64,000 nucleotides of DNA from Gemmatimonadaceae bacterium (GTDB lineage: Bacteria; Gemmatimonadota; Gemmatimonadetes; Gemmatimonadales; Gemmatimonadaceae): assembly GCA_030835125.1 (NCBI GenBank), contig JAUQWM010000040.1:62001-126000 (forward strand), in the 5' to 3' direction. This document shows positions 1-64,000 of the stretch, one piece after another (position 1 is the first letter of the stretch; each line of letters begins with the position of its first letter). The notes under the pieces are model-generated. The model was not told where the DNA came from and searched no databases. It saw nothing but the letters and a program-made list of their open reading frames with translations. A program made the translations under genes and the position numbers.

Positions 1-1068
1 GTTGCTCGTCACCGCCCGGCGCCGCCGGCCGGTCCGCTGAGCGCGCCGCGTCCCCTGCGGCCGCAGCCTGACGAGTCGGGCGGTCGCGCAGCCCTCGTCG
101 CCGCCGCCGTGCGGCTGCGGTCCGAGGTCGGGCGCCGGATCGTCGGGCAGCAGAACGCACTGGACGAGATCCTCATCGCCTTGATGGCGGGCGGCCATGC
201 CCTGCTCGTGGGCGTGCCGGGCCTGGCCAAGACGCTGATGATCCGGTCAGTCGCGGAGGCGTTCCATCTCGACTTCCGGCGGATCCAGTTCACGCCCGAC
301 CTGGTCCCCAGCGACATCACCGGCACCGAGATCCTCGAGGAAGACTCCGCGTCCGGCGCGCGGAGCTTCCGCTTCGTCCGCGGACCGGTGTTCGCGAACA
401 TCGTGCTGGCCGACGAGATCAACCGCGCCCCGCCGCGCACGCAGGCGGCCCTGCTCGAGGCGATGCAGGAGCACCGCGTCACCGCCGCGGGCGAGACCAT
501 GGCCCTCCCGGAGCCGTTCTTCGTGCTGGCGACGCAGAACCCCATCGAGCAGGAGGGCACCTACCCGCTGCCCGAGGCGCAGCTCGACCGGTTCCTGTTC
601 GATATCCGGCTCGGGTACCCGGGCGCGGCGGATGAGGTGGAGATCCTGCGCGCGACGACGGGCAACACGACGGTCGCGCTCGAGGCGGTGCTCGATGCGC
701 GGCAGGCGCTGGATCTCCAGCGCCTGACGCGCGACGTCGCCTGTGCCGAGCCGGCGCTCCGCTACGCGGCGTCCCTTGCCCGCGCGACCCGGCCGGACGA
801 CCCGTCGGCCACGCCACTCGTCAGGCGGTACGTGCGCTGGGGGGCCGGGCCCCGCGCCGGACAGGCGCTCATCCTCGGCGCCAAGGCGAACGCACTGCTC
901 TCCGGCCGACTGCACGTCGCGCCGGAAGACATCCGTCGCGTCGCCCCGCCGGTGCTGCGGCACCGCGTCCTGCCGAACTTTGCCGCCGAGGGCGAGGGTA
1001 TCACCGCTGACCGGATCGTCGAGGACGTGCTGGCGAGTGTCGGCGAGCCGCGGAGCGGGATCCTCTAG
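1..1068 (+). CDS. MoxR-family AAA+ ATPase (5' end at window edge)
   Basis: AAA+ ATPase of the MoxR family, thought to act as a chaperone for VWA-domain partners. The frame is open back to base 1, so the true start probably lies outside the window; the first in-frame start inside it is GTG at 109. Counting from that GTG, Walker A (GVPGLAKT) is at residues 35-42, Walker B (IVLADEIN) at 98-105 and the sensor stretch ATQNPIEQEGT at 141-151. The DUF58 gene follows after a repeat-filled gap of 111 bases. The family assignment is firm; the substrate is unknown. Confidence 0.93.
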   Translation, partial: VARHRPAPPAGPLSAPRPLRPQPDESGGRAALVAAAVRLRSEVGRRIVGQQNALDEILIALMAGGHALLVGVPGLAKTLMIRSVAEAFHLDFRRIQFTPDLVPSDITGTEILEEDSASGARSFRFVRGPVFANIVLADEINRAPPRTQAALLEAMQEHRVTAAGETMALPEPFFVLATQNPIEQEGTYPLPEAQLDRFLFDIRLGYPGAADEVEILRATTGNTTVALEAVLDARQALDLQRLTRDVACAEPALRYAASLARATRPDDPSATPLVRRYVRWGAGPRAGQALILGAKANALLSGRLHVAPEDIRRVAPPVLRHRVLPNFAAEGEGITADRIVEDVLASVGEPRSGIL

Positions 1069-1072
1069 GTTC

Positions 1073-1176
1073 CAGGCATCAGGCATCGGGCATCATCGGG
1101 CATCAGGCATCAGGCATCAGGCATCATCGGGCATCAGGCATCATCGGGCATCAGGCATCAGGCATCATCGGGCATC
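1073..1176. repeat. Heptamer tandem repeat CAGGCAT with a CATCGGGCAT variant
   Basis: The whole gap between the MoxR gene and the DUF58 gene is a tandem array of CAGGCAT units, interrupted four times by the 10-base variant CATCGGGCAT. It ends 3 bases before the GTG start of the next gene, so that gene's leader and ribosome-binding region lie inside the repeat. No good Shine-Dalgarno sequence is visible. Confidence 0.95.
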
Positions 1177-1179
1177 GGC

Positions 1180-2052
1180 GTGCCGACCCTCTTTGACTCT
1201 CTCCGCGGCCTGACGTGGCCGGCACGGCGCCGCGCGCTGGGCGTCCTGCCGGGCACGCATCTGTCACGCCTGCGCGGCACGGCGCCCGAGCTGTCGGAGT
1301 ATCGGTTGTACCGGCAGGGGGACGATCCCCGGCAGCTCGACTGGAAGCTTCTGGCGCGCAGCGACCGGGCCTACATCCGTCTGGCCGAGGATCGTTCGCT
1401 GCTTGCGACCTGGTTTGTCGTCGACGCATCGGCCTCGATGGCCTGGCCGGAGGCGACACTCGCGAAGTGGCGGACCGCCGTGGCCCTCACCCTGGGCCTC
1501 GCGTCCGTGGCGCTTGGTGCCGGTGATCCGGTGGGGCTGGTGGTGGCGCACCACTCGCACGCGCGGCTCGCGGCCCGGTCGAGGCGGGGCACGCTCCGGG
1601 AGATGGTGACGATGCTCGAGTCGCTCGCGCCCGCCGGCGCCGTGCCGCTCGCCCCGTTGCTGGCCGATGCGCGGCCCGGCGTACGGGTCGTCGTCGTCAG
1701 CGACTTTCTTGGCGACGAGGCGGAGGTCCGGTCGGCGGGACGCGCGCTCATGGCTGGTCACTGCGACCTGCATGCCGTCCACGTGGTGGCCGCCGAGGAA
1801 CTCGACCCGCCGACGCGGCCGATCCGGGCCGTCGATCCCGAGTCCGACCGCATCGCCCGGCCGTTCGACGAGACCATGCGCACGGCGTATGACGCCCGTT
1901 TCGCGGAATGGCGGCGCGACACCGCCACCGCCTGGCGGCACGCGGGGGCGACGTGGACCACCGTCTCGACGGCCGACGACCCGGCGCTGGCGGTGCGGCG
2001 CATCATCGGGGCCTCGTCAGGCGCCTCGGTGGTCGAGGCGGCCGGACGGTGA
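1180..2052 (+). CDS. DUF58 domain-containing protein
   Basis: 290 residues. DUF58 proteins are partners of MoxR ATPases in stress-resistance and aerotolerance operons. The DUF58 signature is around residues 40-70 (YRLYRQGDDPRQLDWKLLAR), followed by a VWA-like DASAS motif at 82-86 (metal-ion-dependent adhesion type DxSxS). The start is GTG at 1180, directly after the heptamer array. The stop overlaps the GTG of the next gene (GTGA), which indicates translational coupling. The molecular role of this family is not well established. Confidence 0.92.
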   Translation: MPTLFDSLRGLTWPARRRALGVLPGTHLSRLRGTAPELSEYRLYRQGDDPRQLDWKLLARSDRAYIRLAEDRSLLATWFVVDASASMAWPEATLAKWRTAVALTLGLASVALGAGDPVGLVVAHHSHARLAARSRRGTLREMVTMLESLAPAGAVPLAPLLADARPGVRVVVVSDFLGDEAEVRSAGRALMAGHCDLHAVHVVAAEELDPPTRPIRAVDPESDRIARPFDETMRTAYDARFAEWRRDTATAWRHAGATWTTVSTADDPALAVRRIIGASSGASVVEAAGR

Positions 2053-3305
2053 GCTTCGCGGCGCCGGCATGGCTGGCGGTGGCGGCGCTGGCGTCCCTGG
2101 GCGTCGTCGCCATTCACCTGATCGCGTGGCGCCAACCCGAGTCGGTTTCGCTGCCGACGGCGCGGTTCGTGCCTGACGAGCCCGCGCGCCGCGCCACGCG
2201 GACGGTGCGGCTGTCGGACCTGGCGCTCATGGCGCTCCGGGTGGCCATCGTGCTGCTGGCCGGCGTCGGAATGGCGCGCCCGTCGCGCGATCGCGCCCGC
2301 AGCGGCGCGGCGCGCGTGATCGTCGTCGAGCGTCGTCCGATGCGGGCCGACATCCCGCTCGCGGACACGATCAGGGCGCTCATGGCGGACCGCGTCGTGA
2401 GCGTCATCGCCTTCGATACCGCGGCACAGGCGGTCGATGTCGAGTCGGCGCTCGCTCCCGCGAACGGCGCGGCGCATCCGTCCCTCAGCAGCGGGCTCGT
2501 GGCCGGAATTCGCGAGGCGCGGAGGCTGGCCGGTATCCATGAGCGCGTGGACATCGTCCTGGCGTCGAGCTTCCCGGAAGGCGCGTTCGATGCGGCGACG
2601 CGCGCCATCCGCGCGACGTGGCCGGACACCATGCGCCTCGTGCGATTCCCCCCGGCGGAGTCGCCGCCCGCAGGATCGGTCGACGTGCGCTCCCACGGAG
2701 ACGATCCCGTCGCCGCCGGCATCAGGTTGGCGGTTTCGCAGGGACTGGCGCGTGGCACCGCCCGGGTCCTTCGCGATCCTCCCACGCCCGATGACAGCGC
2801 CTGGATCGCGCCGGGTCGTGTCCTGGTGGTGTGGCCGAGGGAGGTGGACGCCGCCGCGACGGTCGAGGCCATCCACGCGCCGGGCGCGACGGTGGTGGGC
2901 TACTTCAGTCGCGGTTCGGGAGGCGATTCCGGTCGCGTCGTGGCGCGGTGGACCAACGGCGACCCCGCGGCGCGCGAGGTGCCGTGGCGAGGAAGCTGCC
3001 TGCGGACGATCGGGTTCGATGTCCCTGATGTCGGGGACCTGACCCTGACGCCCTCGTTCCAGCGACTGGCCGCCGAGCTGGTCGGCCCGTGCGGCGGATC
3101 CTGGTCCATGGCGACGCTGTCCGACTCCGCGCTGCACGCGTTCGCCGATCCGCCGTCGACGGCGGCGGTGGCGGTCACACCCGGACCCGCGGTCAACAGG
3201 CTTGCGGCGGTGCTCGTCGCCCTGGCGGCGCTGCTTGCCGTCGCCGAGATGTTCGTCCGCGGTGCGCGCGTCGCGGGATCGCGCGTGGCGGGGCAGGACG
3301 CATGA
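2049..3305 (+). CDS. BatA-type membrane protein
   Basis: 418 residues. The start is GTG at 2049, overlapping the DUF58 stop as GTGA; longer readings of the frame would run into the upstream gene. The N-terminus has the double-transmembrane BatA arrangement (hydrophobic segment at about 5-22, IHLIAWRQP, second segment at about 55-75). A last hydrophobic segment lies near residue 390. The middle (from about residue 80) resembles a degenerate VWA region. It overlaps the next gene by ATGA. It probably forms a membrane complex with its MoxR and DUF58 neighbours, which is inference from operon context. Confidence 0.8.
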   Translation: MSFAAPAWLAVAALASLGVVAIHLIAWRQPESVSLPTARFVPDEPARRATRTVRLSDLALMALRVAIVLLAGVGMARPSRDRARSGAARVIVVERRPMRADIPLADTIRALMADRVVSVIAFDTAAQAVDVESALAPANGAAHPSLSSGLVAGIREARRLAGIHERVDIVLASSFPEGAFDAATRAIRATWPDTMRLVRFPPAESPPAGSVDVRSHGDDPVAAGIRLAVSQGLARGTARVLRDPPTPDDSAWIAPGRVLVVWPREVDAAATVEAIHAPGATVVGYFSRGSGGDSGRVVARWTNGDPAAREVPWRGSCLRTIGFDVPDVGDLTLTPSFQRLAAELVGPCGGSWSMATLSDSALHAFADPPSTAAVAVTPGPAVNRLAAVLVALAALLAVAEMFVRGARVAGSRVAGQDA

Positions 3306-5335
3306 CGACGATGGAACGCGTCCTGTCGACGCGTCGCCAGCTCACGCTCGTGGCGATCGCGCGCAGCCTCGTGCTCGGGGTCTCCGCGGGCCTGCTCGTC
3401 ATGGTGGTGGTCACCATGGCGAGGATCATGCGAGGCTCCGATGGCGGCGCGCTCGGATGGTCGCTGGCCATCATGGCCAGCCTTGTCACCGGCCTGTCGG
3501 AGTTCCGTCGCCTGCGCGGCCCGGGGTTCTCCGTCCCACGCGTGTCGCTCTGGATCGAGGAACATGCCCCCGCGCTGCAGTATGCGCTGGTGACCGCGGT
3601 CGAGGGGGGCGGGCCGGCGGAGCTCGATCGATCGGTTGCGGCGGTGGATTGGAGTCCGGCGACCCGTCGGGCGGCGCGCCGTGCACTCGCCTGGCCGGTG
3701 CTGGGCCTGATGGGATGTGCCGCGCTGCTCCTCGTGTCCGACGCCGTCGCGCCGGTCGTGTCGCGCATCGCCGGCGACACGCGCGGCACGCCTCGTGGCG
3801 TCGCCGGCGAACTGGACGTCGCCCTGCGGGTGACCCCGCCGGCCTACGCGCGTCGCGACGTGGCCGTGCTGCGCAACCCGTCGGTCGTGCGCGCGCTGGT
3901 CGGCAGCGAGGTGCGGGTGACCTCGCCGGCCAACGCGATCATCGCGCTGGAGGCGGACCGGGGCGGGGTCCCGCGGACGTCCGGGCCCGCCTCCTGGCGC
4001 GTTGGCGCCCAGCCGGTGGCGCTGCGCGTGCGCTCGGGCGACGCCTCCCGGCTGGTGACGATCGATCCGCTCCCGGACTCGGCGCCGGTGGTCGTCCTGC
4101 GCGAGCCGACCCGCGACACCGTCCTGGCCGACCCCTCCGGCACGTTCACGTTAGGCGCCGACGCCCGGGACGACCTCGGGCTCCGCGCCGCCTCGTTCGA
4201 GTACATCGTCAGCTCGGGGAGCGGCGAGTCGTTCACGTTCGCGTCCGGCGCCATCGGGGCGAGGGCGTTCGGCGGCACGGCCACCGGGTCCATCGCCGGA
4301 CGCCTGTCGCTGGGCGCGCTGGGCCTCAAGCCCGGCGACTTCGTGCACGTCAGGGCAGTCGCGACCGACCTGCGCGACGACACGGCGTCGGCGCGCGGCG
4401 CCTCGGAGACGCGCACCATCCGCATCGCCCGCGCCGGCGAGCTGGACTCGGTGGCCATCGAGGCGGCGGCGCCCCCCGAGGCGGACAAGGCCATCCTCAG
4501 CCAGCGGATGCTGATCAACCTCACGGAGGCACTCGTCAGGCGCCGCCCGCGGATCGATCGCGCGACGCTGTCGGCGGAATCGGGGCGCATCGGCCGCGAT
4601 CAGGCGCGGCTGCGCAAGCAGGTCAGCGACATCGTCTTCTCGCGCCTGGGCGACGATCCCAGCGGCGAGCACTTCCATGGCGACGGGCACCAGCACGAGG
4701 GCCAGGAGCTGCGCCCGGCGCTGACGCCTGACGAGTTGCTCAAGGCCGCGGAGAACGCGACCGTGGCGGCCGCCGGCGCGGTGCTGGACTTCGAGGGCGA
4801 CGAGACGCCGGTGGTCGCCGTCAACCGACCGCTGCTCGAGGCCTACAACTTCATGTGGGAGGCCGGCCGCGAGCTCGAGCAATCGGCGCCGGAACGCGCG
4901 CTGCCGCCGATGTACCGCGCCCTCGACGCCATCCAGCGCGCCCGGGCGGCGGAGCGGCTGTACCTGCGCAGCCGGCCGCCACGCGCGGTCGTGGACGTCG
5001 AACGGGTCCGGTTGCAGGGGAAGGACAGGGGCAGCCCCGCCGCGCGGGAACCCCGCGCGCCCGCCACGGGAGCGGCCCGCGCCGCGCTCGCGCGCTTCGC
5101 CCGTGTCGTTGGGCTGGCCGCCGCCGATCCCGCCGCCGCGGCCGATTCCCTCCTGCTCCTGCGCATCGACCTGCTCGGTGCAATCACGCCCGACGCGGCC
5201 GCGGCTGCCGCGGCCGCCGCCGATGCACTGCGCCGGGGCCGCGATGCCGGCCCCGGCCTCGCGGCGTTCCGTAACGCGCTCGGTTCCGGGGTCCAGGTGG
5301 CCGATTCGCTCTCACGGTGGAGCGGGATTCGATGA
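3302..5335 (+). CDS. Large membrane protein of the MoxR operon (DUF4175-like)
   Basis: 677 residues, start ATG at 3302 overlapping the previous stop. Two hydrophobic helices near residues 15-65 and a third near 135-155 anchor the protein. They are followed by a long soluble part with beta-rich segments, a His/Glu-rich stretch (GEHFHGDGHQHEGQE) at about 453-468, and an alanine-rich helical tail. Proteins of this size and layout sit in the same position in MoxR-DUF58-DUF4159 clusters. The DUF4175 assignment is tentative and no catalytic motif was seen. Confidence 0.7.
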   Translation: MTTMERVLSTRRQLTLVAIARSLVLGVSAGLLVMVVVTMARIMRGSDGGALGWSLAIMASLVTGLSEFRRLRGPGFSVPRVSLWIEEHAPALQYALVTAVEGGGPAELDRSVAAVDWSPATRRAARRALAWPVLGLMGCAALLLVSDAVAPVVSRIAGDTRGTPRGVAGELDVALRVTPPAYARRDVAVLRNPSVVRALVGSEVRVTSPANAIIALEADRGGVPRTSGPASWRVGAQPVALRVRSGDASRLVTIDPLPDSAPVVVLREPTRDTVLADPSGTFTLGADARDDLGLRAASFEYIVSSGSGESFTFASGAIGARAFGGTATGSIAGRLSLGALGLKPGDFVHVRAVATDLRDDTASARGASETRTIRIARAGELDSVAIEAAAPPEADKAILSQRMLINLTEALVRRRPRIDRATLSAESGRIGRDQARLRKQVSDIVFSRLGDDPSGEHFHGDGHQHEGQELRPALTPDELLKAAENATVAAAGAVLDFEGDETPVVAVNRPLLEAYNFMWEAGRELEQSAPERALPPMYRALDAIQRARAAERLYLRSRPPRAVVDVERVRLQGKDRGSPAAREPRAPATGAARAALARFARVVGLAAADPAAAADSLLLLRIDLLGAITPDAAAAAAAAADALRRGRDAGPGLAAFRNALGSGVQVADSLSRWSGIR

Positions 5336-5943
5336 GCGAATTCGTCTTCGCCACGGCCCAGTACGAGTCGGGAGACTGGGATTCCGCTCCCCTCGTGCCG
5401 GCCAACCTCATCGACTCCATCGCGCGATACACCAGCATCCCCGTCGCCCCCACCGGGGCCGTGGTGCCGCTGGCCTCGTCGGATGCCCTGCGGTTCCCGT
5501 TCCTGTTCCTCACGGGCCACCTGCCGGTGCGCTTCAGCGAGCAGGAGCGCGGCACCATCAGGAAGTACCTCGATCGCGGAGGGTTCCTGTTCATCGATGA
5601 CCACAACCACGACATCGATGGGGCGTTCCACAAGACGGTCACCGAGGAGATCGTGCGCGCCGGGGGTCCGCTGGTCCGCGTGCCGAAGCGGCATGCGCTG
5701 TACTCGTCGTTCTTCCAGTTTCCCGATGGCCCCCCGAACACGAGCCACGAGCTCAACGGCTGGGGCGACAACCTGCTCCATCCCGAGCTGTCGGCCGTAC
5801 TTCGTGGCGATCGCATCGCGCTGCTGTACAGCAACAAGGACTACAGCTCGGAGTGGAGCTACCATCCCGAGAACAAGCGCTTCTCCAGCGTGGACAACAC
5901 GCGCTTCGGCGTGAACATCGTGGTCTATGCGCTCACGCGGTAG
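5332..5943 (+). CDS. DUF4159 domain-containing protein
   Basis: 203 residues from ATG 5332, which overlaps the previous stop (ATGA). It matches DUF4159: a Rossmann-like glutamine-amidotransferase-type fold with FLFLTGHLPVRF followed by GGFLFIDDHNHD, and no catalytic Cys. It is a standard member of MoxR/BatA-type operons in several phyla. It has no signal peptide or membrane segment, so it is probably cytoplasmic and associated with the membrane partners before and after it. Its role is unknown. Confidence 0.88.
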   Translation: MSEFVFATAQYESGDWDSAPLVPANLIDSIARYTSIPVAPTGAVVPLASSDALRFPFLFLTGHLPVRFSEQERGTIRKYLDRGGFLFIDDHNHDIDGAFHKTVTEEIVRAGGPLVRVPKRHALYSSFFQFPDGPPNTSHELNGWGDNLLHPELSAVLRGDRIALLYSNKDYSSEWSYHPENKRFSSVDNTRFGVNIVVYALTR

Positions 5944-7216
5944 CGGTCGGGTCCTGGCCGAGCACGTCCTGCGCGGCGTGGCGGTCGTCGCGCTGACCGT
6001 GCTGGCCGTCAGGCTCTGGCGCGCCGGACCCGCGCCGGGCGATGCCGTGGTGGCCCCCAACGCGCTCGATTCGGCCCTGGTGCAGTGGACGGCGAACCCG
6101 CCGGCAAGTGCCACCGCCGGCGCAGGCCCGGCGCCCTCCGCTCGACATCGCGACTGGCTGCTTGCGCTGCGCCGCAATGGAACGACGATCCGGTGGCGGT
6201 CGGAAGACTCGTCAGGCAGCGCGCTGGTGGTGGAGGACGCACCGCTCCCCGGACTGCCACGACGCATCCGGTTCCGGTCGCAACCGGGCACTTCCGTGAT
6301 GCTGTCGGACCTGCTGGGCCGTGTGGACTCCGGCACGGTGGGCGCATCGGGCGCCATGGCCTGGCGGGCCAGCCCTGTGGGCGCCGCATCGGCGGTCTCC
6401 GCCCGGGCGGAGCCGGTCGCGTCCCCACGCGACTCGCTGGCGGTGCGACCGGTGCTGGTGCTCGGCCAGGCGGGGTGGGAGGGCAAGTTCGTCATTGCCG
6501 CGCTGGAGGAGGACGGCTGGCGCGTTTCGGCCAGGCTCACCGTCGCCCCGGGTGCCGTCGTTATGCAGGGCCCGGTGTCGAGGATCGACACGTCGTCCGT
6601 CAGCGCCGTCGTGCTGCTGGACTCCCTGTCGCCGGTGGAGGCGCCGCGCCTCCAGCGGTTCGTGCAGGACGGCGGTGGACTCGTCGCTGCCGGACCGGGC
6701 ACCCGGCATCCCGCGGTCCGGGCCATCGTCACGGCGCGCGTGTCGTCGAGCGCGCCGGGCGTGCTGGGCGCGCTGCAGGGACCGGCACCGCGCGAGGGAC
6801 TCGCCACACGCACGGTCAGGGCGGGGACTCCGGGCGCGATTCCGATCGAGCGCCGCGGCAACGATCCGGTGGTGGTCGGGCAGCGGATCGGCGCCGGGCG
6901 CGTGGTGGTCGCGGGCTACGAGGACACCTGGCGCCTGCGCATGGCCCCGGTGCGCGACGATGCCCCTTCCGATCACCGCGCCTGGTGGTCCTCCATGGTC
7001 GCGAGCGTCGCGCTCCCACGGCTGCTGCCACGCGACATCGGGTACATCGACGAGGCGCCGTTCGCGGCAACCGTCGACGCGCTCGGTCGCCCGCAGCTGG
7101 CAGGAGCTGACCGCCGCGCCGGACCCCGGCTTCCTTGGGAAGCACTGCTGCTGGCGCTCGCGCTGGCCGGGCTGCTGGCCGAATGGGCGTCTCGCCGCCT
7201 GAGGGGCCAGTCGTGA
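5927..7216 (+). CDS. Membrane protein with amidotransferase-like domain, end of MoxR operon
   Basis: 429 residues. ATG at 5927 lies 17 bases inside the DUF4159 gene. There is an N-terminal transmembrane helix (about residues 10-30) and a C-terminal one (about 402-420, ending in basic residues). The middle contains a class-I glutamine-amidotransferase-like core (VLVLGQAGWEGKF, later FVQDGGGLVAAGPG). This matches the last membrane gene of aerotolerance-type operons. The catalytic triad appears to be missing, so a structural role is more likely. Confidence 0.68.
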   Translation: MRSRGSGRVLAEHVLRGVAVVALTVLAVRLWRAGPAPGDAVVAPNALDSALVQWTANPPASATAGAGPAPSARHRDWLLALRRNGTTIRWRSEDSSGSALVVEDAPLPGLPRRIRFRSQPGTSVMLSDLLGRVDSGTVGASGAMAWRASPVGAASAVSARAEPVASPRDSLAVRPVLVLGQAGWEGKFVIAALEEDGWRVSARLTVAPGAVVMQGPVSRIDTSSVSAVVLLDSLSPVEAPRLQRFVQDGGGLVAAGPGTRHPAVRAIVTARVSSSAPGVLGALQGPAPREGLATRTVRAGTPGAIPIERRGNDPVVVGQRIGAGRVVVAGYEDTWRLRMAPVRDDAPSDHRAWWSSMVASVALPRLLPRDIGYIDEAPFAATVDALGRPQLAGADRRAGPRLPWEALLLALALAGLLAEWASRRLRGQS

Positions 7217-8142
7217 AGGTGGCGTACATCTCGCACGCCGACTGCGGGCGCCACGACACCGGCTGGCGCCACCCCGAGCACGTCGGGCGCCTGCGTGCCA
7301 TTCCCCGCGCGCTGCGCGAGGACGTGGAGCTCTACCATGCCCTCGAGCACGTCGAGGGGAGGCACGCCACGATCGAGGACATCGCGCTAGGCCACGACCG
7401 CGCGTATGTCGACCGGGTGCGCCGCCTCAGCGAGTCGGGCGGTGGCGCGCTCGATGCGGACACCATCGTGAGCGAGGGCTCGTGGGACGCCGCGCGCGCC
7501 GCGGTCGGGTGCGTCCTGGATGCGGTCGATCGCGCGATCGACGGCGAGGCCCGTTCGTTCTGCGCGGTACGGCCGCCCGGACACCACGCCCTGCCCGATC
7601 GCGGGATGGGGTTCTGCCTGTTCGGCAACGTCGCCCTTGGCGCCCACCATGCGCGACAGCGGCGTGGCGTCGATCGCGTGCTCATCGTGGACTGGGACGT
7701 GCACCACGGGAACGGCACGCAGGCCATGGTGGAGCACGACCCCTCCATCCGCTTCGTCTCGATGCACCAGTCGCCGTGGTATCCGGGGACGGGGGCGGCG
7801 ACGGATCGCGGTCCCCTGGGTTCGATCTGGAACGTGCCGATGCCGGGTGGGCTCCCCGCGACTCGTTATGTCGAGGCCCTGCAAGGCGCGGTCGAGGATG
7901 CGACGCGCGGCTTCACGCCCGGCCTGGTGATGGTCTCCGCCGGTTTCGATTGCCTTGCCGGCGATCCGCTCGGCGAGTTCACGCTGGAGGTCGAGCACAT
8001 CGCCGCGCTTGCGACATGGCTCCTCGACAAGGCGGAAGGCTGGTGTGGCGGCCGGATGCTCGCGTCCCTCGAGGGCGGGTACGCGCCCGATCGTGTCGGG
8101 GCCGCGTCGGTCGCGGTCATGCGAGCCATGCTCGGTCGTTAG
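7213..8142 (+). CDS. Histone-deacetylase-family amidohydrolase
   Basis: 309 residues, GTG at 7213 overlapping the previous stop. Zinc-dependent deacetylase of the HDAC/AcuC/acetylpolyamine amidohydrolase superfamily. All signature elements are present: RPPGHHA (charge-relay His pair), DWDVHHGNG (zinc Asp and His), SAGFD (second zinc Asp) and the C-terminal LEGGY with the transition-state Tyr. The bacterial substrate cannot be read from the sequence; acetylpolyamines or acetyl-lysine of AcuC type are possible. It is coupled to the end of the MoxR operon by overlap. Confidence 0.93.
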   Translation: MKVAYISHADCGRHDTGWRHPEHVGRLRAIPRALREDVELYHALEHVEGRHATIEDIALGHDRAYVDRVRRLSESGGGALDADTIVSEGSWDAARAAVGCVLDAVDRAIDGEARSFCAVRPPGHHALPDRGMGFCLFGNVALGAHHARQRRGVDRVLIVDWDVHHGNGTQAMVEHDPSIRFVSMHQSPWYPGTGAATDRGPLGSIWNVPMPGGLPATRYVEALQGAVEDATRGFTPGLVMVSAGFDCLAGDPLGEFTLEVEHIAALATWLLDKAEGWCGGRMLASLEGGYAPDRVGAASVAVMRAMLGR

Positions 8143-8542
8143 CACCGCGGCTTGCCTCGAGCGCGCACCGCGTATGTGTCTTGCGTCACGTGGAACGCGA
8201 GCAGGGAATGCAAGGATGAGACCGTCCCAATACTCAAGCCGTTTTCGGGTGTCTCCTGTCACTCCGCGGGTCGAAATCATGACGTGACGCGCCGGTGGAT
8301 TGTGGCGTTGGCGCCACGTGAAAAGCCTGCCCCTCTTGGTCGTCCAATGCTTTGTCAGGGCGTCAGTTAGGAGATTCTGGCGGACGCGGCCATATCGGCG
8401 ACCCCTCTCACGAAACCCCGCCCCGACGTGAATTATCTGTACCGTGAGAAACCACGGCGATGGAACGGTGGTGCGCGCGTCGCGATGCGCGCGCGGTGCG
8501 GGTGCCTAACGATCACAGCGTGAGGACGAGGGACTCCCGGGA
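8143..8542. other. Intergenic region, 400 bases, no gene seen
   Basis: No convincing coding frame. It contains a small hairpin GTGGCG-TTGG-CGCCAC (8302-8317) without a T-tract, which may end the upstream operon weakly. A GC hairpin of GCGCGC arms lies around 8473-8490. The promoter of the GvpL/F-like gene should lie in the last 150 bases, but I see no clear -35/-10 pair. Confidence 0.6.
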
Positions 8543-9208
8543 ATGGCTTTCTGGAAAGGCGCGGATCGCGAGGTGCACCAGGCACTGGTGCTGTGCGGCA
8601 TCGTCTCGCGCGAGGGACGTCCGTCACCCAACGTGCCCGGTGCCGAGACCGTGGACTACCGCGACCTGAGCGCGGTGGTCCGCAAGGGCACGTTCGGGCC
8701 GGTGGAGTCGACCGAGGAGGGCGTCGCCGCTTACCGCGAGGTGGTCGAGGGCGCGTTCGGATGCGGCGCGGTGATCCCGGCGCCGTACGGCACGGTTTTC
8801 CGCAGCCGCGACGCCCTGTTGCGCTGGCTGGAGCTGCACTACTTCACGCTCGCCGACGCCCTCCGCTACCTCCACGATCGCCAGGTCGCGCGCGTGCGCG
8901 TGGCGCCCTCCGCGCAGACCGCGGGGTGGGATACCGTCGAGCATCGTGCGCGCGGCGCCGACCTCGAGGTGACGGCGTTCGACTCGTTCCGCATCCTCAA
9001 GCGACAGGCGGTCGCGTACGTGCCGATCGAGGTTCCCGGACGGCGGTCGGAGTTCGGCGCCGAGGCAGCGTTCCTCGTGGAGCGCGAGCAGTGGAGTCAG
9101 TTCCTCGCGTTGCTGAAGGAAGAACAGCGCCGGCTCCCTGACCTGAAGTTCGAGCACACCGGTCCCTGGCCGGCGTACGATTTCGTGAGGCTCGACCTCA
9201 ATGGCTGA
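8543..9208 (+). CDS. GvpL/GvpF-like protein (orphan)
   Basis: 221 residues. The length and the C-terminal TGPWPAYDFV block match the GvpL/GvpF gas-vesicle family, in which a similar TGPWPPYxFV motif is characteristic. The middle part (VIPAPYGTVFRSRDALLRWL) also fits, as does the preceding early segment. No gvpA shell gene or other gas-vesicle gene is in the window, so it stands alone with intergenic gaps on both sides. Either it is a remnant or it serves another function. Confidence 0.72.
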   Translation: MAFWKGADREVHQALVLCGIVSREGRPSPNVPGAETVDYRDLSAVVRKGTFGPVESTEEGVAAYREVVEGAFGCGAVIPAPYGTVFRSRDALLRWLELHYFTLADALRYLHDRQVARVRVAPSAQTAGWDTVEHRARGADLEVTAFDSFRILKRQAVAYVPIEVPGRRSEFGAEAAFLVEREQWSQFLALLKEEQRRLPDLKFEHTGPWPAYDFVRLDLNG

Positions 9209-9307
9209 GACGCGCGACGGGCGACGAGGGACGGGAGCGGGATCTCCCGGTCTTCGGCGCACCCTTCACGATGGCGCACCCATCTCCCGTACGCCGTCCC
9301 CCGCCTG

Positions 9308-10318
9308 ATGTTCTGCCCGAACTGCGGTACCTGGAATCGCGCCCGCGCGGTGAAGTGTCTCCGATGCAAGGAAGACCTTCCCGAGCTTCGCGACGTGCCG
9401 CGCGAACCGCCCGACCCGGAGATCTCGCTCGTCCGCAAGGCGACCGGCGGCCGGTATCGCATCCTCCGCCGCCTCGGAAGCGGTGGCATGGCCCACGTCT
9501 ACTACGGACTCCACGCGGTCCTCGAGCGCCCGCTCGTGGTGAAGGTGCTGCACCAGCACCTGGCGCGCGACCCGGAGATGCGCGAACGGTTCCGTCGCGA
9601 GGCCGAGGCCGCGAGCCAGCTCGTGCACCCGCACATCTGCGCGATCGTCGACTACGGCGCCCTCGGCGACACGGTCTACCTCGTGATGCCACACCTCGCC
9701 GGCGGGTCGCTGGCCGACCTCCTCGGTCGCGATCGCACGGTGCCCGGGCACTCGGGCGCGGCGATCTGCGGACAGGTGGCCACCGCGCTGGACTACGCGC
9801 ATCGGCGCGGCATCATCCATCGCGACGTGAAGCCCGACAACGTCCTCTTCGACGAGGACGGCCACGCCGTCATCACCGACTTCGGCATCGCGACCGCGCG
9901 CTTCCACGGCCGCCTGACGAAGACCGGGCGCGCGATGGGCACGCCGCATTACATGTCCCCCGAGCAGGCGATGGGCCGGATGGTGGACGGCCGCAGCGAC
10001 CTCTACGCCGTCGGCGTCATGCTCTACGAGATGCTCGTCGGGTTCCCGCCGTTCGACGGCGCCGACTCCTACTCGGTCGGCTACAAGCAGGTCCACGAGA
10101 CCGCGGTGTCCCCGGACCAGGTCGACTCGCGCGTGGCCCCGGAGCTGGCGGCGATCGTCATGAAGTGCCTGGCCAAGGCCGCCGACGAACGGTACCAGAC
10201 CGGCTTCCAGCTGGCCGACGCGCTGCAGCAGTTCCTCGCCTCCGCCGCCTCCTCGGACGACACCCGCCTGGCCTTCTACGCGCGCCACACCGGCGCGACG
10301 GCGGCCAGCTCCTCCTGA
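9308..10318 (+). CDS. Ser/Thr protein kinase with N-terminal zinc ribbon
   Basis: 336 residues. The N-terminus is a short zinc ribbon (CPNC at 3-6, CLRC at 17-20). The kinase domain starts near residue 48 with the glycine loop GSGGMAHVYYG, the VVKV lysine, the HRDVKPDN catalytic loop, DFG (TDFGIAT) and a MSPEQ motif, and is complete to the C-terminus near residue 310. There is no membrane segment, unlike many PknB-type kinases, so it is cytosolic. It could act with the PP2C and FHA proteins encoded 8 kb downstream, but there is no operon link. Confidence 0.94.
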   Translation: MFCPNCGTWNRARAVKCLRCKEDLPELRDVPREPPDPEISLVRKATGGRYRILRRLGSGGMAHVYYGLHAVLERPLVVKVLHQHLARDPEMRERFRREAEAASQLVHPHICAIVDYGALGDTVYLVMPHLAGGSLADLLGRDRTVPGHSGAAICGQVATALDYAHRRGIIHRDVKPDNVLFDEDGHAVITDFGIATARFHGRLTKTGRAMGTPHYMSPEQAMGRMVDGRSDLYAVGVMLYEMLVGFPPFDGADSYSVGYKQVHETAVSPDQVDSRVAPELAAIVMKCLAKAADERYQTGFQLADALQQFLASAASSDDTRLAFYARHTGATAASSS

Positions 10319-10356
10319 GGCCCGCACCGGCACGCCTCACGGGTTAGGATTGACCC

Positions 10357-12609
10357 GTGCCCCGTGCCGCCGTGTCCGTCGCGCTCCCCGTCCCGCTGCA
10401 CGGGACGTACACCTACCGCGTCGACGAGCAGCACGCGGAGCGCGTGGAGCCGGGGTCGCGCGTGGTCGTCCCCGTTCGAGGCCGCCGGGTCGTCGGCGTC
10501 GTCACCGCGGGCGACCCGGTCCTGGACCCCGGGCGCGAATACCGCGTGGTGCTCGAGGCGCCTGACGACAGCCCGTCGTTCACCCCGGCGCTGATGGCGA
10601 CGTGCCGCTGGATCGCGGAGTACTACGCGACACCGCTGGGGCTGGTCTTTCGCGCCGCGTTGCCGGCGCTCCTGACGGGTCCCGGCAAGGCCTCGCCGGC
10701 GCCGCGCACCAGGCGGGTGGCCTCGCTGGCGACCCCGTTGGCGACGCTCGTCGAGCGCGACACCGTGTTCAAGCGCGCGCCGAAGCAGCGGGTGGCCTGG
10801 GAGCTGCTGGAGTCGCTCGGTGGCCGCGTTCCCATCGAGCACCTGGAGCACCAGCTGGGCGTGTCCTCGTCGGTGATCACCGCCCTCGCCAGGCGCGGCC
10901 TGGTGACGATCGAGCGCGAGGTCACGATGCGCGACGCGTTCGCGCGCCGCCCGCGCAAGCCGTCGGTCGAGTTGCAGCCCACCCCGGCGCAGCAGTCGAC
11001 CATCGACGCGCTCACGTCCGGGGCTCCGGGCACGGTCTTCCTGCTGCACGGCGTCACCGGGAGCGGCAAGACCCTTGTCTACATCGAGACGCTGCGACGG
11101 ATCGTGATGGAGCAGGGGCGCAGCGCGATCGTCCTCGTGCCCGAGATCGCGCTCACGCCGCAGACGGTCGATCGCTTCCGTGCCGCCTTCGGGAACCAGG
11201 TGGCCGTGCTGCATTCGGCGCTTTCGGACGGCGAGCGCCTCGATGCCTGGCGCGCGATTCACTCGGGTGAACGTCGCATCGTGGTGGGCGCGCGATCGGC
11301 CGTGTTCGCGCCGTTGACGAACGTCGGCGCGATCATCGTCGACGAGGAGCACGAGGCGAGCTACAAGCAGGGAGAGACGCCGCGCTATCACGCGCGGGAC
11401 GTCGCGGTGATGCGAGCCCGGGCCGAGGGCGCCATCACCGTCCTCGGCTCCGCGACGCCGTCGCTCGAGAGCTGGGCGAACGCCCAGCGTGGCGCGTACC
11501 ACCTGCTCAACCTTCCCGATCGTGTCGGCGGCGGCGCGCTGCCGCGCGTCCAGGTCGTGGACCTGCGGGGGCGGAAGCCGGCGGACCTCGCCAGCCCGTT
11601 CCGCCGGGTCTTCAGCGAGCCGCTGGAGACCGCGCTCCACGAGACCATCGCGCGTGGCGAGCAGGCCATCCTCCTCCTGAACCGCCGTGGCTTTTCGGCG
11701 TTCGTCCAGTGCGGCGAGTGTGGCGACATCGCCGCGTGCCCGAACTGCTCGATCTCGCTCACGGTGCATCGTGCCCCGGAGCGGATGACGTGTCACTACT
11801 GCGGGCACTCCGAACCGATCCGCGTCGCCTGCATCAAGTGCGGTGGCGCGACGGTGCGTGAACGCGGCCTGGGCACGCAGCAGGTCGAGCGCCTGCTGCT
11901 CGACCACCTCCCCTCGGCCCGCGTGGCGCGGATGGACGTGGATACGACGTCGGCCCGATGGGCGCACGCCGACATCCTGGACCGCGTCGCGCGGCGTGAG
12001 GTGGACATCCTCCTTGGCACCCAGATGATCGCCAAGGGACTCGATTTCCCCAACGTGACGCTGGTGGGGGTCATCGACGCCGACGTCGGCATGAGCCTCC
12101 CCGACTTCCGCGCCGCCGAACGGTCATTCCAGTTGATGGCCCAGGTCGCGGGGCGCGCCGGTCGCGGGCCGAAGGGCGGCCATGTCTACATCCAGACGCG
12201 GCTCCCCGATCATCACGCCGTGCGCGCTGCCGTGGAGCACGACTTCCGCGCGTTCGTCAGGCAGGAGATGCTGGACCGGGAGTTCCCGCCGTACCCGCCC
12301 ACGGTGCGCCTGGCGAACATCGTGTTCAGCGCGACCGATGAGCCGGAAACGGCAGCCACCGCGGAGCGCGGCGCCTCCTTCCTGAAGGGGCTGATCGAGG
12401 GCAGGAAGGTGGAGGGCATTCACGTGATTGGCCCGGCACCGTGTCCGATCGATCGCATCAAGAACCGGTTCCGGTGGCACTTGCTCATCCGGTCGGTGAA
12501 CTCCGGGCGGCTGACGAGGGTCCTGGGGTACCTCGCGACCCACTTCGATCCCGAGAGCAGGTTCGACATGCGCCTGGTGATCGATCGCGATCCCGTCACG
12601 CTGCTTTGA
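10357..12609 (+). CDS. priA: Primosomal protein N' (replication restart helicase PriA)
   Basis: 750 residues from GTG 10357. PriA binds stalled forks and reloads the replicative helicase. Features seen: N-terminal DNA-binding domain with PVPLHGTYTYRV, helicase Walker A (GVTGSGKT) near residue 230, Walker B with DEEHE, and two zinc clusters (CGECGD, CPNC, CHYCGH, CIKCGG) at about residues 452-498. These are followed by the C-terminal helicase motifs (GTQMIAKGLDFPNV, VAGRAGRG). It is full length and no truncation was seen. Confidence 0.97.
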   Translation: MPRAAVSVALPVPLHGTYTYRVDEQHAERVEPGSRVVVPVRGRRVVGVVTAGDPVLDPGREYRVVLEAPDDSPSFTPALMATCRWIAEYYATPLGLVFRAALPALLTGPGKASPAPRTRRVASLATPLATLVERDTVFKRAPKQRVAWELLESLGGRVPIEHLEHQLGVSSSVITALARRGLVTIEREVTMRDAFARRPRKPSVELQPTPAQQSTIDALTSGAPGTVFLLHGVTGSGKTLVYIETLRRIVMEQGRSAIVLVPEIALTPQTVDRFRAAFGNQVAVLHSALSDGERLDAWRAIHSGERRIVVGARSAVFAPLTNVGAIIVDEEHEASYKQGETPRYHARDVAVMRARAEGAITVLGSATPSLESWANAQRGAYHLLNLPDRVGGGALPRVQVVDLRGRKPADLASPFRRVFSEPLETALHETIARGEQAILLLNRRGFSAFVQCGECGDIAACPNCSISLTVHRAPERMTCHYCGHSEPIRVACIKCGGATVRERGLGTQQVERLLLDHLPSARVARMDVDTTSARWAHADILDRVARREVDILLGTQMIAKGLDFPNVTLVGVIDADVGMSLPDFRAAERSFQLMAQVAGRAGRGPKGGHVYIQTRLPDHHAVRAAVEHDFRAFVRQEMLDREFPPYPPTVRLANIVFSATDEPETAATAERGASFLKGLIEGRKVEGIHVIGPAPCPIDRIKNRFRWHLLIRSVNSGRLTRVLGYLATHFDPESRFDMRLVIDRDPVTLL

Positions 12610-12738
12610 CGCCGGGATGGACCATGGATTTCGTGTCGTCCGTGTTCGCTTGATCCGACCGTATCGTTAAGTTTGTACGACGGCCCCATTGCCCCGGCGG
12701 TTGGGCTTCTCCTCCGTGTCGCAAGGCTCAAGTCCAGA

Positions 12739-13212
12739 ATGACGGAATCTCAGCATCGCTTCCTGAAGGAGATCGCCGATCGCGCCGTCACCGGCCGCAT
12801 CGCCGAGGTACGACTGTATCCCACGGTCCGGGTCGGGCAGGTCGAATCGGGCGTAGCCATCGTCGCGCTCGAGGTGGCCGATGTGGTGACCCCGATCGAT
12901 CCGGACGCTGACCAGGTCACCGTGCCCGACCGGGAATCCGTCCTGGCCCCTGTCGCCGATGCCGAGGGTGTCGTCACCGACCACCCGCGCCTGTCCATCC
13001 TCACCGCGCATTTCCGGCATACCGTGAAGGGCCCTGACCGCGGGAAGTGGGAGTTCGCCATGGTCCACGATGCGGATGCCCCGATCGAGACGATTGAAAG
13101 CGTGGTGCGCGGTGTTGCCCGCCGCGCGGGTGAGGATGGCGAGCCCGAACTGCTCCCGGCCGACGCCTTTCAGCGGGCTCTCTCCGAGCCGTGGTGGACC
13201 ACGACGACGTAG
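12739..13212 (+). CDS. Hypothetical protein upstream of the Fur-family gene
   Basis: 157 residues from ATG 12739; the frame is open upstream to 12673 but that stretch looks like leader. No family recognised. It is an acidic, soluble alpha/beta protein with no signal peptide or membrane segment. Its 3' end overlaps the fur-like gene by 22 bases, so the two are translated together. A TTGATC box near 12650 is the only promoter-like element in the upstream gap. Confidence 0.7.
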   Translation: MTESQHRFLKEIADRAVTGRIAEVRLYPTVRVGQVESGVAIVALEVADVVTPIDPDADQVTVPDRESVLAPVADAEGVVTDHPRLSILTAHFRHTVKGPDRGKWEFAMVHDADAPIETIESVVRGVARRAGEDGEPELLPADAFQRALSEPWWTTTT

Positions 13213-13643
13213 TCGAGGCGTTCCAGGCGTACCTCCGCGACCACAACCTGCCGGTCACCAGGCAGCGCCTGGAGATCGCGAAGGTGCTGCTGGCATCGGC
13301 GCGTCACCTTTCGGTCGAGGAACTGACTGAGGAACTGCGCCGTCGAGGGCAGGCCGTTGGCCTGGCAACCGTCTATCGCACGATCGAGCTGCTCGTGCGG
13401 AGCGGCCTGGTGGTCGTGCGCGATTTCGAAGAGGGCTTCAAGCGCTTCGAGCCGGCGCGCGACATCCCGCACCACGAGCACCTGCTGTGCACCGTGTGCG
13501 GCACCGTGACCGAGTTTCGCGATGAGCGGCTGGAGCGCACCACAACCCTGCTGGCTGAGGCGCACGGGTACTTGCGCCAGCGGCACCGGCTCGTGATCTA
13601 CGGAGTCTGTGCGGCGTGCCGCACCGGCACGACACCTTCCTGA
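13191..13643 (+). CDS. Fur-family metal-responsive transcriptional regulator
   Basis: 150 residues from GTG 13191. The N-terminal winged helix (TRQRLEIAKVLL and VGLATVYRTIELLVRSGLV) precedes the metal-sensing dimerisation half, which has HHEHLLCTVCG (regulatory His and the first structural CxxC) and a second CAAC near the end. Ferric uptake regulator, zinc (Zur) or peroxide (PerR) subtype cannot be fixed from the sequence. It is followed after 12 bases by ccdA, which hints at redox or metal control of that gene. Confidence 0.92.
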   Translation: MVDHDDVVEAFQAYLRDHNLPVTRQRLEIAKVLLASARHLSVEELTEELRRRGQAVGLATVYRTIELLVRSGLVVVRDFEEGFKRFEPARDIPHHEHLLCTVCGTVTEFRDERLERTTTLLAEAHGYLRQRHRLVIYGVCAACRTGTTPS

Positions 13644-13655
13644 TCGGGACGATTC

Positions 13656-14381
13656 ATGGAAACGCCGACGTTCGGGGTCCTCATCGCGTTCAGCGCCGGG
13701 CTGCTGTCCTTCCTGTCGCCCTGCGTGCTGCCCCTGATCCCGAGCTACGTCACCTTCATCACCGGGCTCTCGCTGGACGACGTGCAGACTGCGCGCCGCA
13801 CCGCGCTCATTCACGGGGTGCTGTTCGTCCTCGGGTTCACGCTCATCTTCCTGGCGCTCGGCGCCGGCGCGACGGTGCTCGGGCGCACGTTGCTCCAGCA
13901 TCGCGACTGGATCAGCCGGATCGGCGGCGCGATCATCATCGTCTTCGGCCTCTACCTGCTGGGCATCCTCAACATCGGCTTCCTGTCGCGGGAGGCGCGA
14001 TTCCACGTCGCTGACAAGCCGGTCGGTTACTTCGGGACCGTGTTCGTGGGTATCGCCTTCGGGGCCGGCTGGACTCCGTGCCTGGGTCCCATCCTCGGCT
14101 CGATCCTCCTCTATACGTCCAGCCAGGCGGATTTCGCGCGAGGCATGTGGCTGCTGCTGGCGTACTCGATGGGCCTGGCGGTTCCGTTCCTGCTGTCCGC
14201 GATCGCGATCGAGCGGTTCTCGGCGTTCTTCCAACGGATGAAACGCCAGATGGTCTGGGTTTCCCGCGTATCAGGGATCGTCCTCGTGATTATCGGGGTG
14301 CTCATGGTGACGAACTACTTCACCATCCTCGCAAGTTACCTGCAGGGCCTGACCCCCGAGTTCCTGCGCGAGCGTATCTGA
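13656..14381 (+). CDS. ccdA: Cytochrome c biogenesis / thiol transfer membrane protein CcdA
   Basis: 241 residues with six predicted membrane helices. It passes reducing equivalents from cytoplasmic thioredoxin to periplasmic thiol proteins. The two essential cysteines lie in the family motifs LSPCVLPLIPSY (helix 1) and GWTPCLGPILG (helix 4). Length matches the short CcdA type rather than DsbD, since no periplasmic domains are fused. It is probably in one operon with the Fur-like gene. Confidence 0.93.
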   Translation: METPTFGVLIAFSAGLLSFLSPCVLPLIPSYVTFITGLSLDDVQTARRTALIHGVLFVLGFTLIFLALGAGATVLGRTLLQHRDWISRIGGAIIIVFGLYLLGILNIGFLSREARFHVADKPVGYFGTVFVGIAFGAGWTPCLGPILGSILLYTSSQADFARGMWLLLAYSMGLAVPFLLSAIAIERFSAFFQRMKRQMVWVSRVSGIVLVIIGVLMVTNYFTILASYLQGLTPEFLRERI

Positions 14382-14415
14382 GCCCTGCGCAGTCGAGTCC
14401 GGTGTCACGTGACGC

Positions 14416-14437
14416 ACGTCCCCCTTCAAGGGGACGT
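14416..14437 (+). terminator. Hairpin after ccdA
   Basis: A perfect 8-bp stem ACGTCCCC/GGGGACGT with a 6-base loop lies 35 bases after the ccdA stop. It is followed by a G-run rather than a T-run, so it may be a weak or factor-dependent terminator, or a processing stem. Confidence 0.45.
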
Positions 14438-14502
14438 GGGGGGGGCATATTTCGAGCCGTGGTGTAGACAATCACATCATTTCCCCATTCGAGGATCCAC
14501 CA

Positions 14503-15321
14503 ATGAAAGTCATGGACTTTCGTGCCTTCGCCCCGATCGCCTTCGCGGCCGTCTTTGCGGCCTGCGCCGGGCGTGACGAAGAACCGGCGGCGACCGATAC
14601 GGCGTCCCGCGACCTTGCCATTCCGGCCGATACCGCCGTGCAGCCGCAATTGAAGGACGTCCCGGCGGCACCGCCGCCGAAGACGTCGCGGCCGAAATCG
14701 ACTCCTCCGCGCGAACCGGCGCAGAAGGACGTCCCGCCGCCTGCCCCGACACCGGCCCCGACGCCGGCGCCCGTGGCACAACCGCGCACTGGTGAGATCC
14801 CGACCGGGACCACGCTGACCCTGGCGTCGGCGAGCAAGGTCTGCACGAACACGAACAAGGTCGGCGACCGCTTCAACGCCACGCTGTCCCAGGCGGTCGA
14901 CGGCTCGAACGGCGCCTCGCTTCCCGTCGGGAGCACGGTGTCCATCGAACTGACCCAGCTCACCCGCAGCGAGAACTCGAAAGGGAATATCGTGATGGGC
15001 TTCCGGGTCGTGTCCGTGACGGTGGAGGGGCGGACGTACGACGCGACCGCCGAGGTCGTGAGTGCGTCGATCGACCGCGTGCGATCACAGAACACCGGCG
15101 ATGACGCCAAGAAGGTCGCAGGCGGCGCCGCTGCCGGTGCCATCATCGGGCAGATCCTCGGTCGCGATCGCAAGGGCACGCTGATTGGCGCCGCGGCGGG
15201 CGCGGCGGCGGGCGCCGCGGCGGCAGCGGCCTCCTCCGACTATGAAGGGTGCGTGAACGTCGGCGCCCCGGTCACGGTCAAGTTGACCGGACCGCTGACG
15301 ATCCAGGTCGCGGCGAACTAG
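14503..15321 (+). CDS. Lipoprotein with proline-rich linker and glycine zipper
   Basis: 272 residues. A signal peptide ends in a lipobox-like AFAAC at about residues 17-21. A proline/alanine-rich linker (about 50-90) is followed by a beta-rich domain (TGTTLTLASASKVCTNTNKVGDRF) and then a glycine-zipper segment near 205-245 (GAAAGAIIGQILGR and GAAAGAAAGAAAA). Glycine-zipper lipoproteins of this kind are outer-membrane or envelope-associated. No enzymatic motif was seen. A strong intrinsic terminator follows, so it is probably transcribed alone. Confidence 0.8.
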   Translation: MKVMDFRAFAPIAFAAVFAACAGRDEEPAATDTASRDLAIPADTAVQPQLKDVPAAPPPKTSRPKSTPPREPAQKDVPPPAPTPAPTPAPVAQPRTGEIPTGTTLTLASASKVCTNTNKVGDRFNATLSQAVDGSNGASLPVGSTVSIELTQLTRSENSKGNIVMGFRVVSVTVEGRTYDATAEVVSASIDRVRSQNTGDDAKKVAGGAAAGAIIGQILGRDRKGTLIGAAAGAAAGAAAAAASSDYEGCVNVGAPVTVKLTGPLTIQVAAN

Positions 15322-15344
15322 TCGAGCGACATTCGGTACGGAGA

Positions 15345-15372
15345 GGGCCGGGCAGGTCGCCCGGCCCTTTTT
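15345..15372 (+). terminator. Rho-independent terminator of the glycine-zipper lipoprotein gene
   Basis: A perfect 9-bp stem GGGCCGGGC / GCCCGGCCC with a 5-base loop AGGTC is followed directly by TTTTT. It starts 24 bases after the stop codon. This is the cleanest intrinsic terminator in the window. Confidence 0.95.
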
Positions 15373-15442
15373 GCGTGCGGCGCTTGTAGCCGTGTGCGAG
15401 CTTTCCCTATCTTGGCGCGGCGCCGACCCCCAGCCCATCCGC

Positions 15443-16342
15443 ATGCCCCTCGATTCGCGCATCACGGAACACCGGAATCCCCGGACGACGCGGATCGACC
15501 TCGCGACCCCCGACGAAATCGTCGACCTGATGAGTGCCGAAGACCGCTCGGTCGCCGACGCGGTTGCCTCGCAGCGCTCCGAGATCGGTCGCGCGATCGG
15601 CCTGGTGGAGGACACGTTCCGCGAGCGAGGCCGGTTGTTCTACGTTGGCGCGGGGACGTCGGGCCGGCTCGGCATCCTCGATGCCAGCGAGTGCCCTCCG
15701 ACGTTCGGGACCGACCCAGCGATGGTGCAGGGCATCATCGCCGGCGGGACACCCGCGGTCTTTCGTTCGCAGGAAGGCGCCGAGGACAATCCTGACGGCG
15801 GCGCAGCGGCGATCGACGAGCGCGACGTGGGGGACAAGGACTGCGTGGTGGGAATTGCCGCCTCGGGAACGACGCCCTTCGTTCACGGCGCCCTCCTTCG
15901 TGCCCGGGAGCGTGGCGCCCGCACGATCGTGGTGGCGTGCACCCCCGTCCCGGTCGGCATCACGCGGCTGGTGGACGTGGCCATCGTCGCGGTGACGGGT
16001 CCCGAGGTCGTGACCGGCTCGACGCGCCTCAAGGCCGGCACCGCCACCAAGATGATCCTCAACATGCTGACGACGGGCGCGCTGATCCGGATCGGGAAGA
16101 CCTGGGGAAACCTGATGGTCGATCTGCAGGTGACCAACCAGAAGCTCAAGGACCGCGGGGAGCGAATCCTCATCGAGACCTGCGGCGTCACGCGTGATGC
16201 CGCGCAGGAGCTGTTGGCGTCGGCGGGTGGAAGCGTGAAGGTCGCGATCGTCATGCACCGTGCTTCCGTGGGTCGTGACGAGGCGGCAAAACGGATCGCC
16301 GAAGCGGGGGGACTGATCCGCCGCGTGATCGGGGATCCGTGA
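15443..16342 (+). CDS. murQ: N-acetylmuramic acid 6-phosphate etherase
   Basis: 299 residues from ATG 15443. MurQ cleaves the lactyl ether of MurNAc-6-phosphate to give GlcNAc-6-phosphate and D-lactate during cell-wall recycling. It has the SIS-domain sugar-phosphate site (YVGAGTSGRLGILDASECPPTF, quoted in part: VGAGTSGRLGILDASE) near residues 65-82 and the GIAASGTTPF loop. Length is standard for the family. Its stop overlaps the start of anmK, which supplies MurNAc-6-phosphate. Confidence 0.97.
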   Translation: MPLDSRITEHRNPRTTRIDLATPDEIVDLMSAEDRSVADAVASQRSEIGRAIGLVEDTFRERGRLFYVGAGTSGRLGILDASECPPTFGTDPAMVQGIIAGGTPAVFRSQEGAEDNPDGGAAAIDERDVGDKDCVVGIAASGTTPFVHGALLRARERGARTIVVACTPVPVGITRLVDVAIVAVTGPEVVTGSTRLKAGTATKMILNMLTTGALIRIGKTWGNLMVDLQVTNQKLKDRGERILIETCGVTRDAAQELLASAGGSVKVAIVMHRASVGRDEAAKRIAEAGGLIRRVIGDP

Positions 16343-17556
16343 TGGCCGGGACGGGGTCCGGGGGACGGGAGGCGGGCGGAGGGAGCGCACCCGACAAGGT
16401 CGCTCCCGTCGCTGGCCCCACGTCGTCCGTCATCGTTGGCCTCATGTCCGGCACTTCGCTCGACGGCATTTCCGCCGCCGTGGTGCGCTTCGGCGACGAG
16501 GGCGCGGAGCTGCTCGCCTTCCTCCAGGTTCCCTACAGCGCCGCCCAGCGCGACCGGCTCGCCGCCGCGCTCGCCGGCGTGGCGCCTGACGAGTACTGCC
16601 GCCTCGACTTCGACCTCGGCGGCTGGCTGGCCGACGCGGCGGTGGCGGTCATCGCCGAAGCGGGCGTGTCCCGCGACGAGATCGCCGCCATCGCGTCGCA
16701 CGGCCAGACCGTGTGGCACGTGCCGGGGCATTCGACCTGGCAGTTCGGCGAGGCCGCGATGATCGCCGAGCGAACCGGGATCGACGTGATCTCGGATTTC
16801 CGGGTGCGGGACGTGGCGGCGGGAGGGCAGGGGGCACCGCTGGTGCCGATTGCCGACGCGATGCTGTTCTCGCATCCCACCGCATGGCGCGCGCTGCAGA
16901 ACCTGGGCGGCATCGGCAACATCACCATCGTACCGCCGGGCGGCGACCTTGCCGGCGTCCGCGCCTTCGACACCGGGCCCGGTGTCGTCGTGATCGATGC
17001 GGTGACGCGTCTCGTGTCAGGACAGCGTTACGACGACGGCGGCCGTCTCGCGCGCGCAGGCACGGCCATCGACGCGGCGGTCACCGAAGCCCTGTCGGAA
17101 CGGTACTTCGCGGCCCCCCCGCCCAAGTCCACCGGCCGTGAGCTGTTCTCGCCCGACTGGATCGACCGGTTCATCGCCCTGTGTCGGCGATACCGCCCTG
17201 AGGCGACCGCGCCGGACCTCGTGGCGTCGGCCGTGTCGCTGACGGCGCGCAGCGTCGCTGACGCGTTCCAACGCTTCATTCCGGAGCCGGTGACCGACGT
17301 GCTCATCTCGGGCGGCGGCGCCGAGAACCCGGCGTTGGCCGAGGTCCTGGCCCGGGTGTTGGCGCCGGTTACGGTTCGCCGCTTCTCCGAGGTGTACTTT
17401 GACGGCGAGGCCAAGGAAGCCGTCGCGTTCGCACTGCTCGGTCGCCTCTTTCTCGAGGGACAGGCGGGGAACGTGGTGTCGGTCACCGGGGCGCGCGGGC
17501 CGCGCCTGCTGGGCAGCCTGACGCCGGCCGGCCGCGCCGTTCGTCAGGCCAGGTAG
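16342..17556 (+). CDS. anmK: Anhydro-N-acetylmuramic acid kinase
   Basis: 404 residues. It converts 1,6-anhydro-MurNAc to MurNAc-6-phosphate, the substrate of the MurQ protein encoded just upstream. Motifs: GLMSGTSLDGISAAVV (phosphate binding) at about 33-48, ASHGQTVWH and FDTGPGVVVIDA. ATG at 16342 shares its A with the murQ stop (TGATG). This start gives a 30-residue Gly/Ala-rich extension before the usual family start, so a later start is possible. The 3' end overlaps the convergent PP2C gene by 13 bases. Confidence 0.95.
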   Translation: MAGTGSGGREAGGGSAPDKVAPVAGPTSSVIVGLMSGTSLDGISAAVVRFGDEGAELLAFLQVPYSAAQRDRLAAALAGVAPDEYCRLDFDLGGWLADAAVAVIAEAGVSRDEIAAIASHGQTVWHVPGHSTWQFGEAAMIAERTGIDVISDFRVRDVAAGGQGAPLVPIADAMLFSHPTAWRALQNLGGIGNITIVPPGGDLAGVRAFDTGPGVVVIDAVTRLVSGQRYDDGGRLARAGTAIDAAVTEALSERYFAAPPPKSTGRELFSPDWIDRFIALCRRYRPEATAPDLVASAVSLTARSVADAFQRFIPEPVTDVLISGGGAENPALAEVLARVLAPVTVRRFSEVYFDGEAKEAVAFALLGRLFLEGQAGNVVSVTGARGPRLLGSLTPAGRAVRQAR

Positions 17557-18644
17557 TACCAGGCGGCGAGCAGCAGGAGCGCCACGCCGACGGCCGCGAT
17601 GATGCGGGTGTACAGTTGTCCCTTCCGGCGCCGCTCCTCACTGACGGGCTGCCGGGCGGCCGGCCAGGGTTGCGTGATGGCGTCCGGCTCCCCCGGTGCG
17701 ATGCCCTCGTCCACCGGCCCGGCGGCGGCATACTCGCGATACCCCACGGCGTCGGTCGCGCCGGCCGGCGCCAGCCCGCTTCCCTCGAAGCGTGCGGCGA
17801 TGACCGTGATGTTGTCCGGGCCGCCCTGGTCGTTGGCCATGGCGATCAGGCGGTCGCAGGCGATCGACAGGTCGAGTTCCTCGCCGACGATGCGGGCCAT
17901 GTCGTCCGGCCGCACCAGTCCGGAGAGCCCATCGCTGCAGAGCAGGAGCACGTCACCACGCCGCAGGGGCTGGACCGTCACGTCCACCTTGACGTTCGCC
18001 TCGGGCCCCAGGGCCTGGAGGATGATGTTGCGCCGCTCGCTGAGGGCCGCCTCTTCCTCGGTCAGTTCGCCGGCCTCGATCAGCTTCTGCATCAACGACT
18101 GGTCCTTGGTCAGCTGCGTCGCCGTGCCGTTGCGGATCAGGTAGGCGCGGCTGTCCCCGACCTGCAGGACATAGAGCGTATCGCGGAGCAGGGCGGCGAT
18201 GGTGGCCGTCGTTCCCATCCCCCGCAGCTCGGGCCGGTTCATCGCCTGCTGGAAGATCGACCAGTTGGCTTTCTCGGCGGCGCGCGTCATCTCGGCGACC
18301 AGCCCGGCGGGCGTCAGCGTGCCGGCGGCGGAGAGCGTTTCCCGGAGGTGGCGCAGCACCACGTCGACCGCGGTCGCCGACGCGACCTCCCCCGCGGCCG
18401 CGCCGCCCATGCCATCGGCCACCATGAAGAGCGTGGCCGTGGGATCCGCCGGCTGCTCCACCAGGCGCTCGAAGGGCAGCGGCTGGCCCTCGCTCAGGTT
18501 CACGACGATGAACGAGTCCTCGTTATGCTCGCGCGTGCGCCCGACGTCGCTCTGCGCGAACACCTGCATGACGACCGGCGCCTCGGCTCCCCGGTCAGCC
18601 CTCGACGCCCTGGGAATCACGAATTCCCCGGAGAAGGTCGTCAT
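17544..18644 (-). CDS. PP2C-family Ser/Thr protein phosphatase, membrane anchored
   Basis: 366 residues. Metal-dependent phosphatase that reverses Ser/Thr kinase signalling. Motifs in order: SDVGRTREHNED, MVADGMGGAAAGEVAS, LCSDGLSGLV and GGPDNITVIAARF, covering residues 28-270. A Pro/Ala-rich linker and one C-terminal transmembrane helix (last 22 residues) hold it to the membrane, so the catalytic domain faces the cytoplasm. The start may instead be the ATG at 18569 just before QVFAQSDVG. It follows the FHA gene with a 53-base gap and is probably co-transcribed. Confidence 0.94.
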   Translation of the reverse strand: MTTFSGEFVIPRASRADRGAEAPVVMQVFAQSDVGRTREHNEDSFIVVNLSEGQPLPFERLVEQPADPTATLFMVADGMGGAAAGEVASATAVDVVLRHLRETLSAAGTLTPAGLVAEMTRAAEKANWSIFQQAMNRPELRGMGTTATIAALLRDTLYVLQVGDSRAYLIRNGTATQLTKDQSLMQKLIEAGELTEEEAALSERRNIILQALGPEANVKVDVTVQPLRRGDVLLLCSDGLSGLVRPDDMARIVGEELDLSIACDRLIAMANDQGGPDNITVIAARFEGSGLAPAGATDAVGYREYAAAGPVDEGIAPGEPDAITQPWPAARQPVSEERRRKGQLYTRIIAAVGVALLLLAAWYYLA

Positions 18645-18697
18645 CCGTGTCGCTCAACGTGGCCGGACGGGGTCCGCCGATCCAGCCCGCGCCCGCC

Positions 18698-19798
18698 TCA
18701 CGCCAGGTCTGCCCGCAACATCTTGCGGCCGAACAGCAGGCGCTCGCCCCCGCGGACGGCGCGCTCACCGCGCACCAGCACGCCGATGCCGTTCCGCGAG
18801 CCCATGTCGCGCACGACATACTCATCGCGGTGCGGCACCGACCGGATCTCGGCGTGTCGCGCGCTCATGGTGGGATCGTAGGGGAAGGCCCAGTCGCCGT
18901 GGTCGCGCCCGATGAGGATCGTCCGCCCCGGCGACAGGTACAGCACGTCGCGGACGCTGCCGTCAGCGCGCAGTTGCTCGAGCATGGCGTCGTCACGGGC
19001 CGGCGTGCGCGACCCGGCCTGGCGCAACTCGGCGTCGTCGAGCAGGAAGCCTGACGAGAGCTTGCGGAAGCGGATCACCTGCGAGCCGATGAGGAGGACG
19101 TCGCCGTCGGTGAGCGCCTGGGGCGCAAGGATGTACAGCCAGCTGCCGTTCGAGGACCCGAGGTCGCGCACGTGCAGCGCGTTGTTCTTCCAGGTCAGCA
19201 CGGCGTGCTCGGGCGAGACGGCGTCGTCGTCCCCGAACTGCACGTCGCCCGTGTTGCGCCCGACGACGATCTCCTCGCTCGAGAGCGGGATCTCGCGCAC
19301 GACGTCGCCGTCGTCCGCGAGCAGCGAGAGGTGCGGGCCGTGCGCGCTCACGACCATCGGCGTGATGCCGCGGGGCTGTGTGTCCACCGTGAGGCCGGGT
19401 GCATCGAGGCCTCCCTTGAGGGGCTCGCCGCACGAGGCGCAGAAGGCGTCATCGTCACTCATCCGCGTACCGCACGAACCGCAGAACGTCGGTTGCACGC
19501 CCGTGAATCCCGTCTTGAGCCCGCAATGCGGGCAGAAATGGAGCGCGCGATCGATCGCCCGGGTGCAGTGCGGACAGGGCGCGGTGCGAAGCGAGCGAAT
19601 GCCCGAGGGCGTCGACACGCTGCGAATCGAGGCGTCCGGTCCGGCAACCGCGCGTTCCACAAATGCCGCCGGTCCCGCCGAGGTTGCCGGGAAATCGGAC
19701 GTCGAGGCTGCTGGGCGCATCCGCCAACCGCAATGCGCGCAGAAGCTCTGGTTCGTATCGAGGTCGCTGGTGCGACCACAATTGGCACAACGAGCCAC
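18698..19798 (-). CDS. Zinc-ribbon protein with two FHA domains
   Basis: 366 residues. Three zinc-ribbon pairs occupy the first 150 residues (CANC..CAHC, CPHC..CPHC, CGSC..CASC). Two FHA phosphothreonine-binding domains follow, each with the SSNGS or SRNG type signature: VRDLGSSNGSW near residue 227 and VRDMGSRNGIG near 340. It probably acts as an adaptor that reads kinase output. It is divergent from the amidase gene and upstream of the PP2C gene on the same strand, an arrangement typical of Ser/Thr phosphosignalling modules. Confidence 0.9.
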   Translation of the reverse strand: MARCANCGRTSDLDTNQSFCAHCGWRMRPAASTSDFPATSAGPAAFVERAVAGPDASIRSVSTPSGIRSLRTAPCPHCTRAIDRALHFCPHCGLKTGFTGVQPTFCGSCGTRMSDDDAFCASCGEPLKGGLDAPGLTVDTQPRGITPMVVSAHGPHLSLLADDGDVVREIPLSSEEIVVGRNTGDVQFGDDDAVSPEHAVLTWKNNALHVRDLGSSNGSWLYILAPQALTDGDVLLIGSQVIRFRKLSSGFLLDDAELRQAGSRTPARDDAMLEQLRADGSVRDVLYLSPGRTILIGRDHGDWAFPYDPTMSARHAEIRSVPHRDEYVVRDMGSRNGIGVLVRGERAVRGGERLLFGRKMLRADLA

Positions 19799-19974
19799 CG
19801 GATTCGTCCTCGCGAGGAAATCGGTCCGGGACCGGGGGTAAACGCTGCGGAAATGGCGTTACGGCAAAAAGTACACAAACCCACGGGCTGAGCAACCTGT
19901 ACAAGTCATACGAGGGAAACCCGCCCTTCGATTCCGGGATGCCGCAAGTTCCTCGCCACGACTACCTTGCGCCC

Positions 19975-21882
19975 ATGGCGACCGGTGGAGTACGTCCGGC
20001 CATCCTGGCCCTGAGCCTGCTGACCGCGGGATGCTTGCCCGGCCCGGTGTCCTCCCCCGGGCCCGAAACGGGGCTGCCCGCTCCCGGCACGCCACCAACC
20101 GCCGCCCCCAGCGTACCGCAGCCCTCGGACCGGCCCCCCGGCGAGGGTCCTGACCGCGAACCGACCCTGCCGCCCGTCCCCAGTGTGGTGGGCCCGATCG
20201 CCCTGCGGATCGTGTATCCGCCAGAGGGTGCGCAGATCGCGACGCGTGACTCGAACTTCGTGTTCGGCTCCGTTGGTAGCGGCGGCGCGACACTTCGCAT
20301 CAACAACCGGACGGTCGAGGTGAAGCCGAACGGGGCCTTCCTGGCGTGGCTTCCGGTGCCCGTCAGCCAAACATCCCAGGCGGCATACAGCATTGAGGTG
20401 GTGCAGGGCGCCGACACGGTGCGAGCCACACACGCCATCCGTCTCCCGGGACTGCCGGTGGCGCTCACTGCCACTGGAATGTTCATCGATTCGAACAGCG
20501 TGTCTCCGCGCAGCCGGGTCGTGGCCGAGCGCTGGGAGCCGGTCCGCGTCTCGGCGCGCATCGCGCGTTCGGCGCAGGCCGAGCTGCAATTGGCTGACGG
20601 GGCGCGAATTTCATTAGTCCCGGCCAACAATTCGAGCGCATCCGAAGCTGTCGTCGTTGCCACGGAAGTCCCCGCCATCCGCCTCAACAGCGCGGCCTGG
20701 GTACAGGTCATCCGGGGGCGGGACTCCGTTCGGCTGCCGCTTGCGAGGGTCGCGCTCGCCGATTCGGCGGGCGCCCAGTATGCGCGGCTGGGCGCGGCAG
20801 CCAGCACCCTCCCGGACACCGATCGGGTGATCATCGGGCGGCCCGTGGTCGGTGGGACGTACAAGTGGTTCCTGATTCCGGGGACCGTCGCCGAAGTGAC
20901 CGGGCAGACGGGGGCGATGACGAGGATCCGTCTTGACGCCACGCAGCAGGTGTATGTCGACCGCGCCGAGCTGTCGCCGCTCCCGCCGGGCACTCCCGCG
21001 CCGCGCCGTGTGGCCGGGAACGCCCGCGTCGTGCATGGCGCAGGGTACAGCGACGTGCGGATCCCGGTGAGCGACATCCCGCCGTATTCGGTGGAGGCCG
21101 AGCCGCAGGCGCTCATCCTCACGCTGCACGGGACGATCGGCAACACCGACATCATCAACTTCACGTCGACGGACTCCGTGGTGCGCCGCGTGACCTGGCG
21201 CCAGGTGAGCAATGACCGCGCGGAGTTCCGGGTGGAGCTGCACGCGGCGCCGTTCGGGTACGTGGTGATGTGGGACCGCAACGCCCTGGTGCTGCGCGTG
21301 CGTCAGGCGCCGGCGATCGACCGGTCGCGTCCCCTGCGCGGGCTGGTGATCGCCGTCGACGCCGGTCATCCGCCGGCGGGGAGCACGGGCCCGACGGGTC
21401 TCTACGAGCCGGTAGCCACGTTAGGCATCGCCGAACGGCTGAAGGCGTACCTCGAGCAGCGCGGGGCGACGGTGGTGATGACGCGCACGGCGCCGGGGGC
21501 GGTGGGCCTGACCGACCGGCCGGTGATCGCGCGCCGGGCGAACGCGCACGCGTTCGTGTCGATCCACCTGAACGCATTTCCAGACGGCGTGAATCCGTTC
21601 GAGCGGAATGGCACGGGGTCGTACTACTTCAACTCGTGGTCGGAGCCCCTGGCGCGGGCGGTGCAGGCCGGCATGCTGCGACGGATGGGCCTGCGCGACC
21701 TGGGGGTGAACTACGACAACCTGGCGGTGCTTCGGCCGACGTGGATGCCGAGCGTGCTGTGCGAGGGCGCGTTCCTGATGATCCCGGAGCAGGAGGCGGC
21801 ACTGCGCACGCCGGAGTTCCAGGATGCGTACGCCCGTGGCGTGGCGGAGGGGTTGGAGGCGTACTTTCGGGATCTTCGTTAG
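19975..21882 (+). CDS. N-acetylmuramoyl-L-alanine amidase, predicted lipoprotein
   Basis: 635 residues from ATG 19975. It cleaves the amide bond between MurNAc and the stem peptide. The signal sequence has a lipobox LTAGC at about residues 18-22. Then come a Pro-rich linker, an AMIN-like beta region (around 350-440) and an Amidase_3 domain to the C-terminus with DAGH, SIHLNAF and the catalytic CEGAF glutamate. ATG 19939 is possible but places the signal peptide 12 residues further in. The family is zinc dependent and acts in septum or wall turnover. Confidence 0.92.
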   Translation: MATGGVRPAILALSLLTAGCLPGPVSSPGPETGLPAPGTPPTAAPSVPQPSDRPPGEGPDREPTLPPVPSVVGPIALRIVYPPEGAQIATRDSNFVFGSVGSGGATLRINNRTVEVKPNGAFLAWLPVPVSQTSQAAYSIEVVQGADTVRATHAIRLPGLPVALTATGMFIDSNSVSPRSRVVAERWEPVRVSARIARSAQAELQLADGARISLVPANNSSASEAVVVATEVPAIRLNSAAWVQVIRGRDSVRLPLARVALADSAGAQYARLGAAASTLPDTDRVIIGRPVVGGTYKWFLIPGTVAEVTGQTGAMTRIRLDATQQVYVDRAELSPLPPGTPAPRRVAGNARVVHGAGYSDVRIPVSDIPPYSVEAEPQALILTLHGTIGNTDIINFTSTDSVVRRVTWRQVSNDRAEFRVELHAAPFGYVVMWDRNALVLRVRQAPAIDRSRPLRGLVIAVDAGHPPAGSTGPTGLYEPVATLGIAERLKAYLEQRGATVVMTRTAPGAVGLTDRPVIARRANAHAFVSIHLNAFPDGVNPFERNGTGSYYFNSWSEPLARAVQAGMLRRMGLRDLGVNYDNLAVLRPTWMPSVLCEGAFLMIPEQEAALRTPEFQDAYARGVAEGLEAYFRDLR

Positions 21883-21886
21883 GAAG

Positions 21887-21924
21887 CGCAGAACGCAGAG
21901 CGCGATTCCCGATTCCCGATTCCC
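21887..21924. repeat. Heptamer repeats between amidase and gamma-CA genes
   Basis: Imperfect AGCGCAG/AACGCAG units are followed by three exact GATTCCC units (21904-21924), ending 6 bases before the ATG of the next gene. The same two heptamer families occur in the same order at 25505-25558. Confidence 0.85.
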
Positions 21925-21930
21925 GCGTCC

Positions 21931-22431
21931 ATGTCCTTCATCCACCCCTTCGCGTTCGTCTGCGGCAACGTGACCCTGAAGGGTCGGGCGTCCGTCTGGC
22001 CGTTCGTCGTCATTCGCGGTGACACCGAGCGGATCGAGGTCGGTGAGGACTCGAACATCCAGGACGGCACGATCGTCCACGCCGATCACGGTTTTCCCAC
22101 CATCATCGGCGACCGCGTCGGGATCGGGCATCGTGCCATCATCCACGGCGCGGTCATCGAACCCGATTCCCTGATCGGCATGGGCGCGATCCTGCTGAAC
22201 GGCGTCCACGTGGGGACGGGGTCGATCGTGGCGGCCGGGGCCGTCTGCAGGGAGGGGATGCGCATCCCGCCTAACTCCATGGTCATGGGCGTCCCCGGCC
22301 GCATCGTCCGGGAGACGACCGCCGCCGAGCGGGAACGAATCCGGGACACCGTGGCTTCGTATGTGCGGCTGCAGGAAGAACATGCGGCGGGGAAACACGC
22401 GCGCCTGACGGCGGGGTCCGGGACGGGTTGA
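21931..22431 (+). CDS. Gamma-carbonic-anhydrase-like hexapeptide-repeat protein
   Basis: 166 residues. Left-handed beta-helix protein of the gamma-class carbonic anhydrase / PaaY-YrdA group. Metal-ligand histidines are seen in TIVHADHG and GIGHRAIIHG, and VRGD-type turns in VVIRGDTERIEVGEDSNIQDG (the conserved RGD plus NIQDG). The C-terminus is helical. Whether it is an active carbonic anhydrase or a ferripyochelin-binding-type homologue cannot be told. The start ATG lies directly after the heptamer repeats. Confidence 0.93.
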   Translation: MSFIHPFAFVCGNVTLKGRASVWPFVVIRGDTERIEVGEDSNIQDGTIVHADHGFPTIIGDRVGIGHRAIIHGAVIEPDSLIGMGAILLNGVHVGTGSIVAAGAVCREGMRIPPNSMVMGVPGRIVRETTAAERERIRDTVASYVRLQEEHAAGKHARLTAGSGTG

Positions 22432-22479
22432 AACCGGGTGTCCGGGATTGCGTAAATTTCCCCGCCCACGCACGACCTC

Positions 22480-24603
22480 ATGACCGCGACCGAAGAAGCG
22501 CTCGCCGAAGTCTCCTCGCGCACCGGCATCGGCCCCTTCGCCGATGCCGGGATGGAGCGCGCGTACCGGCACGACTACATCGTCCGTTCGATCAACCCGG
22601 TCCGGGCCGCGCTCGCGCTCGCGATCGGGCTGTTCGCGCTCTTTGCCGCGCTGGACCCGTTCGTGTCGCCGGACAGTGCCGGGCGCCTCCTCCTGGTCCG
22701 GCTCGGCCTCGTCTGCCCGGTGCTTGGCGCGCTGCTGGCGTTCACGTGGAACCACCGCTTCGAGGCCTGGTTCACGCCGTCGCAGGTCTTCGCGGTGACC
22801 TTCGGGGGCGCGGCCCTGGTCTACATCGGCACGTTAGGCAGCGTCGACCTCCGCGTGGCGCAGGTGGTCGGCCTCCTGCTGGCGATCGTCTGGGCGCACT
22901 CGGTGTCGCGCCTGCCCTTCCTTCCCGCCACCGCGGCCTCGACGGCGATCTCGGTGCTGTACGTCGCGGTCGAGCTGTGGCTCGGCCGGCTCGAGCCCAT
23001 CGTCCTCCTCAACAACGTCTTCTTCATCGCCTCGGCCAACCTGATCGGGATGATCGCCAGCTACACGCTCGAATCGGGGTATCGCCGCGACTTCCAGCAG
23101 CGCGCGTTGCTGGACGAACGCCGCCGGGCGCTGCAGGAATCGCTGGACCGGCTGCACGACGCCGAGCGCCGTGTGTCGGAACTGGAAGTACGGGCCCCGG
23201 ACTCGATCGAGAACCTGCCGCGCTGGGCGGAGCAGGTCGCGAGCGAGATCCGGCGCACGGTGGAAGCCACCGAGGTGCGCATCTGGCGCTGCTCCGAGGG
23301 TGAACCGGTGGCGCTGAATGGCGGCGAGCTGTCGACGCCGGTGAGGGAGGAGATCCACAGCGCCGGCGAAATGAGCAAGGACGCTGCCGGCAACGTGCTC
23401 GTCCCGCTCAGCGGGCTGTCCGGCGAGGTGTTCGGCGCGATGGTCATTGCGGCGCCCGCGAGCTGGAGCGCCCCGGAGCGCCGCCTGGTCGGTGGCTTCG
23501 CGCGCTACCTCGGTGGCGCGCTGGAGATCCTCGAGAAGCGGCACGAACTGGCGATCGAGGAAGCGCGACGCGAGGGCGCTCGTCGCCGGATGCAGGAGCG
23601 AGGTGTCGGTGCGCTCTGGCTCTGCTCGACGTGTGGGCGCTGCTTCGACGGGTCGGTCGAACGCTGCGACGTCGATGGCACCAGGCTGACGCAGCGCCTG
23701 CTGCCGTTCAGGGTCCAGGACCGGTACCAGCTCGTGCGCCTGCTGGGGCAGGGCGGGATGGGTCAGGTCTTCCTGGCGAAGGACGAGCGCCTGCAGCGGG
23801 ACGTGGCCATCAAGGTGCTGCTTGGTGACACGTTGCTGGACGCCGACGCCCGGGCGCAGCTGGCGCACGAGGCGCGCGCCGTGGCTAGGATTGGCCATCC
23901 GGGCGTGGTGGATGTCTTCGACCTCGGCGAACTCGAGGACGGTTCGGCGTTCATCGTGATGGAGTACCTCACCGGGCGGGCCCTGTCCGAGGAACTCGCG
24001 CGCCATGGGCGCGGCTCGCCGCGGCAGGTGGCCGAGTTGCTGCGGCAGGTGGGCGCAGCCCTTTCGGCGGCACACCGGACCGGCGTCGTGCACCGCGACA
24101 TCAAGCCGCAGAACGTCTTCCTCACCCAGCACGCGGACGGGTTCCATGCGCGGTTGCTCGACTTCGGCGTCGCCCGGGTCACCGGCGGCGGTGACATCAC
24201 GTCGAAGTCGGGTGCCCTGCTCGGCACCCCGGCCTACATGGCTCCGGAACAGATCGCCGGCGCGGCGGGGGATGAGAAGTCGGACCTCTACTCGCTCGCG
24301 GCCGTGGCCTTCGAGGCCCTCGTCGGTCGCCGCCTGATCAAGCAGCGACCGTCCATGGCCGCGACGCTGGCGTCGGTACTGAACGACTCACCGCCTGACG
24401 TGTCGTCGTTCGTCCCGGGCGTGCCCGTCGAGGTCGACCGGATGTTCTGCTCGGCGCTCTCGCGCGACCCGGCCCACCGGCCAGGGAGCCTGCTCGAGTG
24501 GGTGGAGGCGGTAGCGCAACGGCTGGAGACGGTGGAACCGAGGGAGTCGGGCTGGCCACTGCCGATCACGCACGAGCTGAGCTATCGGGGAGCGGTGTCG
24601 TGA
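22480..24603 (+). CDS. Membrane Ser/Thr protein kinase with cytoplasmic zinc ribbon and sensor-like region
   Basis: 707 residues. About five to six membrane helices fill residues 40-195. A coiled coil (about 205-245), a GAF-like region (about 245-365) and a small zinc-ribbon-like CSTCGRCF..CDVDG element (about 385-402) follow. A full kinase domain runs from about 412 to 690 (GQGGMGQVFLAKDE, VAIKVL, VHRDIKPQN, LLDFGVAR, MAPEQ). The N-terminal membrane part probably senses a signal. The TGA stop falls in the first unit of a heptamer array that begins at 24601. Confidence 0.92.
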   Translation: MTATEEALAEVSSRTGIGPFADAGMERAYRHDYIVRSINPVRAALALAIGLFALFAALDPFVSPDSAGRLLLVRLGLVCPVLGALLAFTWNHRFEAWFTPSQVFAVTFGGAALVYIGTLGSVDLRVAQVVGLLLAIVWAHSVSRLPFLPATAASTAISVLYVAVELWLGRLEPIVLLNNVFFIASANLIGMIASYTLESGYRRDFQQRALLDERRRALQESLDRLHDAERRVSELEVRAPDSIENLPRWAEQVASEIRRTVEATEVRIWRCSEGEPVALNGGELSTPVREEIHSAGEMSKDAAGNVLVPLSGLSGEVFGAMVIAAPASWSAPERRLVGGFARYLGGALEILEKRHELAIEEARREGARRRMQERGVGALWLCSTCGRCFDGSVERCDVDGTRLTQRLLPFRVQDRYQLVRLLGQGGMGQVFLAKDERLQRDVAIKVLLGDTLLDADARAQLAHEARAVARIGHPGVVDVFDLGELEDGSAFIVMEYLTGRALSEELARHGRGSPRQVAELLRQVGAALSAAHRTGVVHRDIKPQNVFLTQHADGFHARLLDFGVARVTGGGDITSKSGALLGTPAYMAPEQIAGAAGDEKSDLYSLAAVAFEALVGRRLIKQRPSMAATLASVLNDSPPDVSSFVPGVPVEVDRMFCSALSRDPAHRPGSLLEWVEAVAQRLETVEPRESGWPLPITHELSYRGAVS

Positions 24604-24640
24604 TTCGTGACTCGTGACTCGTGACTCGGCACTGCGGGAG
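24601..24640. repeat. Left arm of 40-bp inverted repeat built of TGACTCG heptamers
   Basis: TGATTCG then three TGACTCG units and a GCACTGCGGGAG tail. It matches the reverse complement of 25561-25600 at 38 of 40 positions. The arm includes the stop codon of the upstream kinase gene, and the phosphoesterase gene lies between the two arms. Confidence 0.93.
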
Positions 24641-24680
24641 TCGGGAATCGAGGGGCCGCAGTGCTTCTGCGATCAGCGAT

Positions 24681-24729
24681 CTGCACTCTGCACTCTGCAC
24701 TCTGCACTCTGCACTCTGCACTCTGCACT
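24681..24729. repeat. Heptamer tandem repeat (CTGCACT)x7
   Basis: Seven exact consecutive copies of CTGCACT, ending 3 bases before the stop codon of the phosphoesterase gene. In the opposite orientation (AGTGCAG) the same unit is found at 39619-39664 between flgF and flgG. Confidence 0.97.
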
Positions 24730-24732
24730 CTA

Positions 24733-25482
24733 TCAGCTCCGTCCATCCGCAGCCGCGAAGAGCCCCAGCACCTCGTCCTCGGGGCGCGTATGCAGTACCG
24801 AGTCATTCGCGAAGCTCTTCGCATCCGGATAACTCGTCAGGCGGATTCGCGTCGCCGCGATCTGCAGGTCGTACGGCGTGTGGCGCAGCTGGACGTCGGG
24901 GCCGAGCAGGAGCCAGTAGGCTCCGGGCGGGGCGAACGGCATGCCGACACTGCCCGCGTTGACGATCCGCAGCGCCCCGGAGTGCAGGTCGAACTGCATG
25001 TGCGTGTGACCGCACACGGCCAGCGGTTCCTTCACCCCGGCAAACAGCTCGGCCACGTGCGCCGGTGGTGACAGCTTCGTGAGAATCTCGGTGTCGTTGC
25101 GCGGCGTCGCGTGACAGAAGAGCACGTCACCGATGCCATCGATCGTGATGCGCCGGGTGGGGGGCCACTGTGCGATGAGCGCGCGCTGGTCTGCCGACAG
25201 CTGCTGCGCGCTCCAGCGAATGCCCTCGCGGAAGCGCTCCTGGACCGTCTCGAGCGTCCCGCCCCGCAGTGATTCGAGGACCGCGCTCTCACCATTGCCG
25301 TGGATGAACTCGGTCGGGATTCCGGACTGAAGGAGCGTGTCCAGGCACTCGCGTGGCATCGGCCCGGGCATGACATCCCCACCGACCATGACCATATCCA
25401 CCCCCTCCCGTCGCACCTCGTCCAGCACGGCCTCGAGGGCAGGGAGGTTGCCGTGGATGTCGTAGAGCGCGGCGACTTTCAT
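24733..25482 (-). CDS. Metallophosphoesterase
   Basis: 249 residues. Calcineurin-like phosphoesterase of the small YfcE/MJ0936-type group. Metal-binding motifs in order: DIHGN (7-11), GGDVMPG (about 34), HGNGE (GN(G) in place of the usual GNHD), CHATP and GHTH. It is probably a soluble cytosolic phosphodiesterase; the substrate is unknown. The gene is enclosed by 40-bp inverted heptamer arrays, and a further heptamer array abuts its stop codon. Confidence 0.9.
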   Translation of the reverse strand: MKVAALYDIHGNLPALEAVLDEVRREGVDMVMVGGDVMPGPMPRECLDTLLQSGIPTEFIHGNGESAVLESLRGGTLETVQERFREGIRWSAQQLSADQRALIAQWPPTRRITIDGIGDVLFCHATPRNDTEILTKLSPPAHVAELFAGVKEPLAVCGHTHMQFDLHSGALRIVNAGSVGMPFAPPGAYWLLLGPDVQLRHTPYDLQIAATRIRLTSYPDAKSFANDSVLHTRPEDEVLGLFAAADGRS

Positions 25483-25504
25483 GCTGGAAACTACCTAAGC
25501 GTCG

Positions 25505-25558
25505 AGCGCAAAGCGCAAAGCGCAAGGACCCGCGAGACGATTCCCGATTCCCGATTCC
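25505..25558. repeat. Two heptamer families: (AGCGCAA)x3 and (GATTCCC)x3
   Basis: Three exact AGCGCAA units (25505-25525) are followed by a 13-base spacer and then by almost three GATTCCC units (25539-25558). They lie in the leader of the phosphoesterase gene. The order matches the array at 21887-21924. Confidence 0.93.
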
Positions 25559-25560
25559 GC

Positions 25561-25601
25561 TTCCCGCTGTGCCGAGTCACGAGTCACGAGTCACGAATCA
25601 C
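25561..25601. repeat. Right arm of 40-bp inverted repeat built of GAGTCAC heptamers
   Basis: Three GAGTCAC units and one GAATCAC, preceded by TTCCCGCTGTGCC. It is the reverse complement of 24601-24640 with two mismatches over 40 bases. It ends 12 bases before the -35 box of the arsR-type promoter. Confidence 0.93.
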
Positions 25602-25612
25602 GTGATCCCCTC

Positions 25613-25641
25613 TTGACCTGTCGCTCCACCGGCTGTATTTA
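25613..25641 (+). promoter_or_regulatory. Sigma-70-type promoter of the ArsR operon
   Basis: TTGACC (25613-25618), a spacer of exactly 17 bases, and TATTTA (25636-25641). The start site should fall about 20 bases before the ATG at 25671. This is the best housekeeping-type promoter I see in the window. Confidence 0.75.
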
Positions 25642-25660
25642 ACCGTCAGGTTAGTTAACC
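25640..25660 (+). promoter_or_regulatory. Probable ArsR-family operator
   Basis: The dyad TAACC-GTCA-GGTTA (25640-25653) overlaps the -10 box and is followed by a further TTAACC half-site. Binding there would block the polymerase, which fits self-repression by the ArsR-type regulator encoded just downstream. Confidence 0.6.
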
Positions 25661-25670
25661 AGAAGGTGAC

Positions 25671-26036
25671 ATGCCCACGCCCCAGGACCAACTCAGTGCA
25701 ACCTTCGCCGCCCTGGCGGACCCGACGCGACGAGCGATCCTGGCTCGCCTCGCTTCGGGTGAGGCCACGGTGAAGGAGTTGTCGGCGCCGTTCGACATCA
25801 GCGGCCCCGCCATCACCAAGCACCTGAACGTGCTCGAACGTGCCGGCCTGATCGCCCGCGGGCGCGAGGCGCAATGGCGCCCCTGCCGGCTCGAGGCGGC
25901 ACCCCTCAAGCAGGTCGCCGAGTGGACGAGCGATTTCAGGACCTTCTGGGACGAAAGCCACCTGCGACTCGATGCATACCTCGCGCACCTGCAAGCCCCG
26001 GCCAGGGGGAGGAGGAAGAATGCCCGCCGCAAATAG
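25671..26036 (+). CDS. ArsR-family transcriptional regulator
   Basis: 121 residues. Winged-helix repressor. DPTRRAILARLASGEATVKE is the typical first helix-turn-helix part, followed by the recognition helix ISGPAITKHLNVLERAGLI. The usual metal-binding cysteines of ArsR/SmtB are absent, so it belongs to the group often paired with SRPBCC genes rather than a metal sensor. It has a good Shine-Dalgarno (GAAGGTG) and overlaps the next gene by 17 bases. Confidence 0.93.
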   Translation: MPTPQDQLSATFAALADPTRRAILARLASGEATVKELSAPFDISGPAITKHLNVLERAGLIARGREAQWRPCRLEAAPLKQVAEWTSDFRTFWDESHLRLDAYLAHLQAPARGRRKNARRK

Positions 26037-26517
26037 GCACGTCACCACGTTCACGACGCCGTCCGAGCTGGACGTGGTCGTGACCCGCACATTCAACGCC
26101 CCGCGCGCACTGGTGTTCGAGGTCCACACGAGCTGCAAGCACCTGCCGCACTGGATGGGGCCGCACGGATGGACGATGTCCGAATGCGAGAGTGACCTTC
26201 GTCCCGGGGGCCGGGTGCGCTATACCTGGAGCCAGCCCGGGAGCCCGAGCCTGACGATCACCGGCGTGGTGAAGGAGGTGAACCCGCCCGAGCGCCTCGT
26301 CAGCTCGGAGTCGTGGGGCGAGCCATGGCCCGCGACGATCAATACGCTGGAGTTCACCGAGCAGGACGGCCAGACCACCGTCGTCATGACCGTCCGCTAC
26401 TCGTCGAAGGAAATGCGCGACTCGGCGCTGCAGACGGGGATGAAGGAAGGCATGACGATCGGGTACGAGCGGCTCGACGAGTATCTCCCATCACTGAAAG
26501 GAGCACACCATGATTGA
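26020..26517 (+). CDS. SRPBCC/AHSA1-domain protein
   Basis: 165 residues from ATG 26020, which has a strong GGGAGGAGG ribosome site inside the end of the ArsR gene. START-like ligand-binding fold of the AHSA1 type: VVVTRTFNAPRALVFEV, the LPHWMGPHGW segment and LEFTEQDGQTTVVMTVRY. Such proteins are very often co-transcribed with ArsR-type regulators. They bind hydrophobic ligands or act in stress resistance; the ligand here is unknown. It overlaps the next gene by 8 bases. Confidence 0.92.
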   Translation: MPAANRHVTTFTTPSELDVVVTRTFNAPRALVFEVHTSCKHLPHWMGPHGWTMSECESDLRPGGRVRYTWSQPGSPSLTITGVVKEVNPPERLVSSESWGEPWPATINTLEFTEQDGQTTVVMTVRYSSKEMRDSALQTGMKEGMTIGYERLDEYLPSLKGAHHD

Positions 26518-26974
26518 TGTACCGGCAGTCGTCGAGGCAACGCCAGTCCGCGCCGCGGTCATTCACTTCACCATCCCCCGCACCGAAATCCAGCAGGCGA
26601 TGGGCGCCGGATTCGGTGAGCTCATCTCGACCCTGCAGGCGCAGGGCATCGCTCCCGCCGGTGCCTTCTTCTCGCACCACTTTCGTGTCGACGCGACCAC
26701 GTTCGACTTCGAACTCGGCGTCCCGGTGGCAACAGAGGTGAAGCCGGTCGGGCGCGTGCAGTACGGCGAACTGCCGGGTGCGAAGGTCATCCGCACCACC
26801 TATCGCGGCGGCTACGAGGGCCTGGGCGCTGCATGGGGCGAATTCGACCAGTGGATCAAGGCGAACGGATTGGAGACGGCTGGTGACTTCTGGGAGGTCT
26901 ACGCGGCGGGTCCCGAATCGGGTCCCGACCCGAAGACATGGCGCACCGAGCTCAGTCGTCCGCTCAAGGCGTGA
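26510..26974 (+). CDS. GyrI-like effector-binding domain protein
   Basis: 154 residues. Matches the GyrI-like/AraC effector-binding fold without a DNA-binding part: AVIHFTIPRTEIQQAMGAGF at the start, the FELGVPVATEV core and the YRGGYEGLGAAWGEF segment. Stand-alone versions bind small molecules and can hydrolyse or sequester toxic compounds. It is the last gene of the ArsR operon and probably handles the inducer; the compound is not known. Confidence 0.85.
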   Translation: MIDVPAVVEATPVRAAVIHFTIPRTEIQQAMGAGFGELISTLQAQGIAPAGAFFSHHFRVDATTFDFELGVPVATEVKPVGRVQYGELPGAKVIRTTYRGGYEGLGAAWGEFDQWIKANGLETAGDFWEVYAAGPESGPDPKTWRTELSRPLKA

Positions 26975-27024
26975 TCGCGACACGATCGGCGCAGGCGCCC
27001 TGAGGGCGTGCGCCGCCGTCGATG

Positions 27025-27453
27025 CTAACGAATCGTGGTGCCTGACGCCGGCGGGGGATTGGTCCAGGCGCGGCACATCGGCGACGTCGCGCCCACCCCG
27101 CAGGCGCTGTACGTGCCCTTCGCGGTCCCGCTGAACATGGCGAGCGCGAGGCTGATCGTCCCCACCAGGGCGGCGGTCGCGCCCGTGGCCGCGATCACGA
27201 CCGGAATGAGCTCGTGGTGGGGGCCCAGGCCGCCATGGCGATGCATAACGAGTCCCCAGGCGGCGTGCGCCGCGGGCGCGACCAGCAGGACGGCGAACGA
27301 CCACCACTCCGGCGCCACCAGCAGGACGGTCACGGCGACGGCCAGCGTCATCGCCAACTGCATCGCGAGACCGCCGGGTGTCCGCCGGCGCGCCGCGTCA
27401 CCGAGGACCGTGAAGATCGTTTCGTGATCGTTGGCAGGTTGGGCGGCTACCAT
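27025..27453 (-). CDS. Small membrane protein of unknown function
   Basis: 142 residues with three hydrophobic helices (about 29-48, 50-72 and 82-112). It has a His-rich loop (MHRHGGLGPHHE) between helices 2 and 3 and a C-terminal tail with two cysteines. No family recognised. It lies upstream-antiparallel to the GyrI-like gene and 98 bases downstream of the oxidase-like gene on the same strand. Confidence 0.65.
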   Translation of the reverse strand: MVAAQPANDHETIFTVLGDAARRRTPGGLAMQLAMTLAVAVTVLLVAPEWWSFAVLLVAPAAHAAWGLVMHRHGGLGPHHELIPVVIAATGATAALVGTISLALAMFSGTAKGTYSACGVGATSPMCRAWTNPPPASGTTIR

Positions 27454-27551
27454 CGGGGTACCTCCGTCATGGTCGGAGGCTGGCCAGCCGGCGTGCTGGT
27501 CCTCGAAGCACGAGCCATCATCGAGTGTCCCTCCGCGTCACGCTTCACGGA

Positions 27552-28004
27552 TCAATCCACGGTTGGCAGTGCACTGTGACCCGATTGCTCCCGCGCGCGT
27601 TGCCGGGCATCGGCGGCATTGAAGGTATGCCACAGGTTCCACACCCAGAACAGGGCGCCGAGTGAGAAGGCCGCGCCGCCGGTCGCGGTGATCCACCGGG
27701 CGTCGGCCCCAATGTGAGGCTGGGCGACGAAGCCCGCCACCATGCCGGCGAGCCCGATATTCGCCAGGTACAGGTGGGCGATGGCGAGCTTCCGGCTCTG
27801 CAGCGGATGACCGAAGAGGCGCGGCAACAGCTGGTACCCGACACCGAACACGAGCATCGTCAACCAGCCGACGACGTTCATGTGCGCATGCGCGGGGCGA
27901 TAGATCACCCAGCGCGGCTCGATCGCCATGCACACGCCGAGGACGATGCCCGCCGCAAACCAGAGCAGCGACGCGCGGATGAAGGCCTTGATGAACCAGT
28001 CCAT
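27552..28004 (-). CDS. Short cytochrome-oxidase-subunit-I-like membrane protein
   Basis: 150 residues, four hydrophobic helices. The YRPAHAHMNVVGWLTMLVFG segment resembles the His-containing helix II of heme-copper oxidase subunit I / NnrS-type proteins, where such a histidine binds heme. The protein is far too short for an oxidase (about 500 residues) and has no partner subunits nearby. It belongs to the class of small stand-alone oxidase-like proteins of unknown role. Heme binding is inference. Confidence 0.65.
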   Translation of the reverse strand: MDWFIKAFIRASLLWFAAGIVLGVCMAIEPRWVIYRPAHAHMNVVGWLTMLVFGVGYQLLPRLFGHPLQSRKLAIAHLYLANIGLAGMVAGFVAQPHIGADARWITATGGAAFSLGALFWVWNLWHTFNAADARQRAREQSGHSALPTVD

Positions 28005-28301
28005 GTTCTCGGGGGGACAGGGGGCGGGCGGTGGGTGCCAATCGCATCAGGAGCGGGTTCGCCCGGCGATGAAGGATACCCGGTATCCGTCCTTGATGGC
28101 GGTCGTGGCGAAGAGAACGGCACAACCACGGGGTCACGGAGGTCACAAGGAACGGCAGGACGAGTGGTGGTCGCGGGTCGTTCAGTCGGGGATCGGTTGC
28201 GGTCCCCCGTGATCTCTGAAATCCACAACGTTCCCAACGTCGGCTCGATTGCCCCGTACACGCCTCAGCACGATGTCCGCCAAAAAAATGAACAGCGATT
28301 T

Positions 28302-28441
28302 GACCACAGGGGTCACAGAGGTCGCCAGACAGCTGGGAACGGCGGTACAGACCGGGTTGATGGGTGAGGAACAGACCGGGCTGACAGGTGAGGCAATGTC
28401 GGTTGCCGTCCTCCGTGACCTCTGTGCCCCCTGTGGTAGAT
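28302..28441. repeat. Palindromic repeat unit A
   Basis: The left arm (28302-28323, ACCACAGGGGTCACAGAGGTC type) and right arm (28417-28439, GACCTCTGTGCCCCCTGTGG) are inverted copies about 90 bases apart. The interior contains GATGGGTGAGGAACAGACC and the flanking ends read TGTCGGTTGCCGTCCTCC. These parts recur in unit B. Confidence 0.85.
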
Positions 28442-28524
28442 GGTTTTCAGAACACCCGGAGCGACGGCGTGATAGCCATGCCCACCGTCGACGGTGTCCG
28501 CCGGTGAAGAATGATCAACGGTTT

Positions 28525-28764
28525 CACCACAGGGGTCACAGAGGTCGCAGGACAGCAGGGAACGGCGGTACATGCCGGGGTTTGATGGGTGAGGAACAGA
28601 CCGGGCTGATAGGTGAGGTTGACGTGCACTTTCGGGGCGGCCACGAGGTGGCTGTGCCATGGAGAACAACCAACGTGACGTACTTCAAGCCGGTCTGACC
28701 CTGACCGATCAGTCGACGATGTCGGTTGCCGTCCTCCGTGACCTCTGTGTCCCCTGTGGTAGAT
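28525..28764. repeat. Palindromic repeat unit B
   Basis: Second copy. The left arm is at 28525-28546 and the right arm at 28738-28762 (ACCTCTGTGTCCCCTGTGG). It shares the internal GGTGAGGAACAGACCGGGCT stretch (about 28590) and the TGTCGGTTGCCGTCCTCC end (about 28719) with unit A, and has about 100 extra bases between the arms. Confidence 0.8.
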
Positions 28765-29007
28765 GGCTCTTCAGAAAAATCGCGCGATAGCCAGGAACGG
28801 CTGGACGAGCAGGGCCGCGGTCGTCGGCTCGGCGATGCCGGTTGCCATCCTCCGTGAGCTCCGCGACCCCGGTGGTGGATGGCTTCGCAGGAACCCGGAG
28901 CGTTCCCCAACGCCGCGCTGGCAGTCCGGGTGCAAGAGTCGGCGGGAGGTACCGGGCATACCTTTCCCGGGACCCCTGCCGCATCCCGGCCGTCCGTGGA
29001 CTCATCG

Positions 29008-29697
29008 ATGGACCGATTCCAGTCATTCGGTGCCCAGCACCTCCTGAGCGTCGCCGGCCTGGTTGCCGCCATCGCGATCATGTGCGCCGTGGGCCGCCGT
29101 TTCCAGGGCGCCTCGTCGCGCACCTACGAATTGGCGCTCGGGATCTCGGTGGCTGTGCTGTGGATCGGCTACCAGGTCTACGACACGATGCACCGAGGCT
29201 TTGACCCCGGCCATTCGCTGCCGCTCCAGTTCTGCGACCTGACCGCGATCGTCGCCGCACTGGAGTTCGCGCGACCACGCCGTGCGTATCACGCGCTGGC
29301 CTGGTTCTGGGGCGTCGCCCTTGCTTCGCAGGCCGTCTTCACGCCGGACCTGACCGCGGGGCCGGACACCGTCGGCTTCTGGGCCTTCTGGCTCTACCAC
29401 CTCTTCGTGGTCGGCGCCGGCATTTACGCGATCGCCGTGCGCGGCTTCCGGCCCGAGTGGCGGGACCTGCGCCTTGCCATCGGTCTCGGGTTCCTCTACG
29501 TGGCGGTGATGTTCACCATCGACGCCGTGTTCGGCCTCAACTACGGCTACTTCGGTCGCGCGATGCCGGGGCAGCCGACCCTGCTCGACCACCTCGGCCC
29601 CTGGCCCATCCGGGTGCTCCACATGGTCCTGCTTGGTACCGTCGCGATGGTCCTGCTCTGGCTACCGTGGATGCCGGTCCGTCGGCGCGCGCGCTGA
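29008..29697 (+). CDS. TIGR02206-family integral membrane protein (YwaF-like)
   Basis: 229 residues from ATG 29008 (the frame is open upstream, but that part is repeat-derived). Seven hydrophobic helices. Family signatures include HLLSVAGLV at the start, LPLQFCDLTAIVAA in the third helix and NYGYFGRAMPGQPTLLDHLG before the last helix. The function is not known for the family. The last 143 bases of the gene are repeated at 31925-32067. Confidence 0.88.
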   Translation: MDRFQSFGAQHLLSVAGLVAAIAIMCAVGRRFQGASSRTYELALGISVAVLWIGYQVYDTMHRGFDPGHSLPLQFCDLTAIVAALEFARPRRAYHALAWFWGVALASQAVFTPDLTAGPDTVGFWAFWLYHLFVVGAGIYAIAVRGFRPEWRDLRLAIGLGFLYVAVMFTIDAVFGLNYGYFGRAMPGQPTLLDHLGPWPIRVLHMVLLGTVAMVLLWLPWMPVRRRAR

Positions 29698-29748
29698 CGT
29701 TGGCGTGCGTGCGGCTTATCCGGCGGGACTCATGCTCCGGAGGTGGAG
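29555..29748. repeat. Direct repeat, copy 1 (194 bp)
   Basis: Covers the last 143 bases of the TIGR02206 gene, an 18-base spacer and 33 bases equal to the end of motB. It matches 31925-32118 without gaps and with 10 mismatches (about 95 percent identity). The two copies bound a 2176-base insert. Confidence 0.96.
29716..29748 (-). pseudogene. Remnant of motB 3' end
   Basis: 33 bases encoding LHLRSMSPAG and a stop on the minus strand. The intact motB ends in LHLRTMSPAG at 32086. This piece lies inside direct repeat copy 1 and has no upstream coding sequence. Confidence 0.9.
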
Positions 29749-29785
29749 AGTGACACCGTAAGCCGGTTGGCCCGGACGTGGAAGC

Positions 29786-30238
29786 CTAACGAACAGCAAA
29801 CGGGTTGCTCTCGTTGCCCGGCGCCACATGGCGGGCGGTGCGGATGCCCTCGAACCGAAGCCGGTAGAACCCCCCGGCAATGCTGGGGTTGAGTCGCGCG
29901 CGGAAATGGTGCACGGTCCCCGGCATCAACGGCTCACGCACCAAATCGCAACTCCCGGCGTTGAAACCGTCGAGCGGCTTTACCTGAATCCAGCGAGCAC
30001 CAGTCCGGCGTTCGAGTAGGGTGGGACAAGTGCTGAATCCGAGAGTGTCTACGCCTGTATTCGTGATCACGACGTGGATCGAGTCTCCCGCGACGTACGC
30101 TGCCTTCGTTGTGGACAGGAGCAGTGATGTCGGATCCTGACTCGCCCCGGTGAGGTTACCGCAGGAGACCGCGGTAACAAGCAGGCCGAGCGCAGCGGAA
30201 ATACTTCGAAGATTGGACCCTCGGGCGATCGGCTTCAC
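29786..30238 (-). CDS. Secreted lipoprotein with Ig-like / BsuPI-like domain
   Basis: 150 residues from GTG 30238, chosen because AGGAGGAG lies 6 bases upstream; an ATG at 30262 is the alternative. Lipoprotein signal with VTAVSC at about residues 21-26. The rest is a single beta-sandwich (YVAGDSIHVVITNTGVDTL is typical of BsuPI/intracellular proteinase-inhibitor-like or CARDB-type domains), with a Cys pair. It lies in the direct-repeat-bounded insert next to a protease gene on the same strand, so a protease-related role is possible but unproven. Confidence 0.75.
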   Translation of the reverse strand: MKPIARGSNLRSISAALGLLVTAVSCGNLTGASQDPTSLLLSTTKAAYVAGDSIHVVITNTGVDTLGFSTCPTLLERRTGARWIQVKPLDGFNAGSCDLVREPLMPGTVHHFRARLNPSIAGGFYRLRFEGIRTARHVAPGNESNPFAVR

Positions 30239-30281
30239 AGCACTCCTCCTGTCCACATGCACCCGCGAACGTCATTCAAGA

Positions 30282-31622
30282 CTACCATACAAGGAAGTAC
30301 TTCCAACCCAAAGTGCCGACGACGGCTCCGGCCGGGCTGAACCACATTGAGTTTGTGGTCCCCTGGATTACGACTCCGGCCGGCCGAGGATTCGGCACGA
30401 ACGGGGATCCCGCTGCGATGAACACCGGTGCCCCGCTGTCGCCGAAGTCCACAGTGACGACTGCATGTTGCTGGCAAAGGTTATGGATGTCCCCTGACAT
30501 GGTATTCATGCAGGAGAGGTCGATGGGGCCGGGTCCTGTCTGTCCGGTTGTTCTCCCCACCTTGATGACGTGCTCTCCGACAATGGCGCCGATCACGCTT
30601 GAGCCGGTGTAGGCTTGAACTCCCAGGAAGGGCGGATTATTCGGGTCGACCGTTGGCTGTGAAACCGCAGCAGAACCCCCACCGCTCCCGATGCTGTCCA
30701 CAACTCGAAGGACTGCAACGTCTGCGAACCGACAATAAGCCATTCCTTGCGAACACGGCGCGAACGGTCCCTTGTAGACCGGAGCCTCATCAATCTCCAC
30801 CGCGGCGACCCTGGGCATGTACGGCTGTCCAAACAGGTCGCTGCGCACCTTCTTCTGGTCTGTGGTGCAGTGCGACGCAGTCGTGAGCACGCGTCGGTTC
30901 AAATCCGGCTGGCTAGGCTGCAAAGAATCGGTAAACCAGCCGACGAAGCCAATTGAACATGCGCCAAAATGTTCAGGGAGCAGCGGTTGACGGTTGATTT
31001 GAACGCCACCTCGCAACATTGAATGCTGCCCCTGAAGACCCTGAACATCGGTGATTCGCCCCGTGATTTGAATGGCGACGGAATTTTCTGGAAGCTCCAA
31101 CGGTAACAAGCTCGATTCCACCGCACTTAGGCCGAGGGCATCGTCAACGTGTATCAGTATGCGTCCTGCGACCTCATCAATGCCAACAGCGTTCACTCCA
31201 TTCCCGGATGCAATTCGAGGCAGTAACCGGCCGAGAAGACTGTCCAACGTGCGGTAGTTGTACGGTACCCGACGATGGCGCATCAGTTTGACTGCCAAGT
31301 CGGGACGCCCGCTCGCACGCAGCCAGCGTCTGACTTCCAGGAACGTCTCCAAAGACACCGCATCTGAGGCCGCGCTAACTACAACGTCTCCGTCCTGAAG
31401 GCTCACACCCGTGAATTCGCCCAAACGACTCGCGAGGTCTCGATAAGCGTCCTGCAACGTGAAGGGAATCGGACTTTGCACGACAGAGCCATTCCCACCT
31501 ACTTGCGTCGGAGGGGAAAGCGCCGCGGAGGGAGGGTCTGCGCAGGCTGCAACTAGCAGCAGTCCAAACGCCGCAGCCGCTACATGTCGCGTCAGTCTCT
31601 GCGTTCCTCGGAATCTGCACAT
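30282..31622 (-). CDS. Trypsin-like serine protease, streptogrisin-like, with pro-region
   Basis: 446 residues. Export signal with lipobox-like LLVAAC at 22-27. A pro-region of about 180 residues (50-215) resembles the alpha-lytic-protease/streptogrisin type (VPYNYRTLDSLLGRLLP). The S1 catalytic domain has His251 (TTASHC), Asp301 (FADVAVL) and Ser396 (FGDSGAPVF), so the triad is complete. Five to six cysteines could form disulphides. Base composition is visibly lower in GC than in neighbouring genes. The gene lies inside the insert bounded by 194-bp direct repeats, which suggests acquisition. Confidence 0.88.
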   Translation of the reverse strand: MCRFRGTQRLTRHVAAAAFGLLLVAACADPPSAALSPPTQVGGNGSVVQSPIPFTLQDAYRDLASRLGEFTGVSLQDGDVVVSAASDAVSLETFLEVRRWLRASGRPDLAVKLMRHRRVPYNYRTLDSLLGRLLPRIASGNGVNAVGIDEVAGRILIHVDDALGLSAVESSLLPLELPENSVAIQITGRITDVQGLQGQHSMLRGGVQINRQPLLPEHFGACSIGFVGWFTDSLQPSQPDLNRRVLTTASHCTTDQKKVRSDLFGQPYMPRVAAVEIDEAPVYKGPFAPCSQGMAYCRFADVAVLRVVDSIGSGGGSAAVSQPTVDPNNPPFLGVQAYTGSSVIGAIVGEHVIKVGRTTGQTGPGPIDLSCMNTMSGDIHNLCQQHAVVTVDFGDSGAPVFIAAGSPFVPNPRPAGVVIQGTTNSMWFSPAGAVVGTLGWKYFLVW

Positions 31623-31924
31623 CCGACCCCCGTCATCATGGGCTCAAGTTAGCAGGGCAGGCGAGCGCGACTGTGATGCTATCTCACAATAGCTATTTCC
31701 GGGGGGGGGGGCGCAAGCGCACCCGGAACTCTGACATGAGGCCTGCTAAGCGAACGGGTCGCGGCACCGCAGAGAAAGCCGGGGTCGGGCTCATTCAGGC
31801 TCCCGAGCTGGGCGTGGCGCCCCGGGTGTGGTAGTCATTCGACAGACCTACGTCCCTCAAAACGCGGTTCGCGATTCGACATTTCGCTGCGGAAGGAGCC
31901 GCGATCGTAGGGCGCTGCGGTAAC
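31623..31924. other. Intergenic end of the insert, with G11 tract
   Basis: About 300 bases without a gene; it includes the leader of the protease gene. A run of 11 G lies at 31701-31711 inside a hairpin whose outer arms are TTCCGGG and CCCGGAA (31698-31728). No promoter was identified. Confidence 0.6.
31701..31711. repeat. Homopolymer G11 tract
   Basis: Eleven consecutive G residues, the longest homopolymer noticed in the window, about 80 bases upstream of the protease start codon. Such tracts can change length by slippage. Confidence 0.95.
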
Positions 31925-32067
31925 GTCGCGCGATGCCGGGTCAGCCGACCCTGCTCGACCACCTCGGCCCCTGGCCCATCCGGGTGCTCCACATGGTCCT
32001 GCTTGGTACCGTGGCGATGACCCTGCTCTGGTTACCGTGGACGCTGGTCCGTCGGCGCGCGCGCTGA
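31925..32067 (+). pseudogene. Truncated duplicate of the TIGR02206 gene 3' end
   Basis: Encodes the C-terminal 47 or so residues of the TIGR02206 protein in frame up to a stop at 32065-32067. Three substitutions relative to the intact copy are Val to Thr, Met to Thr and Pro to Leu. No start region remains. It lies in direct repeat copy 2. Confidence 0.92.
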
Positions 32068-32118
32068 CGATGGCGCGCGTGCGGCTTATCCGGCGGGACT
32101 CATGGTCCGGAGGTGGAG
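31925..32118. repeat. Direct repeat, copy 2 (194 bp)
   Basis: Matches 29555-29748 at an exact offset of 2370 bases with 10 substitutions. It includes the last 33 bases of the functional motB gene. Confidence 0.96.
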
Positions 32119-32916
32119 GTCATCCAGGTCGGGAAGAGACGGCGGCGTCACGAAGGGGAGCCGGATGGAAATGCGGCGGTTCGACGGGTTGAGCGGATCG
32201 TAAGGGTACTTGAGCTGGCGGTCCGCCATGCCGGTCACTTCAGTGATCCGCGACGATGGAAGCCCTTCCTGGACCAGGATCCGCCGCGCGGAGTTGGCCC
32301 GGTCGGACGAGAGTTCCCAGTTGGAGTAGTCGATCCGGCGGTACGGCGCGGAATCGGTGTGCCCCTCGATGATGATCGGGTTCTCCAGCTCCGCCAGTTC
32401 GGCGGCGATCTGGTTGAGCACCACGCGACCGGCGGACTTCATGTTCGCCGAGCCGAAGGGGAAGAACGTCTCCCCGTCCGCGTCCTCCACCAGTTCGATG
32501 CGGAGTCCCTCGCTTGAGAAGAGGATGTCGATGCGCGCGGTGAGCTCACCGCGCGCCTTCAGGCTGTCGATCCTCGCCTGCACGTGCTTCGCGACCTCGT
32601 TGAAGCGGCGGGTCTGCATGTCGCGCGTGGCGATGTCGACGGCCTCGCGACGCATGCTCGCGGGCGAGGTGCCCGAGGAGAGCGGCGACTGGCCGCTCGA
32701 GTACCCCTTCTTGAACCCGATCGGGTTCGAGAAGTACCCCTCGACCGCGCGCTTCAGGTTCTCGTCCATGCCCAGGATCCACATCACCATGAAGAACGCC
32801 ATCATCGCGGTGACGAAGTCCGCGTACGCGACCTTCCACGCGCCGCCGTGGTGCGCGTGGCGTCCCCGCTTGGCGCGCCGGATGACGACGACCTTTCCGC
32901 CGGGTGGCTTCTTCAC
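32086..32916 (-). CDS. motB: Flagellar motor stator protein MotB
   Basis: 276 residues. It forms the ion channel with MotA and anchors it to peptidoglycan. One N-terminal transmembrane helix contains the proton-binding Asp33 (AYADFVTAMMAFFMVMW). An OmpA-type peptidoglycan-binding domain follows (about 130-255) with EGHTDSAPY, LSSDRANSARRIL and NRRISI. It lies 1 base after motA and presumably uses the FliA-type promoter upstream of motA. Its last 33 bases are inside a direct repeat, but the reading frame is intact. Confidence 0.97.
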   Translation of the reverse strand: MKKPPGGKVVVIRRAKRGRHAHHGGAWKVAYADFVTAMMAFFMVMWILGMDENLKRAVEGYFSNPIGFKKGYSSGQSPLSSGTSPASMRREAVDIATRDMQTRRFNEVAKHVQARIDSLKARGELTARIDILFSSEGLRIELVEDADGETFFPFGSANMKSAGRVVLNQIAAELAELENPIIIEGHTDSAPYRRIDYSNWELSSDRANSARRILVQEGLPSSRITEVTGMADRQLKYPYDPLNPSNRRISIRLPFVTPPSLPDLDDLHLRTMSPAG

Positions 32917-32917
32917 G

Positions 32918-33775
32918 TCAGGCCGCCTTCCGGCGCGTCAGTCCCTCGAGCTGGCTGAAGGACGGTCGGTCGGAGGGATCGATGCCGCGCCGCGCGAACT
33001 CGACGCAGGTGATGGGTGAGTCACCGCGCGCGAAGGCCAGGAGGGCGGTGCGGATCGTCCGCAGGTACGCCCCTTCGGACCGGTAGCGCGCCTCGAGCGC
33101 GCTCGCCAGCGGGTTGATCAGTCCGTACGCGAGGAGGACGCCGAGGAACGTACCGACCAGCGCCGCCGCAACCTTCTCGCCGATGACCGACGCGGCGCCG
33201 CCGATGGAACCCATCGTGATCACGACGCCGAGGACGGCGGCGACGATCCCGAACCCCGGCATCGCGTCCCCGACCTTGTTGACCGCGCTCGTGATGGCCG
33301 CCTCCTCCTCGTGCATCCGTTCGAGATCCACGTCGAGGATCTCGGTGAGGTTGTGTTCCTCCACGGCGCCCGTGAGGAGGACCTTCAGCGTGTCGCAGAG
33401 GAACGCCCGCGCGTGATGGTGGTGGGCGAATCCGGGGTACTTCGCGAAGATCGCGCTCTGGTCCGGATCCTCGATGTGCGCCTCGAGCGCCACCAGGCCT
33501 TCGCGCCGCGCCGTCTGGAAGATCTCGAACAGCAGTTGCAGCAGTTCCGCGAACGCGGATTCATTGAACGGGTTCGGCTTGACGAGCCCGAGGAGTCCGC
33601 GCATGGCGCCCTTCAGCACGGCCGGTGGGTTGGCGATGATGAAGGACCCGATGCCAGCGCCCCCGATGATGATGAACTCGGTGGGCTGCCAGAGCACGGC
33701 CAGCTTCCCGTGGTGCATCGTGTAGCCGAGGATGACGCTGGCGAAAACAATCGCAATGCCGCCGATCTGAAACAC
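32918..33775 (-). CDS. motA: Flagellar motor stator protein MotA
   Basis: 285 residues with four membrane helices (two near the N-terminus, two around residues 165-220) and a large cytoplasmic loop. Typical motifs are FIIIGGAGIGSFIIANP and PGFGIVAAVLGVVITMG. It works with MotB as the torque-generating stator. The gene follows a FliA-type promoter at 33829-33857 with a leader of about 45 bases, so it is a late flagellar gene. Confidence 0.97.
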   Translation of the reverse strand: MFQIGGIAIVFASVILGYTMHHGKLAVLWQPTEFIIIGGAGIGSFIIANPPAVLKGAMRGLLGLVKPNPFNESAFAELLQLLFEIFQTARREGLVALEAHIEDPDQSAIFAKYPGFAHHHHARAFLCDTLKVLLTGAVEEHNLTEILDVDLERMHEEEAAITSAVNKVGDAMPGFGIVAAVLGVVITMGSIGGAASVIGEKVAAALVGTFLGVLLAYGLINPLASALEARYRSEGAYLRTIRTALLAFARGDSPITCVEFARRGIDPSDRPSFSQLEGLTRRKAA

Positions 33776-33828
33776 GGGATGACGGGACTCGTGAAGTAGT
33801 CAGGGGTTCGCGCAGGACTCGACCTTGA

Positions 33829-33857
33829 GTATCGGCACCTGGTGCGCGTTTCCTGAG
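33829..33857 (-). promoter_or_regulatory. FliA (sigma-28) type promoter of motAB
   Basis: Read on the minus strand: CTCAGG (33857-33852), 15 bases, GCCGATAC (33836-33829). The -10 box differs from the classical GCCGATAA at one base. The same arrangement, CTCAAG-15-GCCGATAC, precedes flgL at 63655-63683. Confidence 0.75.
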
Positions 33858-33898
33858 TGCCGGCGGCCAGGTCGCGCAAGCCGCCGCGACCCAGCGAG

Positions 33899-34165
33899 TT
33901 ACGTCTGCGTCGTGGGTCCCGGACGGGTGCGCGGCGGCTTGCCCGCGGGGGCCAGGGCCTGCAGCAGCCCTGCCGCGCCGGCCATGGCGCTGGCCCGCTG
34001 GTTCTCATCCGCTACCTGGACCGCGATCTCCTGGCGCACGATCGACACCTCGCTGGGTGCCTCGATGCCAAGCTGCACGCCGCGCTTGTCACAGGCGATG
34101 ACCACCACGCGGATGCCGCCGTCGATGAGGATGGCGTCCCCGGGACGCCGACTGAGGATCAGCAT
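33899..34165 (-). CDS. csrA: Carbon storage regulator CsrA
   Basis: 88 residues. RNA-binding repressor of translation. The core (residues 1-60) is canonical: MLILSRRPGDAILIDGGIRV, GVQLGIEAPSEVSIVRQEI. A C-terminal extension of about 28 residues rich in Ala, Pro and Arg goes beyond the usual 61-residue length. It is 6 bases after flgK, the position often seen in flagellar loci, where CsrA controls flagellin mRNA. No fliW, its usual antagonist, is in the window. Confidence 0.96.
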   Translation of the reverse strand: MLILSRRPGDAILIDGGIRVVVIACDKRGVQLGIEAPSEVSIVRQEIAVQVADENQRASAMAGAAGLLQALAPAGKPPRTRPGPTTQT

Positions 34166-34171
34166 CGGTCA

Positions 34172-35635
34172 TCACACCATGGCGAGGAGCGCGTCCGTCA
34201 TTTCGTCGACGGTCTGGATGACGCGGGTGGCGGCGACGTACGCCTGCTGGAACTGCATCAGCTTCGTCAGTTCCTCGTCGAGGGAGACGCCGCTGATCGA
34301 CAGGCGGCGCTGGTCCGTGCTCGACGCGAGCGTGGCATGCACGTCGTGAGACCGTGAAGCCCGCTGCGCGCTGATCCCGACGTCGGCGACGGACTGGCGG
34401 TAGGACTCGGCGTACGACACGCCGGGGGCGAGCCCGACCTGGGTCGCGAACGAGGCCCCCATCCTGGTGGCGAGGTCCGCCATGCCCTGCGCATCGCGCA
34501 ACGCAGCGAGCGCGTTCGCGACGGTGGTGTTCCCCGGGGCGTTCTGGACATCACCGGCCGCGATCACGTTCACGTCGGCGGTGACTTCCGCGGAGAGGGT
34601 CATCGTGGCCGCCGTCGTTCCGGCCGCGTTGAAGAAGTTCACGCGGGAGCCGGTCGGCGGCGTCAGGGGATTCCAGTTGGAACCGCCCAGCAGGTCGCCG
34701 GCAGCGGTCCAGCCGCTGGCGTGGTACTCGTTCACGCCGTTCACCACGGCGCGGGCCATGGCGTCGAGTTCTGCGCGGAACGTCCCGAGGTCCTGGTTCA
34801 CGAAGTCCATCAGCGCGACCATCGACCCGGTCGCGCCCAGTGAGGGCTCGGCATCACCGACGACAGCGATCGAGACGCTGCTGACGCCGCCGCGGACTTC
34901 GAGGGCCTTCACCGCGGTTCCCGACACGAGTGCCCGGTTCCCGAGATAGACCGAGACGGTCCCGTCGGACTGTCCTTCAGACCTCGACACGCCGAGCAGC
35001 GCCAGGCTGTCGAGCAGCTTGTCCCGGGCATCGCGCAGATCGGGCGCCTGGTTCCCCGCCGACTCGGCGGCGGTGATCCGGCCGTTGAGGTCCGCCACCG
35101 CGCTGAGCTGTCCGTTGATCTGCTGCACGGACTGCTGAAGCTGGGTGCGGGCATTGGCGCCGAGTTCGTCGAGCTGCCCGGAGAACGCACGGAACTGGGA
35201 GGCCACGGCGTCGCCGCGTTGGCGCAGGACGCTCCGGGCACTCGTGCTCGTGGGGTTCGCCGCGAGGTCGGACCAGGCGTTCCAGAACTGGTCGAGGGTC
35301 GCGGAGAGCCCCGTGTCCGAGGGTTCGCGAAGGACGCTCTCGAGCCGGGAGAGGAGGTCGGCGCGGAGGCCGAAGCCTGACGCATCCGCCGCCTCACGCC
35401 GATAGTTGGTGTCGAGGACGGTGTCGCGGGCGCGGACGATGTCACTGACGTCCACGCCGGTCCCGAGGGACCCGAAGGTGAGGGCCAGTGGCGTGCGCGT
35501 CGAGAACTCCGCGCGCTGGCGCGAGTAGCCCTCCGTCTCGGCATTCGCGATGTTGTGCGACGCCACCTGCATCGCCGCCTGGTTGGCGGCGATCGCGGTG
35601 CGCGCGACGCTGAAGATGCTTCCGATGGTAGACAT
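34172..35635 (-). CDS. flgK: Flagellar hook-associated protein 1
   Basis: 487 residues from the ATG at 35635, where the conserved N-terminus MSTIGSIFSVARTAIAANQA begins; the frame is open further upstream but that part belongs to flgN. First hook-filament junction protein, exported by the flagellar type III system. The N-terminal rod/hook motif VASHNIANAETEGYSRQR and the C-terminal LDEELTKLMQFQQAYVAATR are both present. Its start codon overlaps the flgN stop. Confidence 0.96.
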   Translation of the reverse strand: MSTIGSIFSVARTAIAANQAAMQVASHNIANAETEGYSRQRAEFSTRTPLALTFGSLGTGVDVSDIVRARDTVLDTNYRREAADASGFGLRADLLSRLESVLREPSDTGLSATLDQFWNAWSDLAANPTSTSARSVLRQRGDAVASQFRAFSGQLDELGANARTQLQQSVQQINGQLSAVADLNGRITAAESAGNQAPDLRDARDKLLDSLALLGVSRSEGQSDGTVSVYLGNRALVSGTAVKALEVRGGVSSVSIAVVGDAEPSLGATGSMVALMDFVNQDLGTFRAELDAMARAVVNGVNEYHASGWTAAGDLLGGSNWNPLTPPTGSRVNFFNAAGTTAATMTLSAEVTADVNVIAAGDVQNAPGNTTVANALAALRDAQGMADLATRMGASFATQVGLAPGVSYAESYRQSVADVGISAQRASRSHDVHATLASSTDQRRLSISGVSLDEELTKLMQFQQAYVAATRVIQTVDEMTDALLAMV

Positions 35636-36162
35636 CAGGCTTGCCGGTTCAGCAGCCTGGCGCCCGGCGCCTGGCCGCGGTCGTTGACGTCCGGATAACC
35701 CGCCGCAGGTGGAGTCCCGCCGGCCGCGAGGCAGCGGAAGAACTCGTCGCCAACGGAAAGTCCCTGCTGGAGGACGTCGCGATTGACGGCCACCTCGCGC
35801 GACAGTGCGTAGGCCGATGCCTCCAACTCCGCGCCGGCCTGACGCAGCGCCTCGGTGCTCTGGCTTCCGAGCGCATCGCACAGGTGACGGGGAGCGGTTT
35901 CCTCATCGCAGCCCAGCCGCGCCAGCAGCGTGCGCCGCCGGGTGCGCGCCTCGCCGAGCGTGAGCAGGAGTCGCTGCAACGCGAAGACGGAATCGTCGAG
36001 CGCCTCGAGGTCGTCACTGGCGATCGCGGCGCGCTGGCGCATCATGATCGCCCTGGTTTCATCGAGCAACCGGCGTTCCGAGTGCAGCGTGTCGATGAGT
36101 CCATTGATGAGCCGCACGTGCGGCTCGGCTGCGGCAGGCCGTTCCACGGCCGTTGCGGTCAT
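35635..36162 (-). CDS. flgN: FlgN-family export chaperone
   Basis: 175 residues. Helical protein of FlgN type, expected to escort FlgK and FlgL to the export gate. It has the long helices with LDETRAIMMRQRAAIASDDLE and LEASAYALSREVAVNRDVL. Position directly before flgK with a 1-base overlap supports the call, since sequence conservation in this family is low. It overlaps flgJ by 4 bases. Confidence 0.85.
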   Translation of the reverse strand: MTATAVERPAAAEPHVRLINGLIDTLHSERRLLDETRAIMMRQRAAIASDDLEALDDSVFALQRLLLTLGEARTRRRTLLARLGCDEETAPRHLCDALGSQSTEALRQAGAELEASAYALSREVAVNRDVLQQGLSVGDEFFRCLAAGGTPPAAGYPDVNDRGQAPGARLLNRQA

Positions 36163-36515
36163 GCAGGCCCCCGGGCCTTGCCCGTGGCCGGCGCCTCAGC
36201 CGGCTCGGTGATGTCGCCCGCGGGCTGGAGCCCCGGGCGAAGCTGTCGCATCATGGCCCACTCGAGGCCATCGTCGTCCCAGGATCCGGGGACCATCGCG
36301 GCCAGGTGCCCGTCGAGAAGGCCGGCGAACATCTCCTCACCGGCGCCCCCGTCGACGAGGCCGCCTTCGGGAACGGTCTGGCGCATCGCCGTGAAGAGCT
36401 GCTGCACGAAGACGCCTTCGAGCTGCTGGATCGCGCCACGCAGGCGGTCCTGTTCCGCGGCAGCGCGCCGCGATCCGTCAAGCAATACGCCGGGTGTCCC
36501 GGCAATCCCGTTCAT
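36159..36515 (-). CDS. flgJ: FlgJ-type rod-binding protein, lacking a hydrolase domain
   Basis: 118 residues. Rod-binding domain only: LEGVFVQQLFTAMRQTVPEGGLVDGGAGEEMF corresponds to the conserved FlgJ N-terminal region (residues 33-64, quoted in parts such as LEGVFVQQLF). The C-terminal muramidase of proteobacterial FlgJ is absent. Another enzyme must therefore open the peptidoglycan for the rod; see the M15-like domain in fliK. It overlaps flgI and flgN by 4 bases. Confidence 0.9.
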   Translation of the reverse strand: MNGIAGTPGVLLDGSRRAAAEQDRLRGAIQQLEGVFVQQLFTAMRQTVPEGGLVDGGAGEEMFAGLLDGHLAAMVPGSWDDDGLEWAMMRQLRPGLQPAGDITEPAEAPATGKARGPA

Positions 36516-37693
36516 CGCGTAATTACCTCGGCCGTGATGGCGCCCGCCTGACGGAGGGCCTCGAAGACTTGTGCGACCAATGCGCCCGGCGTTCGCGCGG
36601 TATGCAGGACAGCGGCGAGATCCTGGACACTGGATCCCGCGCGGACGAGCAGCGCTCCCGACGGCGACTGCTGGCTAGTATCGGCAGGCTGGGCGCCAAT
36701 CGACACTGTGATCCCGCCCACACTTACCATTCCCGGCCCGATCGTCAGGTCGCCGCCCGCCACAACCGTCCCCTGGCGCGCATCGATGACGATGCGGGCG
36801 GGGCGGATCGGCGTTATGCGCAACTCGGCGATCCGGGCAAGCGTGGCGGCCGCCGCCGAGTCCGGGACAGTGAGGGCGACGGATCCCGGATCCTCCACGC
36901 GCGCGCTGCCGGGGCCGATGACGCTGTCGATCACCGCGGCGATTCGCGCGGCCGTGCCGATGTCGGGCTGGCGCAGGAGGAGCCGCTTCGCCCCGGTTGC
37001 CGCCGGGCGAGGCAGGTCGGATTCGAGCAGGCCGCCTGACGGGATGCGGCCACTCGCCTCGACGATGGTGGCCCGTCGGCGGGTGCCGACGACCTGGTCG
37101 TCCACGATCATGGGTCCCTGGGCTGCGCCGAACGCCTCGCCATTGGCCTCGGCCACGAGGGGGGTCATCCAGAGCACGCCGCCGCGCAGCGAGCGCGCGT
37201 CACCCACGGACGCGACCTGGACGTCGAAGCGGCCACCGGCGCGAAGCCAGGGGGACACCTCCGCGGTGACGAGAACCGCGGCGACGTTGCGCGTCCGGAG
37301 GAGTTCCGGCGGTACCGAGACATCGAATCGGCGAAGCAGGTTCGCGATGGACTGCACCGTGTGCGCCGACGAGCGCCCGCTGCCGGTCTGGTCACCGGTG
37401 CCGGTCAACCCCGTGACGATTCCATATCCCACCAGGCGGACTGGCGCGGACTCGTTCACCGACGCGACGTCGCGAATCGGGACGGTCCCCTGCGCATCGG
37501 CGGTCGTGACGATCGCGGCCAGCAGCGCGCCGAAGACGCCGAGGAAGAGCCGGGCCAGCCGGCTCACGTTGCGCGTGACGGCGATCCAGGAACCGGTGAT
37601 CGCGGCAGCGCCGCGCGAGCGCGGGCGTTCGGGGATCGCGGTCCAGCCGTGAGGCGCATCGCCGGCGCTGATGCGCCGGTGCGTGCTGGTCAT
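36512..37693 (-). CDS. flgI: Flagellar P-ring protein FlgI
   Basis: 393 residues from the ATG at 37693 that overlaps the flgH stop as TAATG; ATG 37702 is also possible. A signal peptide is evident only after about 42 residues (LFLGVFGALLAAIVTTADAQ), so GTG 37567 would give a more normal precursor of 351 residues. FlgI features: VRLVGYGIVTGLTGTGDQTG, ARSLRGGVLWMTPLV and the C-terminal FEALRQAGAITAEVI. It forms the periplasmic bushing around the rod, assembled with FlgA. Confidence 0.94.
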   Translation of the reverse strand: MTSTHRRISAGDAPHGWTAIPERPRSRGAAAITGSWIAVTRNVSRLARLFLGVFGALLAAIVTTADAQGTVPIRDVASVNESAPVRLVGYGIVTGLTGTGDQTGSGRSSAHTVQSIANLLRRFDVSVPPELLRTRNVAAVLVTAEVSPWLRAGGRFDVQVASVGDARSLRGGVLWMTPLVAEANGEAFGAAQGPMIVDDQVVGTRRRATIVEASGRIPSGGLLESDLPRPAATGAKRLLLRQPDIGTAARIAAVIDSVIGPGSARVEDPGSVALTVPDSAAAATLARIAELRITPIRPARIVIDARQGTVVAGGDLTIGPGMVSVGGITVSIGAQPADTSQQSPSGALLVRAGSSVQDLAAVLHTARTPGALVAQVFEALRQAGAITAEVITR

Positions 37694-38349
37694 TACGGCC
37701 ATATCAGCCCCACGATCCGCCCGATGATGCCGCTGCGCGGCCGGTCGAGCCCCTTCGACGTATAGACGATGCGCGCGTCGGCGATGGCCGCCGACTCCAC
37801 GATGTCCCGGGCGTCGACGTCCTGCGGCCGGAGCACTCCGGTGAGCGTCATTTCCTGCTTCGCCTTGTCGACATCGATGATCTTCGAGCCCTTGACCTGC
37901 AGCAGGCCTTCGGGCGTGACGGCCACGACGCGAACGGGGATCACCCCGATGTAGCGGCTGCCCCGCGTCGCCTGTCCGCGGCTGCGCGAAGCGCCGCGGT
38001 CGGCCGACTCGAACCCGCCACTGATCGGTCCGATGCTGCTGACCGATGCCGGGGTCGGCGGATCGGCGCCGACTCCCATCTGCCGTTCGCGTGACGCCTC
38101 GGACACCGTGCCCTTGTCCGCGGTGGCGAGGGCATACTCGTCGACCGCGACCTTGATGATGTCGCCCACGCCGAACGCCCGCCGATCGGAGGTCCAGCTG
38201 GTCATGCGGCGCCTGGGGGCGGACGCGGCCGCGGTGGTGTCCGGCGCGACCGGTGCCTGCGCGGCCGCATGGGACGCGCCGAGCATGGCCCACACGGCGA
38301 GTGCGGCGAGCTTCGGAGCCGTGGTCAGTTTGCGTGTCATCGGATTCAA
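37693..38349 (-). CDS. flgH: Flagellar L-ring protein FlgH, without lipidation cysteine
   Basis: 218 residues. Outer-membrane ring protein. It has a cleavable-type signal (LAALAVWAMLGASHAAAQ) but no cysteine anywhere, so it lacks the lipobox that most FlgH proteins carry. Conserved parts: VGDIIKVAVDEYALATADKG, YIGVIPVRVVAVTPEGLLQV, MTLTGVLRPQDVDARDIVES and the C-terminal IGRIVGL. It overlaps flgA by 4 bases and flgI by 1. Confidence 0.95.
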   Translation of the reverse strand: MNPMTRKLTTAPKLAALAVWAMLGASHAAAQAPVAPDTTAAASAPRRRMTSWTSDRRAFGVGDIIKVAVDEYALATADKGTVSEASRERQMGVGADPPTPASVSSIGPISGGFESADRGASRSRGQATRGSRYIGVIPVRVVAVTPEGLLQVKGSKIIDVDKAKQEMTLTGVLRPQDVDARDIVESAAIADARIVYTSKGLDRPRSGIIGRIVGLIWP

Positions 38350-38807
38350 CGGGTCGATTCGGGAAGCGTCACGACGTTGCCCGGGCCGGACACGATGGCG
38401 AGCACACGCCGCCTGGCGTCGAGGCGCACGGGGATCGTGTCGCCGAGAGCGCCGGCCGACAGGCTGGTGGCGGAGAGGACGAGCTGGATGCCGGCGCGCT
38501 CGACGGTGTAGCGCACGGCGCGACCGGACTGGATGACCGCGGCTGGCGCCACCGCGGGGGGCCGCAGGGCCTCGCCGGGCTGGATGACGCGGCGCGCGAT
38601 CCAGCCGGGTGCCACCGGATTCCGCGAACCGGTCCCGGGGGCCGCGACAAAGTCACCCTCGCTGAGCGTGGCGCCGCGCGCGATGCGCCGCGCCGCCACG
38701 GCACTGGTCGTGTCGGCCTGTGCGCCGCCTGCCGCGGGCCATGCCAGCACCGCCATCGCGGCGAGCGCGATACGCGTGACCAGGGAAACGAGGGGGTGGA
38801 GGCGCAT
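38346..38807 (-). CDS. flgA: Flagella basal body P-ring formation chaperone FlgA
   Basis: 153 residues. Signal peptide (about 1-29), then an SAF-type domain: AARRIARGATLSEGDFV, IARRVIQPGEALRPPAV and the C-terminal VRLDARRRVLAIVSGPG. It escorts FlgI in the periplasm. It is placed between flgG and flgH, consistent with its role in ring assembly. Confidence 0.93.
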   Translation of the reverse strand: MRLHPLVSLVTRIALAAMAVLAWPAAGGAQADTTSAVAARRIARGATLSEGDFVAAPGTGSRNPVAPGWIARRVIQPGEALRPPAVAPAAVIQSGRAVRYTVERAGIQLVLSATSLSAGALGDTIPVRLDARRRVLAIVSGPGNVVTLPESTR

Positions 38808-38809
38808 GG

Positions 38810-39598
38810 TCAGCGAATCAACCCGTTGGCGATCTGCATCATCTCTTCGGCGTTGCGGATGGCCTTCGAGTTGATCTCGTAGGCACGCATCGCGGTGATC
38901 ATGTCGACCATCTCCTGGACGATCTCGACGTTGCTGCCCTCGAGGTGGCCCTGGAGGAGTCGCCCGAAGCCCTCGTCCTGCGGGAAGCCGGTGATGGCGG
39001 CGCCGGAGGCGGGCGTCTCGACCAGCAGGTTCTCGCCAACGGCCTCGAGCCCGGTGGGGTTCACGAAGCGGGCGAGTTCGATGCGCCCGATCTCCTGGAC
39101 ATCGGCGGCGTTCCCGGCGGTGATGGAGACCACGCCGGTGGCCGAGATGGAAACGTTGGCGGCGTCGGTCGGGATGCGAATCCCGGGCAGCACGGTGTAA
39201 CCGCCCGAGGTGATGAGCGTTCCCGAGTCGGAGATCCCGAAGCTGCCGTCCCGCGTGTAGGCGAGCTGGCCGTTAGGCGTCTGGACCTGGAAGAAGCCAT
39301 CGCCCTCGATGGCGACGTCGAGCGGCCGCGACGTGGGCTCGACCGGCCCCTGCGCGTGCAGGCGCTGCACGGCGGAGAGGTGCGTGCCGCGGCCGACCTG
39401 GATCGACGGCATCGTGTTGTTGTCCGGCGTGCCGACGATCGAGGGACCCTGCACGGTCTGGTACAGCAGGTCCTCGAAGTGCGCGCGGCTCCGCTTGAAG
39501 GCGGAGGTATTCACGTTCGCCAGGTTGTTGGCGATGACTTCGGTCCGGATCTGCTGCGCCAGCATGCCGGTGGCGGCGGTTCGGAGGGCGGGGTTCAT
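38810..39598 (-). CDS. flgG: Flagellar distal rod protein FlgG
   Basis: 262 residues. N-terminal rod motif TEVIANNLANVNTSAFKRSR, the core QVQTPNGQLAYTRDGSF, and the C-terminal LEGSNVEIVQEMVDMITAMRAYE typical of FlgG. Length matches the family (about 260). Exported by the flagellar type III system. A heptamer repeat array lies immediately upstream of its start, between it and flgF. Confidence 0.97.
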   Translation of the reverse strand: MNPALRTAATGMLAQQIRTEVIANNLANVNTSAFKRSRAHFEDLLYQTVQGPSIVGTPDNNTMPSIQVGRGTHLSAVQRLHAQGPVEPTSRPLDVAIEGDGFFQVQTPNGQLAYTRDGSFGISDSGTLITSGGYTVLPGIRIPTDAANVSISATGVVSITAGNAADVQEIGRIELARFVNPTGLEAVGENLLVETPASGAAITGFPQDEGFGRLLQGHLEGSNVEIVQEMVDMITAMRAYEINSKAIRNAEEMMQIANGLIR

Positions 39599-39618
39599 GG
39601 CAGGGTAGATGGCAGAGG

Positions 39619-39664
39619 GCAGATTGCAGAGTGCAGATTGCAGAGTGCAGATTGCAGAGTGCAG
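39619..39664. repeat. Heptamer tandem repeat GCAGATT/GCAGAGT
   Basis: Six alternating units (GCAGATT, GCAGAGT) plus a partial one fill most of the 72-base gap between flgF and flgG. GCAGAGT is the reverse complement phase of the CTGCACT array at 24681-24729. Confidence 0.95.
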
Positions 39665-39670
39665 GTGTTG

Positions 39671-40387
39671 TCAGGCGGGCTTGGCGATGTCGTTCGCGAT
39701 CGTGGCGCGGATGCCGTCGAGCGTGGAAAGCACCTTCTGAGCGAATGCGTAGTTACGGTTGATCTCGATCATGTCGATCAGCGTCGAGACGCTGTTGACG
39801 TTGCTCTCCTCGAGGGTCCCCTGGCGCACCTCGCGCGCGGGGCCGTCCACGGACGCGCGTGACGCGTCGGGCAGGTAGCGGCCGCCGCCCTCGTGCTGCA
39901 GCGAGCCGGTGCCGCCGCGCTCCACGCGCAACTGGTCGATCTTGACCCCGTTCACCCGCACGACACCGGCGGTGTCGATCGCCAGGTCGGTGACGTCGAG
40001 CGGGCGGCCTTCCGGATCACGGGTGAGCCGGATGGCGCCGCGTTCGCCCAGCACCCGGTTCCCATCGGTGTCGGCGAGGTAGCCTTCCGTATCGAGCCGC
40101 CAGGCCCCATGGCGCGTCCAGCGTTCACCCTGCGGGGTGCTCACCACGAAGAACCCGTCGCCACCAAGGCCCGCGTCGAACGCGTTGCCGGTGGGTCGCA
40201 GCATGCCGCCGCGCCGGTCGGTCATGGCCTGCGCCACCGGGAGGTCCCCATCGAGCAGTTGCGCAAACACCCGCTCGGCGCGGAACCCGTCGGTCGACGC
40301 GTTCGCGAGGTTGTTCGCGACGACCTCCTGTCGCCGCTCCCAGTAGCGAAGCGCGCTTGCGGCACTGGCGATTCCGTCAGTCTTCAT
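39671..40387 (-). CDS. flgF: Flagellar rod protein FlgF
   Basis: 238 residues. Rod/hook family protein with N-terminal RQEVVANNLANASTDGFRAE, core GGDGFFVVSTPQGERWTRHG and C-terminal LEESNVNSVSTLIDMIEINR. The shorter core and position before flgG identify it as FlgF (proximal rod) rather than FlgG. It starts a sub-cluster after a 98-base gap that has no clear promoter. Confidence 0.93.
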   Translation of the reverse strand: MKTDGIASAASALRYWERRQEVVANNLANASTDGFRAERVFAQLLDGDLPVAQAMTDRRGGMLRPTGNAFDAGLGGDGFFVVSTPQGERWTRHGAWRLDTEGYLADTDGNRVLGERGAIRLTRDPEGRPLDVTDLAIDTAGVVRVNGVKIDQLRVERGGTGSLQHEGGGRYLPDASRASVDGPAREVRQGTLEESNVNSVSTLIDMIEINRNYAFAQKVLSTLDGIRATIANDIAKPA

Positions 40388-40485
40388 TGGTCAGGGGTGT
40401 GGCGTTCGGCGGCCTGTAATGGCAACGATCATGCTCGCCGTGGCAGCGTCGGGTTGTGTTCGGGAAGTGGTTGTCGCGCCGTCGG

Positions 40486-40986
40486 TTAGGCGCTGCGGAC
40501 AGCTGGCGCCGGCGGGGGTGCCCACCTGGACTGGTCGGCAAGACGTGCCGCTTCCGGCCGGACTTGCCGGGCAGTCGCCGCCATGGCCCGCGATACCAGG
40601 AGCGACACGGCGTCATGGGAAAGTCCGGTCTGCCTGGCGATCTCCGACGTGGGGACTCCGCGCCCGATGAGATCCCGCGCCATGTCCGCCTGCGCCGACG
40701 CGGGCATGGGCGCCTGGCGCCTGGACGGCAGTGGCTGTCGTGCCGGCCTGGATTGGCGAGTCTTCCCGTCGCTCCGCGGCGCAGTGCGGCCGGACCGGAG
40801 GGTGACCGGCTGACGTCGACTGCCGCCCACGATGAGGACGGCGACGATGCCCCCAACCGCGACCGCGATGCCAAGCCAGAGTGGCTGCGCCTGCAGCCAG
40901 GTCCACGCGACGGCCGTCGCTGCCTGCAGCATGTCGAGGGCTTCGGCGCCTAACGCCAACGCACGGGTGCCGATGGTCTCGAGCAT
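40486..40986 (-). CDS. Membrane protein with C-terminal helix-turn-helix-like segment
   Basis: 166 residues from ATG 40986; the same frame runs on through fliA but is not coding there. One transmembrane helix (about 34-56, LGIAVAVGGIVAVLIVGG), a basic Arg/Pro-rich linker, then ARDLIGRGVPTSEIARQTGL followed by SHDAVSLLVSRAMAATARQ, a helix-turn-helix pattern. This layout resembles the DUF6115/DUF2802-type proteins that sit in flagellar operons of other phyla. The role is unknown; it follows fliA after 2 bases. Confidence 0.72.
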   Translation of the reverse strand: MLETIGTRALALGAEALDMLQAATAVAWTWLQAQPLWLGIAVAVGGIVAVLIVGGSRRQPVTLRSGRTAPRSDGKTRQSRPARQPLPSRRQAPMPASAQADMARDLIGRGVPTSEIARQTGLSHDAVSLLVSRAMAATARQVRPEAARLADQSRWAPPPAPAVRSA

Positions 40987-40988
40987 CG

Positions 40989-41750
40989 TCAGGCCATCCG
41001 GATCGAGCCCACAGCCTGGCGCAGCTTCGCGAGCGCCTTCGTGCGGATCTGGGAAACGCGCGACTCGGTCAGGCCGAGGACCTTGGCGATCTCGTGCAGC
41101 TTCAGCTCCTCGAAGTAGTACAGCGAGATGACCGTCTGCTCCTGCTCCTTCAGGCCGGCGATGGCCTCGCGGACGATGGCGTGCTCCTGCTCTCGCGCGA
41201 TCTGGTCGTCGGCGGGCGCCTCGTCCTGCAGAATCGCGGCGCCCAGGGCGCCCTCGGTGACGTCCTCGTTGTCCTCGGGCGAGTCGTTGAGCGAGACCTG
41301 CACGGCGCTCTCGGTGTCCGACTCCCAGCGCCACAGCGTCTGGAGGTCGATGCCGAGGTACTCGGCGATCTCGTCGTCACGCACCGCGCGGCCGAAGATG
41401 CGGGTGAGGGTCTCGCGGGCCTGGGCGAGCTGGCGCGTCTTGCGACGGACGGAACGCGGGACGTGGTCCTGGCGCCGCAGCTCGTCGAGCATCGCGCCGC
41501 GAATGCGCGGCACGGCGAACGTGCTGAACGCGAGGCCGCGACCCGGGTCGTACGCGTCGAGCGCGTCGATGAGTCCCAGCGTCCCGCAGCTCACCAGTTC
41601 ATCGACATCGGTCCGCGCCGCGAGCGCGCGGGACACCTGGCGCGCCACGTGGTACACCAGGCTGAGATGCTCGCGCAGGAGCGTCTCGCGGGCACGGTCG
41701 TCACCGTGGGCGACGGCGTGCCACATGCTAACCGAAGTCATGGGTTTCAA
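40989..41750 (-). CDS. fliA: RNA polymerase sigma factor for flagellar genes (sigma-28)
   Basis: 253 residues. Sigma region 2 (VDELVSCGTLGLIDALDAYD, ending FAVPRIRGAMLDELRR), region 3 and region 4 (KEQEQTVISLYYFEELKLHE, LGLTESRVSQIRTKALAKLR) are all present. It should read the late promoters; two matching sites (before motA and flgL) are in this window. No anti-sigma flgM gene was seen. Start ATG 41750 overlaps the flhG stop by 4 bases; ATG 41741 is possible. Confidence 0.96.
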   Translation of the reverse strand: MKPMTSVSMWHAVAHGDDRARETLLREHLSLVYHVARQVSRALAARTDVDELVSCGTLGLIDALDAYDPGRGLAFSTFAVPRIRGAMLDELRRQDHVPRSVRRKTRQLAQARETLTRIFGRAVRDDEIAEYLGIDLQTLWRWESDTESAVQVSLNDSPEDNEDVTEGALGAAILQDEAPADDQIAREQEHAIVREAIAGLKEQEQTVISLYYFEELKLHEIAKVLGLTESRVSQIRTKALAKLRQAVGSIRMA

Positions 41751-42577
41751 CTCCTGCCCCTCGGGGCGTTTGACTGCCGGAAGGCGCCCGGCGCGTCGGT
41801 ATCGAGCAGCGCGTGGCCGATGTCGTGCATCAGGGGCGCGGCCGGCGAGTCCTGGGACGCGACCCGCGTCCCGAGTCCCGCCGTGAGCGCGATGCCGAAC
41901 TGCGGGTCGTCGGGGACGACGCCGGCCAGGTGGACGGTCTTCGACAGGAACCGCACCGTCGCCGCGTTGATGCAGTCGTGCACCAGGTTCGCGATCGGTG
42001 GCGTGACGCGGCTGCCGAGCAGGTCGACGCGCGTCGCGGGATGCCGTTCATGCAGCAGCTTGAGCAGCGCGTAGGTCGCGGTGACGCCGATCCGGTCGCC
42101 GGCGGTCACCGCCAGCACCCGCGATGCGCCCAGCGCGCAGGCGGCGAGGATGGATTCCGCGGAGGACCCCGCGTCCATTACGACGATGTCGTACCGCGGG
42201 AAGAGGGCGGCGACCCGCCCGAACAGGACTCGACGCTCGGCCGGCGGCAGCGTGGACGTGCCCCCGACGCCGCGCGATGGCAACAGCGTCAGGCGGTCAT
42301 CCACCGTCATCAGCAGCGACTCGGGGGTCGCGGCGCCACCGCGCAGGGCGTCGAGATCGACGGTCGGCTCGACGCCCAGCATGGCGTCCAGCGTGCCGAG
42401 CCGGTTGGCGGCATCCACCAGCAACACGTCGCGTCCCTCGGCGGCGAGGGTCGCGGCGAGCATGACGGCGGCGGTCGACGTGCCCACGCCGCCCTTGCCG
42501 GCCGCGAGGGCGAACAGCCGGTGTCCCGGGGCGGGATCCGGCGGGGTATGCGCGACGGTCGCAGCGACGTTCGTCAT
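41747..42577 (-). CDS. flhG: FlhG/MinD-like ATPase with altered P-loop
   Basis: 276 residues. MinD/ParA-type protein that limits flagellar number, acting with FlhF. The deviant Walker A reads GKGGVGTST (about residues 27-35): the signature Lys of KGG is present, but the P-loop Lys before Ser is Thr (codon ACG). Walker B (YDIVVMDAG) is present. Similar loss of the P-loop Lys is known in CpaE/TadZ-type proteins. It may bind ATP weakly or not hydrolyse it. It overlaps flhF and fliA by 4 bases. Confidence 0.92.
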   Translation of the reverse strand: MTNVAATVAHTPPDPAPGHRLFALAAGKGGVGTSTAAVMLAATLAAEGRDVLLVDAANRLGTLDAMLGVEPTVDLDALRGGAATPESLLMTVDDRLTLLPSRGVGGTSTLPPAERRVLFGRVAALFPRYDIVVMDAGSSAESILAACALGASRVLAVTAGDRIGVTATYALLKLLHERHPATRVDLLGSRVTPPIANLVHDCINAATVRFLSKTVHLAGVVPDDPQFGIALTAGLGTRVASQDSPAAPLMHDIGHALLDTDAPGAFRQSNAPRGRS

Positions 42578-43419
42578 GCGGCGATCGCGGCAACGGCGCC
42601 GGGGGTATCGCTGGCGGCGACACCCAGGGCATTGAGGACGCGGGCCCGCGCCGGCCGGATGTCGTCAGGCACGGCCTGGCCGGTCGTGACCCACCGCATC
42701 GGCAGTTCGACATGGCCGACGAGTTCCACCAGCGCGATGTCGCTTGCCGCTTCATCGGTCTTGGTGGGGAGGAGGTGCGTCGGCTTGCAGCCGGCGTACT
42801 GCTTCACGGCGACGGCCACGCCCTCCATCCGCAAGGTCACCGGGAGCACCAGGTGCGTCTCGTCAGGCGCCAGCCGGAGCAGCAGCGACTGCCAGAGCGC
42901 GTTGGCATTGGCGTCGCGCGGGCTGCGGCCGGGGGTGTCGACCAGAACGACATCGCACTCATCGAGGCGCTGCAGCGCCCCCACCACCTCGCGCTCGTCG
43001 TAGACGGCCTCGAGGTGGAGGCTGGCGAGATCGGCGTACTGCTGGATCTGGTCGAGCGCGCCGACGCGGAACGTGTCGAGCGTGAGGAGGCCGACCCGCG
43101 CCCCGTCGAACGCCCGCGGGTTCAGCGCGAGCTTGACCAGCGTGGTGCTCTTGCCCGCGCCGCCGGGGCCGACGAACGCGACGATGAAGGGTCCGCTCTG
43201 TCCGCGACCGCCGTGGCGGCTGGGCAGGAACGGAGCGGGAGGCGCCAGGCGCTGCTTCAGCGTGGCAAGGTCCGCGTCACTGGCGGCGAGGACCTCGACG
43301 ACCGTGCGGGAGCCGCGCCGGTCGACGTGACTGCGGATGACGAGCGCGTCGTCGCCGAGGGCGCGGCGCACGTCATCCATCACGCGACGGAGGTCGGAGC
43401 CCTGAAACGTTTCAAGCAT
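42574..43419 (-). CDS. flhF: Flagellar SRP-like GTPase FlhF
   Basis: 281 residues, shorter than the usual 360-400 because the basic B-domain is reduced. SRP-type GTPase with N-domain helix LRRVMDDVRRALGDDALVI, G1 GPGGAGKSTT (about 83-92), DTFRVGALDQI, DTPGRSPRD and TKTDEA. It sets the place of flagellum assembly together with FlhG. It overlaps flhA by 8 bases and flhG by 4. Confidence 0.95.
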   Translation of the reverse strand: MLETFQGSDLRRVMDDVRRALGDDALVIRSHVDRRGSRTVVEVLAASDADLATLKQRLAPPAPFLPSRHGGRGQSGPFIVAFVGPGGAGKSTTLVKLALNPRAFDGARVGLLTLDTFRVGALDQIQQYADLASLHLEAVYDEREVVGALQRLDECDVVLVDTPGRSPRDANANALWQSLLLRLAPDETHLVLPVTLRMEGVAVAVKQYAGCKPTHLLPTKTDEAASDIALVELVGHVELPMRWVTTGQAVPDDIRPARARVLNALGVAASDTPGAVAAIAA

Positions 43420-45502
43420 GGGTCAACTCCCAGGTAGCGATCGAGTTCATGTGGACCGTGGCGGGGAATTCGGCGAGCGATGCGACGGGCAGGGCGGGAA
43501 TCACCGGCTCCAGGAGCCGGCGGATGCCGACGCGCAGCGACGGCGGCACGATCAGCGGCGGCATGCGACCGTCCGTGGCGTGGGTCGTGGCGAGCCGGTG
43601 CAGGTCGCGCAGCAGCTCGGCCAGCAGGTCCGGCGTGAGCGGCGGCGCACCCTGCGCCGTGCGGGGTGAGAACAGCCCGGACAGCGCGACCTCGAGGCGG
43701 GGTCCGAGCGTCAGGCCGCGGATCACGCCGCTCTGGTCGGCGTACAGGCGCGCGATCACGTTCGAAAGGGCGCGTCGCACGTACTCGGTCAACGCCTCGG
43801 CATCCTTCGTCTGGTCGACGTGGTCGCCGAGCGCCTCGAGGACCGTCACGAGGTCGCGGATCGGGATCCGCTCGCGGAGAAGGCGCTGCAGCACCCGATG
43901 GAGCAGCGACAGCGAGACCTTCCCCGGGACCAGTTCCTCGACCAGCGCGGGATGCGAGCGCTTGAGCGCCTCGACCATCTCCTGCACGTCCTGGCGGCCC
44001 AGGAGCTCGGCGGCGTTCGCCTTGAGGGCTTCCATGAGGTGCGTCGCCACGACGGTCGTGGGGCCCACGACCACGTAGCCGTACGACTCGGCCTCGACGC
44101 GGCGCGGGGCCGCGATCCAGCGCGCGGTCAGCCCGAAGGCGGGATCGATCGTCTCGATGCCCTCGATCGGGTGGGACACGGCGCCGGTGTCGAGCGCGAG
44201 CTGGAAGCGCGGCATCACCTCGGCGCGCGCGACTTCCGCGCCCCGCAGCTTGATGACGTATTCGTTAGGCTGCAACCGGAGGTCGTCGCGGACGCGGATG
44301 GGCGGCACCAGGATCCCGACCTCCAGCGCGGCCTGCTTGCGCAGGAGCTGGATGCGGTCCAGCAGGTCGCCGCCCTGGCCCTCGTCGACCAGCGGGATGA
44401 GGGCGTAGCCGACCTCGAGCTCGATCGGGTCCACCTGGAGCAGGTCGCGCATGGGATCGGCGGCCGGCTCGGGAACCCGCGCGGCCTCCTCGACGGCGGT
44501 GCGGGCGCTGGCATCGCGCACCTTCTCGGTCGCCGTCGCATACCGGGCGGCCATGACCAGCGCCCCACCCAGGATCGCGAACGGGAGCTTCGGCAGCCCC
44601 GGGACCAGCGCGAACGCGCCCAGCACCACCGCCGCCAGCCAGAGCGCCCGCGGCGACGCCGCGAGCTGGTCGGCCATCTGCACGCCCATGCGCGACTGGC
44701 CGCTTGCTCGCGTGACCATGATGCCGGCGGCCGTCGAGACGATGAGCGCCGGGATCTGCGCGACGAGCCCCTCGCCGACCGTGAGGATCGTGTACTTCGA
44801 GGCCGCCTGCGACAGCGGCAGGCCCTTCTGCACCACGGCGATGAAGACCCCGCCGATGATGTTGATGAACGTGATGAGGAGGGCGGCGATCGCGTCGCCC
44901 TTCACGAACTTGGACGCACCGTCCATCGCGCCGTAGAAGTCCGCCTGCCGCGCCACTTCCTCGCGCCGGCGCCGGGCCTCGTTCTCGTCGATCAACCCCG
45001 CCGACAGGTCGGCGTCGATCGCCATCTGCTTGCCGGGCAGTGCGTCGAGCGTGAATCGCGCCGCCACCTCGGCGACGCGCCCGGCGCCCTTCGTGATCAC
45101 GATGAAGTTGATGCCGATCAGGATCAGGAAGAGCACCAGCCCGACCGCGTAGTTGCCGCCGATGACGATCTCCCCGAAGGCCTGGATCACGTTCCCCGCG
45201 TGTCCCTCGGACAGGATCAGCCGCGTGCTGCTCACGTTCAGCGCCAGGCGGAACAGCGTGAGGAGCAGGAGCAGGGCGGGGAACGACGAGAACTGCAGCG
45301 CCTCGGTGGTCTGGATCGTGGTGAGCAGCACGACGAGCGACAGCCCGAGGCTCATCGCCAGGAACAGGTCGAGCAGGAACGGCGGCAGCGGGACGATCAG
45401 GAGTGCAATGATGAAGACGACCGCGATGGCGAGCCCGAGCTCCGCCGTGCGGCGGACGGGGGCCTCGAGGGCGGGGGCGAGGGCGCGCGCCGGGGCGGTC
45501 AT
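43412..45502 (-). CDS. flhA: Flagellar export apparatus protein FlhA
   Basis: 696 residues from ATG 45502; the same frame is open through flhB but is not used there. Eight membrane helices in the first 330 residues, with the FHIPEP-family stretch LLLLTLFRLALNVSSTRLIL and the cytoplasmic loop DALPGKQMAIDADLSAGLID. The soluble C-terminal domain (about 350-690) makes the nonameric ring that docks chaperone-substrate complexes. It overlaps flhB by 4 bases. Confidence 0.97.
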   Translation of the reverse strand: MTAPARALAPALEAPVRRTAELGLAIAVVFIIALLIVPLPPFLLDLFLAMSLGLSLVVLLTTIQTTEALQFSSFPALLLLLTLFRLALNVSSTRLILSEGHAGNVIQAFGEIVIGGNYAVGLVLFLILIGINFIVITKGAGRVAEVAARFTLDALPGKQMAIDADLSAGLIDENEARRRREEVARQADFYGAMDGASKFVKGDAIAALLITFINIIGGVFIAVVQKGLPLSQAASKYTILTVGEGLVAQIPALIVSTAAGIMVTRASGQSRMGVQMADQLAASPRALWLAAVVLGAFALVPGLPKLPFAILGGALVMAARYATATEKVRDASARTAVEEAARVPEPAADPMRDLLQVDPIELEVGYALIPLVDEGQGGDLLDRIQLLRKQAALEVGILVPPIRVRDDLRLQPNEYVIKLRGAEVARAEVMPRFQLALDTGAVSHPIEGIETIDPAFGLTARWIAAPRRVEAESYGYVVVGPTTVVATHLMEALKANAAELLGRQDVQEMVEALKRSHPALVEELVPGKVSLSLLHRVLQRLLRERIPIRDLVTVLEALGDHVDQTKDAEALTEYVRRALSNVIARLYADQSGVIRGLTLGPRLEVALSGLFSPRTAQGAPPLTPDLLAELLRDLHRLATTHATDGRMPPLIVPPSLRVGIRRLLEPVIPALPVASLAEFPATVHMNSIATWELTHA

Positions 45503-46587
45503 GCCGTCACCCCGGTCAGGCGGCGCTCGCGCGCCACGCGACGGCGGAACAGGAAGGCCAGGACCTCGGCCACCGCGACGTACAGCTCCGACGGGATCAT
45601 GCTCCCGACGCGCGCCGACGCCACCAGCGCGCGGGCCAGCGGCCGGTTCTCGATGCACGGCACGCCGTGCTCCTTGGCGAGCGCCTTGATGCGCTCGGCC
45701 ACCTTGCGCTGGCCCATGGCGACCACGATCGGCGCCGGCGCCTTGAGCGGGTCGTAGCGCAGCGCCACCGCCAGGTGCGTCGGGTTGGTGATGACGACGT
45801 CCGCCGTCGGGATGTCGCGCATCATCTGCCGGCGCGCGAGCGCGCGGCCGAAGCTGCGGATGCGCTGCTTGACGAGCGGATCGCCCTCGGTCTGCTTCAT
45901 CTCCTGCCGCACTTCGTCGCGCGACATCTTGAGCGACTGCTCGAAGCGCCACACCTGCCACAGGTAGTCGAACGCGGCGATCGCGAGGTACGCGAGGCCG
46001 GCGGTCATGAGCAACCGGACCACGTGGCGCTTTACCACCAGGAGGAATCCTTCCGGCGACAGGTCGGTCAGGGCGAGGAAGTCGTCCCACGCCCCACCCA
46101 GCGTCACCCGCACCACCAGCGCGACCAGCAGCAGCTTCACGAGCGACTTCACCAGCTCCACCAGCGCCTGACCGCCCAGGATGCGCTTGAGGTTCTGGCC
46201 GGGGCTGAGGCGGCTGGCGTCGGGGGTGATCGGCTTCGCGCTGATCACCCCGCGTCCCTGCGGACCCGCGACCGCGACGGCGAGACCCATCAGTGCGACG
46301 CCCCAGGTGCCGAGCACGGCGAGGGTCTTCCATCCCTGGTCGCGCATCAGGGACACGGCGGCATCGGACGTGAGCGGCGCGCTGCCCATGGCGACGAGCC
46401 CGTCGCGGAAGAGCGCGAGCAGTCGTGCGCCGAGCACGGGCCCGGCCGCGTTGAGCAGCAGGGCGCCGCCGAGGAGGACGAACGACGTCGTCAGCTCCTG
46501 GCTGCGCGGGATCCGACCCTCGTCGCGCGCGTCGTCGCGACGGCGCTGGGTCGGTGCTTCGGTCTTTTCCTGGTCGGCGAGAGCCAC
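45499..46587 (-). CDS. flhB: Flagellar export apparatus protein FlhB
   Basis: 362 residues. Four membrane helices in the first 210 residues, then the cytoplasmic domain with the autocleavage motif NPTH (VVITNPTHLAVALRYDP, near residue 265). Cleavage there switches export from hook to filament substrates with the help of FliK. Its C-terminus ends at about 362 residues without a long proline-rich tail. It follows fliR by 1 base. Confidence 0.97.
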   Translation of the reverse strand: MALADQEKTEAPTQRRRDDARDEGRIPRSQELTTSFVLLGGALLLNAAGPVLGARLLALFRDGLVAMGSAPLTSDAAVSLMRDQGWKTLAVLGTWGVALMGLAVAVAGPQGRGVISAKPITPDASRLSPGQNLKRILGGQALVELVKSLVKLLLVALVVRVTLGGAWDDFLALTDLSPEGFLLVVKRHVVRLLMTAGLAYLAIAAFDYLWQVWRFEQSLKMSRDEVRQEMKQTEGDPLVKQRIRSFGRALARRQMMRDIPTADVVITNPTHLAVALRYDPLKAPAPIVVAMGQRKVAERIKALAKEHGVPCIENRPLARALVASARVGSMIPSELYVAVAEVLAFLFRRRVARERRLTGVTA

Positions 46588-46588
46588 G

Positions 46589-47374
46589 TCAGCGCGCTCC
46601 CGGGGCGCCGGCGAGGCGCCCGAGCAGGTCCGCGTACGACGGGTCCCATCCGGCGAGCCAGGTCCCGATCACCGGGATCGCGGCCAGGAGGGCGGCCAGC
46701 CCGACCAGGATCTGGATGGGGAAGGCCAGCTGGAGGATGTTCAGTTGCGGCGCGGCGCGGCTGAGGACGGCGAGGGCCACGTTGGCCACCAGCGCCACCG
46801 CGATGACCGGCGCGGCCAGGCGCAGGCCTAACGAGAACAGCGTCCCGCCCAGGCTGGCCAGGTCGAGCAGGCCGTTCGCCGGCGCCATCAGGGATCCCAG
46901 CGGCAGCCGCTGCGTGCTGTCGGCGAGGGCGTCGAGCATGACCAGGTGGCCACCCGCGGTCAGCAGGATGGTCACCGCGAAGAGTTGCAGGAACGTGCCC
47001 AGCGCGGCCGACTGCTGGTTGGAGAGGGGGTCGAGCAGGGCGGCGCCGGACAGACCCGTCTGGAGCGAGATGTACTCGCCCGCCACCTCGGCGGCGCCGA
47101 TGACGAGCGCGGCCCCGAGCCCGATGGTGAAGCCCACCATCGCCTCGCTGATGACCGACGCCGGCGTGATCGACCGGGGACCGGCCGCCGAGCGCGCCGC
47201 CGAGTGCAGCAGCAGCGTGAGCAGGATGATCAGCCCGGTCCGGATCGTCACGGGGACGGTGCGCGCCGAGAACACCGGCGCGACCAGCACCACGCCGCCC
47301 ACCCGCGCGGCCAGCAGCACGAGCGCCGCCATCGACTCGGGTGTGAACGGGGACGCGGGAGCCGTGGGACTCAT
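46589..47374 (-). CDS. fliR: Flagellar export apparatus protein FliR
   Basis: 261 residues from ATG 47374, which overlaps the fliQ stop by 4 bases; an upstream ATG at 47440 lies inside fliQ. Six membrane helices with FliR signatures RTGLIILLTLLLH, ISEAMVGFTIGLGAALVIGA and NILQLAFPIQILVGL. It forms the export gate core with FliP and FliQ. Confidence 0.95.
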   Translation of the reverse strand: MSPTAPASPFTPESMAALVLLAARVGGVVLVAPVFSARTVPVTIRTGLIILLTLLLHSAARSAAGPRSITPASVISEAMVGFTIGLGAALVIGAAEVAGEYISLQTGLSGAALLDPLSNQQSAALGTFLQLFAVTILLTAGGHLVMLDALADSTQRLPLGSLMAPANGLLDLASLGGTLFSLGLRLAAPVIAVALVANVALAVLSRAAPQLNILQLAFPIQILVGLAALLAAIPVIGTWLAGWDPSYADLLGRLAGAPGAR

Positions 47375-47640
47375 GACACGAACCCCGGCAGGGAGCGCAG
47401 CAGGTTGGCCGTGTACTCGACCAGCAGCTGCAGCATCCACGGCAGCGCCACCAGGATGGTCGCGCCGACGGCGATGAGCTTGGGGACGAACGACAGGGTC
47501 TGCTCCTGCACCTGCGTCATCGTCTGCAGGATGCTCACCAGGAGCCCCACCAGCAGCGCCACCAGCAGCAGGGGCGCGGCGATGAGCATCGCCACCATGA
47601 TGGCGTTGCGGGCGAGGTCGGTGACGAGCGCGTAGCTCAC
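47371..47640 (-). CDS. fliQ: Flagellar export apparatus protein FliQ
   Basis: 89 residues, two membrane helices. The motif LLVALLVGLLVSILQTMTQV followed by QEQTLSFVPKL is characteristic. It is part of the FliP5-FliQ4-FliR1 gate. It overlaps fliP by 4 bases. Confidence 0.96.
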   Translation of the reverse strand: MSYALVTDLARNAIMVAMLIAAPLLLVALLVGLLVSILQTMTQVQEQTLSFVPKLIAVGATILVALPWMLQLLVEYTANLLRSLPGFVS

Positions 47641-48791
47641 CGGAACCCCGCGACGAGGCTCTGCATCAGCAGCGTCCAGCCGTCGACGAGCACGAACAGG
47701 AGCAGCTTGAACGGGAGCGAGATCATGGCCGGCGGCAGCATGAACATGCCCATGCTCATCAGCACCGACGACACCACGATGTCGATGATGATGAACGGGA
47801 GGAACAGCACGAAGCCGAGCTGGAAGGCGGTGCGCAGCTCGCCGGTGACGAATGCCGACATCAGGACCACGGTCTTGACGTCCTCGGCGCGCGCCGGCGG
47901 CGCGGACTGGCTCATCTCGACGAAGGCCTGGAGGTCACGCTCGGCGACCTGGCGCAGCATGAACGCGCGCATGGGCTGCAGCGCCGCGGTCATCATCGCC
48001 GGCTGGTCGATCTTGCCCTCCATCCACGGCGTGATGGCGGTGCTGTTCACCTCCGACAGCGTGGGCGCCATGACGAAGCCCGTCAGCAGCAGCGCGAGGG
48101 CGCTCATCAGGTGCGCCGGCGGCGTGGACTGCGTCCCCAGCGCCTGCTTGAGGAAGTGCATGACGATCAGGATCCGCGTGAAGCTGGTCATGAGCAGCAT
48201 CAGCGTCGGGAGCAGCGTCAGCGCGCCCATCATCACCACGACGCCGACGGCGCCGCTCAGGCGCAGGCCGCCGCCCGCCTGGTCGTTCAGCTTGAGGTCG
48301 ATCTGCGGGAGCGCGCGGGTGACCGCGTCCACGGCATCGGCGGGTGGCGCCGTGCGCGTCGCCGCCGGGGGCGTCGCCGGCGCGGTCGCCTGGGCGCGGG
48401 CGCTGCTGGCCGGCACCATCGCGACCGCGAACAACAACGCGAGCGGCAGGCCGGCACTGCGCAGGCCGTGGCGGAGGGCCGCCGTGAAGTCCCGGCGCGG
48501 TTCCCGTACCGGATCGGCGGCGACCGCCGGCGACAGCGTGTCCTCCAGCTCGGCCAGCGTGCGGACGCCGCCCTCGCCGACACTCACGGCCAGCAGTTCA
48601 TCGCCGACGCGAACGACCGCGATCCCCTGGCGGGGACCCAGCGATACGCGCTGCACGACCTCGAGCCGCACGCCGCCGCGCGAGGGCGACGCGTACCGCG
48701 TCGCGCCGCGCAGGAGCCGCATCGTCACCGCGACCAGCGTCAGCACCAGCGCCAGCGTGAGGACCGCGCCCACCATCGACGACAGGGTCAC
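47637..48791 (-). CDS. fliP: FliO-FliP fusion, flagellar export gate protein
   Basis: 384 residues. Residues 1-90 form a FliO-type domain: one transmembrane helix (about 8-27), then RLEVVQRVSLGPRQGIAVVR and GDELLAVSVGEGGV. From about residue 108 a second signal-like hydrophobic segment (LPLALLFAVAMVPASSARAQ) leads into a complete FliP (MMGALTLLPTLMLLMTSFTR, HFLKQALGTQ, IIIDIVVSSVLMSMGM). No ATG or GTG start was found at the junction, so a single polypeptide is likely. Its start overlaps the fliN stop by 4 bases. Confidence 0.9.
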   Translation of the reverse strand: MTLSSMVGAVLTLALVLTLVAVTMRLLRGATRYASPSRGGVRLEVVQRVSLGPRQGIAVVRVGDELLAVSVGEGGVRTLAELEDTLSPAVAADPVREPRRDFTAALRHGLRSAGLPLALLFAVAMVPASSARAQATAPATPPAATRTAPPADAVDAVTRALPQIDLKLNDQAGGGLRLSGAVGVVVMMGALTLLPTLMLLMTSFTRILIVMHFLKQALGTQSTPPAHLMSALALLLTGFVMAPTLSEVNSTAITPWMEGKIDQPAMMTAALQPMRAFMLRQVAERDLQAFVEMSQSAPPARAEDVKTVVLMSAFVTGELRTAFQLGFVLFLPFIIIDIVVSSVLMSMGMFMLPPAMISLPFKLLLFVLVDGWTLLMQSLVAGFR

Positions 48792-49123
48792 GCCGCTTCC
48801 ACCGTCTTCTTCGCCAGGATCCTCGTCAGGCGGATCCCGAAATGCTCGCCGAGCACCACCACCTCGCCCTCGGCGAAGCGACGGTCCCCGATGAAGACGT
48901 CGACCGGTTCGCCGGCCAGGCGCTCCAGCTGGATCACCGAGCCGCGCCCGAGGCGCAGGACCTCCTGCACCGACATCGAGGTCCGACCCAGCTCGATGGA
49001 CACCGGGAGCGTCAGGTCCATCAGCAGCGACAGCGGAACCTCGGTCGGGCCGAGGACGGCTTCGCCCAGTTCATCGAAATTGATGCCGGCCAGTGACTGG
49101 CCCGCGAGTGCATCAGCGGACAT
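48788..49123 (-). CDS. fliN: Flagellar motor switch protein FliN
   Basis: 111 residues. SpoA-type C-ring protein: MDLTLPVSIELGRTSMSVQE, LGRGSVIQLERLAGEPVDVF and GEVVVLGEHFGIRLTRI. The short length indicates FliN, not FliY, since no CheC-like phosphatase part is present. Together with FliM and FliG it forms the switch complex. Confidence 0.96.
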   Translation of the reverse strand: MSADALAGQSLAGINFDELGEAVLGPTEVPLSLLMDLTLPVSIELGRTSMSVQEVLRLGRGSVIQLERLAGEPVDVFIGDRRFAEGEVVVLGEHFGIRLTRILAKKTVEAA

Positions 49124-49132
49124 CCGTGCCTC

Positions 49133-50113
49133 TCAGTTGCGGTTGAAGGGGATCGTGATCGTCTCGGGAGCCGGCTTCACGTCGTCGGTGAGCCGGATCG
49201 CCAGCGCCGGGCCCACGCGGCCCGGGGAGGCGCGGAATCGGGGCTGATCGCCGATCAGCACGTCCAGTTCCGCCGTGCGCGGGACGCCGGTGGCCAGGAG
49301 GCTGCCGGCGTGCAGCGCGAGCACCTCGCGCAGCGAGACGTGGAACTGCGGCAGCCGCACGGCGATGCTCACCCGCGTCTTCCGCAGCGCGCGCTCGGCC
49401 AGCAACTGGTTCGTCGCCTGTTCCTCGGGGGACCCGAGCACGCTCGACCGGCGCTCCGATCCGCCGGCGAAGAACTTCTCGAGCACGGCGAAGGGAAGGC
49501 AGAACATGATGCGCGACCGCGTCTCCGCCATCGCCACCTCGTACGTCGCCACCAGCACGGGATCCTCGCGGTTCGCGATGCGCAGCATCTCGGGCACCGA
49601 CTCGAATCCCACCAGCGCCGTCTCCAGCTCGACGTACTCCTGCCAGCCCTCGGACAGCATCGTCAGCGCGCGTTCGGCGATCGAGCGGACGCTCATCCGC
49701 TCCAGCGGCGTGAGCGCGCGATCGGGGATGCTCACGTTGGTGCCGCCGCCGAACAGGCGATCCACCAGGAAGAACGCGAACGCGGTCCCGAACTCGATCA
49801 CGCCGCCCTGGCCGCCGCTGTTCTGGACCTCGAACGTGTACGCGACGCAGGGCGTCGGCAGCGTCGGCGTGAACTCGCCGAACGACGACTGCTCCACGCC
49901 CTGCAGCGTGATCTGCACGTCGCCGCGCACGCGCGACATCAGCCATCCCTCCAGCGACTTGCCAAGGCTCTCGTACAGCGCCTTGAGGGAGCGCATCTTG
50001 TCGGTCGAGATGCGCAGCGGACGCCGGAAGTCGTAGAGATGGGAATCGACGGGCGCGGCCGGCGCGTGCTGCGCGGCGGCCGTGGCGTCCTGCGAAGGCG
50101 AGGTGTCGGCCAC
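49133..50113 (-). CDS. fliM: Flagellar motor switch protein FliM
   Basis: 326 residues. The middle CheC-like domain with GGTNVSIPDRALTPLERMSV and the C-terminal SpoA domain (VSLREVLALHAGSLLATGVP) are clear. The N-terminal CheY-binding motif of many FliM proteins (LSQ(D/E)EIDALL) is not visible: the first 30 residues are Ala/Asp-rich. Direct CheY control may therefore differ. It lies 3 bases after fliL and 9 bases before fliN. Confidence 0.94.
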   Translation of the reverse strand: MADTSPSQDATAAAQHAPAAPVDSHLYDFRRPLRISTDKMRSLKALYESLGKSLEGWLMSRVRGDVQITLQGVEQSSFGEFTPTLPTPCVAYTFEVQNSGGQGGVIEFGTAFAFFLVDRLFGGGTNVSIPDRALTPLERMSVRSIAERALTMLSEGWQEYVELETALVGFESVPEMLRIANREDPVLVATYEVAMAETRSRIMFCLPFAVLEKFFAGGSERRSSVLGSPEEQATNQLLAERALRKTRVSIAVRLPQFHVSLREVLALHAGSLLATGVPRTAELDVLIGDQPRFRASPGRVGPALAIRLTDDVKPAPETITIPFNRN

Positions 50114-50116
50114 GGC

Positions 50117-50656
50117 TTACTGCACCACGAACTGGGGGAAGTAGACGCGCCGGACCGCCTTCGGGCGGCCCAGCATCCCGTTGAGCGCCGCCACGATCTC
50201 GGCGCGCAGGGTATCGCGCAGCGCCAGGTCGGCGAGTTGCTCGACCGTGCGTGACCCCAGGACGCTGATGAGCACATCGCGTGTCTGCGCGTCGCGGGCC
50301 TTGATCTCGTCCACGACCGCGGCGTCAGTGGCCTCGATCGCGGTGGCGATCAGGAGGAACCGGGCGCCGTTCGACTGCGCCGGGTTGAGCACCATGTTCT
50401 CGATCACGTGCATCGTACCGGAGCCGGCCGCAGCGCCATCGCCTTCATGGCCCCCGCCGCCCTTTTCGGCCCCGGCCTCGGTTTCCGCCGCGGTGGCCTG
50501 CGGGGACTTGGAGAGCATGGGGCCGAGGACGAGCATGCCAGCGGCCAGGCCGACGACGAACGTCCCCGCGGTCGCTCCGATGAGGAGCATCTTCTTCGGG
50601 GGCGCCGCCTCGGAGGGCGCCGCGTCCTGGGCCTGTGCTTCGTTCTGTTCTGCCAT
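50117..50656 (-). CDS. fliL: Flagellar basal body-associated protein FliL
   Basis: 179 residues from ATG 50656. A short cytoplasmic N-terminus, one transmembrane helix (about 23-46, MLLIGATAGTFVVGLAAGML), a Gly/Glu-rich linker, then the periplasmic FliL domain (ENMVLNPAQSNGARFLLIAT and C-terminal RRVYFPQFVVQ). It supports stator function. It is the first gene after the terminator of the flgB-flgE operon, so it probably has its own promoter in 50657-50900, though no clear box is visible. Confidence 0.94.
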   Translation of the reverse strand: MAEQNEAQAQDAAPSEAAPPKKMLLIGATAGTFVVGLAAGMLVLGPMLSKSPQATAAETEAGAEKGGGGHEGDGAAAGSGTMHVIENMVLNPAQSNGARFLLIATAIEATDAAVVDEIKARDAQTRDVLISVLGSRTVEQLADLALRDTLRAEIVAALNGMLGRPKAVRRVYFPQFVVQ

Positions 50657-50900
50657 TCGTTTCCCTGCGCGTCGTGGTGGGTCCGGCGGCGCACGGAAAG
50701 GCATGCCGCATACCACGCCCGGAGGCCCAGTGCCGGGGGGTGCGCGGAGCCCGTAACCCACGCAATGGCATCTGGTTAGGCGCCGTGGACGGTCGGGCCG
50801 AGTTGCCGGCGGCACTCGGTAACTTCGACCATGGCGGCAGGAGTTGCCGGGGGAGGCAGGATCGTTTTACCCGATCCGCCATGCCCGCTGGAAACGACAA

Positions 50901-50928
50901 GAGGGCCCGGCGATGTCGCCGGACCCTC
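50901..50928 (-). terminator. Intrinsic terminator after flgE
   Basis: 13-bp stem GAGGGTCCGGCGA / TCGCCGGGCCCTC (one G-T type pair) on the minus strand, 23 bases after the flgE stop. It is followed on that strand by TTGTCGTTT. It separates the flgB-flgE operon from fliL. Confidence 0.75.
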
Positions 50929-50951
50929 CCGTCAGGACCGCGTTGGCGAGA

Positions 50952-52244
50952 TCAACGCTTCAGGTTCACGACCTCCTGCAGCATCTCGTCGCTGTTCGTG
51001 ATCACCCGGCTGTTGGCCTGGAAGCCGCGCTGGGCGACGATCATGTTCGTGAACTCCTGCGCCAGGTCCACGTTCGACATTTCCAGCGCGCCGCTGGTGA
51101 GCGAGGACTGGGACCCCTCGAGCGCGTAGCCGAGCACGGCGCCGCCCGAATTGCCCGAGGTGGCGTACATGTTGTCGCCGACGCGCAGGAGGCCGGCCGG
51201 GTTGTTGAAGTCGGCCAGCACGATCTGGCCCAGCACGACGCTCGTGCCGTTAGTGAACGCGCCCGTGATCAGGCCGGTGCGATCGATGGTGAAGTTCTGC
51301 AGCTGGCCGGCGGCATAGCCGTTCTGGTCGCGCAGCACCGCGGTGTTGGTGCCGGCGAACGAGGTGATGCCGTTGATGCCCGACCCGAGGTCGACGGTGA
51401 TCGACACGGGGTCGGCGCCCGGGGGCGTGAAGGAAATCACCGGCGGCGCGGTCGGCGCGGCGGTGGCCAGGATGCCGACCGTGTCGAACGTCAGCGTCTG
51501 AGGCGTCGCATTCGACGGGGTGAAGCCGGCGGGGAGGTTGGTGCCGTCCACCTGCCATGACCACTCGTCGGCGGCCGTCTTCCAGAACTGGACCTTGACG
51601 TCGTGCTTGTTGCCAAGCGAGTCGAAGACCGTGATGGACGATTCGGTCCACGAGCCGGCGTTGGCCGGGTCGGCGCGACCAGCGGCGTCGAACGTCCCGG
51701 TGAAGACCGCCGCGGAGGCGTTCAGGTTGCCGGCGAGCGCCATCGCGTCGGTGGACTTGGCGGCCGTCTTCTGGCCGAACGGCAGCACGATGTCGCGGAT
51801 GCCGTCGAGCATGACGCCGTTGTCGGCCATGCGGCCCTGCACCACGAAGCCGTTGGTCGGCGACACCAGGCGCCCGTCGGCGTCGAGCTGGAAGTTGCCG
51901 GCGCGGGTGTAGTAATGCTCGTTGCCCTTGGCGACGGTGAAGAACGAGTCGCCCTGGATCGCGAGGTCGGTGTTGAGGCCGGTGACCTCGAGGTTGCCCT
52001 GGCTGAACATCGTGTCGATGGACCCGATCTGCATGCCGAGTCCGACCTGGATCGGGTTGATGCCGCCGTGGTCACCGGGCGGACGCGACGCGCCCTGCAG
52101 GAGCTGCGCGAAGCCCTCCTTGAAGGTCACGCGCCCGGCCTTGAAGGCGACGGTGTTCACGTTCGAGATGTTGTTTCCGATCACGTCCATCCGGACCTGG
52201 TGGTTCCGCAGGCCGGAGACGCCGGAAAAGAGCGATCGCATCAT
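50952..52244 (-). CDS. flgE: Flagellar hook protein FlgE
   Basis: 430 residues. N-terminal MDVIGNNISNVNTVAFKAGR, the FlgE N-core EVTGLNTDLAIQGDSFFTVA, and the C-terminal QGFQANSRVITNSDEMLQEV. Length is typical for a hook protein. It follows flgD after 32 bases and ends with a terminator, so it is the last gene of the large early operon. The adaptor FlgD and ruler FliK are just upstream. Confidence 0.96.
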   Translation of the reverse strand: MMRSLFSGVSGLRNHQVRMDVIGNNISNVNTVAFKAGRVTFKEGFAQLLQGASRPPGDHGGINPIQVGLGMQIGSIDTMFSQGNLEVTGLNTDLAIQGDSFFTVAKGNEHYYTRAGNFQLDADGRLVSPTNGFVVQGRMADNGVMLDGIRDIVLPFGQKTAAKSTDAMALAGNLNASAAVFTGTFDAAGRADPANAGSWTESSITVFDSLGNKHDVKVQFWKTAADEWSWQVDGTNLPAGFTPSNATPQTLTFDTVGILATAAPTAPPVISFTPPGADPVSITVDLGSGINGITSFAGTNTAVLRDQNGYAAGQLQNFTIDRTGLITGAFTNGTSVVLGQIVLADFNNPAGLLRVGDNMYATSGNSGGAVLGYALEGSQSSLTSGALEMSNVDLAQEFTNMIVAQRGFQANSRVITNSDEMLQEVVNLKR

Positions 52245-52276
52245 GGGAGTCTTGTCTCGCTGTGGGGGGGAGGAGG

Positions 52277-52984
52277 TCAGCCAATGATTCGGCGCACGAC
52301 GCCGAGGGTGATTTCGACGGGTCCGCTCGTGAGGACGGCGCCGGTGGGGGAGTAGGACAGTCCGTCGACGGTCCCGGTGAAGTAGGTGGTCTGCGGGGTC
52401 GCGACGCCGCTGGCGTCAGGCACCATCACCCGGACGTGATAGAGCCCGGGCTGGAGCCCGTTGCCGGCCGAGCCGATGTCGAACTCCTGCTGCGTGCCGG
52501 CCTTGAGGTATCCGAGCTGGCGGCGTCCGATGACGTCGCCGTTGTCGTTGAGCAGCTCCAGCGTCGCGTTGCCCTCGCGCTCGATGTCGGCGATGATCTT
52601 GCCGTCGATGGCGCCGGTGCCGTCGTCGGCCAGCACCACCTGGTCGCCGACCGCGATGACGGTCTTGCCGATCGTGCCCATCGCGACCGAGCTGTTGATC
52701 GCGGACAGGATGACGTCACCCTGGTCCTTCTGGACCCCGAGCTGGTCGTTGATGTTGAGGAGCTGCTCCAGTCCCGAGAACTGCGCGAGGTCGGCCGCGA
52801 GCTGGTGGCCGTCCATCGGGTTCATCGGGTCCTGGTACCGCAACTGCGTGGTGAGCAGGCGCATGAACTCATCCTTCCCCAGCTTGCCGCCGGGGCCGGT
52901 GGCGCCCTGTCGCATGAGCGAGTTCGTGAGCCCGCCCGTCGACTGGGTGGCAGCCGGCTGGATGGCGGGAATGGTGTTAGGCAT
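52277..52984 (-). CDS. flgD: Flagellar hook assembly scaffold FlgD
   Basis: 235 residues from ATG 52984; longer readings of this frame run inside fliK. N-terminal KDEFMRLLTTQLRYQDPMNP is the family hallmark (interaction with export gate and FlgE), followed by FSGLEQLLNINDQL and a C-terminal FlgD Ig/Tudor-like part with GLQPGLYHVRV. It is a cap that guides hook polymerisation. It overlaps the end of fliK by 8 bases. Confidence 0.95.
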   Translation of the reverse strand: MPNTIPAIQPAATQSTGGLTNSLMRQGATGPGGKLGKDEFMRLLTTQLRYQDPMNPMDGHQLAADLAQFSGLEQLLNINDQLGVQKDQGDVILSAINSSVAMGTIGKTVIAVGDQVVLADDGTGAIDGKIIADIEREGNATLELLNDNGDVIGRRQLGYLKAGTQQEFDIGSAGNGLQPGLYHVRVMVPDASGVATPQTTYFTGTVDGLSYSPTGAVLTSGPVEITLGVVRRIIG

Positions 52985-54740
52985 CAAGGTCTCCTCGCGA
53001 GCCGCGCCGCTGGCGCTGCCGTGGCGTCTCGCCGTGTGGGTGATCCTGCCGGGAAGGCGAGCCGCGATGGTCGCGACTGGCGGTCGATCCACTGCCAGGA
53101 GCGGTGGCGGCGGCGCGGGTCGCGTCGCGCTCCCCGACCACGCCTTGCCACAACCCGTCACGGCCGCTCGCCGTCCGGACGGTGACGTTCTCCGCATCGA
53201 GCCCCTGCCGCTGGAGGGAGTTCGACAGCTCCGCCATGTGGCGGCCGAGATCCTCGGCCATCCCACGATCGGACATGTCGAACGCCGCGCCCACCGAGTT
53301 GCCGCGCAGGTCGATGCGGATGCGATCCTCGCCGCCCTGGGGCTGGTCGAGTCGCAGGAGCACGCTGGTGAGTGGGCGCTCGGCGGCGGCCTCACGGAGT
53401 TCGACCACCTGCGAGACGCGATCCGCGGCCCACGTCGCCGCGGCATGGTCGATGCCGCTGGCACGTTGCGGTGTGGCCAGTTCGCGGCCCGGTGGTGCCG
53501 GGAGCGGCGATGCGCCCGGGAGTTCCCTGGACTCGATGAGCGAAGGCGCCGGAACGCGCTCACGCTGCTCGCGCGGCTGGTCGCCATCGGACGGAGCGGC
53601 ATCCGGTGCCAGCCCCGGTCCTGCGGGCGCTACCCGCGGCGGCGCTTCCGCGACGGGAGCCGCCTCCACTGGTGAGGCCACCGAGGCGACCATGAGGGGT
53701 GTCGACGCCTCCGGACCACCCGAAAGCAGCTGGGTAGCGTTGGAGGTCGTGCGCGCCATGCCCTTCGGGGTCACGGATGCCAGCTCGGCCACGCGCGCGA
53801 CGGTCGCGACGCGCGCAGTGGGCTCCGATTGAGCCAGCTGCGCCACGCGGGCGACCTGCGCCACCTGCGCCACCTGCGCGACTCCGGACATCGAGACGGT
53901 CGCCGAAGCTTGCGTGGGCATGACGTTGCCCTGGTGGCGCGGCGCTTCCAGCTCCGGGAGCGTGCTCGCCAGCGTGACCGGTTGCGCCGGGGCGCGACGC
54001 AACTCCACGTGGCCACGATCGCGCGCTCCGAGCGTGTGGAGGCCCTCTTCACTGGCCACCTGGGCCAGCCGGTCGAACGCGACCACGTCCGTGTATCCGC
54101 CGTTGATCTTCAGGTCGGCGGCCATGCCGGCGGTGTGCCGGGAGTTGCGCGTCCACGTCACGATGGCGCCTGGTCGCTCGCGCCCCTGCGCGAACAGCGC
54201 GTCCTGGCGATCCTGGCTGCGCACCGTCTCCACAACCTCGACCCGATACCCGAACTCGGTCGTCAGGCGGTTGACCACCCGCTCGAGCCGCTCGCGAAAC
54301 GCCGGGTCGAGGCCGGTGCTCTTCCCGGAGGTCGTGACGGGAACCGCGGAACCGACGGTTGACGTCGGGGTGCCTGACGACAGCGGTGCCAGTGCAGCCG
54401 CGAGCAACGCGGGAGGGATGCGAGAAGCCGCCACGGCGTCACCGTGGAGCGGCGCGTCAGGCACGGCAACCGCGGCGGCGTCCCGCAGGTCCTCGCCGCC
54501 GAGCAGCACGCCGGCAAGGATGCGCGAGGCGGCCTCGGCGTCGCCGTGGAGGGACTCGTCAGGCGCGGCGACCGTGGCGGCGTCCCGCACACCCTCGCCG
54601 CCGGGCAGCACCCCGGGGCCGCCCATGGCCACGGCGAGGGCATCCGTGAACGCGTCGCCGGTGGCGGCGGGCGTTCCGGAGCCCACGCTCGATGCGCGGG
54701 GTTCGACCGGCGGCAGGACCGTGAGCAACGGAATCGTCAC
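52977..54740 (-). CDS. fliK: FliK hook-length control protein with embedded M15-type peptidase domain
   Basis: 587 residues. The C-terminal FliK domain is at about 445-525 (RIDLRGNSVGAAFDMSDRGM). Unusually, residues about 145-248 match the M15/VanY-CwlK peptidoglycan peptidase fold: TEFGYRVEVVETVRSQDRQD, SRHTAGMAADLKI and DRGHVELR, which give zinc ligands His202, Asp209 and His244. A 34-residue imperfect repeat occurs twice at 47-80 and 81-113, and a VAQ-rich stretch at 286-303. No signal peptide, as expected for a type III export substrate. Overlaps its neighbours by 4 and 8 bases. Confidence 0.88.
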   Translation of the reverse strand: MTIPLLTVLPPVEPRASSVGSGTPAATGDAFTDALAVAMGGPGVLPGGEGVRDAATVAAPDESLHGDAEAASRILAGVLLGGEDLRDAAAVAVPDAPLHGDAVAASRIPPALLAAALAPLSSGTPTSTVGSAVPVTTSGKSTGLDPAFRERLERVVNRLTTEFGYRVEVVETVRSQDRQDALFAQGRERPGAIVTWTRNSRHTAGMAADLKINGGYTDVVAFDRLAQVASEEGLHTLGARDRGHVELRRAPAQPVTLASTLPELEAPRHQGNVMPTQASATVSMSGVAQVAQVAQVARVAQLAQSEPTARVATVARVAELASVTPKGMARTTSNATQLLSGGPEASTPLMVASVASPVEAAPVAEAPPRVAPAGPGLAPDAAPSDGDQPREQRERVPAPSLIESRELPGASPLPAPPGRELATPQRASGIDHAAATWAADRVSQVVELREAAAERPLTSVLLRLDQPQGGEDRIRIDLRGNSVGAAFDMSDRGMAEDLGRHMAELSNSLQRQGLDAENVTVRTASGRDGLWQGVVGERDATRAAATAPGSGSTASRDHRGSPSRQDHPHGETPRQRQRRGSRGDLDA

Positions 54741-55324
54741 TGCCCGGGTCCGGTGCGTGGCCGCAGCGTGCCGCGACTGATGCTGGCCGCCCGATCCGGT
54801 GGGAGCGCGGTGAGCACGCCCGCGGCCTGCTTCTCCGTCAGGGAGCCGAGGATCGCCGCCACGTCCGCGTCGTCGAGTTGCACCAGCACCTTGGCCGCCT
54901 CACGCGGCGACATCGCCGCGAAGATCCGCGCAATACGGCGCAACTGGATGCGGGGCGTGGAGTCGGGCTGCGCCGCGGGGGGCGGGGCGCTGGTCGCGGG
55001 CCGTGAGGTATCCGCGTGGGCAACCTGTGACTTTGTGTCCGCGCCGGTCGTGACCGCCGGCTTTCCGGCGTCGTGACTGGCTCCGGAGTCGGCATGAGCG
55101 GCCACGGTCGTCGCGGAGTCGGGAATAGCGGCGGGCGCAGTCGCGAGTTCCTCGGCGGCGGCCACCACCGTGGGCTCCTTGTGGCCACCATCGCTGGTGG
55201 AATCCGCCGGCGCGGCGTGTGCCGAGTCCGGCGTGGCCGCGGGCGCCATCACGATGGCGACCCCGGTACCGCCGCCAAGGCCGAGCACGAGCCCGAGCAC
55301 CGACAGCAGGATGAGCTTCTTCAT
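54737..55324 (-). CDS. MotE-like protein with MgtE-N-type domain
   Basis: 195 residues. An N-terminal transmembrane helix or uncleaved signal (LILLSVLGLVLGLGGGTGVA) and a long Ala/Asp/His-rich linker of about 100 residues. The C-terminal helical domain has AKVLVQLDDADVAAILGSLT and EKQAAGVLTALPPDRAASI, typical of MgtE-N/FliG-like repeats seen in MotE. MotE is a chaperone of the stator protein MotC in alphaproteobacteria; here it lies between fliJ and fliK. The coiled coil of classic MotE is weak. Confidence 0.78.
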   Translation of the reverse strand: MKKLILLSVLGLVLGLGGGTGVAIVMAPAATPDSAHAAPADSTSDGGHKEPTVVAAAEELATAPAAIPDSATTVAAHADSGASHDAGKPAVTTGADTKSQVAHADTSRPATSAPPPAAQPDSTPRIQLRRIARIFAAMSPREAAKVLVQLDDADVAAILGSLTEKQAAGVLTALPPDRAASISRGTLRPRTGPGQ

Positions 55325-55797
55325 GGCGTGGTCCGGTTCGTGGGTGACACCGACAGGCGGTCCTCCTGCAGGAAGCGCGAGATCGCGATGGCGTCCATCG
55401 ACCGCAGGTCGTTCGCGCTGGCGACGTCGCGGAAGGCCGCCTCGCGGCGAGACCGGAGGCGGTCGAGCATCCGGCGCGCCTGGGCCGCCACCGTCAGCGC
55501 CTGGTGCCGTTCCTCGACCACGAGGTCGGCAGCCTGCGTGCGTTCGGAGGCGGCCGCGGCGTGTTCGTCCATCCGGTCGAAGGCATGCGTGAGCATGAGG
55601 AGCGTGCCCATGGTCGGCGTGTCGATCGGATCCCGCGACAGTCGCTGCTGGGCGAGGTCGCGGGCCTGGCGAAGGGCATCCTCGCCGCGACGCTCCTCAT
55701 CGGCCTGGTCCTGCGCCGAGGCGAGGTCGCGCGCCAGCGCCTGCTCGTGACGTTCGCGCAGGTCGAGGAGGCGCTGGAGCCTGAAGCGGAACCTCAT
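55321..55797 (-). CDS. fliJ: Flagellar export protein FliJ
   Basis: 158 residues, almost entirely a charged antiparallel coiled coil (RFRFRLQRLLDLRERHEQAL at the start is typical). FliJ is the central stalk of the export ATPase. Identity is supported by its place directly after fliI, with a 4-base overlap on each side. Confidence 0.88.
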   Translation of the reverse strand: MRFRFRLQRLLDLRERHEQALARDLASAQDQADEERRGEDALRQARDLAQQRLSRDPIDTPTMGTLLMLTHAFDRMDEHAAAASERTQAADLVVEERHQALTVAAQARRMLDRLRSRREAAFRDVASANDLRSMDAIAISRFLQEDRLSVSPTNRTTP

Positions 55798-57131
55798 GCG
55801 GGCATCCCCCCAGGGAGCTGCACCTGCTGCGCGATGGCGCAGAGCGCGTTCCGGGTGGTGTTGAAGCCGGACGTCTCGTCAGGACGCTGTCGGAGGAACG
55901 TGCTCATCGGCCCCCGCAGTCGCAGCGAGGCGTCCACCATCGGATCGCTGCCCTTCTGGTAGGCGCCGACCATGAGCAGGTCCTCCTTCTCTCGATAGGC
56001 AGCCTCGAGGCTCATGATCGCGTTGGCGGATGCGCGGTGCGTGGCGTCGATCACCTGGTCGCGGACGCGACTCTTGCTCTCCAGGATGTCGATGGCGGGG
56101 AAGTGCCCCGCCGACGCCAGCTTGCGCGTCAGCACGATGTGTCCGTCGAGCGTGGACCGCACCGCATCCGCGACCGGCTCGTTGAAGTCGTCGCCGTCGA
56201 CGAGGACCGTGTAGATCCCGGTGATGCCGCCGGCGGCCCCGTTGCCGGCGCGCTCGAGGAGCCGCGGCAACGCCGCGAACACGGAGGGCGGGTATCCCTT
56301 GGTCGTGGGGGGCTCGCCGACGGCGAGGCCGATCTCGCGCCAGGCCATGGCCACGCGCGTCACGGAGTCCACCATCAGGAGCACCTGCTTCCCCTGGTCA
56401 CGGAAGTACTCGGCGATGGCGGTGGCGACCATCGCCCCGCGCGCGCGCACCAGCGCGGCGGCGTCACCCGTCGCCACCACGACCACCGAGCGGGCCAGCC
56501 CCTCGGGACCCAGCGCGTTGTCGATGAAGTCGCGCACCTCGCGCCCGCGCTCGCCCAGCAGCGCGATGACGTTCACGTCCGCCTTGGCCTGCCGGGCGAT
56601 CATGCCGAGCAGCGTGCTCTTGCCGACGCCGCTGCCCGAGAAGATGCCGACGCGCTGTCCCCGGCCGATCGTGAGCGCGCCATCGATGGCGCGCACGCTC
56701 GTCTCCAGGGGATCCACGATCGGCTGGCGTCGCAACGGATGCGGCGGCTCGCCGCTCAGCGGGACGCGCTCGGTCGTGTCGAGGCGGCCGAGCCGGTCGA
56801 TGGGGTGCCCGAGCCCGTTCAGCACCCGTCCCAGCATGCGCGGCCCGACGTCGACGCCGAACGAGCGCTTGAGCGGCTTCACGTAGGACCCCGGGTGCAG
56901 GCCGGCCAGTTCACCGAGCGGCATCAGCAGTACGCCGCGCTCATGGAAGCCGACGACCTCCGCCAGCACCGAGTGGTCGTCGCTCAGGCTGGCGACACGG
57001 CAGATCTCGCCGATGCCGACGTCCAGGCCGGTCGCCTCGATGACGAGGCCCACCAGCCTGGTGACGCGGCCATAGGTCGCGAAGCGCGGCACGTCGGCCA
57101 CGCGTCGGGTGAGCAGTTCAACTACCGGCAT
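55794..57131 (-). CDS. fliI: Flagellum-specific ATP synthase FliI
   Basis: 445 residues. F1-beta-like export ATPase. Walker A GSGVGKST (about 164-171), the Walker B strand LLMVDSVTRVAMAWREIGLA and the family motif GEPPTTKGYPPSVFA are present. It unfolds and delivers substrates to the FlhA/FlhB gate. Full length. It overlaps fliH by 14 bases and fliJ by 4. Confidence 0.97.
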   Translation of the reverse strand: MPVVELLTRRVADVPRFATYGRVTRLVGLVIEATGLDVGIGEICRVASLSDDHSVLAEVVGFHERGVLLMPLGELAGLHPGSYVKPLKRSFGVDVGPRMLGRVLNGLGHPIDRLGRLDTTERVPLSGEPPHPLRRQPIVDPLETSVRAIDGALTIGRGQRVGIFSGSGVGKSTLLGMIARQAKADVNVIALLGERGREVRDFIDNALGPEGLARSVVVVATGDAAALVRARGAMVATAIAEYFRDQGKQVLLMVDSVTRVAMAWREIGLAVGEPPTTKGYPPSVFAALPRLLERAGNGAAGGITGIYTVLVDGDDFNEPVADAVRSTLDGHIVLTRKLASAGHFPAIDILESKSRVRDQVIDATHRASANAIMSLEAAYREKEDLLMVGAYQKGSDPMVDASLRLRGPMSTFLRQRPDETSGFNTTRNALCAIAQQVQLPGGMPA

Positions 57132-57786
57132 TCGTCAGTCTCCGGTACAGGCGTTCGAGCGCGGTGTCGATGCGACCGTCGACGATCCGTTCCTGCCCCT
57201 CGATCATGCAGCCGCCGGGACCGACGCACGCGTCCGCGCTCCAGCGCACCGGCCTGCCTGACGCGGCGGGATCCGTCGCCATCGCGGTGGTCACCGCCTG
57301 CACGTCCCCGGGGTTCAGCCTGACGCGCACGGCCTCGCTGACGGGGAACTCGGCCAGGGCGTGGCGCACCGATTCCAGGACCCGGTCGCGGTCCGACACC
57401 AGCTCGCGGCCCATGACGTGGCGCGCGATGGTGACGGCCAGCGCGCAGAGGTTCTCCTCCGCGTTGCCCACCCAGCGGGCGGACTCCTGCTCCACCGTCT
57501 CCAGCGCGCTCTCGAGCGCCGACACCGCCGTGCGGAGGCGGACGGCTTCCGCCCGCTCGCCGGCCTTGAAGCCCTCCTGCCAGCCGCGCGCGTAGCCATC
57601 CTCCGCGGCCGTCGACAGGCGTGCGTCCATGACCGGCTCGGACGGCGGCGCCCCCTGCGGCATCGCCCCCGACAGCGCGTGCGGCAACTCGTCAGGCGAC
57701 CACACGGCGGTGCCGGGATGCGCACCCCGCGGGTGGACCTGCACCGCCCGCGGCGCCCTAGAGGACGACATCATCCTCGCCTCCAC
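57118..57786 (-). CDS. fliH: Flagellar assembly protein FliH
   Basis: 222 residues. Low-complexity N-terminus, a GxxxG-like segment (GYARGWQEGFKAGERAE), a coiled coil and the C-terminal export-ATPase-binding half with VRLNPGDVQAV and DACVGPGGCMIEGQERIVDG. It regulates FliI. The start may be one of the ATGs at 57786, 57774 or 57771; all overlap the end of fliG. Confidence 0.9.
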   Translation of the reverse strand: MEARMMSSSRAPRAVQVHPRGAHPGTAVWSPDELPHALSGAMPQGAPPSEPVMDARLSTAAEDGYARGWQEGFKAGERAEAVRLRTAVSALESALETVEQESARWVGNAEENLCALAVTIARHVMGRELVSDRDRVLESVRHALAEFPVSEAVRVRLNPGDVQAVTTAMATDPAASGRPVRWSADACVGPGGCMIEGQERIVDGRIDTALERLYRRLTNAGS

Positions 57787-58801
57787 CGATCACGATCTCC
57801 CCGGCTTCCTCGAGCTGCCGCACCACGGCCACGATCGCGGTCTGCGCCGCCTCGACGTCGCGCAGTCGCGACGGGCCCAGCGTGTCGATCTCGTCGTTCA
57901 GGGCCTGCACCGCGCGCTGCGACATGGCGCCCGTCAGCTTGGTCTTCAGGTCCGGACTGGCCGCCTTGAGGGCGAGCGCCAGTTGCTTGAGGTCCACGTC
58001 GCGCAGCAGTCGTTGCAGCGCGCGCGAGTCCAGGGTGCCGATGTCCTCGAACACGAACATCAGGTTGCGGATCTGGTCGGAGAGCGCCTGGTCGCGCGCG
58101 GACACCGTGTCGAGCAGCGTGCGCTCGAGCGTGGGCGGCACCAGGTTCATGATCGCCGCCACCGCCGCGGGGCCGCCGGGCGTGGTCGTCCCGCTGCTGA
58201 CGGTCAGGTCCGCGTCGGCGCTGAGCGAACGCTCCACGAGGTGCAGCAGCTCGGGCTGCACCTTCTCCATCTTCGCCATCCGGTACATCGTCTCCGCCGC
58301 CAGCTCGGGATCCAGGTCCTTGAGGATCCCCGCCGTGTGCGGCGGATCGAGGTGCGCCAGGATGAGCGCGATCGCCTGCGGGTGCTCACCGCGCAGCAGC
58401 GTGGCGATCTGCCGGGCGTCGACGTTCCGCAGGCGCTGCAATCCCACCGGGTGGAGCTGTCCCTGGATGCGTTCCAGGTACTGCTGCGCCTTCCGCTGCC
58501 CGAAGGCCTTCTCGAGGATCTCGCGCGCCGCCTCCAGTCCGCCCGAGGCGAGCGAATCGGCGACGACGATGCGCGTCAGCCACTCGTCGAGGACGCCGTC
58601 CACGATCTCCTGGCTGACGTTCTCCATCCGCGCGATCTCGTACGAGATCGCGTCCACGTCGTCCGCGGGCAGCCGCTGGGTGATCTGCGCGGCGAGGTCC
58701 GTGCCCAGCGCGAGGCAGAGCACGGCCACCTTCTCACGACCGGTGAGGTCGTCGACGCTGTGCCGCGCGGGAGCGCGCGTGGCGAGTGCGGTGCCCGCCA
58801 C
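57758..58801 (-). CDS. fliG: Flagellar motor switch protein FliG
   Basis: 347 residues with three armadillo-like parts. Key pieces: LTGREKVAVLCLALGTDLAA, the EHPQ motif (GEHPQAIALILAHL), and the C-terminal MFVFEDIGTLDSRALQRLLR and AQTAIVAVVRQLEEAGEIVI. The charged torque helix is present. FliG couples MotA to the MS-ring. It abuts fliF without a gap. Confidence 0.97.
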   Translation of the reverse strand: MAGTALATRAPARHSVDDLTGREKVAVLCLALGTDLAAQITQRLPADDVDAISYEIARMENVSQEIVDGVLDEWLTRIVVADSLASGGLEAAREILEKAFGQRKAQQYLERIQGQLHPVGLQRLRNVDARQIATLLRGEHPQAIALILAHLDPPHTAGILKDLDPELAAETMYRMAKMEKVQPELLHLVERSLSADADLTVSSGTTTPGGPAAVAAIMNLVPPTLERTLLDTVSARDQALSDQIRNLMFVFEDIGTLDSRALQRLLRDVDLKQLALALKAASPDLKTKLTGAMSQRAVQALNDEIDTLGPSRLRDVEAAQTAIVAVVRQLEEAGEIVIGGGEDDVVL

Positions 58802-60301
58802 TTATGCCTCCCGCATCCAGGAGCGGACCAGCTTGGCCGCGACCTCGGGCTGCTGCGTGACCGTGGTGCCGACGCGGCGCCTGGCGTCGGTGTTGGCCTG
58901 CGCCGCCGCGAGTTCGGTCGCGTTCCGTGCCGCGACGGCCTCGGCCATCGGCGCGCTGGCCATCGTGGGGGCGGGCATCACGGCCGGGAGCTGCGGCGCC
59001 CGCGACCCCGCCGTTTTCGGCTTCGAGGCGCGCAGCGCCAGCAGCCCCAGGACGAACGCGAAGACCACGGACGCCAGGCGGACGATCAGGGACTGGTTCT
59101 CCCGGACCGACTGCATCGCCGTGGGCGCCACCACCGGCTCCGGCGCCGGCAGCGCGGCGACCGCGAACGGGACGCTGACCACCGACACCTGGTCGCCACG
59201 CAGCGAGTCGAAGCCGACGGCGCGCCTGACGAGGGTATCGATCCGCGCCAGTTGCTCCGCACTCCACGCCGGAGTCGCGCGTGCCGTATCCGATGCCGCG
59301 TTGACCAGCACCGCCACCGTCAGGCGACGAAGCCCGCCCACGGCGGGCGCGTAGACCTCCGTGCTGCGCGAGTTCTCGAACGTCGTGGCGATGTTCGACG
59401 ACCCCGCTCCACCCTGGGAACCGGGGACGATCTCCGCCTTCTGCTCCGTCGAGGTCACCTGCCGCTCGGGATCCACGTTCTGGATCGTCCGCTCGAGCCG
59501 GTCGAAGTTCACCGACGCGGCGACCTGCACCCGCGCGTTGCCGCGACCGACCACCTGCGTCACGATCTCTTCCGCCTTCGTCCTCAGGTGCGACTCGATC
59601 TCCTGCTGCATGGCCAGTTGGCGGGTCGTGAGCCCGGCAGCCGATGCCGGTTCTGCCGCCGCGGAAAGCAGCCGCCCGGACTCGTCGAGGACCGAGACGT
59701 TCTCGCTCTCCAGGCCGTCCACGCTGCTCGCGACGAGCTGCGCGATGCCGCGTACGATGTCCGCGCCCGGCTCCTCGCCGCCGCGCAGTTTCAGCACCAC
59801 CGATGCCTCACGCGGCGTCGTGGCCGCGCGGAAGCTCGATGTCTCATGCATCGCCAGGTGCACCTGCGCCGTCTCCACGCTCTTCATCTTGCCGATCGTG
59901 CGCTCGAGTTCTCCCTCCAGCGCCCGCCGGTAGTTGATCCGCTGCGTGAAGTCGGTCATGGCGTACGCCGGCTTGTCGAAGATCTCCATGCCCGGCCGAC
60001 CGCCGGTGGGGAGCCCCGAACGCGCCAGCGCGACCCGCGCGCGCGCCACGTCGGTGGCCGCGACGGCGATGTCGAGGCCGCCGCGCTCCAGTCGATAGGG
60101 GATGCCCGCCTGGTCCAGTTGCTCGGTGATGGATCCCGTCGATTCCAGCGGCGCGCCGCTGACCACCGGCACCCAGGTCGGCGCCGTGGCCCACTGCGAC
60201 ACCGCCAGCACCAGCGCGATCGCGCCCAGGCCGACGCCGATGGTGACGACCTTGCGGAGGCCGCCTGCGCGCGCGAGCAGTTCGTTCATTCCGTCAGCCA
60301 T
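58802..60301 (-). CDS. fliF: Flagellar MS-ring protein FliF
   Basis: 499 residues. Two transmembrane helices (about 16-36 and 423-445) enclose a periplasmic part with the YscJ/FliF ring-building motifs (GIPYRLERGGLDIAVAATDV; RINYRRALEGELERTIGKMK). The C-terminal FliG-binding tail (PEVAAKLVRSWMREA) is present. It is slightly shorter than the enterobacterial protein (about 550). It follows fliE after 14 bases. Confidence 0.96.
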   Translation of the reverse strand: MADGMNELLARAGGLRKVVTIGVGLGAIALVLAVSQWATAPTWVPVVSGAPLESTGSITEQLDQAGIPYRLERGGLDIAVAATDVARARVALARSGLPTGGRPGMEIFDKPAYAMTDFTQRINYRRALEGELERTIGKMKSVETAQVHLAMHETSSFRAATTPREASVVLKLRGGEEPGADIVRGIAQLVASSVDGLESENVSVLDESGRLLSAAAEPASAAGLTTRQLAMQQEIESHLRTKAEEIVTQVVGRGNARVQVAASVNFDRLERTIQNVDPERQVTSTEQKAEIVPGSQGGAGSSNIATTFENSRSTEVYAPAVGGLRRLTVAVLVNAASDTARATPAWSAEQLARIDTLVRRAVGFDSLRGDQVSVVSVPFAVAALPAPEPVVAPTAMQSVRENQSLIVRLASVVFAFVLGLLALRASKPKTAGSRAPQLPAVMPAPTMASAPMAEAVAARNATELAAAQANTDARRRVGTTVTQQPEVAAKLVRSWMREA

Positions 60302-60315
60302 GGGGGGTCAGCGTC

Positions 60316-60705
60316 CTAGCTCTGCATGTTGATGAGCGTCCGATACGCATCGGTGACCTTGTTGCGCAGCTCCACGAGCATCTCCAGCGCGATGCCGGCT
60401 TCCTCGGTGGCCGCCATCACCTGGTGCAGCTCGACCGGCTCGCCGCGCACGAAGCGACCCACGGCATCCGACGCGCGGTCCTGCGTCGCCGAGACTTCGT
60501 TCAGGACCCGCGTCAGCGTGTCCCCGAACGACGCCCCATCGCCGGCGCCGATGTCGACCGTCTTGCGAATCGGGGCATCGCCCTGCACGCCCGAGGTGCC
60601 TGACGTGCCGCCCTGGGCCAGGTCGCGCATCGCCTGCAGGCGGCTCGCCAGGTCCGTCGGTCCGGTGGCAGCGGCCTTGCCGATCGCCGAGATGAAGTCG
60701 CTCAT
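60316..60705 (-). CDS. fliE: Flagellar hook-basal body protein FliE
   Basis: 129 residues from ATG 60705; the frame is open upstream but belongs to the neighbour. The C-terminal half has the FliE hallmark HQVMAATEEAGIALEMLVEL followed by RNKVTDAYRTLINMQS. FliE joins the MS-ring to the rod. The N-terminus is longer than in E. coli (104 residues). Confidence 0.94.
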   Translation of the reverse strand: MSDFISAIGKAAATGPTDLASRLQAMRDLAQGGTSGTSGVQGDAPIRKTVDIGAGDGASFGDTLTRVLNEVSATQDRASDAVGRFVRGEPVELHQVMAATEEAGIALEMLVELRNKVTDAYRTLINMQS

Positions 60706-60707
60706 GA

Positions 60708-61052
60708 TCAGACCTTGAAGTCGACGCGGCCGCCGCGCACCGCGGGCGCGGGCGGCGCCATCTGGCCCGTGAGCATGCGGCCATACGTCAGCGGTCCCAT
60801 GCCTCCGACCTTGGCGAAGAACGCACGTTCCTCTTCGCTCAGCACGCTCCACAGCGTCGGGTCCGTGCCCGGTGGTGCGGGAACGTTCGACGGCGATGCC
60901 GCAATGCCGGTGGCCGGCGCGGGAACCGGCGACGTTCCGGGTCGCTCGGGACGGGCCACGCGCTGCGACTGCTGCTGGTGCGCGGCGGCGGGGCCGCGAT
61001 CCAGCGACGCCGGGCGTGGCGTGATCGAACCGGGAATGCCGGGAATGTTCAT
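60708..61052 (-). CDS. Small protein of unknown function between flgC and fliE
   Basis: 114 residues. A Pro/Ala/Gln-rich disordered first half (about 1-65) is followed by a compact part with DPTLWSVLSEEERAFFAKVG and GMGPLTYGRML, then a short Pro-rich tail. No signal peptide or membrane segment. It is translated within the flagellar operon (2 bases before fliE, 35 bases after flgC). The compact part looks conserved in character, but I do not recognise a family. Possible export substrate or basal-body factor. Confidence 0.72.
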   Translation of the reverse strand: MNIPGIPGSITPRPASLDRGPAAAHQQQSQRVARPERPGTSPVPAPATGIAASPSNVPAPPGTDPTLWSVLSEEERAFFAKVGGMGPLTYGRMLTGQMAPPAPAVRGGRVDFKV

Positions 61053-61087
61053 GGCGAGGGCCTGGGGTATGGCGGTTTCGGTCGGGC

Positions 61088-61633
61088 TCAGATATCGAGC
61101 GCGCGACGGAGCATCTGCTTCGCGGCCTGGAACACCGAGGCGTTCGCCTCGTAGATCCGCCGCGCTTCCATCAGTTCGGTGATCTCGTCGGTGATGCGCA
61201 CGTTCGGGTACCGGACGTATCCCTGCGCGTCGGCGTCGGGATGGCCGGGGTCGTAGACGAGCGGTCCCGGCGACGTGTCGGTCTCGATGGCGACAGCCTC
61301 CACGCCACCCAGCGCCATCGTCTCGTCGACCGGCTTCGGATCGGTTCCCGGGGGAACCGGCGCCAGCGGCGGCAGTGCCGGTACCGTGGGCGGGGCGTCG
61401 GGCGCGGCCGATTCGGCGAGCCTGACGATGCGCCGCTGGTACGGTCCGCTCCCGGGCTCGCCGGTGCGGGTCGTCTCGGCGTTCGCGATGTTGGTGGCCG
61501 CCACCTCCATGCGCAGCAACTGCGCGCTCATCCCGCTCTGCGAGATCTGCAGCGGGCGGAACGTGGGCGTCCGCGAGGAGTTCGCCTGGCTGCCGGTGTA
61601 GAACTTCAGCAGGCCGATCGGGTTCACTGGCAT
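61088..61633 (-). CDS. flgC: Flagellar proximal rod protein FlgC
   Basis: 181 residues from ATG 61633, overlapping the flgB stop by 1 base. The N-terminal LRMEVAATNIANAETTRTGE and C-terminal YPNVRITDEITELMEARRIY followed by EANASVFQAAKQMLRRALDI are diagnostic of FlgC. A Pro-rich middle insert (about 85-115) makes it longer than the 134-residue E. coli protein. Confidence 0.95.
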   Translation of the reverse strand: MPVNPIGLLKFYTGSQANSSRTPTFRPLQISQSGMSAQLLRMEVAATNIANAETTRTGEPGSGPYQRRIVRLAESAAPDAPPTVPALPPLAPVPPGTDPKPVDETMALGGVEAVAIETDTSPGPLVYDPGHPDADAQGYVRYPNVRITDEITELMEARRIYEANASVFQAAKQMLRRALDI

Positions 61634-61920
61634 TACCGCTCCCTCAGGCTCACGCGAATCCGCTGGTACGTCTTCTCCAGCAGCTTCGCCGCGCCGTCGA
61701 ACCGGAGCTGTTCGTTGGCCAGGTTGGTCATCTCGGTTTCCAGGTCGATCGTGGGCGACTGGCCCGCGCCGTCCGGGTTGAGCAGCGTGAAGGCACCCTT
61801 GTCCGGCATCGACGCCGCGGCCACGCGTTGCGCGATGGCGCGCACGCGCTGGCTGCCGACGTCCAGGCTGTCCTTGAGTTGCGAGGCGTCGGAGACGCGC
61901 CCGATGAAGCCGAAGGGCAT
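61633..61920 (-). CDS. flgB: Short, divergent flagellar rod protein FlgB
   Basis: 95 residues, against about 130-140 normally. The C-terminal part fits FlgB (DLETEMTNLANEQLRFDGAA, KLLEKTYQRIR). The N-terminal rod motif is degenerate: where family members read xxNIANxxTPGY, this protein has IAQRVAAASMPDKG. First gene of the large flagellar operon; a possible sigma-54 promoter lies 54-69 bases upstream. The call rests on position before flgC and on the C-terminus. Confidence 0.85.
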   Translation of the reverse strand: MPFGFIGRVSDASQLKDSLDVGSQRVRAIAQRVAAASMPDKGAFTLLNPDGAGQSPTIDLETEMTNLANEQLRFDGAAKLLEKTYQRIRVSLRER

Positions 61921-61973
61921 GATCCGGTCCGGGGTTGGGCGCGCCGGTCGTCGACGCGCGATGCCCGTGCAAA

Positions 61974-61989
61974 GGCAATGGCCGGACCA
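61974..61989 (-). promoter_or_regulatory. Candidate sigma-54 promoter of the flgB operon
   Basis: On the minus strand TGGTCC-5-TTGCC: the invariant GG and GC are 10 bases apart as required for -24/-12 promoters, but other positions deviate from TGGCAC-5-TTGCA. It would give a leader of about 45 bases before flgB. Support comes from the sigma-54 activator gene next door. Confidence 0.4.
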
Positions 61990-62006
61990 CCAGCCTCCGG
62001 ACGCAA

Positions 62007-62040
62007 ATCGAGGGCGGATCCGGTGAGATCCGCCCTCGAT
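62007..62040 (-). terminator. Terminator after the sigma-54 regulator gene
   Basis: A perfect 14-bp inverted repeat ATCGAGGGCGGATC / GATCCGCCCTCGAT with a 6-base loop. On the minus strand it is followed by TTGCG, so the T-tract is short. It separates the regulator gene from the flgB operon. Confidence 0.7.
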
Positions 62041-62160
62041 GGTCGCAACCTAACGTGTTGTGCCGGGAGCGCTTAGCCGACCCGGTCCGCGTCGGCCTGC
62101 CTTACGAGTGGGAGCCCGTCGCCGCGCCTGGCACCGCGGCAAAGGTGGCCCTGGTGGGCA

Positions 62161-63621
62161 TTACTTGCCGGCCAGTACCGGTCCTTCTTGCCGTTCGGCG
62201 TCCTCGACCTCGTCGGCGTCTCCGCGCCCGTTCAGCTTGTTCCGCAGCGTCCGCACGCTCATCCCCAGGAGGCCGGCGGCGCGCGTCCGGTTGTCGCCGG
62301 TCATCTCCAGCGCGCGCTGGATGAGCGCCCTCTCCGCTTCCTCGACGTTGAGCGACTCCAGGACGACGCCGCCCGGCGCCGCGCCCGCGGCACCCGCCCG
62401 CTCTTCCTGCTGGCGTACCTGCGCCATGAGACCGCGCGCCAGGTGATGCGACTCCGTCACCCGTTGTCCCGTGAACACGTGCGGCTGCAGCACGGGTTCA
62501 CGGCTCAGGATCACCGCCCGCTCCGTGGCGTGCTGGAGTTCGCGAACGTTCCCCGGCCACGGGTACTCCATGAGCAACCGCAGCGCCTCGGGCGAGATAC
62601 CGGTGATGTCCTTCTTCAATTCCATCGCGCATTGCGTGGCGAAACGGAGCGCCAGCATCCCGATATCCTCCGTCCGCTCGCGCAGCGGCGGGATCTCGAC
62701 CGGCACGACCGCCAACCGATAATAGAGATCCTGGCGGAAGTTCCCGGCGGCCGCCTCGGCGGCGAGGTTCCGGTTGGTGGTGGCGATGACGCGCACGTCC
62801 ACCCGGATCGGCACCGTGCCGCCGACCCGCTCGAACTCCTGCTCCTGCAGCACCCGCAGGAGCTTGGGCTGCAGCGACAGCTTCATCTCGGAGACCTCGT
62901 CCAGCAGGAGCGTCCCGCCATGCGCCCGCTCGAACGCGCCTTCCATCCGCTTGACCGCGCCCGTGAAGGCGCCGCGCTCGTGGCCGAAGAGCGCGCTCTC
63001 GATCAGCCCGTCGGGTAATGCTGCACAATTGATCTTGATGAAGGGCTTGTCGCGGCGCTCGCTGCGGTTGTGGATCTCGCGCGCGAACAACTCCTTGCCG
63101 GTGCCGCTCTCACCCTGCAGCAGTACCGTGGCCCGCGAGGGGGCCACCATCGCGACGGTCTGGGAGATGCGGCGCAGGGCAGGGGAATCCCCGATGATCT
63201 GCCGCTCGCTCCGGAACTCCATGACCTCGCGCCGCAACGCCTCGTTTTCCCGTCGCAGCCGCACGAACTCCAGCGCCTGGTTCACCGCCAGCTCGAGCTG
63301 CTGGCCGCGCACCGGCTTCGTGATGTAGTCGATCGCGCCCGCCTTGATCGCGGCCACCGCCTGCTCGATGCTGCCGTACCCGGTCAGCATGATCATCGGC
63401 ACGTCGTATCCCTCGCCGCGCAGCAGGTCGAGGAGATCGAGTCCCGTCAGCCCCGGCATCCGGTAGTCCGAGATGATCAGGTCCACCGTCTCGCGGGCCA
63501 GGACCTGCAGCACCTCCGGGACCGTCTGCACGCCGATGGCAGAGTGGCCGGCGCGCGTCAGCGCCCCGGAGACCGCGACACTCACGGCTGAATCGTCGTC
63601 GACGTGAAGAATGCGAGCCAT
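62161..63621 (-). CDS. Sigma-54-dependent response regulator of the flagellar locus
   Basis: 486 residues from ATG 63621; the frame is open further upstream. Receiver domain (1-120) with phosphoacceptor Asp52 (LIISDYRMPG), AAA+ domain with GESGTGKE and the sigma-54 contact loop GAFTGA (ERGAFTGAVKR), and a Fis-type helix-turn-helix at the C-terminus (NRTRAAGLLGMSVRTLRNKL). NtrC/FlrC class: it probably activates the early flagellar promoters. No histidine kinase gene is in the window. It is divergent from flgL. Confidence 0.94.
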   Translation of the reverse strand: MARILHVDDDSAVSVAVSGALTRAGHSAIGVQTVPEVLQVLARETVDLIISDYRMPGLTGLDLLDLLRGEGYDVPMIMLTGYGSIEQAVAAIKAGAIDYITKPVRGQQLELAVNQALEFVRLRRENEALRREVMEFRSERQIIGDSPALRRISQTVAMVAPSRATVLLQGESGTGKELFAREIHNRSERRDKPFIKINCAALPDGLIESALFGHERGAFTGAVKRMEGAFERAHGGTLLLDEVSEMKLSLQPKLLRVLQEQEFERVGGTVPIRVDVRVIATTNRNLAAEAAAGNFRQDLYYRLAVVPVEIPPLRERTEDIGMLALRFATQCAMELKKDITGISPEALRLLMEYPWPGNVRELQHATERAVILSREPVLQPHVFTGQRVTESHHLARGLMAQVRQQEERAGAAGAAPGGVVLESLNVEEAERALIQRALEMTGDNRTRAAGLLGMSVRTLRNKLNGRGDADEVEDAERQEGPVLAGK

Positions 63622-63654
63622 GCTGGGTTCTGAAGGAGGCGTGGAAATCGGCCG

Positions 63655-63683
63655 CTCAAGTCCGCCACGGATCTGGCCGATAC
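63655..63683 (+). promoter_or_regulatory. FliA (sigma-28) type promoter of flgL
   Basis: CTCAAG (63655-63660), 15 bases, GCCGATAC (63676-63683). It has the same boxes and spacing as the motA promoter. A start site near 63690 leaves about 60 bases of leader before the ATG at 63749. Confidence 0.75.
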
Positions 63684-63748
63684 TGGCCTCTAGACGCTCC
63701 GCCCGCTGATGCCGCAACCGCACAGCGGTTCACCCGTTTTCCACATTC

Positions 63749-64000
63749 ATGCGCGTTTCGACCATCGGCTTCACCCAAAGCACCCTCGCCGGCGTGCGAC
63801 GCGCCGCGACGGCGCTGCAGGAGGCGACCGAGCGGACCCAGACCGGGCTCCGCGTCGCCAGTCCCTCGGACGATCCGGGCGGCGCGGCATCCATCATGGC
63901 GGCGTCATCGTCCCTGCGGGCGATTGAGCAGTATCGGCGCAACGTCAACTCCGCCCAGGCCCGCATTGGCCTGGAAGAGGGAGTGCTGAACCAGGTCCAG
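63749..64000 (+). CDS. flgL: Flagellar hook-associated protein 3 FlgL, N-terminal part (cut by window end)
   Basis: 84 residues visible from ATG 63749; the frame is open to the window end. It reads MRVSTIGFTQSTLAGVRRAA, then QTGLRVASPSDDPGGAASIM and QYRRNVNSAQARIGLEEGVL. The SDDP turn and N-terminal helix fit FlgL, the second hook-filament junction protein, better than flagellin, though a flagellin cannot be excluded from this part alone. It sits behind a FliA-type promoter, divergent from the regulator gene. Confidence 0.85.
   Translation, partial: MRVSTIGFTQSTLAGVRRAATALQEATERTQTGLRVASPSDDPGGAASIMAASSSLRAIEQYRRNVNSAQARIGLEEGVLNQVQ

Follow-up and report, generated by a model that had tools for sequence, protein, structure and literature searches.

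A probable wall-opening role for an M15 peptidase domain carried by the flagellar ruler FliK in Gemmatimonadota

The window, a stretch of 64,000 nucleotides from a Gemmatimonadaceae bacterium, contains a flagellar cluster in which fliK adjoins flgD and flgE. The features used below, with the basis of each assignment in brackets, are as follows.

52977..54740, minus strand: fliK, hook-length control protein with an inserted M15 peptidase domain, 587 aa (single open frame; Flg_hook above cut-off)
53985..54332, minus strand: M15 (LAS-type zinc) peptidase domain, FliK residues ~137-252 (phmmer, profile, AF2, VIA-align)
54180..54221, minus strand: motif R174-SQDRQDALFAQG-R187, also found in phage endolysins (invariant R178 and G186; alignment with phage homologues)
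54114..54143, minus strand: zinc motif SxHxxGxAxD, S200-R-H202-T-A-G-M-A-A-D209, with ligands His202 and Asp209 (57/57 invariance; Ply500 equivalents)
54003..54023, minus strand: R240-D241-R-G-H244-V-E246, with putative catalytic Asp241 and third zinc ligand His244 (phage alignment)
53160..53384, minus strand: Flg_hook domain of FliK, the export-switch part, aa 453-527 (Pfam PF02120)
54737..55324, minus strand: gene upstream of fliK, labelled MotE-like, overlapping the fliK start by 4 bases (ORF list; position kept in related clusters)
52277..52980, minus strand: flgD, directly downstream of fliK, start approximate (ORF list; in related clusters an FlgD orthologue follows fliK immediately)
36159..36515, minus strand: flgJ, 118 aa, rod-binding domain alone, no hydrolase (Pfam Rod-binding only)

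FliK starts at a GTG codon overlapping the stop of the upstream gene, within a stop-to-stop frame of 640 aa, and its C-terminal Flg_hook domain passes the Pfam cut-off (PF02120, E 1.3e-7, 31.7 bits against 29.8). The M15 and Flg_hook domains share one frame in 62/62 genomes where both were located, so the fusion is no local error, and misjoined frames are ruled out as its source. Elsewhere in the cluster, a 593-aa frame called FlgI (36512-38293) overlaps FlgH (37693-38349) in a different frame; the true FlgI start probably lies downstream of that frame's start.

The peptidase assignment is supported at several levels of sequence comparison. Searched against solved structures with phmmer, the window FliK matches the endolysins Ply500 (2vo9, E 3.7e-5) and LysB4 (6akv, E 3.4e-4), and a profile of 57 relatives matches the same two at E 8.3e-13 and 1.6e-12, respectively. 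PHROGs endolysin families are matched by all 57 members. The Pfam VanY model scores the window FliK below its cut-off (E 0.029, 14.6 bits against 25) and matches 18 of the 57 relatives at E ≤0.001, the best at 3e-6. Since the M15 profile and fold tests are positive, this score reflects low model sensitivity rather than absence of the domain; passing the cut-off of one Pfam model is no defining feature of the M15 clan.

The active-site residues are almost entirely fixed. S200, H202, G205, A207, D209, D241, G243 and H244 are invariant in 57/57 relatives, as are R178 and G186 of the first motif, which reads R174..R178-Q179..QGR187 in the window FliK, while Q185 and E246 are each kept in 56/57. 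Ply500, for which the SxHxxGxAxD motif has been reported, binds zinc through His80, Asp87 and His133 (PMC3315420). FliK His202 and Asp209 are the counterparts of His80 and Asp87, and His244, by its position in the motif, that of His133. The last motif, RD(P/R)GH(V/L)E in FliK, aligns with D-x-P-H-F-E of phage homologues, making Asp241 the probable catalytic acid, and the loop preceding it is shorter in FliK than in those homologues. A D-x-x-H arrangement, with Asp three positions ahead of the final His ligand, is likewise present in related phage proteins and is the endopeptidase pattern rather than that of VanY. This motif marks the L-Ala-D-Glu endopeptidase subgroup (M15C).

An AlphaFold2 model of the domain, computed from the 57-row alignment, reached a pLDDT of 90.0 and a pTM of 0.81. 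The first four Foldseek matches to this model are the L-Ala-D-Glu endopeptidases Ply500, LysB4, LysECD7 and ChiX, with VIA-align Z scores of 14.4, 14.0, 12.9 and 12.7; superposition onto Ply500 (2vo9) gave 2.4 Å over 117 residues. All VanX, VanY and LdcB types scored lower, at Z ≤10.0. The predicted fold thus points to L-Ala-D-Glu endopeptidase as the probable specificity, and a VanY/VanX-type carboxypeptidase is less likely, given its lower Z and different end motif. The FliK domain resembles the four enzymes in fold (Z 12.7-14.4) and in SxHxxGxAxD, and differs from them in lacking a wall-binding domain and in being embedded in FliK. An earlier note, made from the letters of the window, had read an M15 layout with ligands His202, Asp209 and His244 into this segment; its coordinates and residue numbers proved exact, and the profile, the model and the invariance of the ligands bear out the fold with an intact zinc site. 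A chance motif is ruled out by the same three lines of evidence.

The fusion is widespread within the phylum. A FliK-type M15 match occurs in 85 of 395 Gemmatimonadota genomes (E below 1e-38), FlgJ occurs in 102/395, and the two coincide in 83 genomes (Fisher p 8e-64). Outside two families, f2 and f11, FliK-M15 accompanies FlgJ in 83/86 FlgJ-bearing genomes. The three exceptions are G188 and G353, in which no FliK was located and whose assemblies may be incomplete, and G041, which carries a decayed copy. In G041 (L091, L228) the zinc ligands of the FliK M15 are gone, and FlgI lies on a long branch; the sister genome G091, from that genus too, retains the domain, and the pair forms a natural test of what takes the enzyme's place. 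A scan of 84,980 species with a single motif, by which absence beyond Gemmatimonadota is not proven, found 61 loci, nearly all labelled Gemmatimonadota; the remaining labels are one 'bacterium', one Kuenenia and one Planctomycetota, the latter two taken to be mislabelled. Weaker relatives, 35-54% identical, occur on viral contigs. One viral contig (L191) has an M15 match at the C-terminal end of an open frame of 809 residues, in contrast to endolysins, which are short. Family f6 genomes (e.g. G347:C15, G286:C75) have M15 matches in 364-460-aa frames (E 4e-11 to 6e-17), which are further from the FliK type and apparently stand-alone.

The window FlgJ, as the earlier note had stated, is single-domain, and Pfam found no hydrolase C-terminal to its rod-binding domain. 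A tail of ~180 residues was present in 6 of the 90 other FlgJs read, all six belonging to the deep family f11, and the 84 non-f11 proteins all have tails of ≤54 aa with no hydrolase. Pfam identifies the f11 tail as SLT in one protein (E 1.1e-31), an SLT match lies inside the FlgJ frame in 6/6 f11 genomes, and no M15 match was found in these six. What follows the rod-binding domain in f11 FlgJ (L223:7535-8410, L038, L046, L058, L235, L242, L259) is thus a lytic transglycosylase, not the enteric glucosaminidase. FlgJ-SLT and FliK-M15 form a complementary pattern in Gemmatimonadota: within the same phylum and for the same presumed task, f11 carries a lytic transglycosylase on FlgJ and a FliK without M15, whereas the window's group carries a peptidase on FliK and a bare FlgJ.

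Family f2 (10 genomes) has neither arrangement, with a bare FlgJ and, in the eight FliKs read, no M15. In the FlgI tree, rooted at the midpoint only and with a weakly supported branch joining f2 to f4, f2 forms one clade (100/99) nested inside the M15-bearing class, which is most simply read as loss of M15 in f2. Two f2 clusters (L216-L221, in G045 and G031), in which neither FlgJ nor FliK bears a hydrolase, showed no other hydrolase and no SLT among their genes. The ten f2 genomes and G041, all devoid of both enzymes, indicate that M15 is replaceable, and dispensable in some lineages. The pairing of bare FlgJ with FliK-M15 described in the earlier note extends to 83/86 FlgJ-bearing genomes outside f2 and f11 and breaks down in f2 and G041. 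These two in part supply what the note had named as counter-evidence to its idea, relatives without the segment whose FlgJ has no hydrolase either.

Where present, M15 is the best conserved segment of FliK and the one under the strongest purifying selection. In comparisons of the window with four relatives, identity is 59-64% in M15, 47-52% in the FliK C-domain and 30-36% in the linker. Across ten pairs, dN/dS is 0-0.13 in M15 versus 0.09-0.37 in FliK downstream of it, as simple Nei-Gojobori counts in which some dS values are saturated.

We consider it probable that FliK also serves the flagellum as its peptidoglycan hydrolase, replacing the FlgJ-borne or SltF-type enzyme of other bacteria and opening the wall for the rod or hook, because the usual wall-cutting part of FlgJ is missing. 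A phage-endolysin-type M15 peptidase, placed N-terminal to the FliK switch domain, would be threaded out by the export apparatus N-terminus first; the M15 segment would leave the tip of the rod or early hook into the periplasm, fold and bind zinc, and then cut stem peptides, so that the wall loosens at the point of rod or hook passage. In Salmonella, secretion of FliK is intermittent as rod and hook grow and begins with the N-terminus; a fusion of FliK to beta-lactamase has periplasmic activity, highest in mutants lacking a complete rod (PMC13344023), showing that a FliK-borne enzyme can reach the periplasm and fold there. When Borrelia loses a separate transglycosylase, its hooks stay beneath the wall (PMC8517470). 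Taken with the distribution, these precedents lead us to infer that FliK-M15 cleaves stem peptides at the site of rod or hook passage; we likewise infer catalysis, the bond cut, and the place and time of action. The earlier note's proposal, a peptidase delivered to the wall through the export gate as substitute for a hydrolase on FlgJ, gains support from the complementary distribution (6/6 f11; 83/86 outside f2 and f11), and its further suggestion of action on the hook cap found none.

More tentatively, M15 might work at the rod or hook tip while the FliK C-terminus sits in the export gate, and might, in the class, have taken over from a transglycosylase that FlgJ carried ancestrally. With M15 at the tip and the C-terminus still in the gate, the wall would be cut at the tip alone and in step with the measuring of length. 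Besides f2 and G041, several points count against wall opening by FliK: a folded domain in the ruler would have to unfold for export; FliK export also goes on once the outer membrane has been crossed, so that M15 could act outside; and four SLT enzymes encoded elsewhere in the genome could serve instead.

The last point leads to an explanation that we regard as unlikely, though it carries some weight, in which a general lytic transglycosylase recruited by the single-domain FlgJ opens the wall, as SltF does in Rhodobacter and LTase in Borrelia, leaving FliK-M15 a secondary role such as peptide trimming or P-ring seating. A single-domain FlgJ with a separate SLT has precedent (PMC8517470), four SLT proteins are available in the window's genome, and f2 and G041 manage without M15. 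None of the four, however, is encoded in the window's contig (C16), and none of the four families is significantly commoner in flagellated genomes (p 0.12-0.37 across 80 family genomes), so that no association of these SLTs with flagella was found and a flagellum-dedicated one among them is rejected. FliK-M15, by comparison, occurs in 39 of the 44 flagellated genomes, a count that takes in three with a FliK-like match only, and in 0/36 others. The strong selection on M15 also speaks for an important job rather than a secondary one. Glucosaminidase was not found in ten genomes surveyed. One protein of the window's genome (L293, G000:C62:73263-74717) apparently combines an FHA domain, a membrane segment and an SLT domain; close orthologues occur in 4/89 family genomes only, the window's own included.

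A second alternative places M15 outside the cell, where FliK exported through the finished hook would release a lysin against neighbouring cells or external wall fragments. The domain is endolysin-like, and in model bacteria FliK does reach the medium after the hook crosses the outer membrane. We judge this reading improbable, since very little would be released, the gene has a fixed place within the basal-body gene cluster, no immunity gene was noticed beside fliK, and the complementary pattern with FlgJ-SLT would be a coincidence.

Less probable still is that M15 binds without cutting, as a wall-sensing or tethering module that holds stem peptides. The module does lie in the ruler part, and the Hedgehog fold, found among the structural matches, exemplifies a LAS zinc site usable without catalysis; against this, invariance of the zinc ligands together with the putative catalytic Asp in all 57 relatives exceeds the usual need of binding. 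That M15 is a neutral passenger or a spacer merely lengthening the ruler is hardly credible and is rejected: FliK middle regions do vary freely in sequence and length, and G041 holds a decayed copy, but a segment that is the best conserved of FliK, with the low dN/dS given above and an invariant active site, does not fit such a role.

If wall opening by FliK-M15 is correct, the ruler of a type III secretion system is itself the wall-opening enzyme; one exported protein would both measure length and open the wall, and a phage-lysin-type fold would have been reused. Many bacteria have a FlgJ without hydrolase, and how the flagellum crosses the wall there is often unexplained; FliK-M15 provides a specific candidate for a whole bacterial lineage. 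FlgJ already offers a case of a wall hydrolase exported as a fusion by the flagellar apparatus. A peptidase on the ruler was not found described: like the earlier note, which knew of no such fusion, we found no published FliK-peptidase fusion in the open-licence literature, including that on FliK and FlgJ of Gemmatimonadota.

Dual-domain FlgJ of Salmonella and E. coli, composed of rod-binding and glucosaminidase domains, likewise joins a flagellar export substrate to a wall hydrolase, which clears the way for the rod through the wall (PMC8517470). In the window's group, by contrast, no hydrolase is attached to FlgJ, and it is the ruler FliK, rather than the rod cap, that carries the enzyme, a peptidase instead of a glycosidase. 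Rhodobacter SltF and Borrelia BB0259/LTase share with the present system a single-domain FlgJ and a hydrolase on another protein (PMC8517470); they are separate lytic transglycosylases, whereas here the enzyme is part of FliK.
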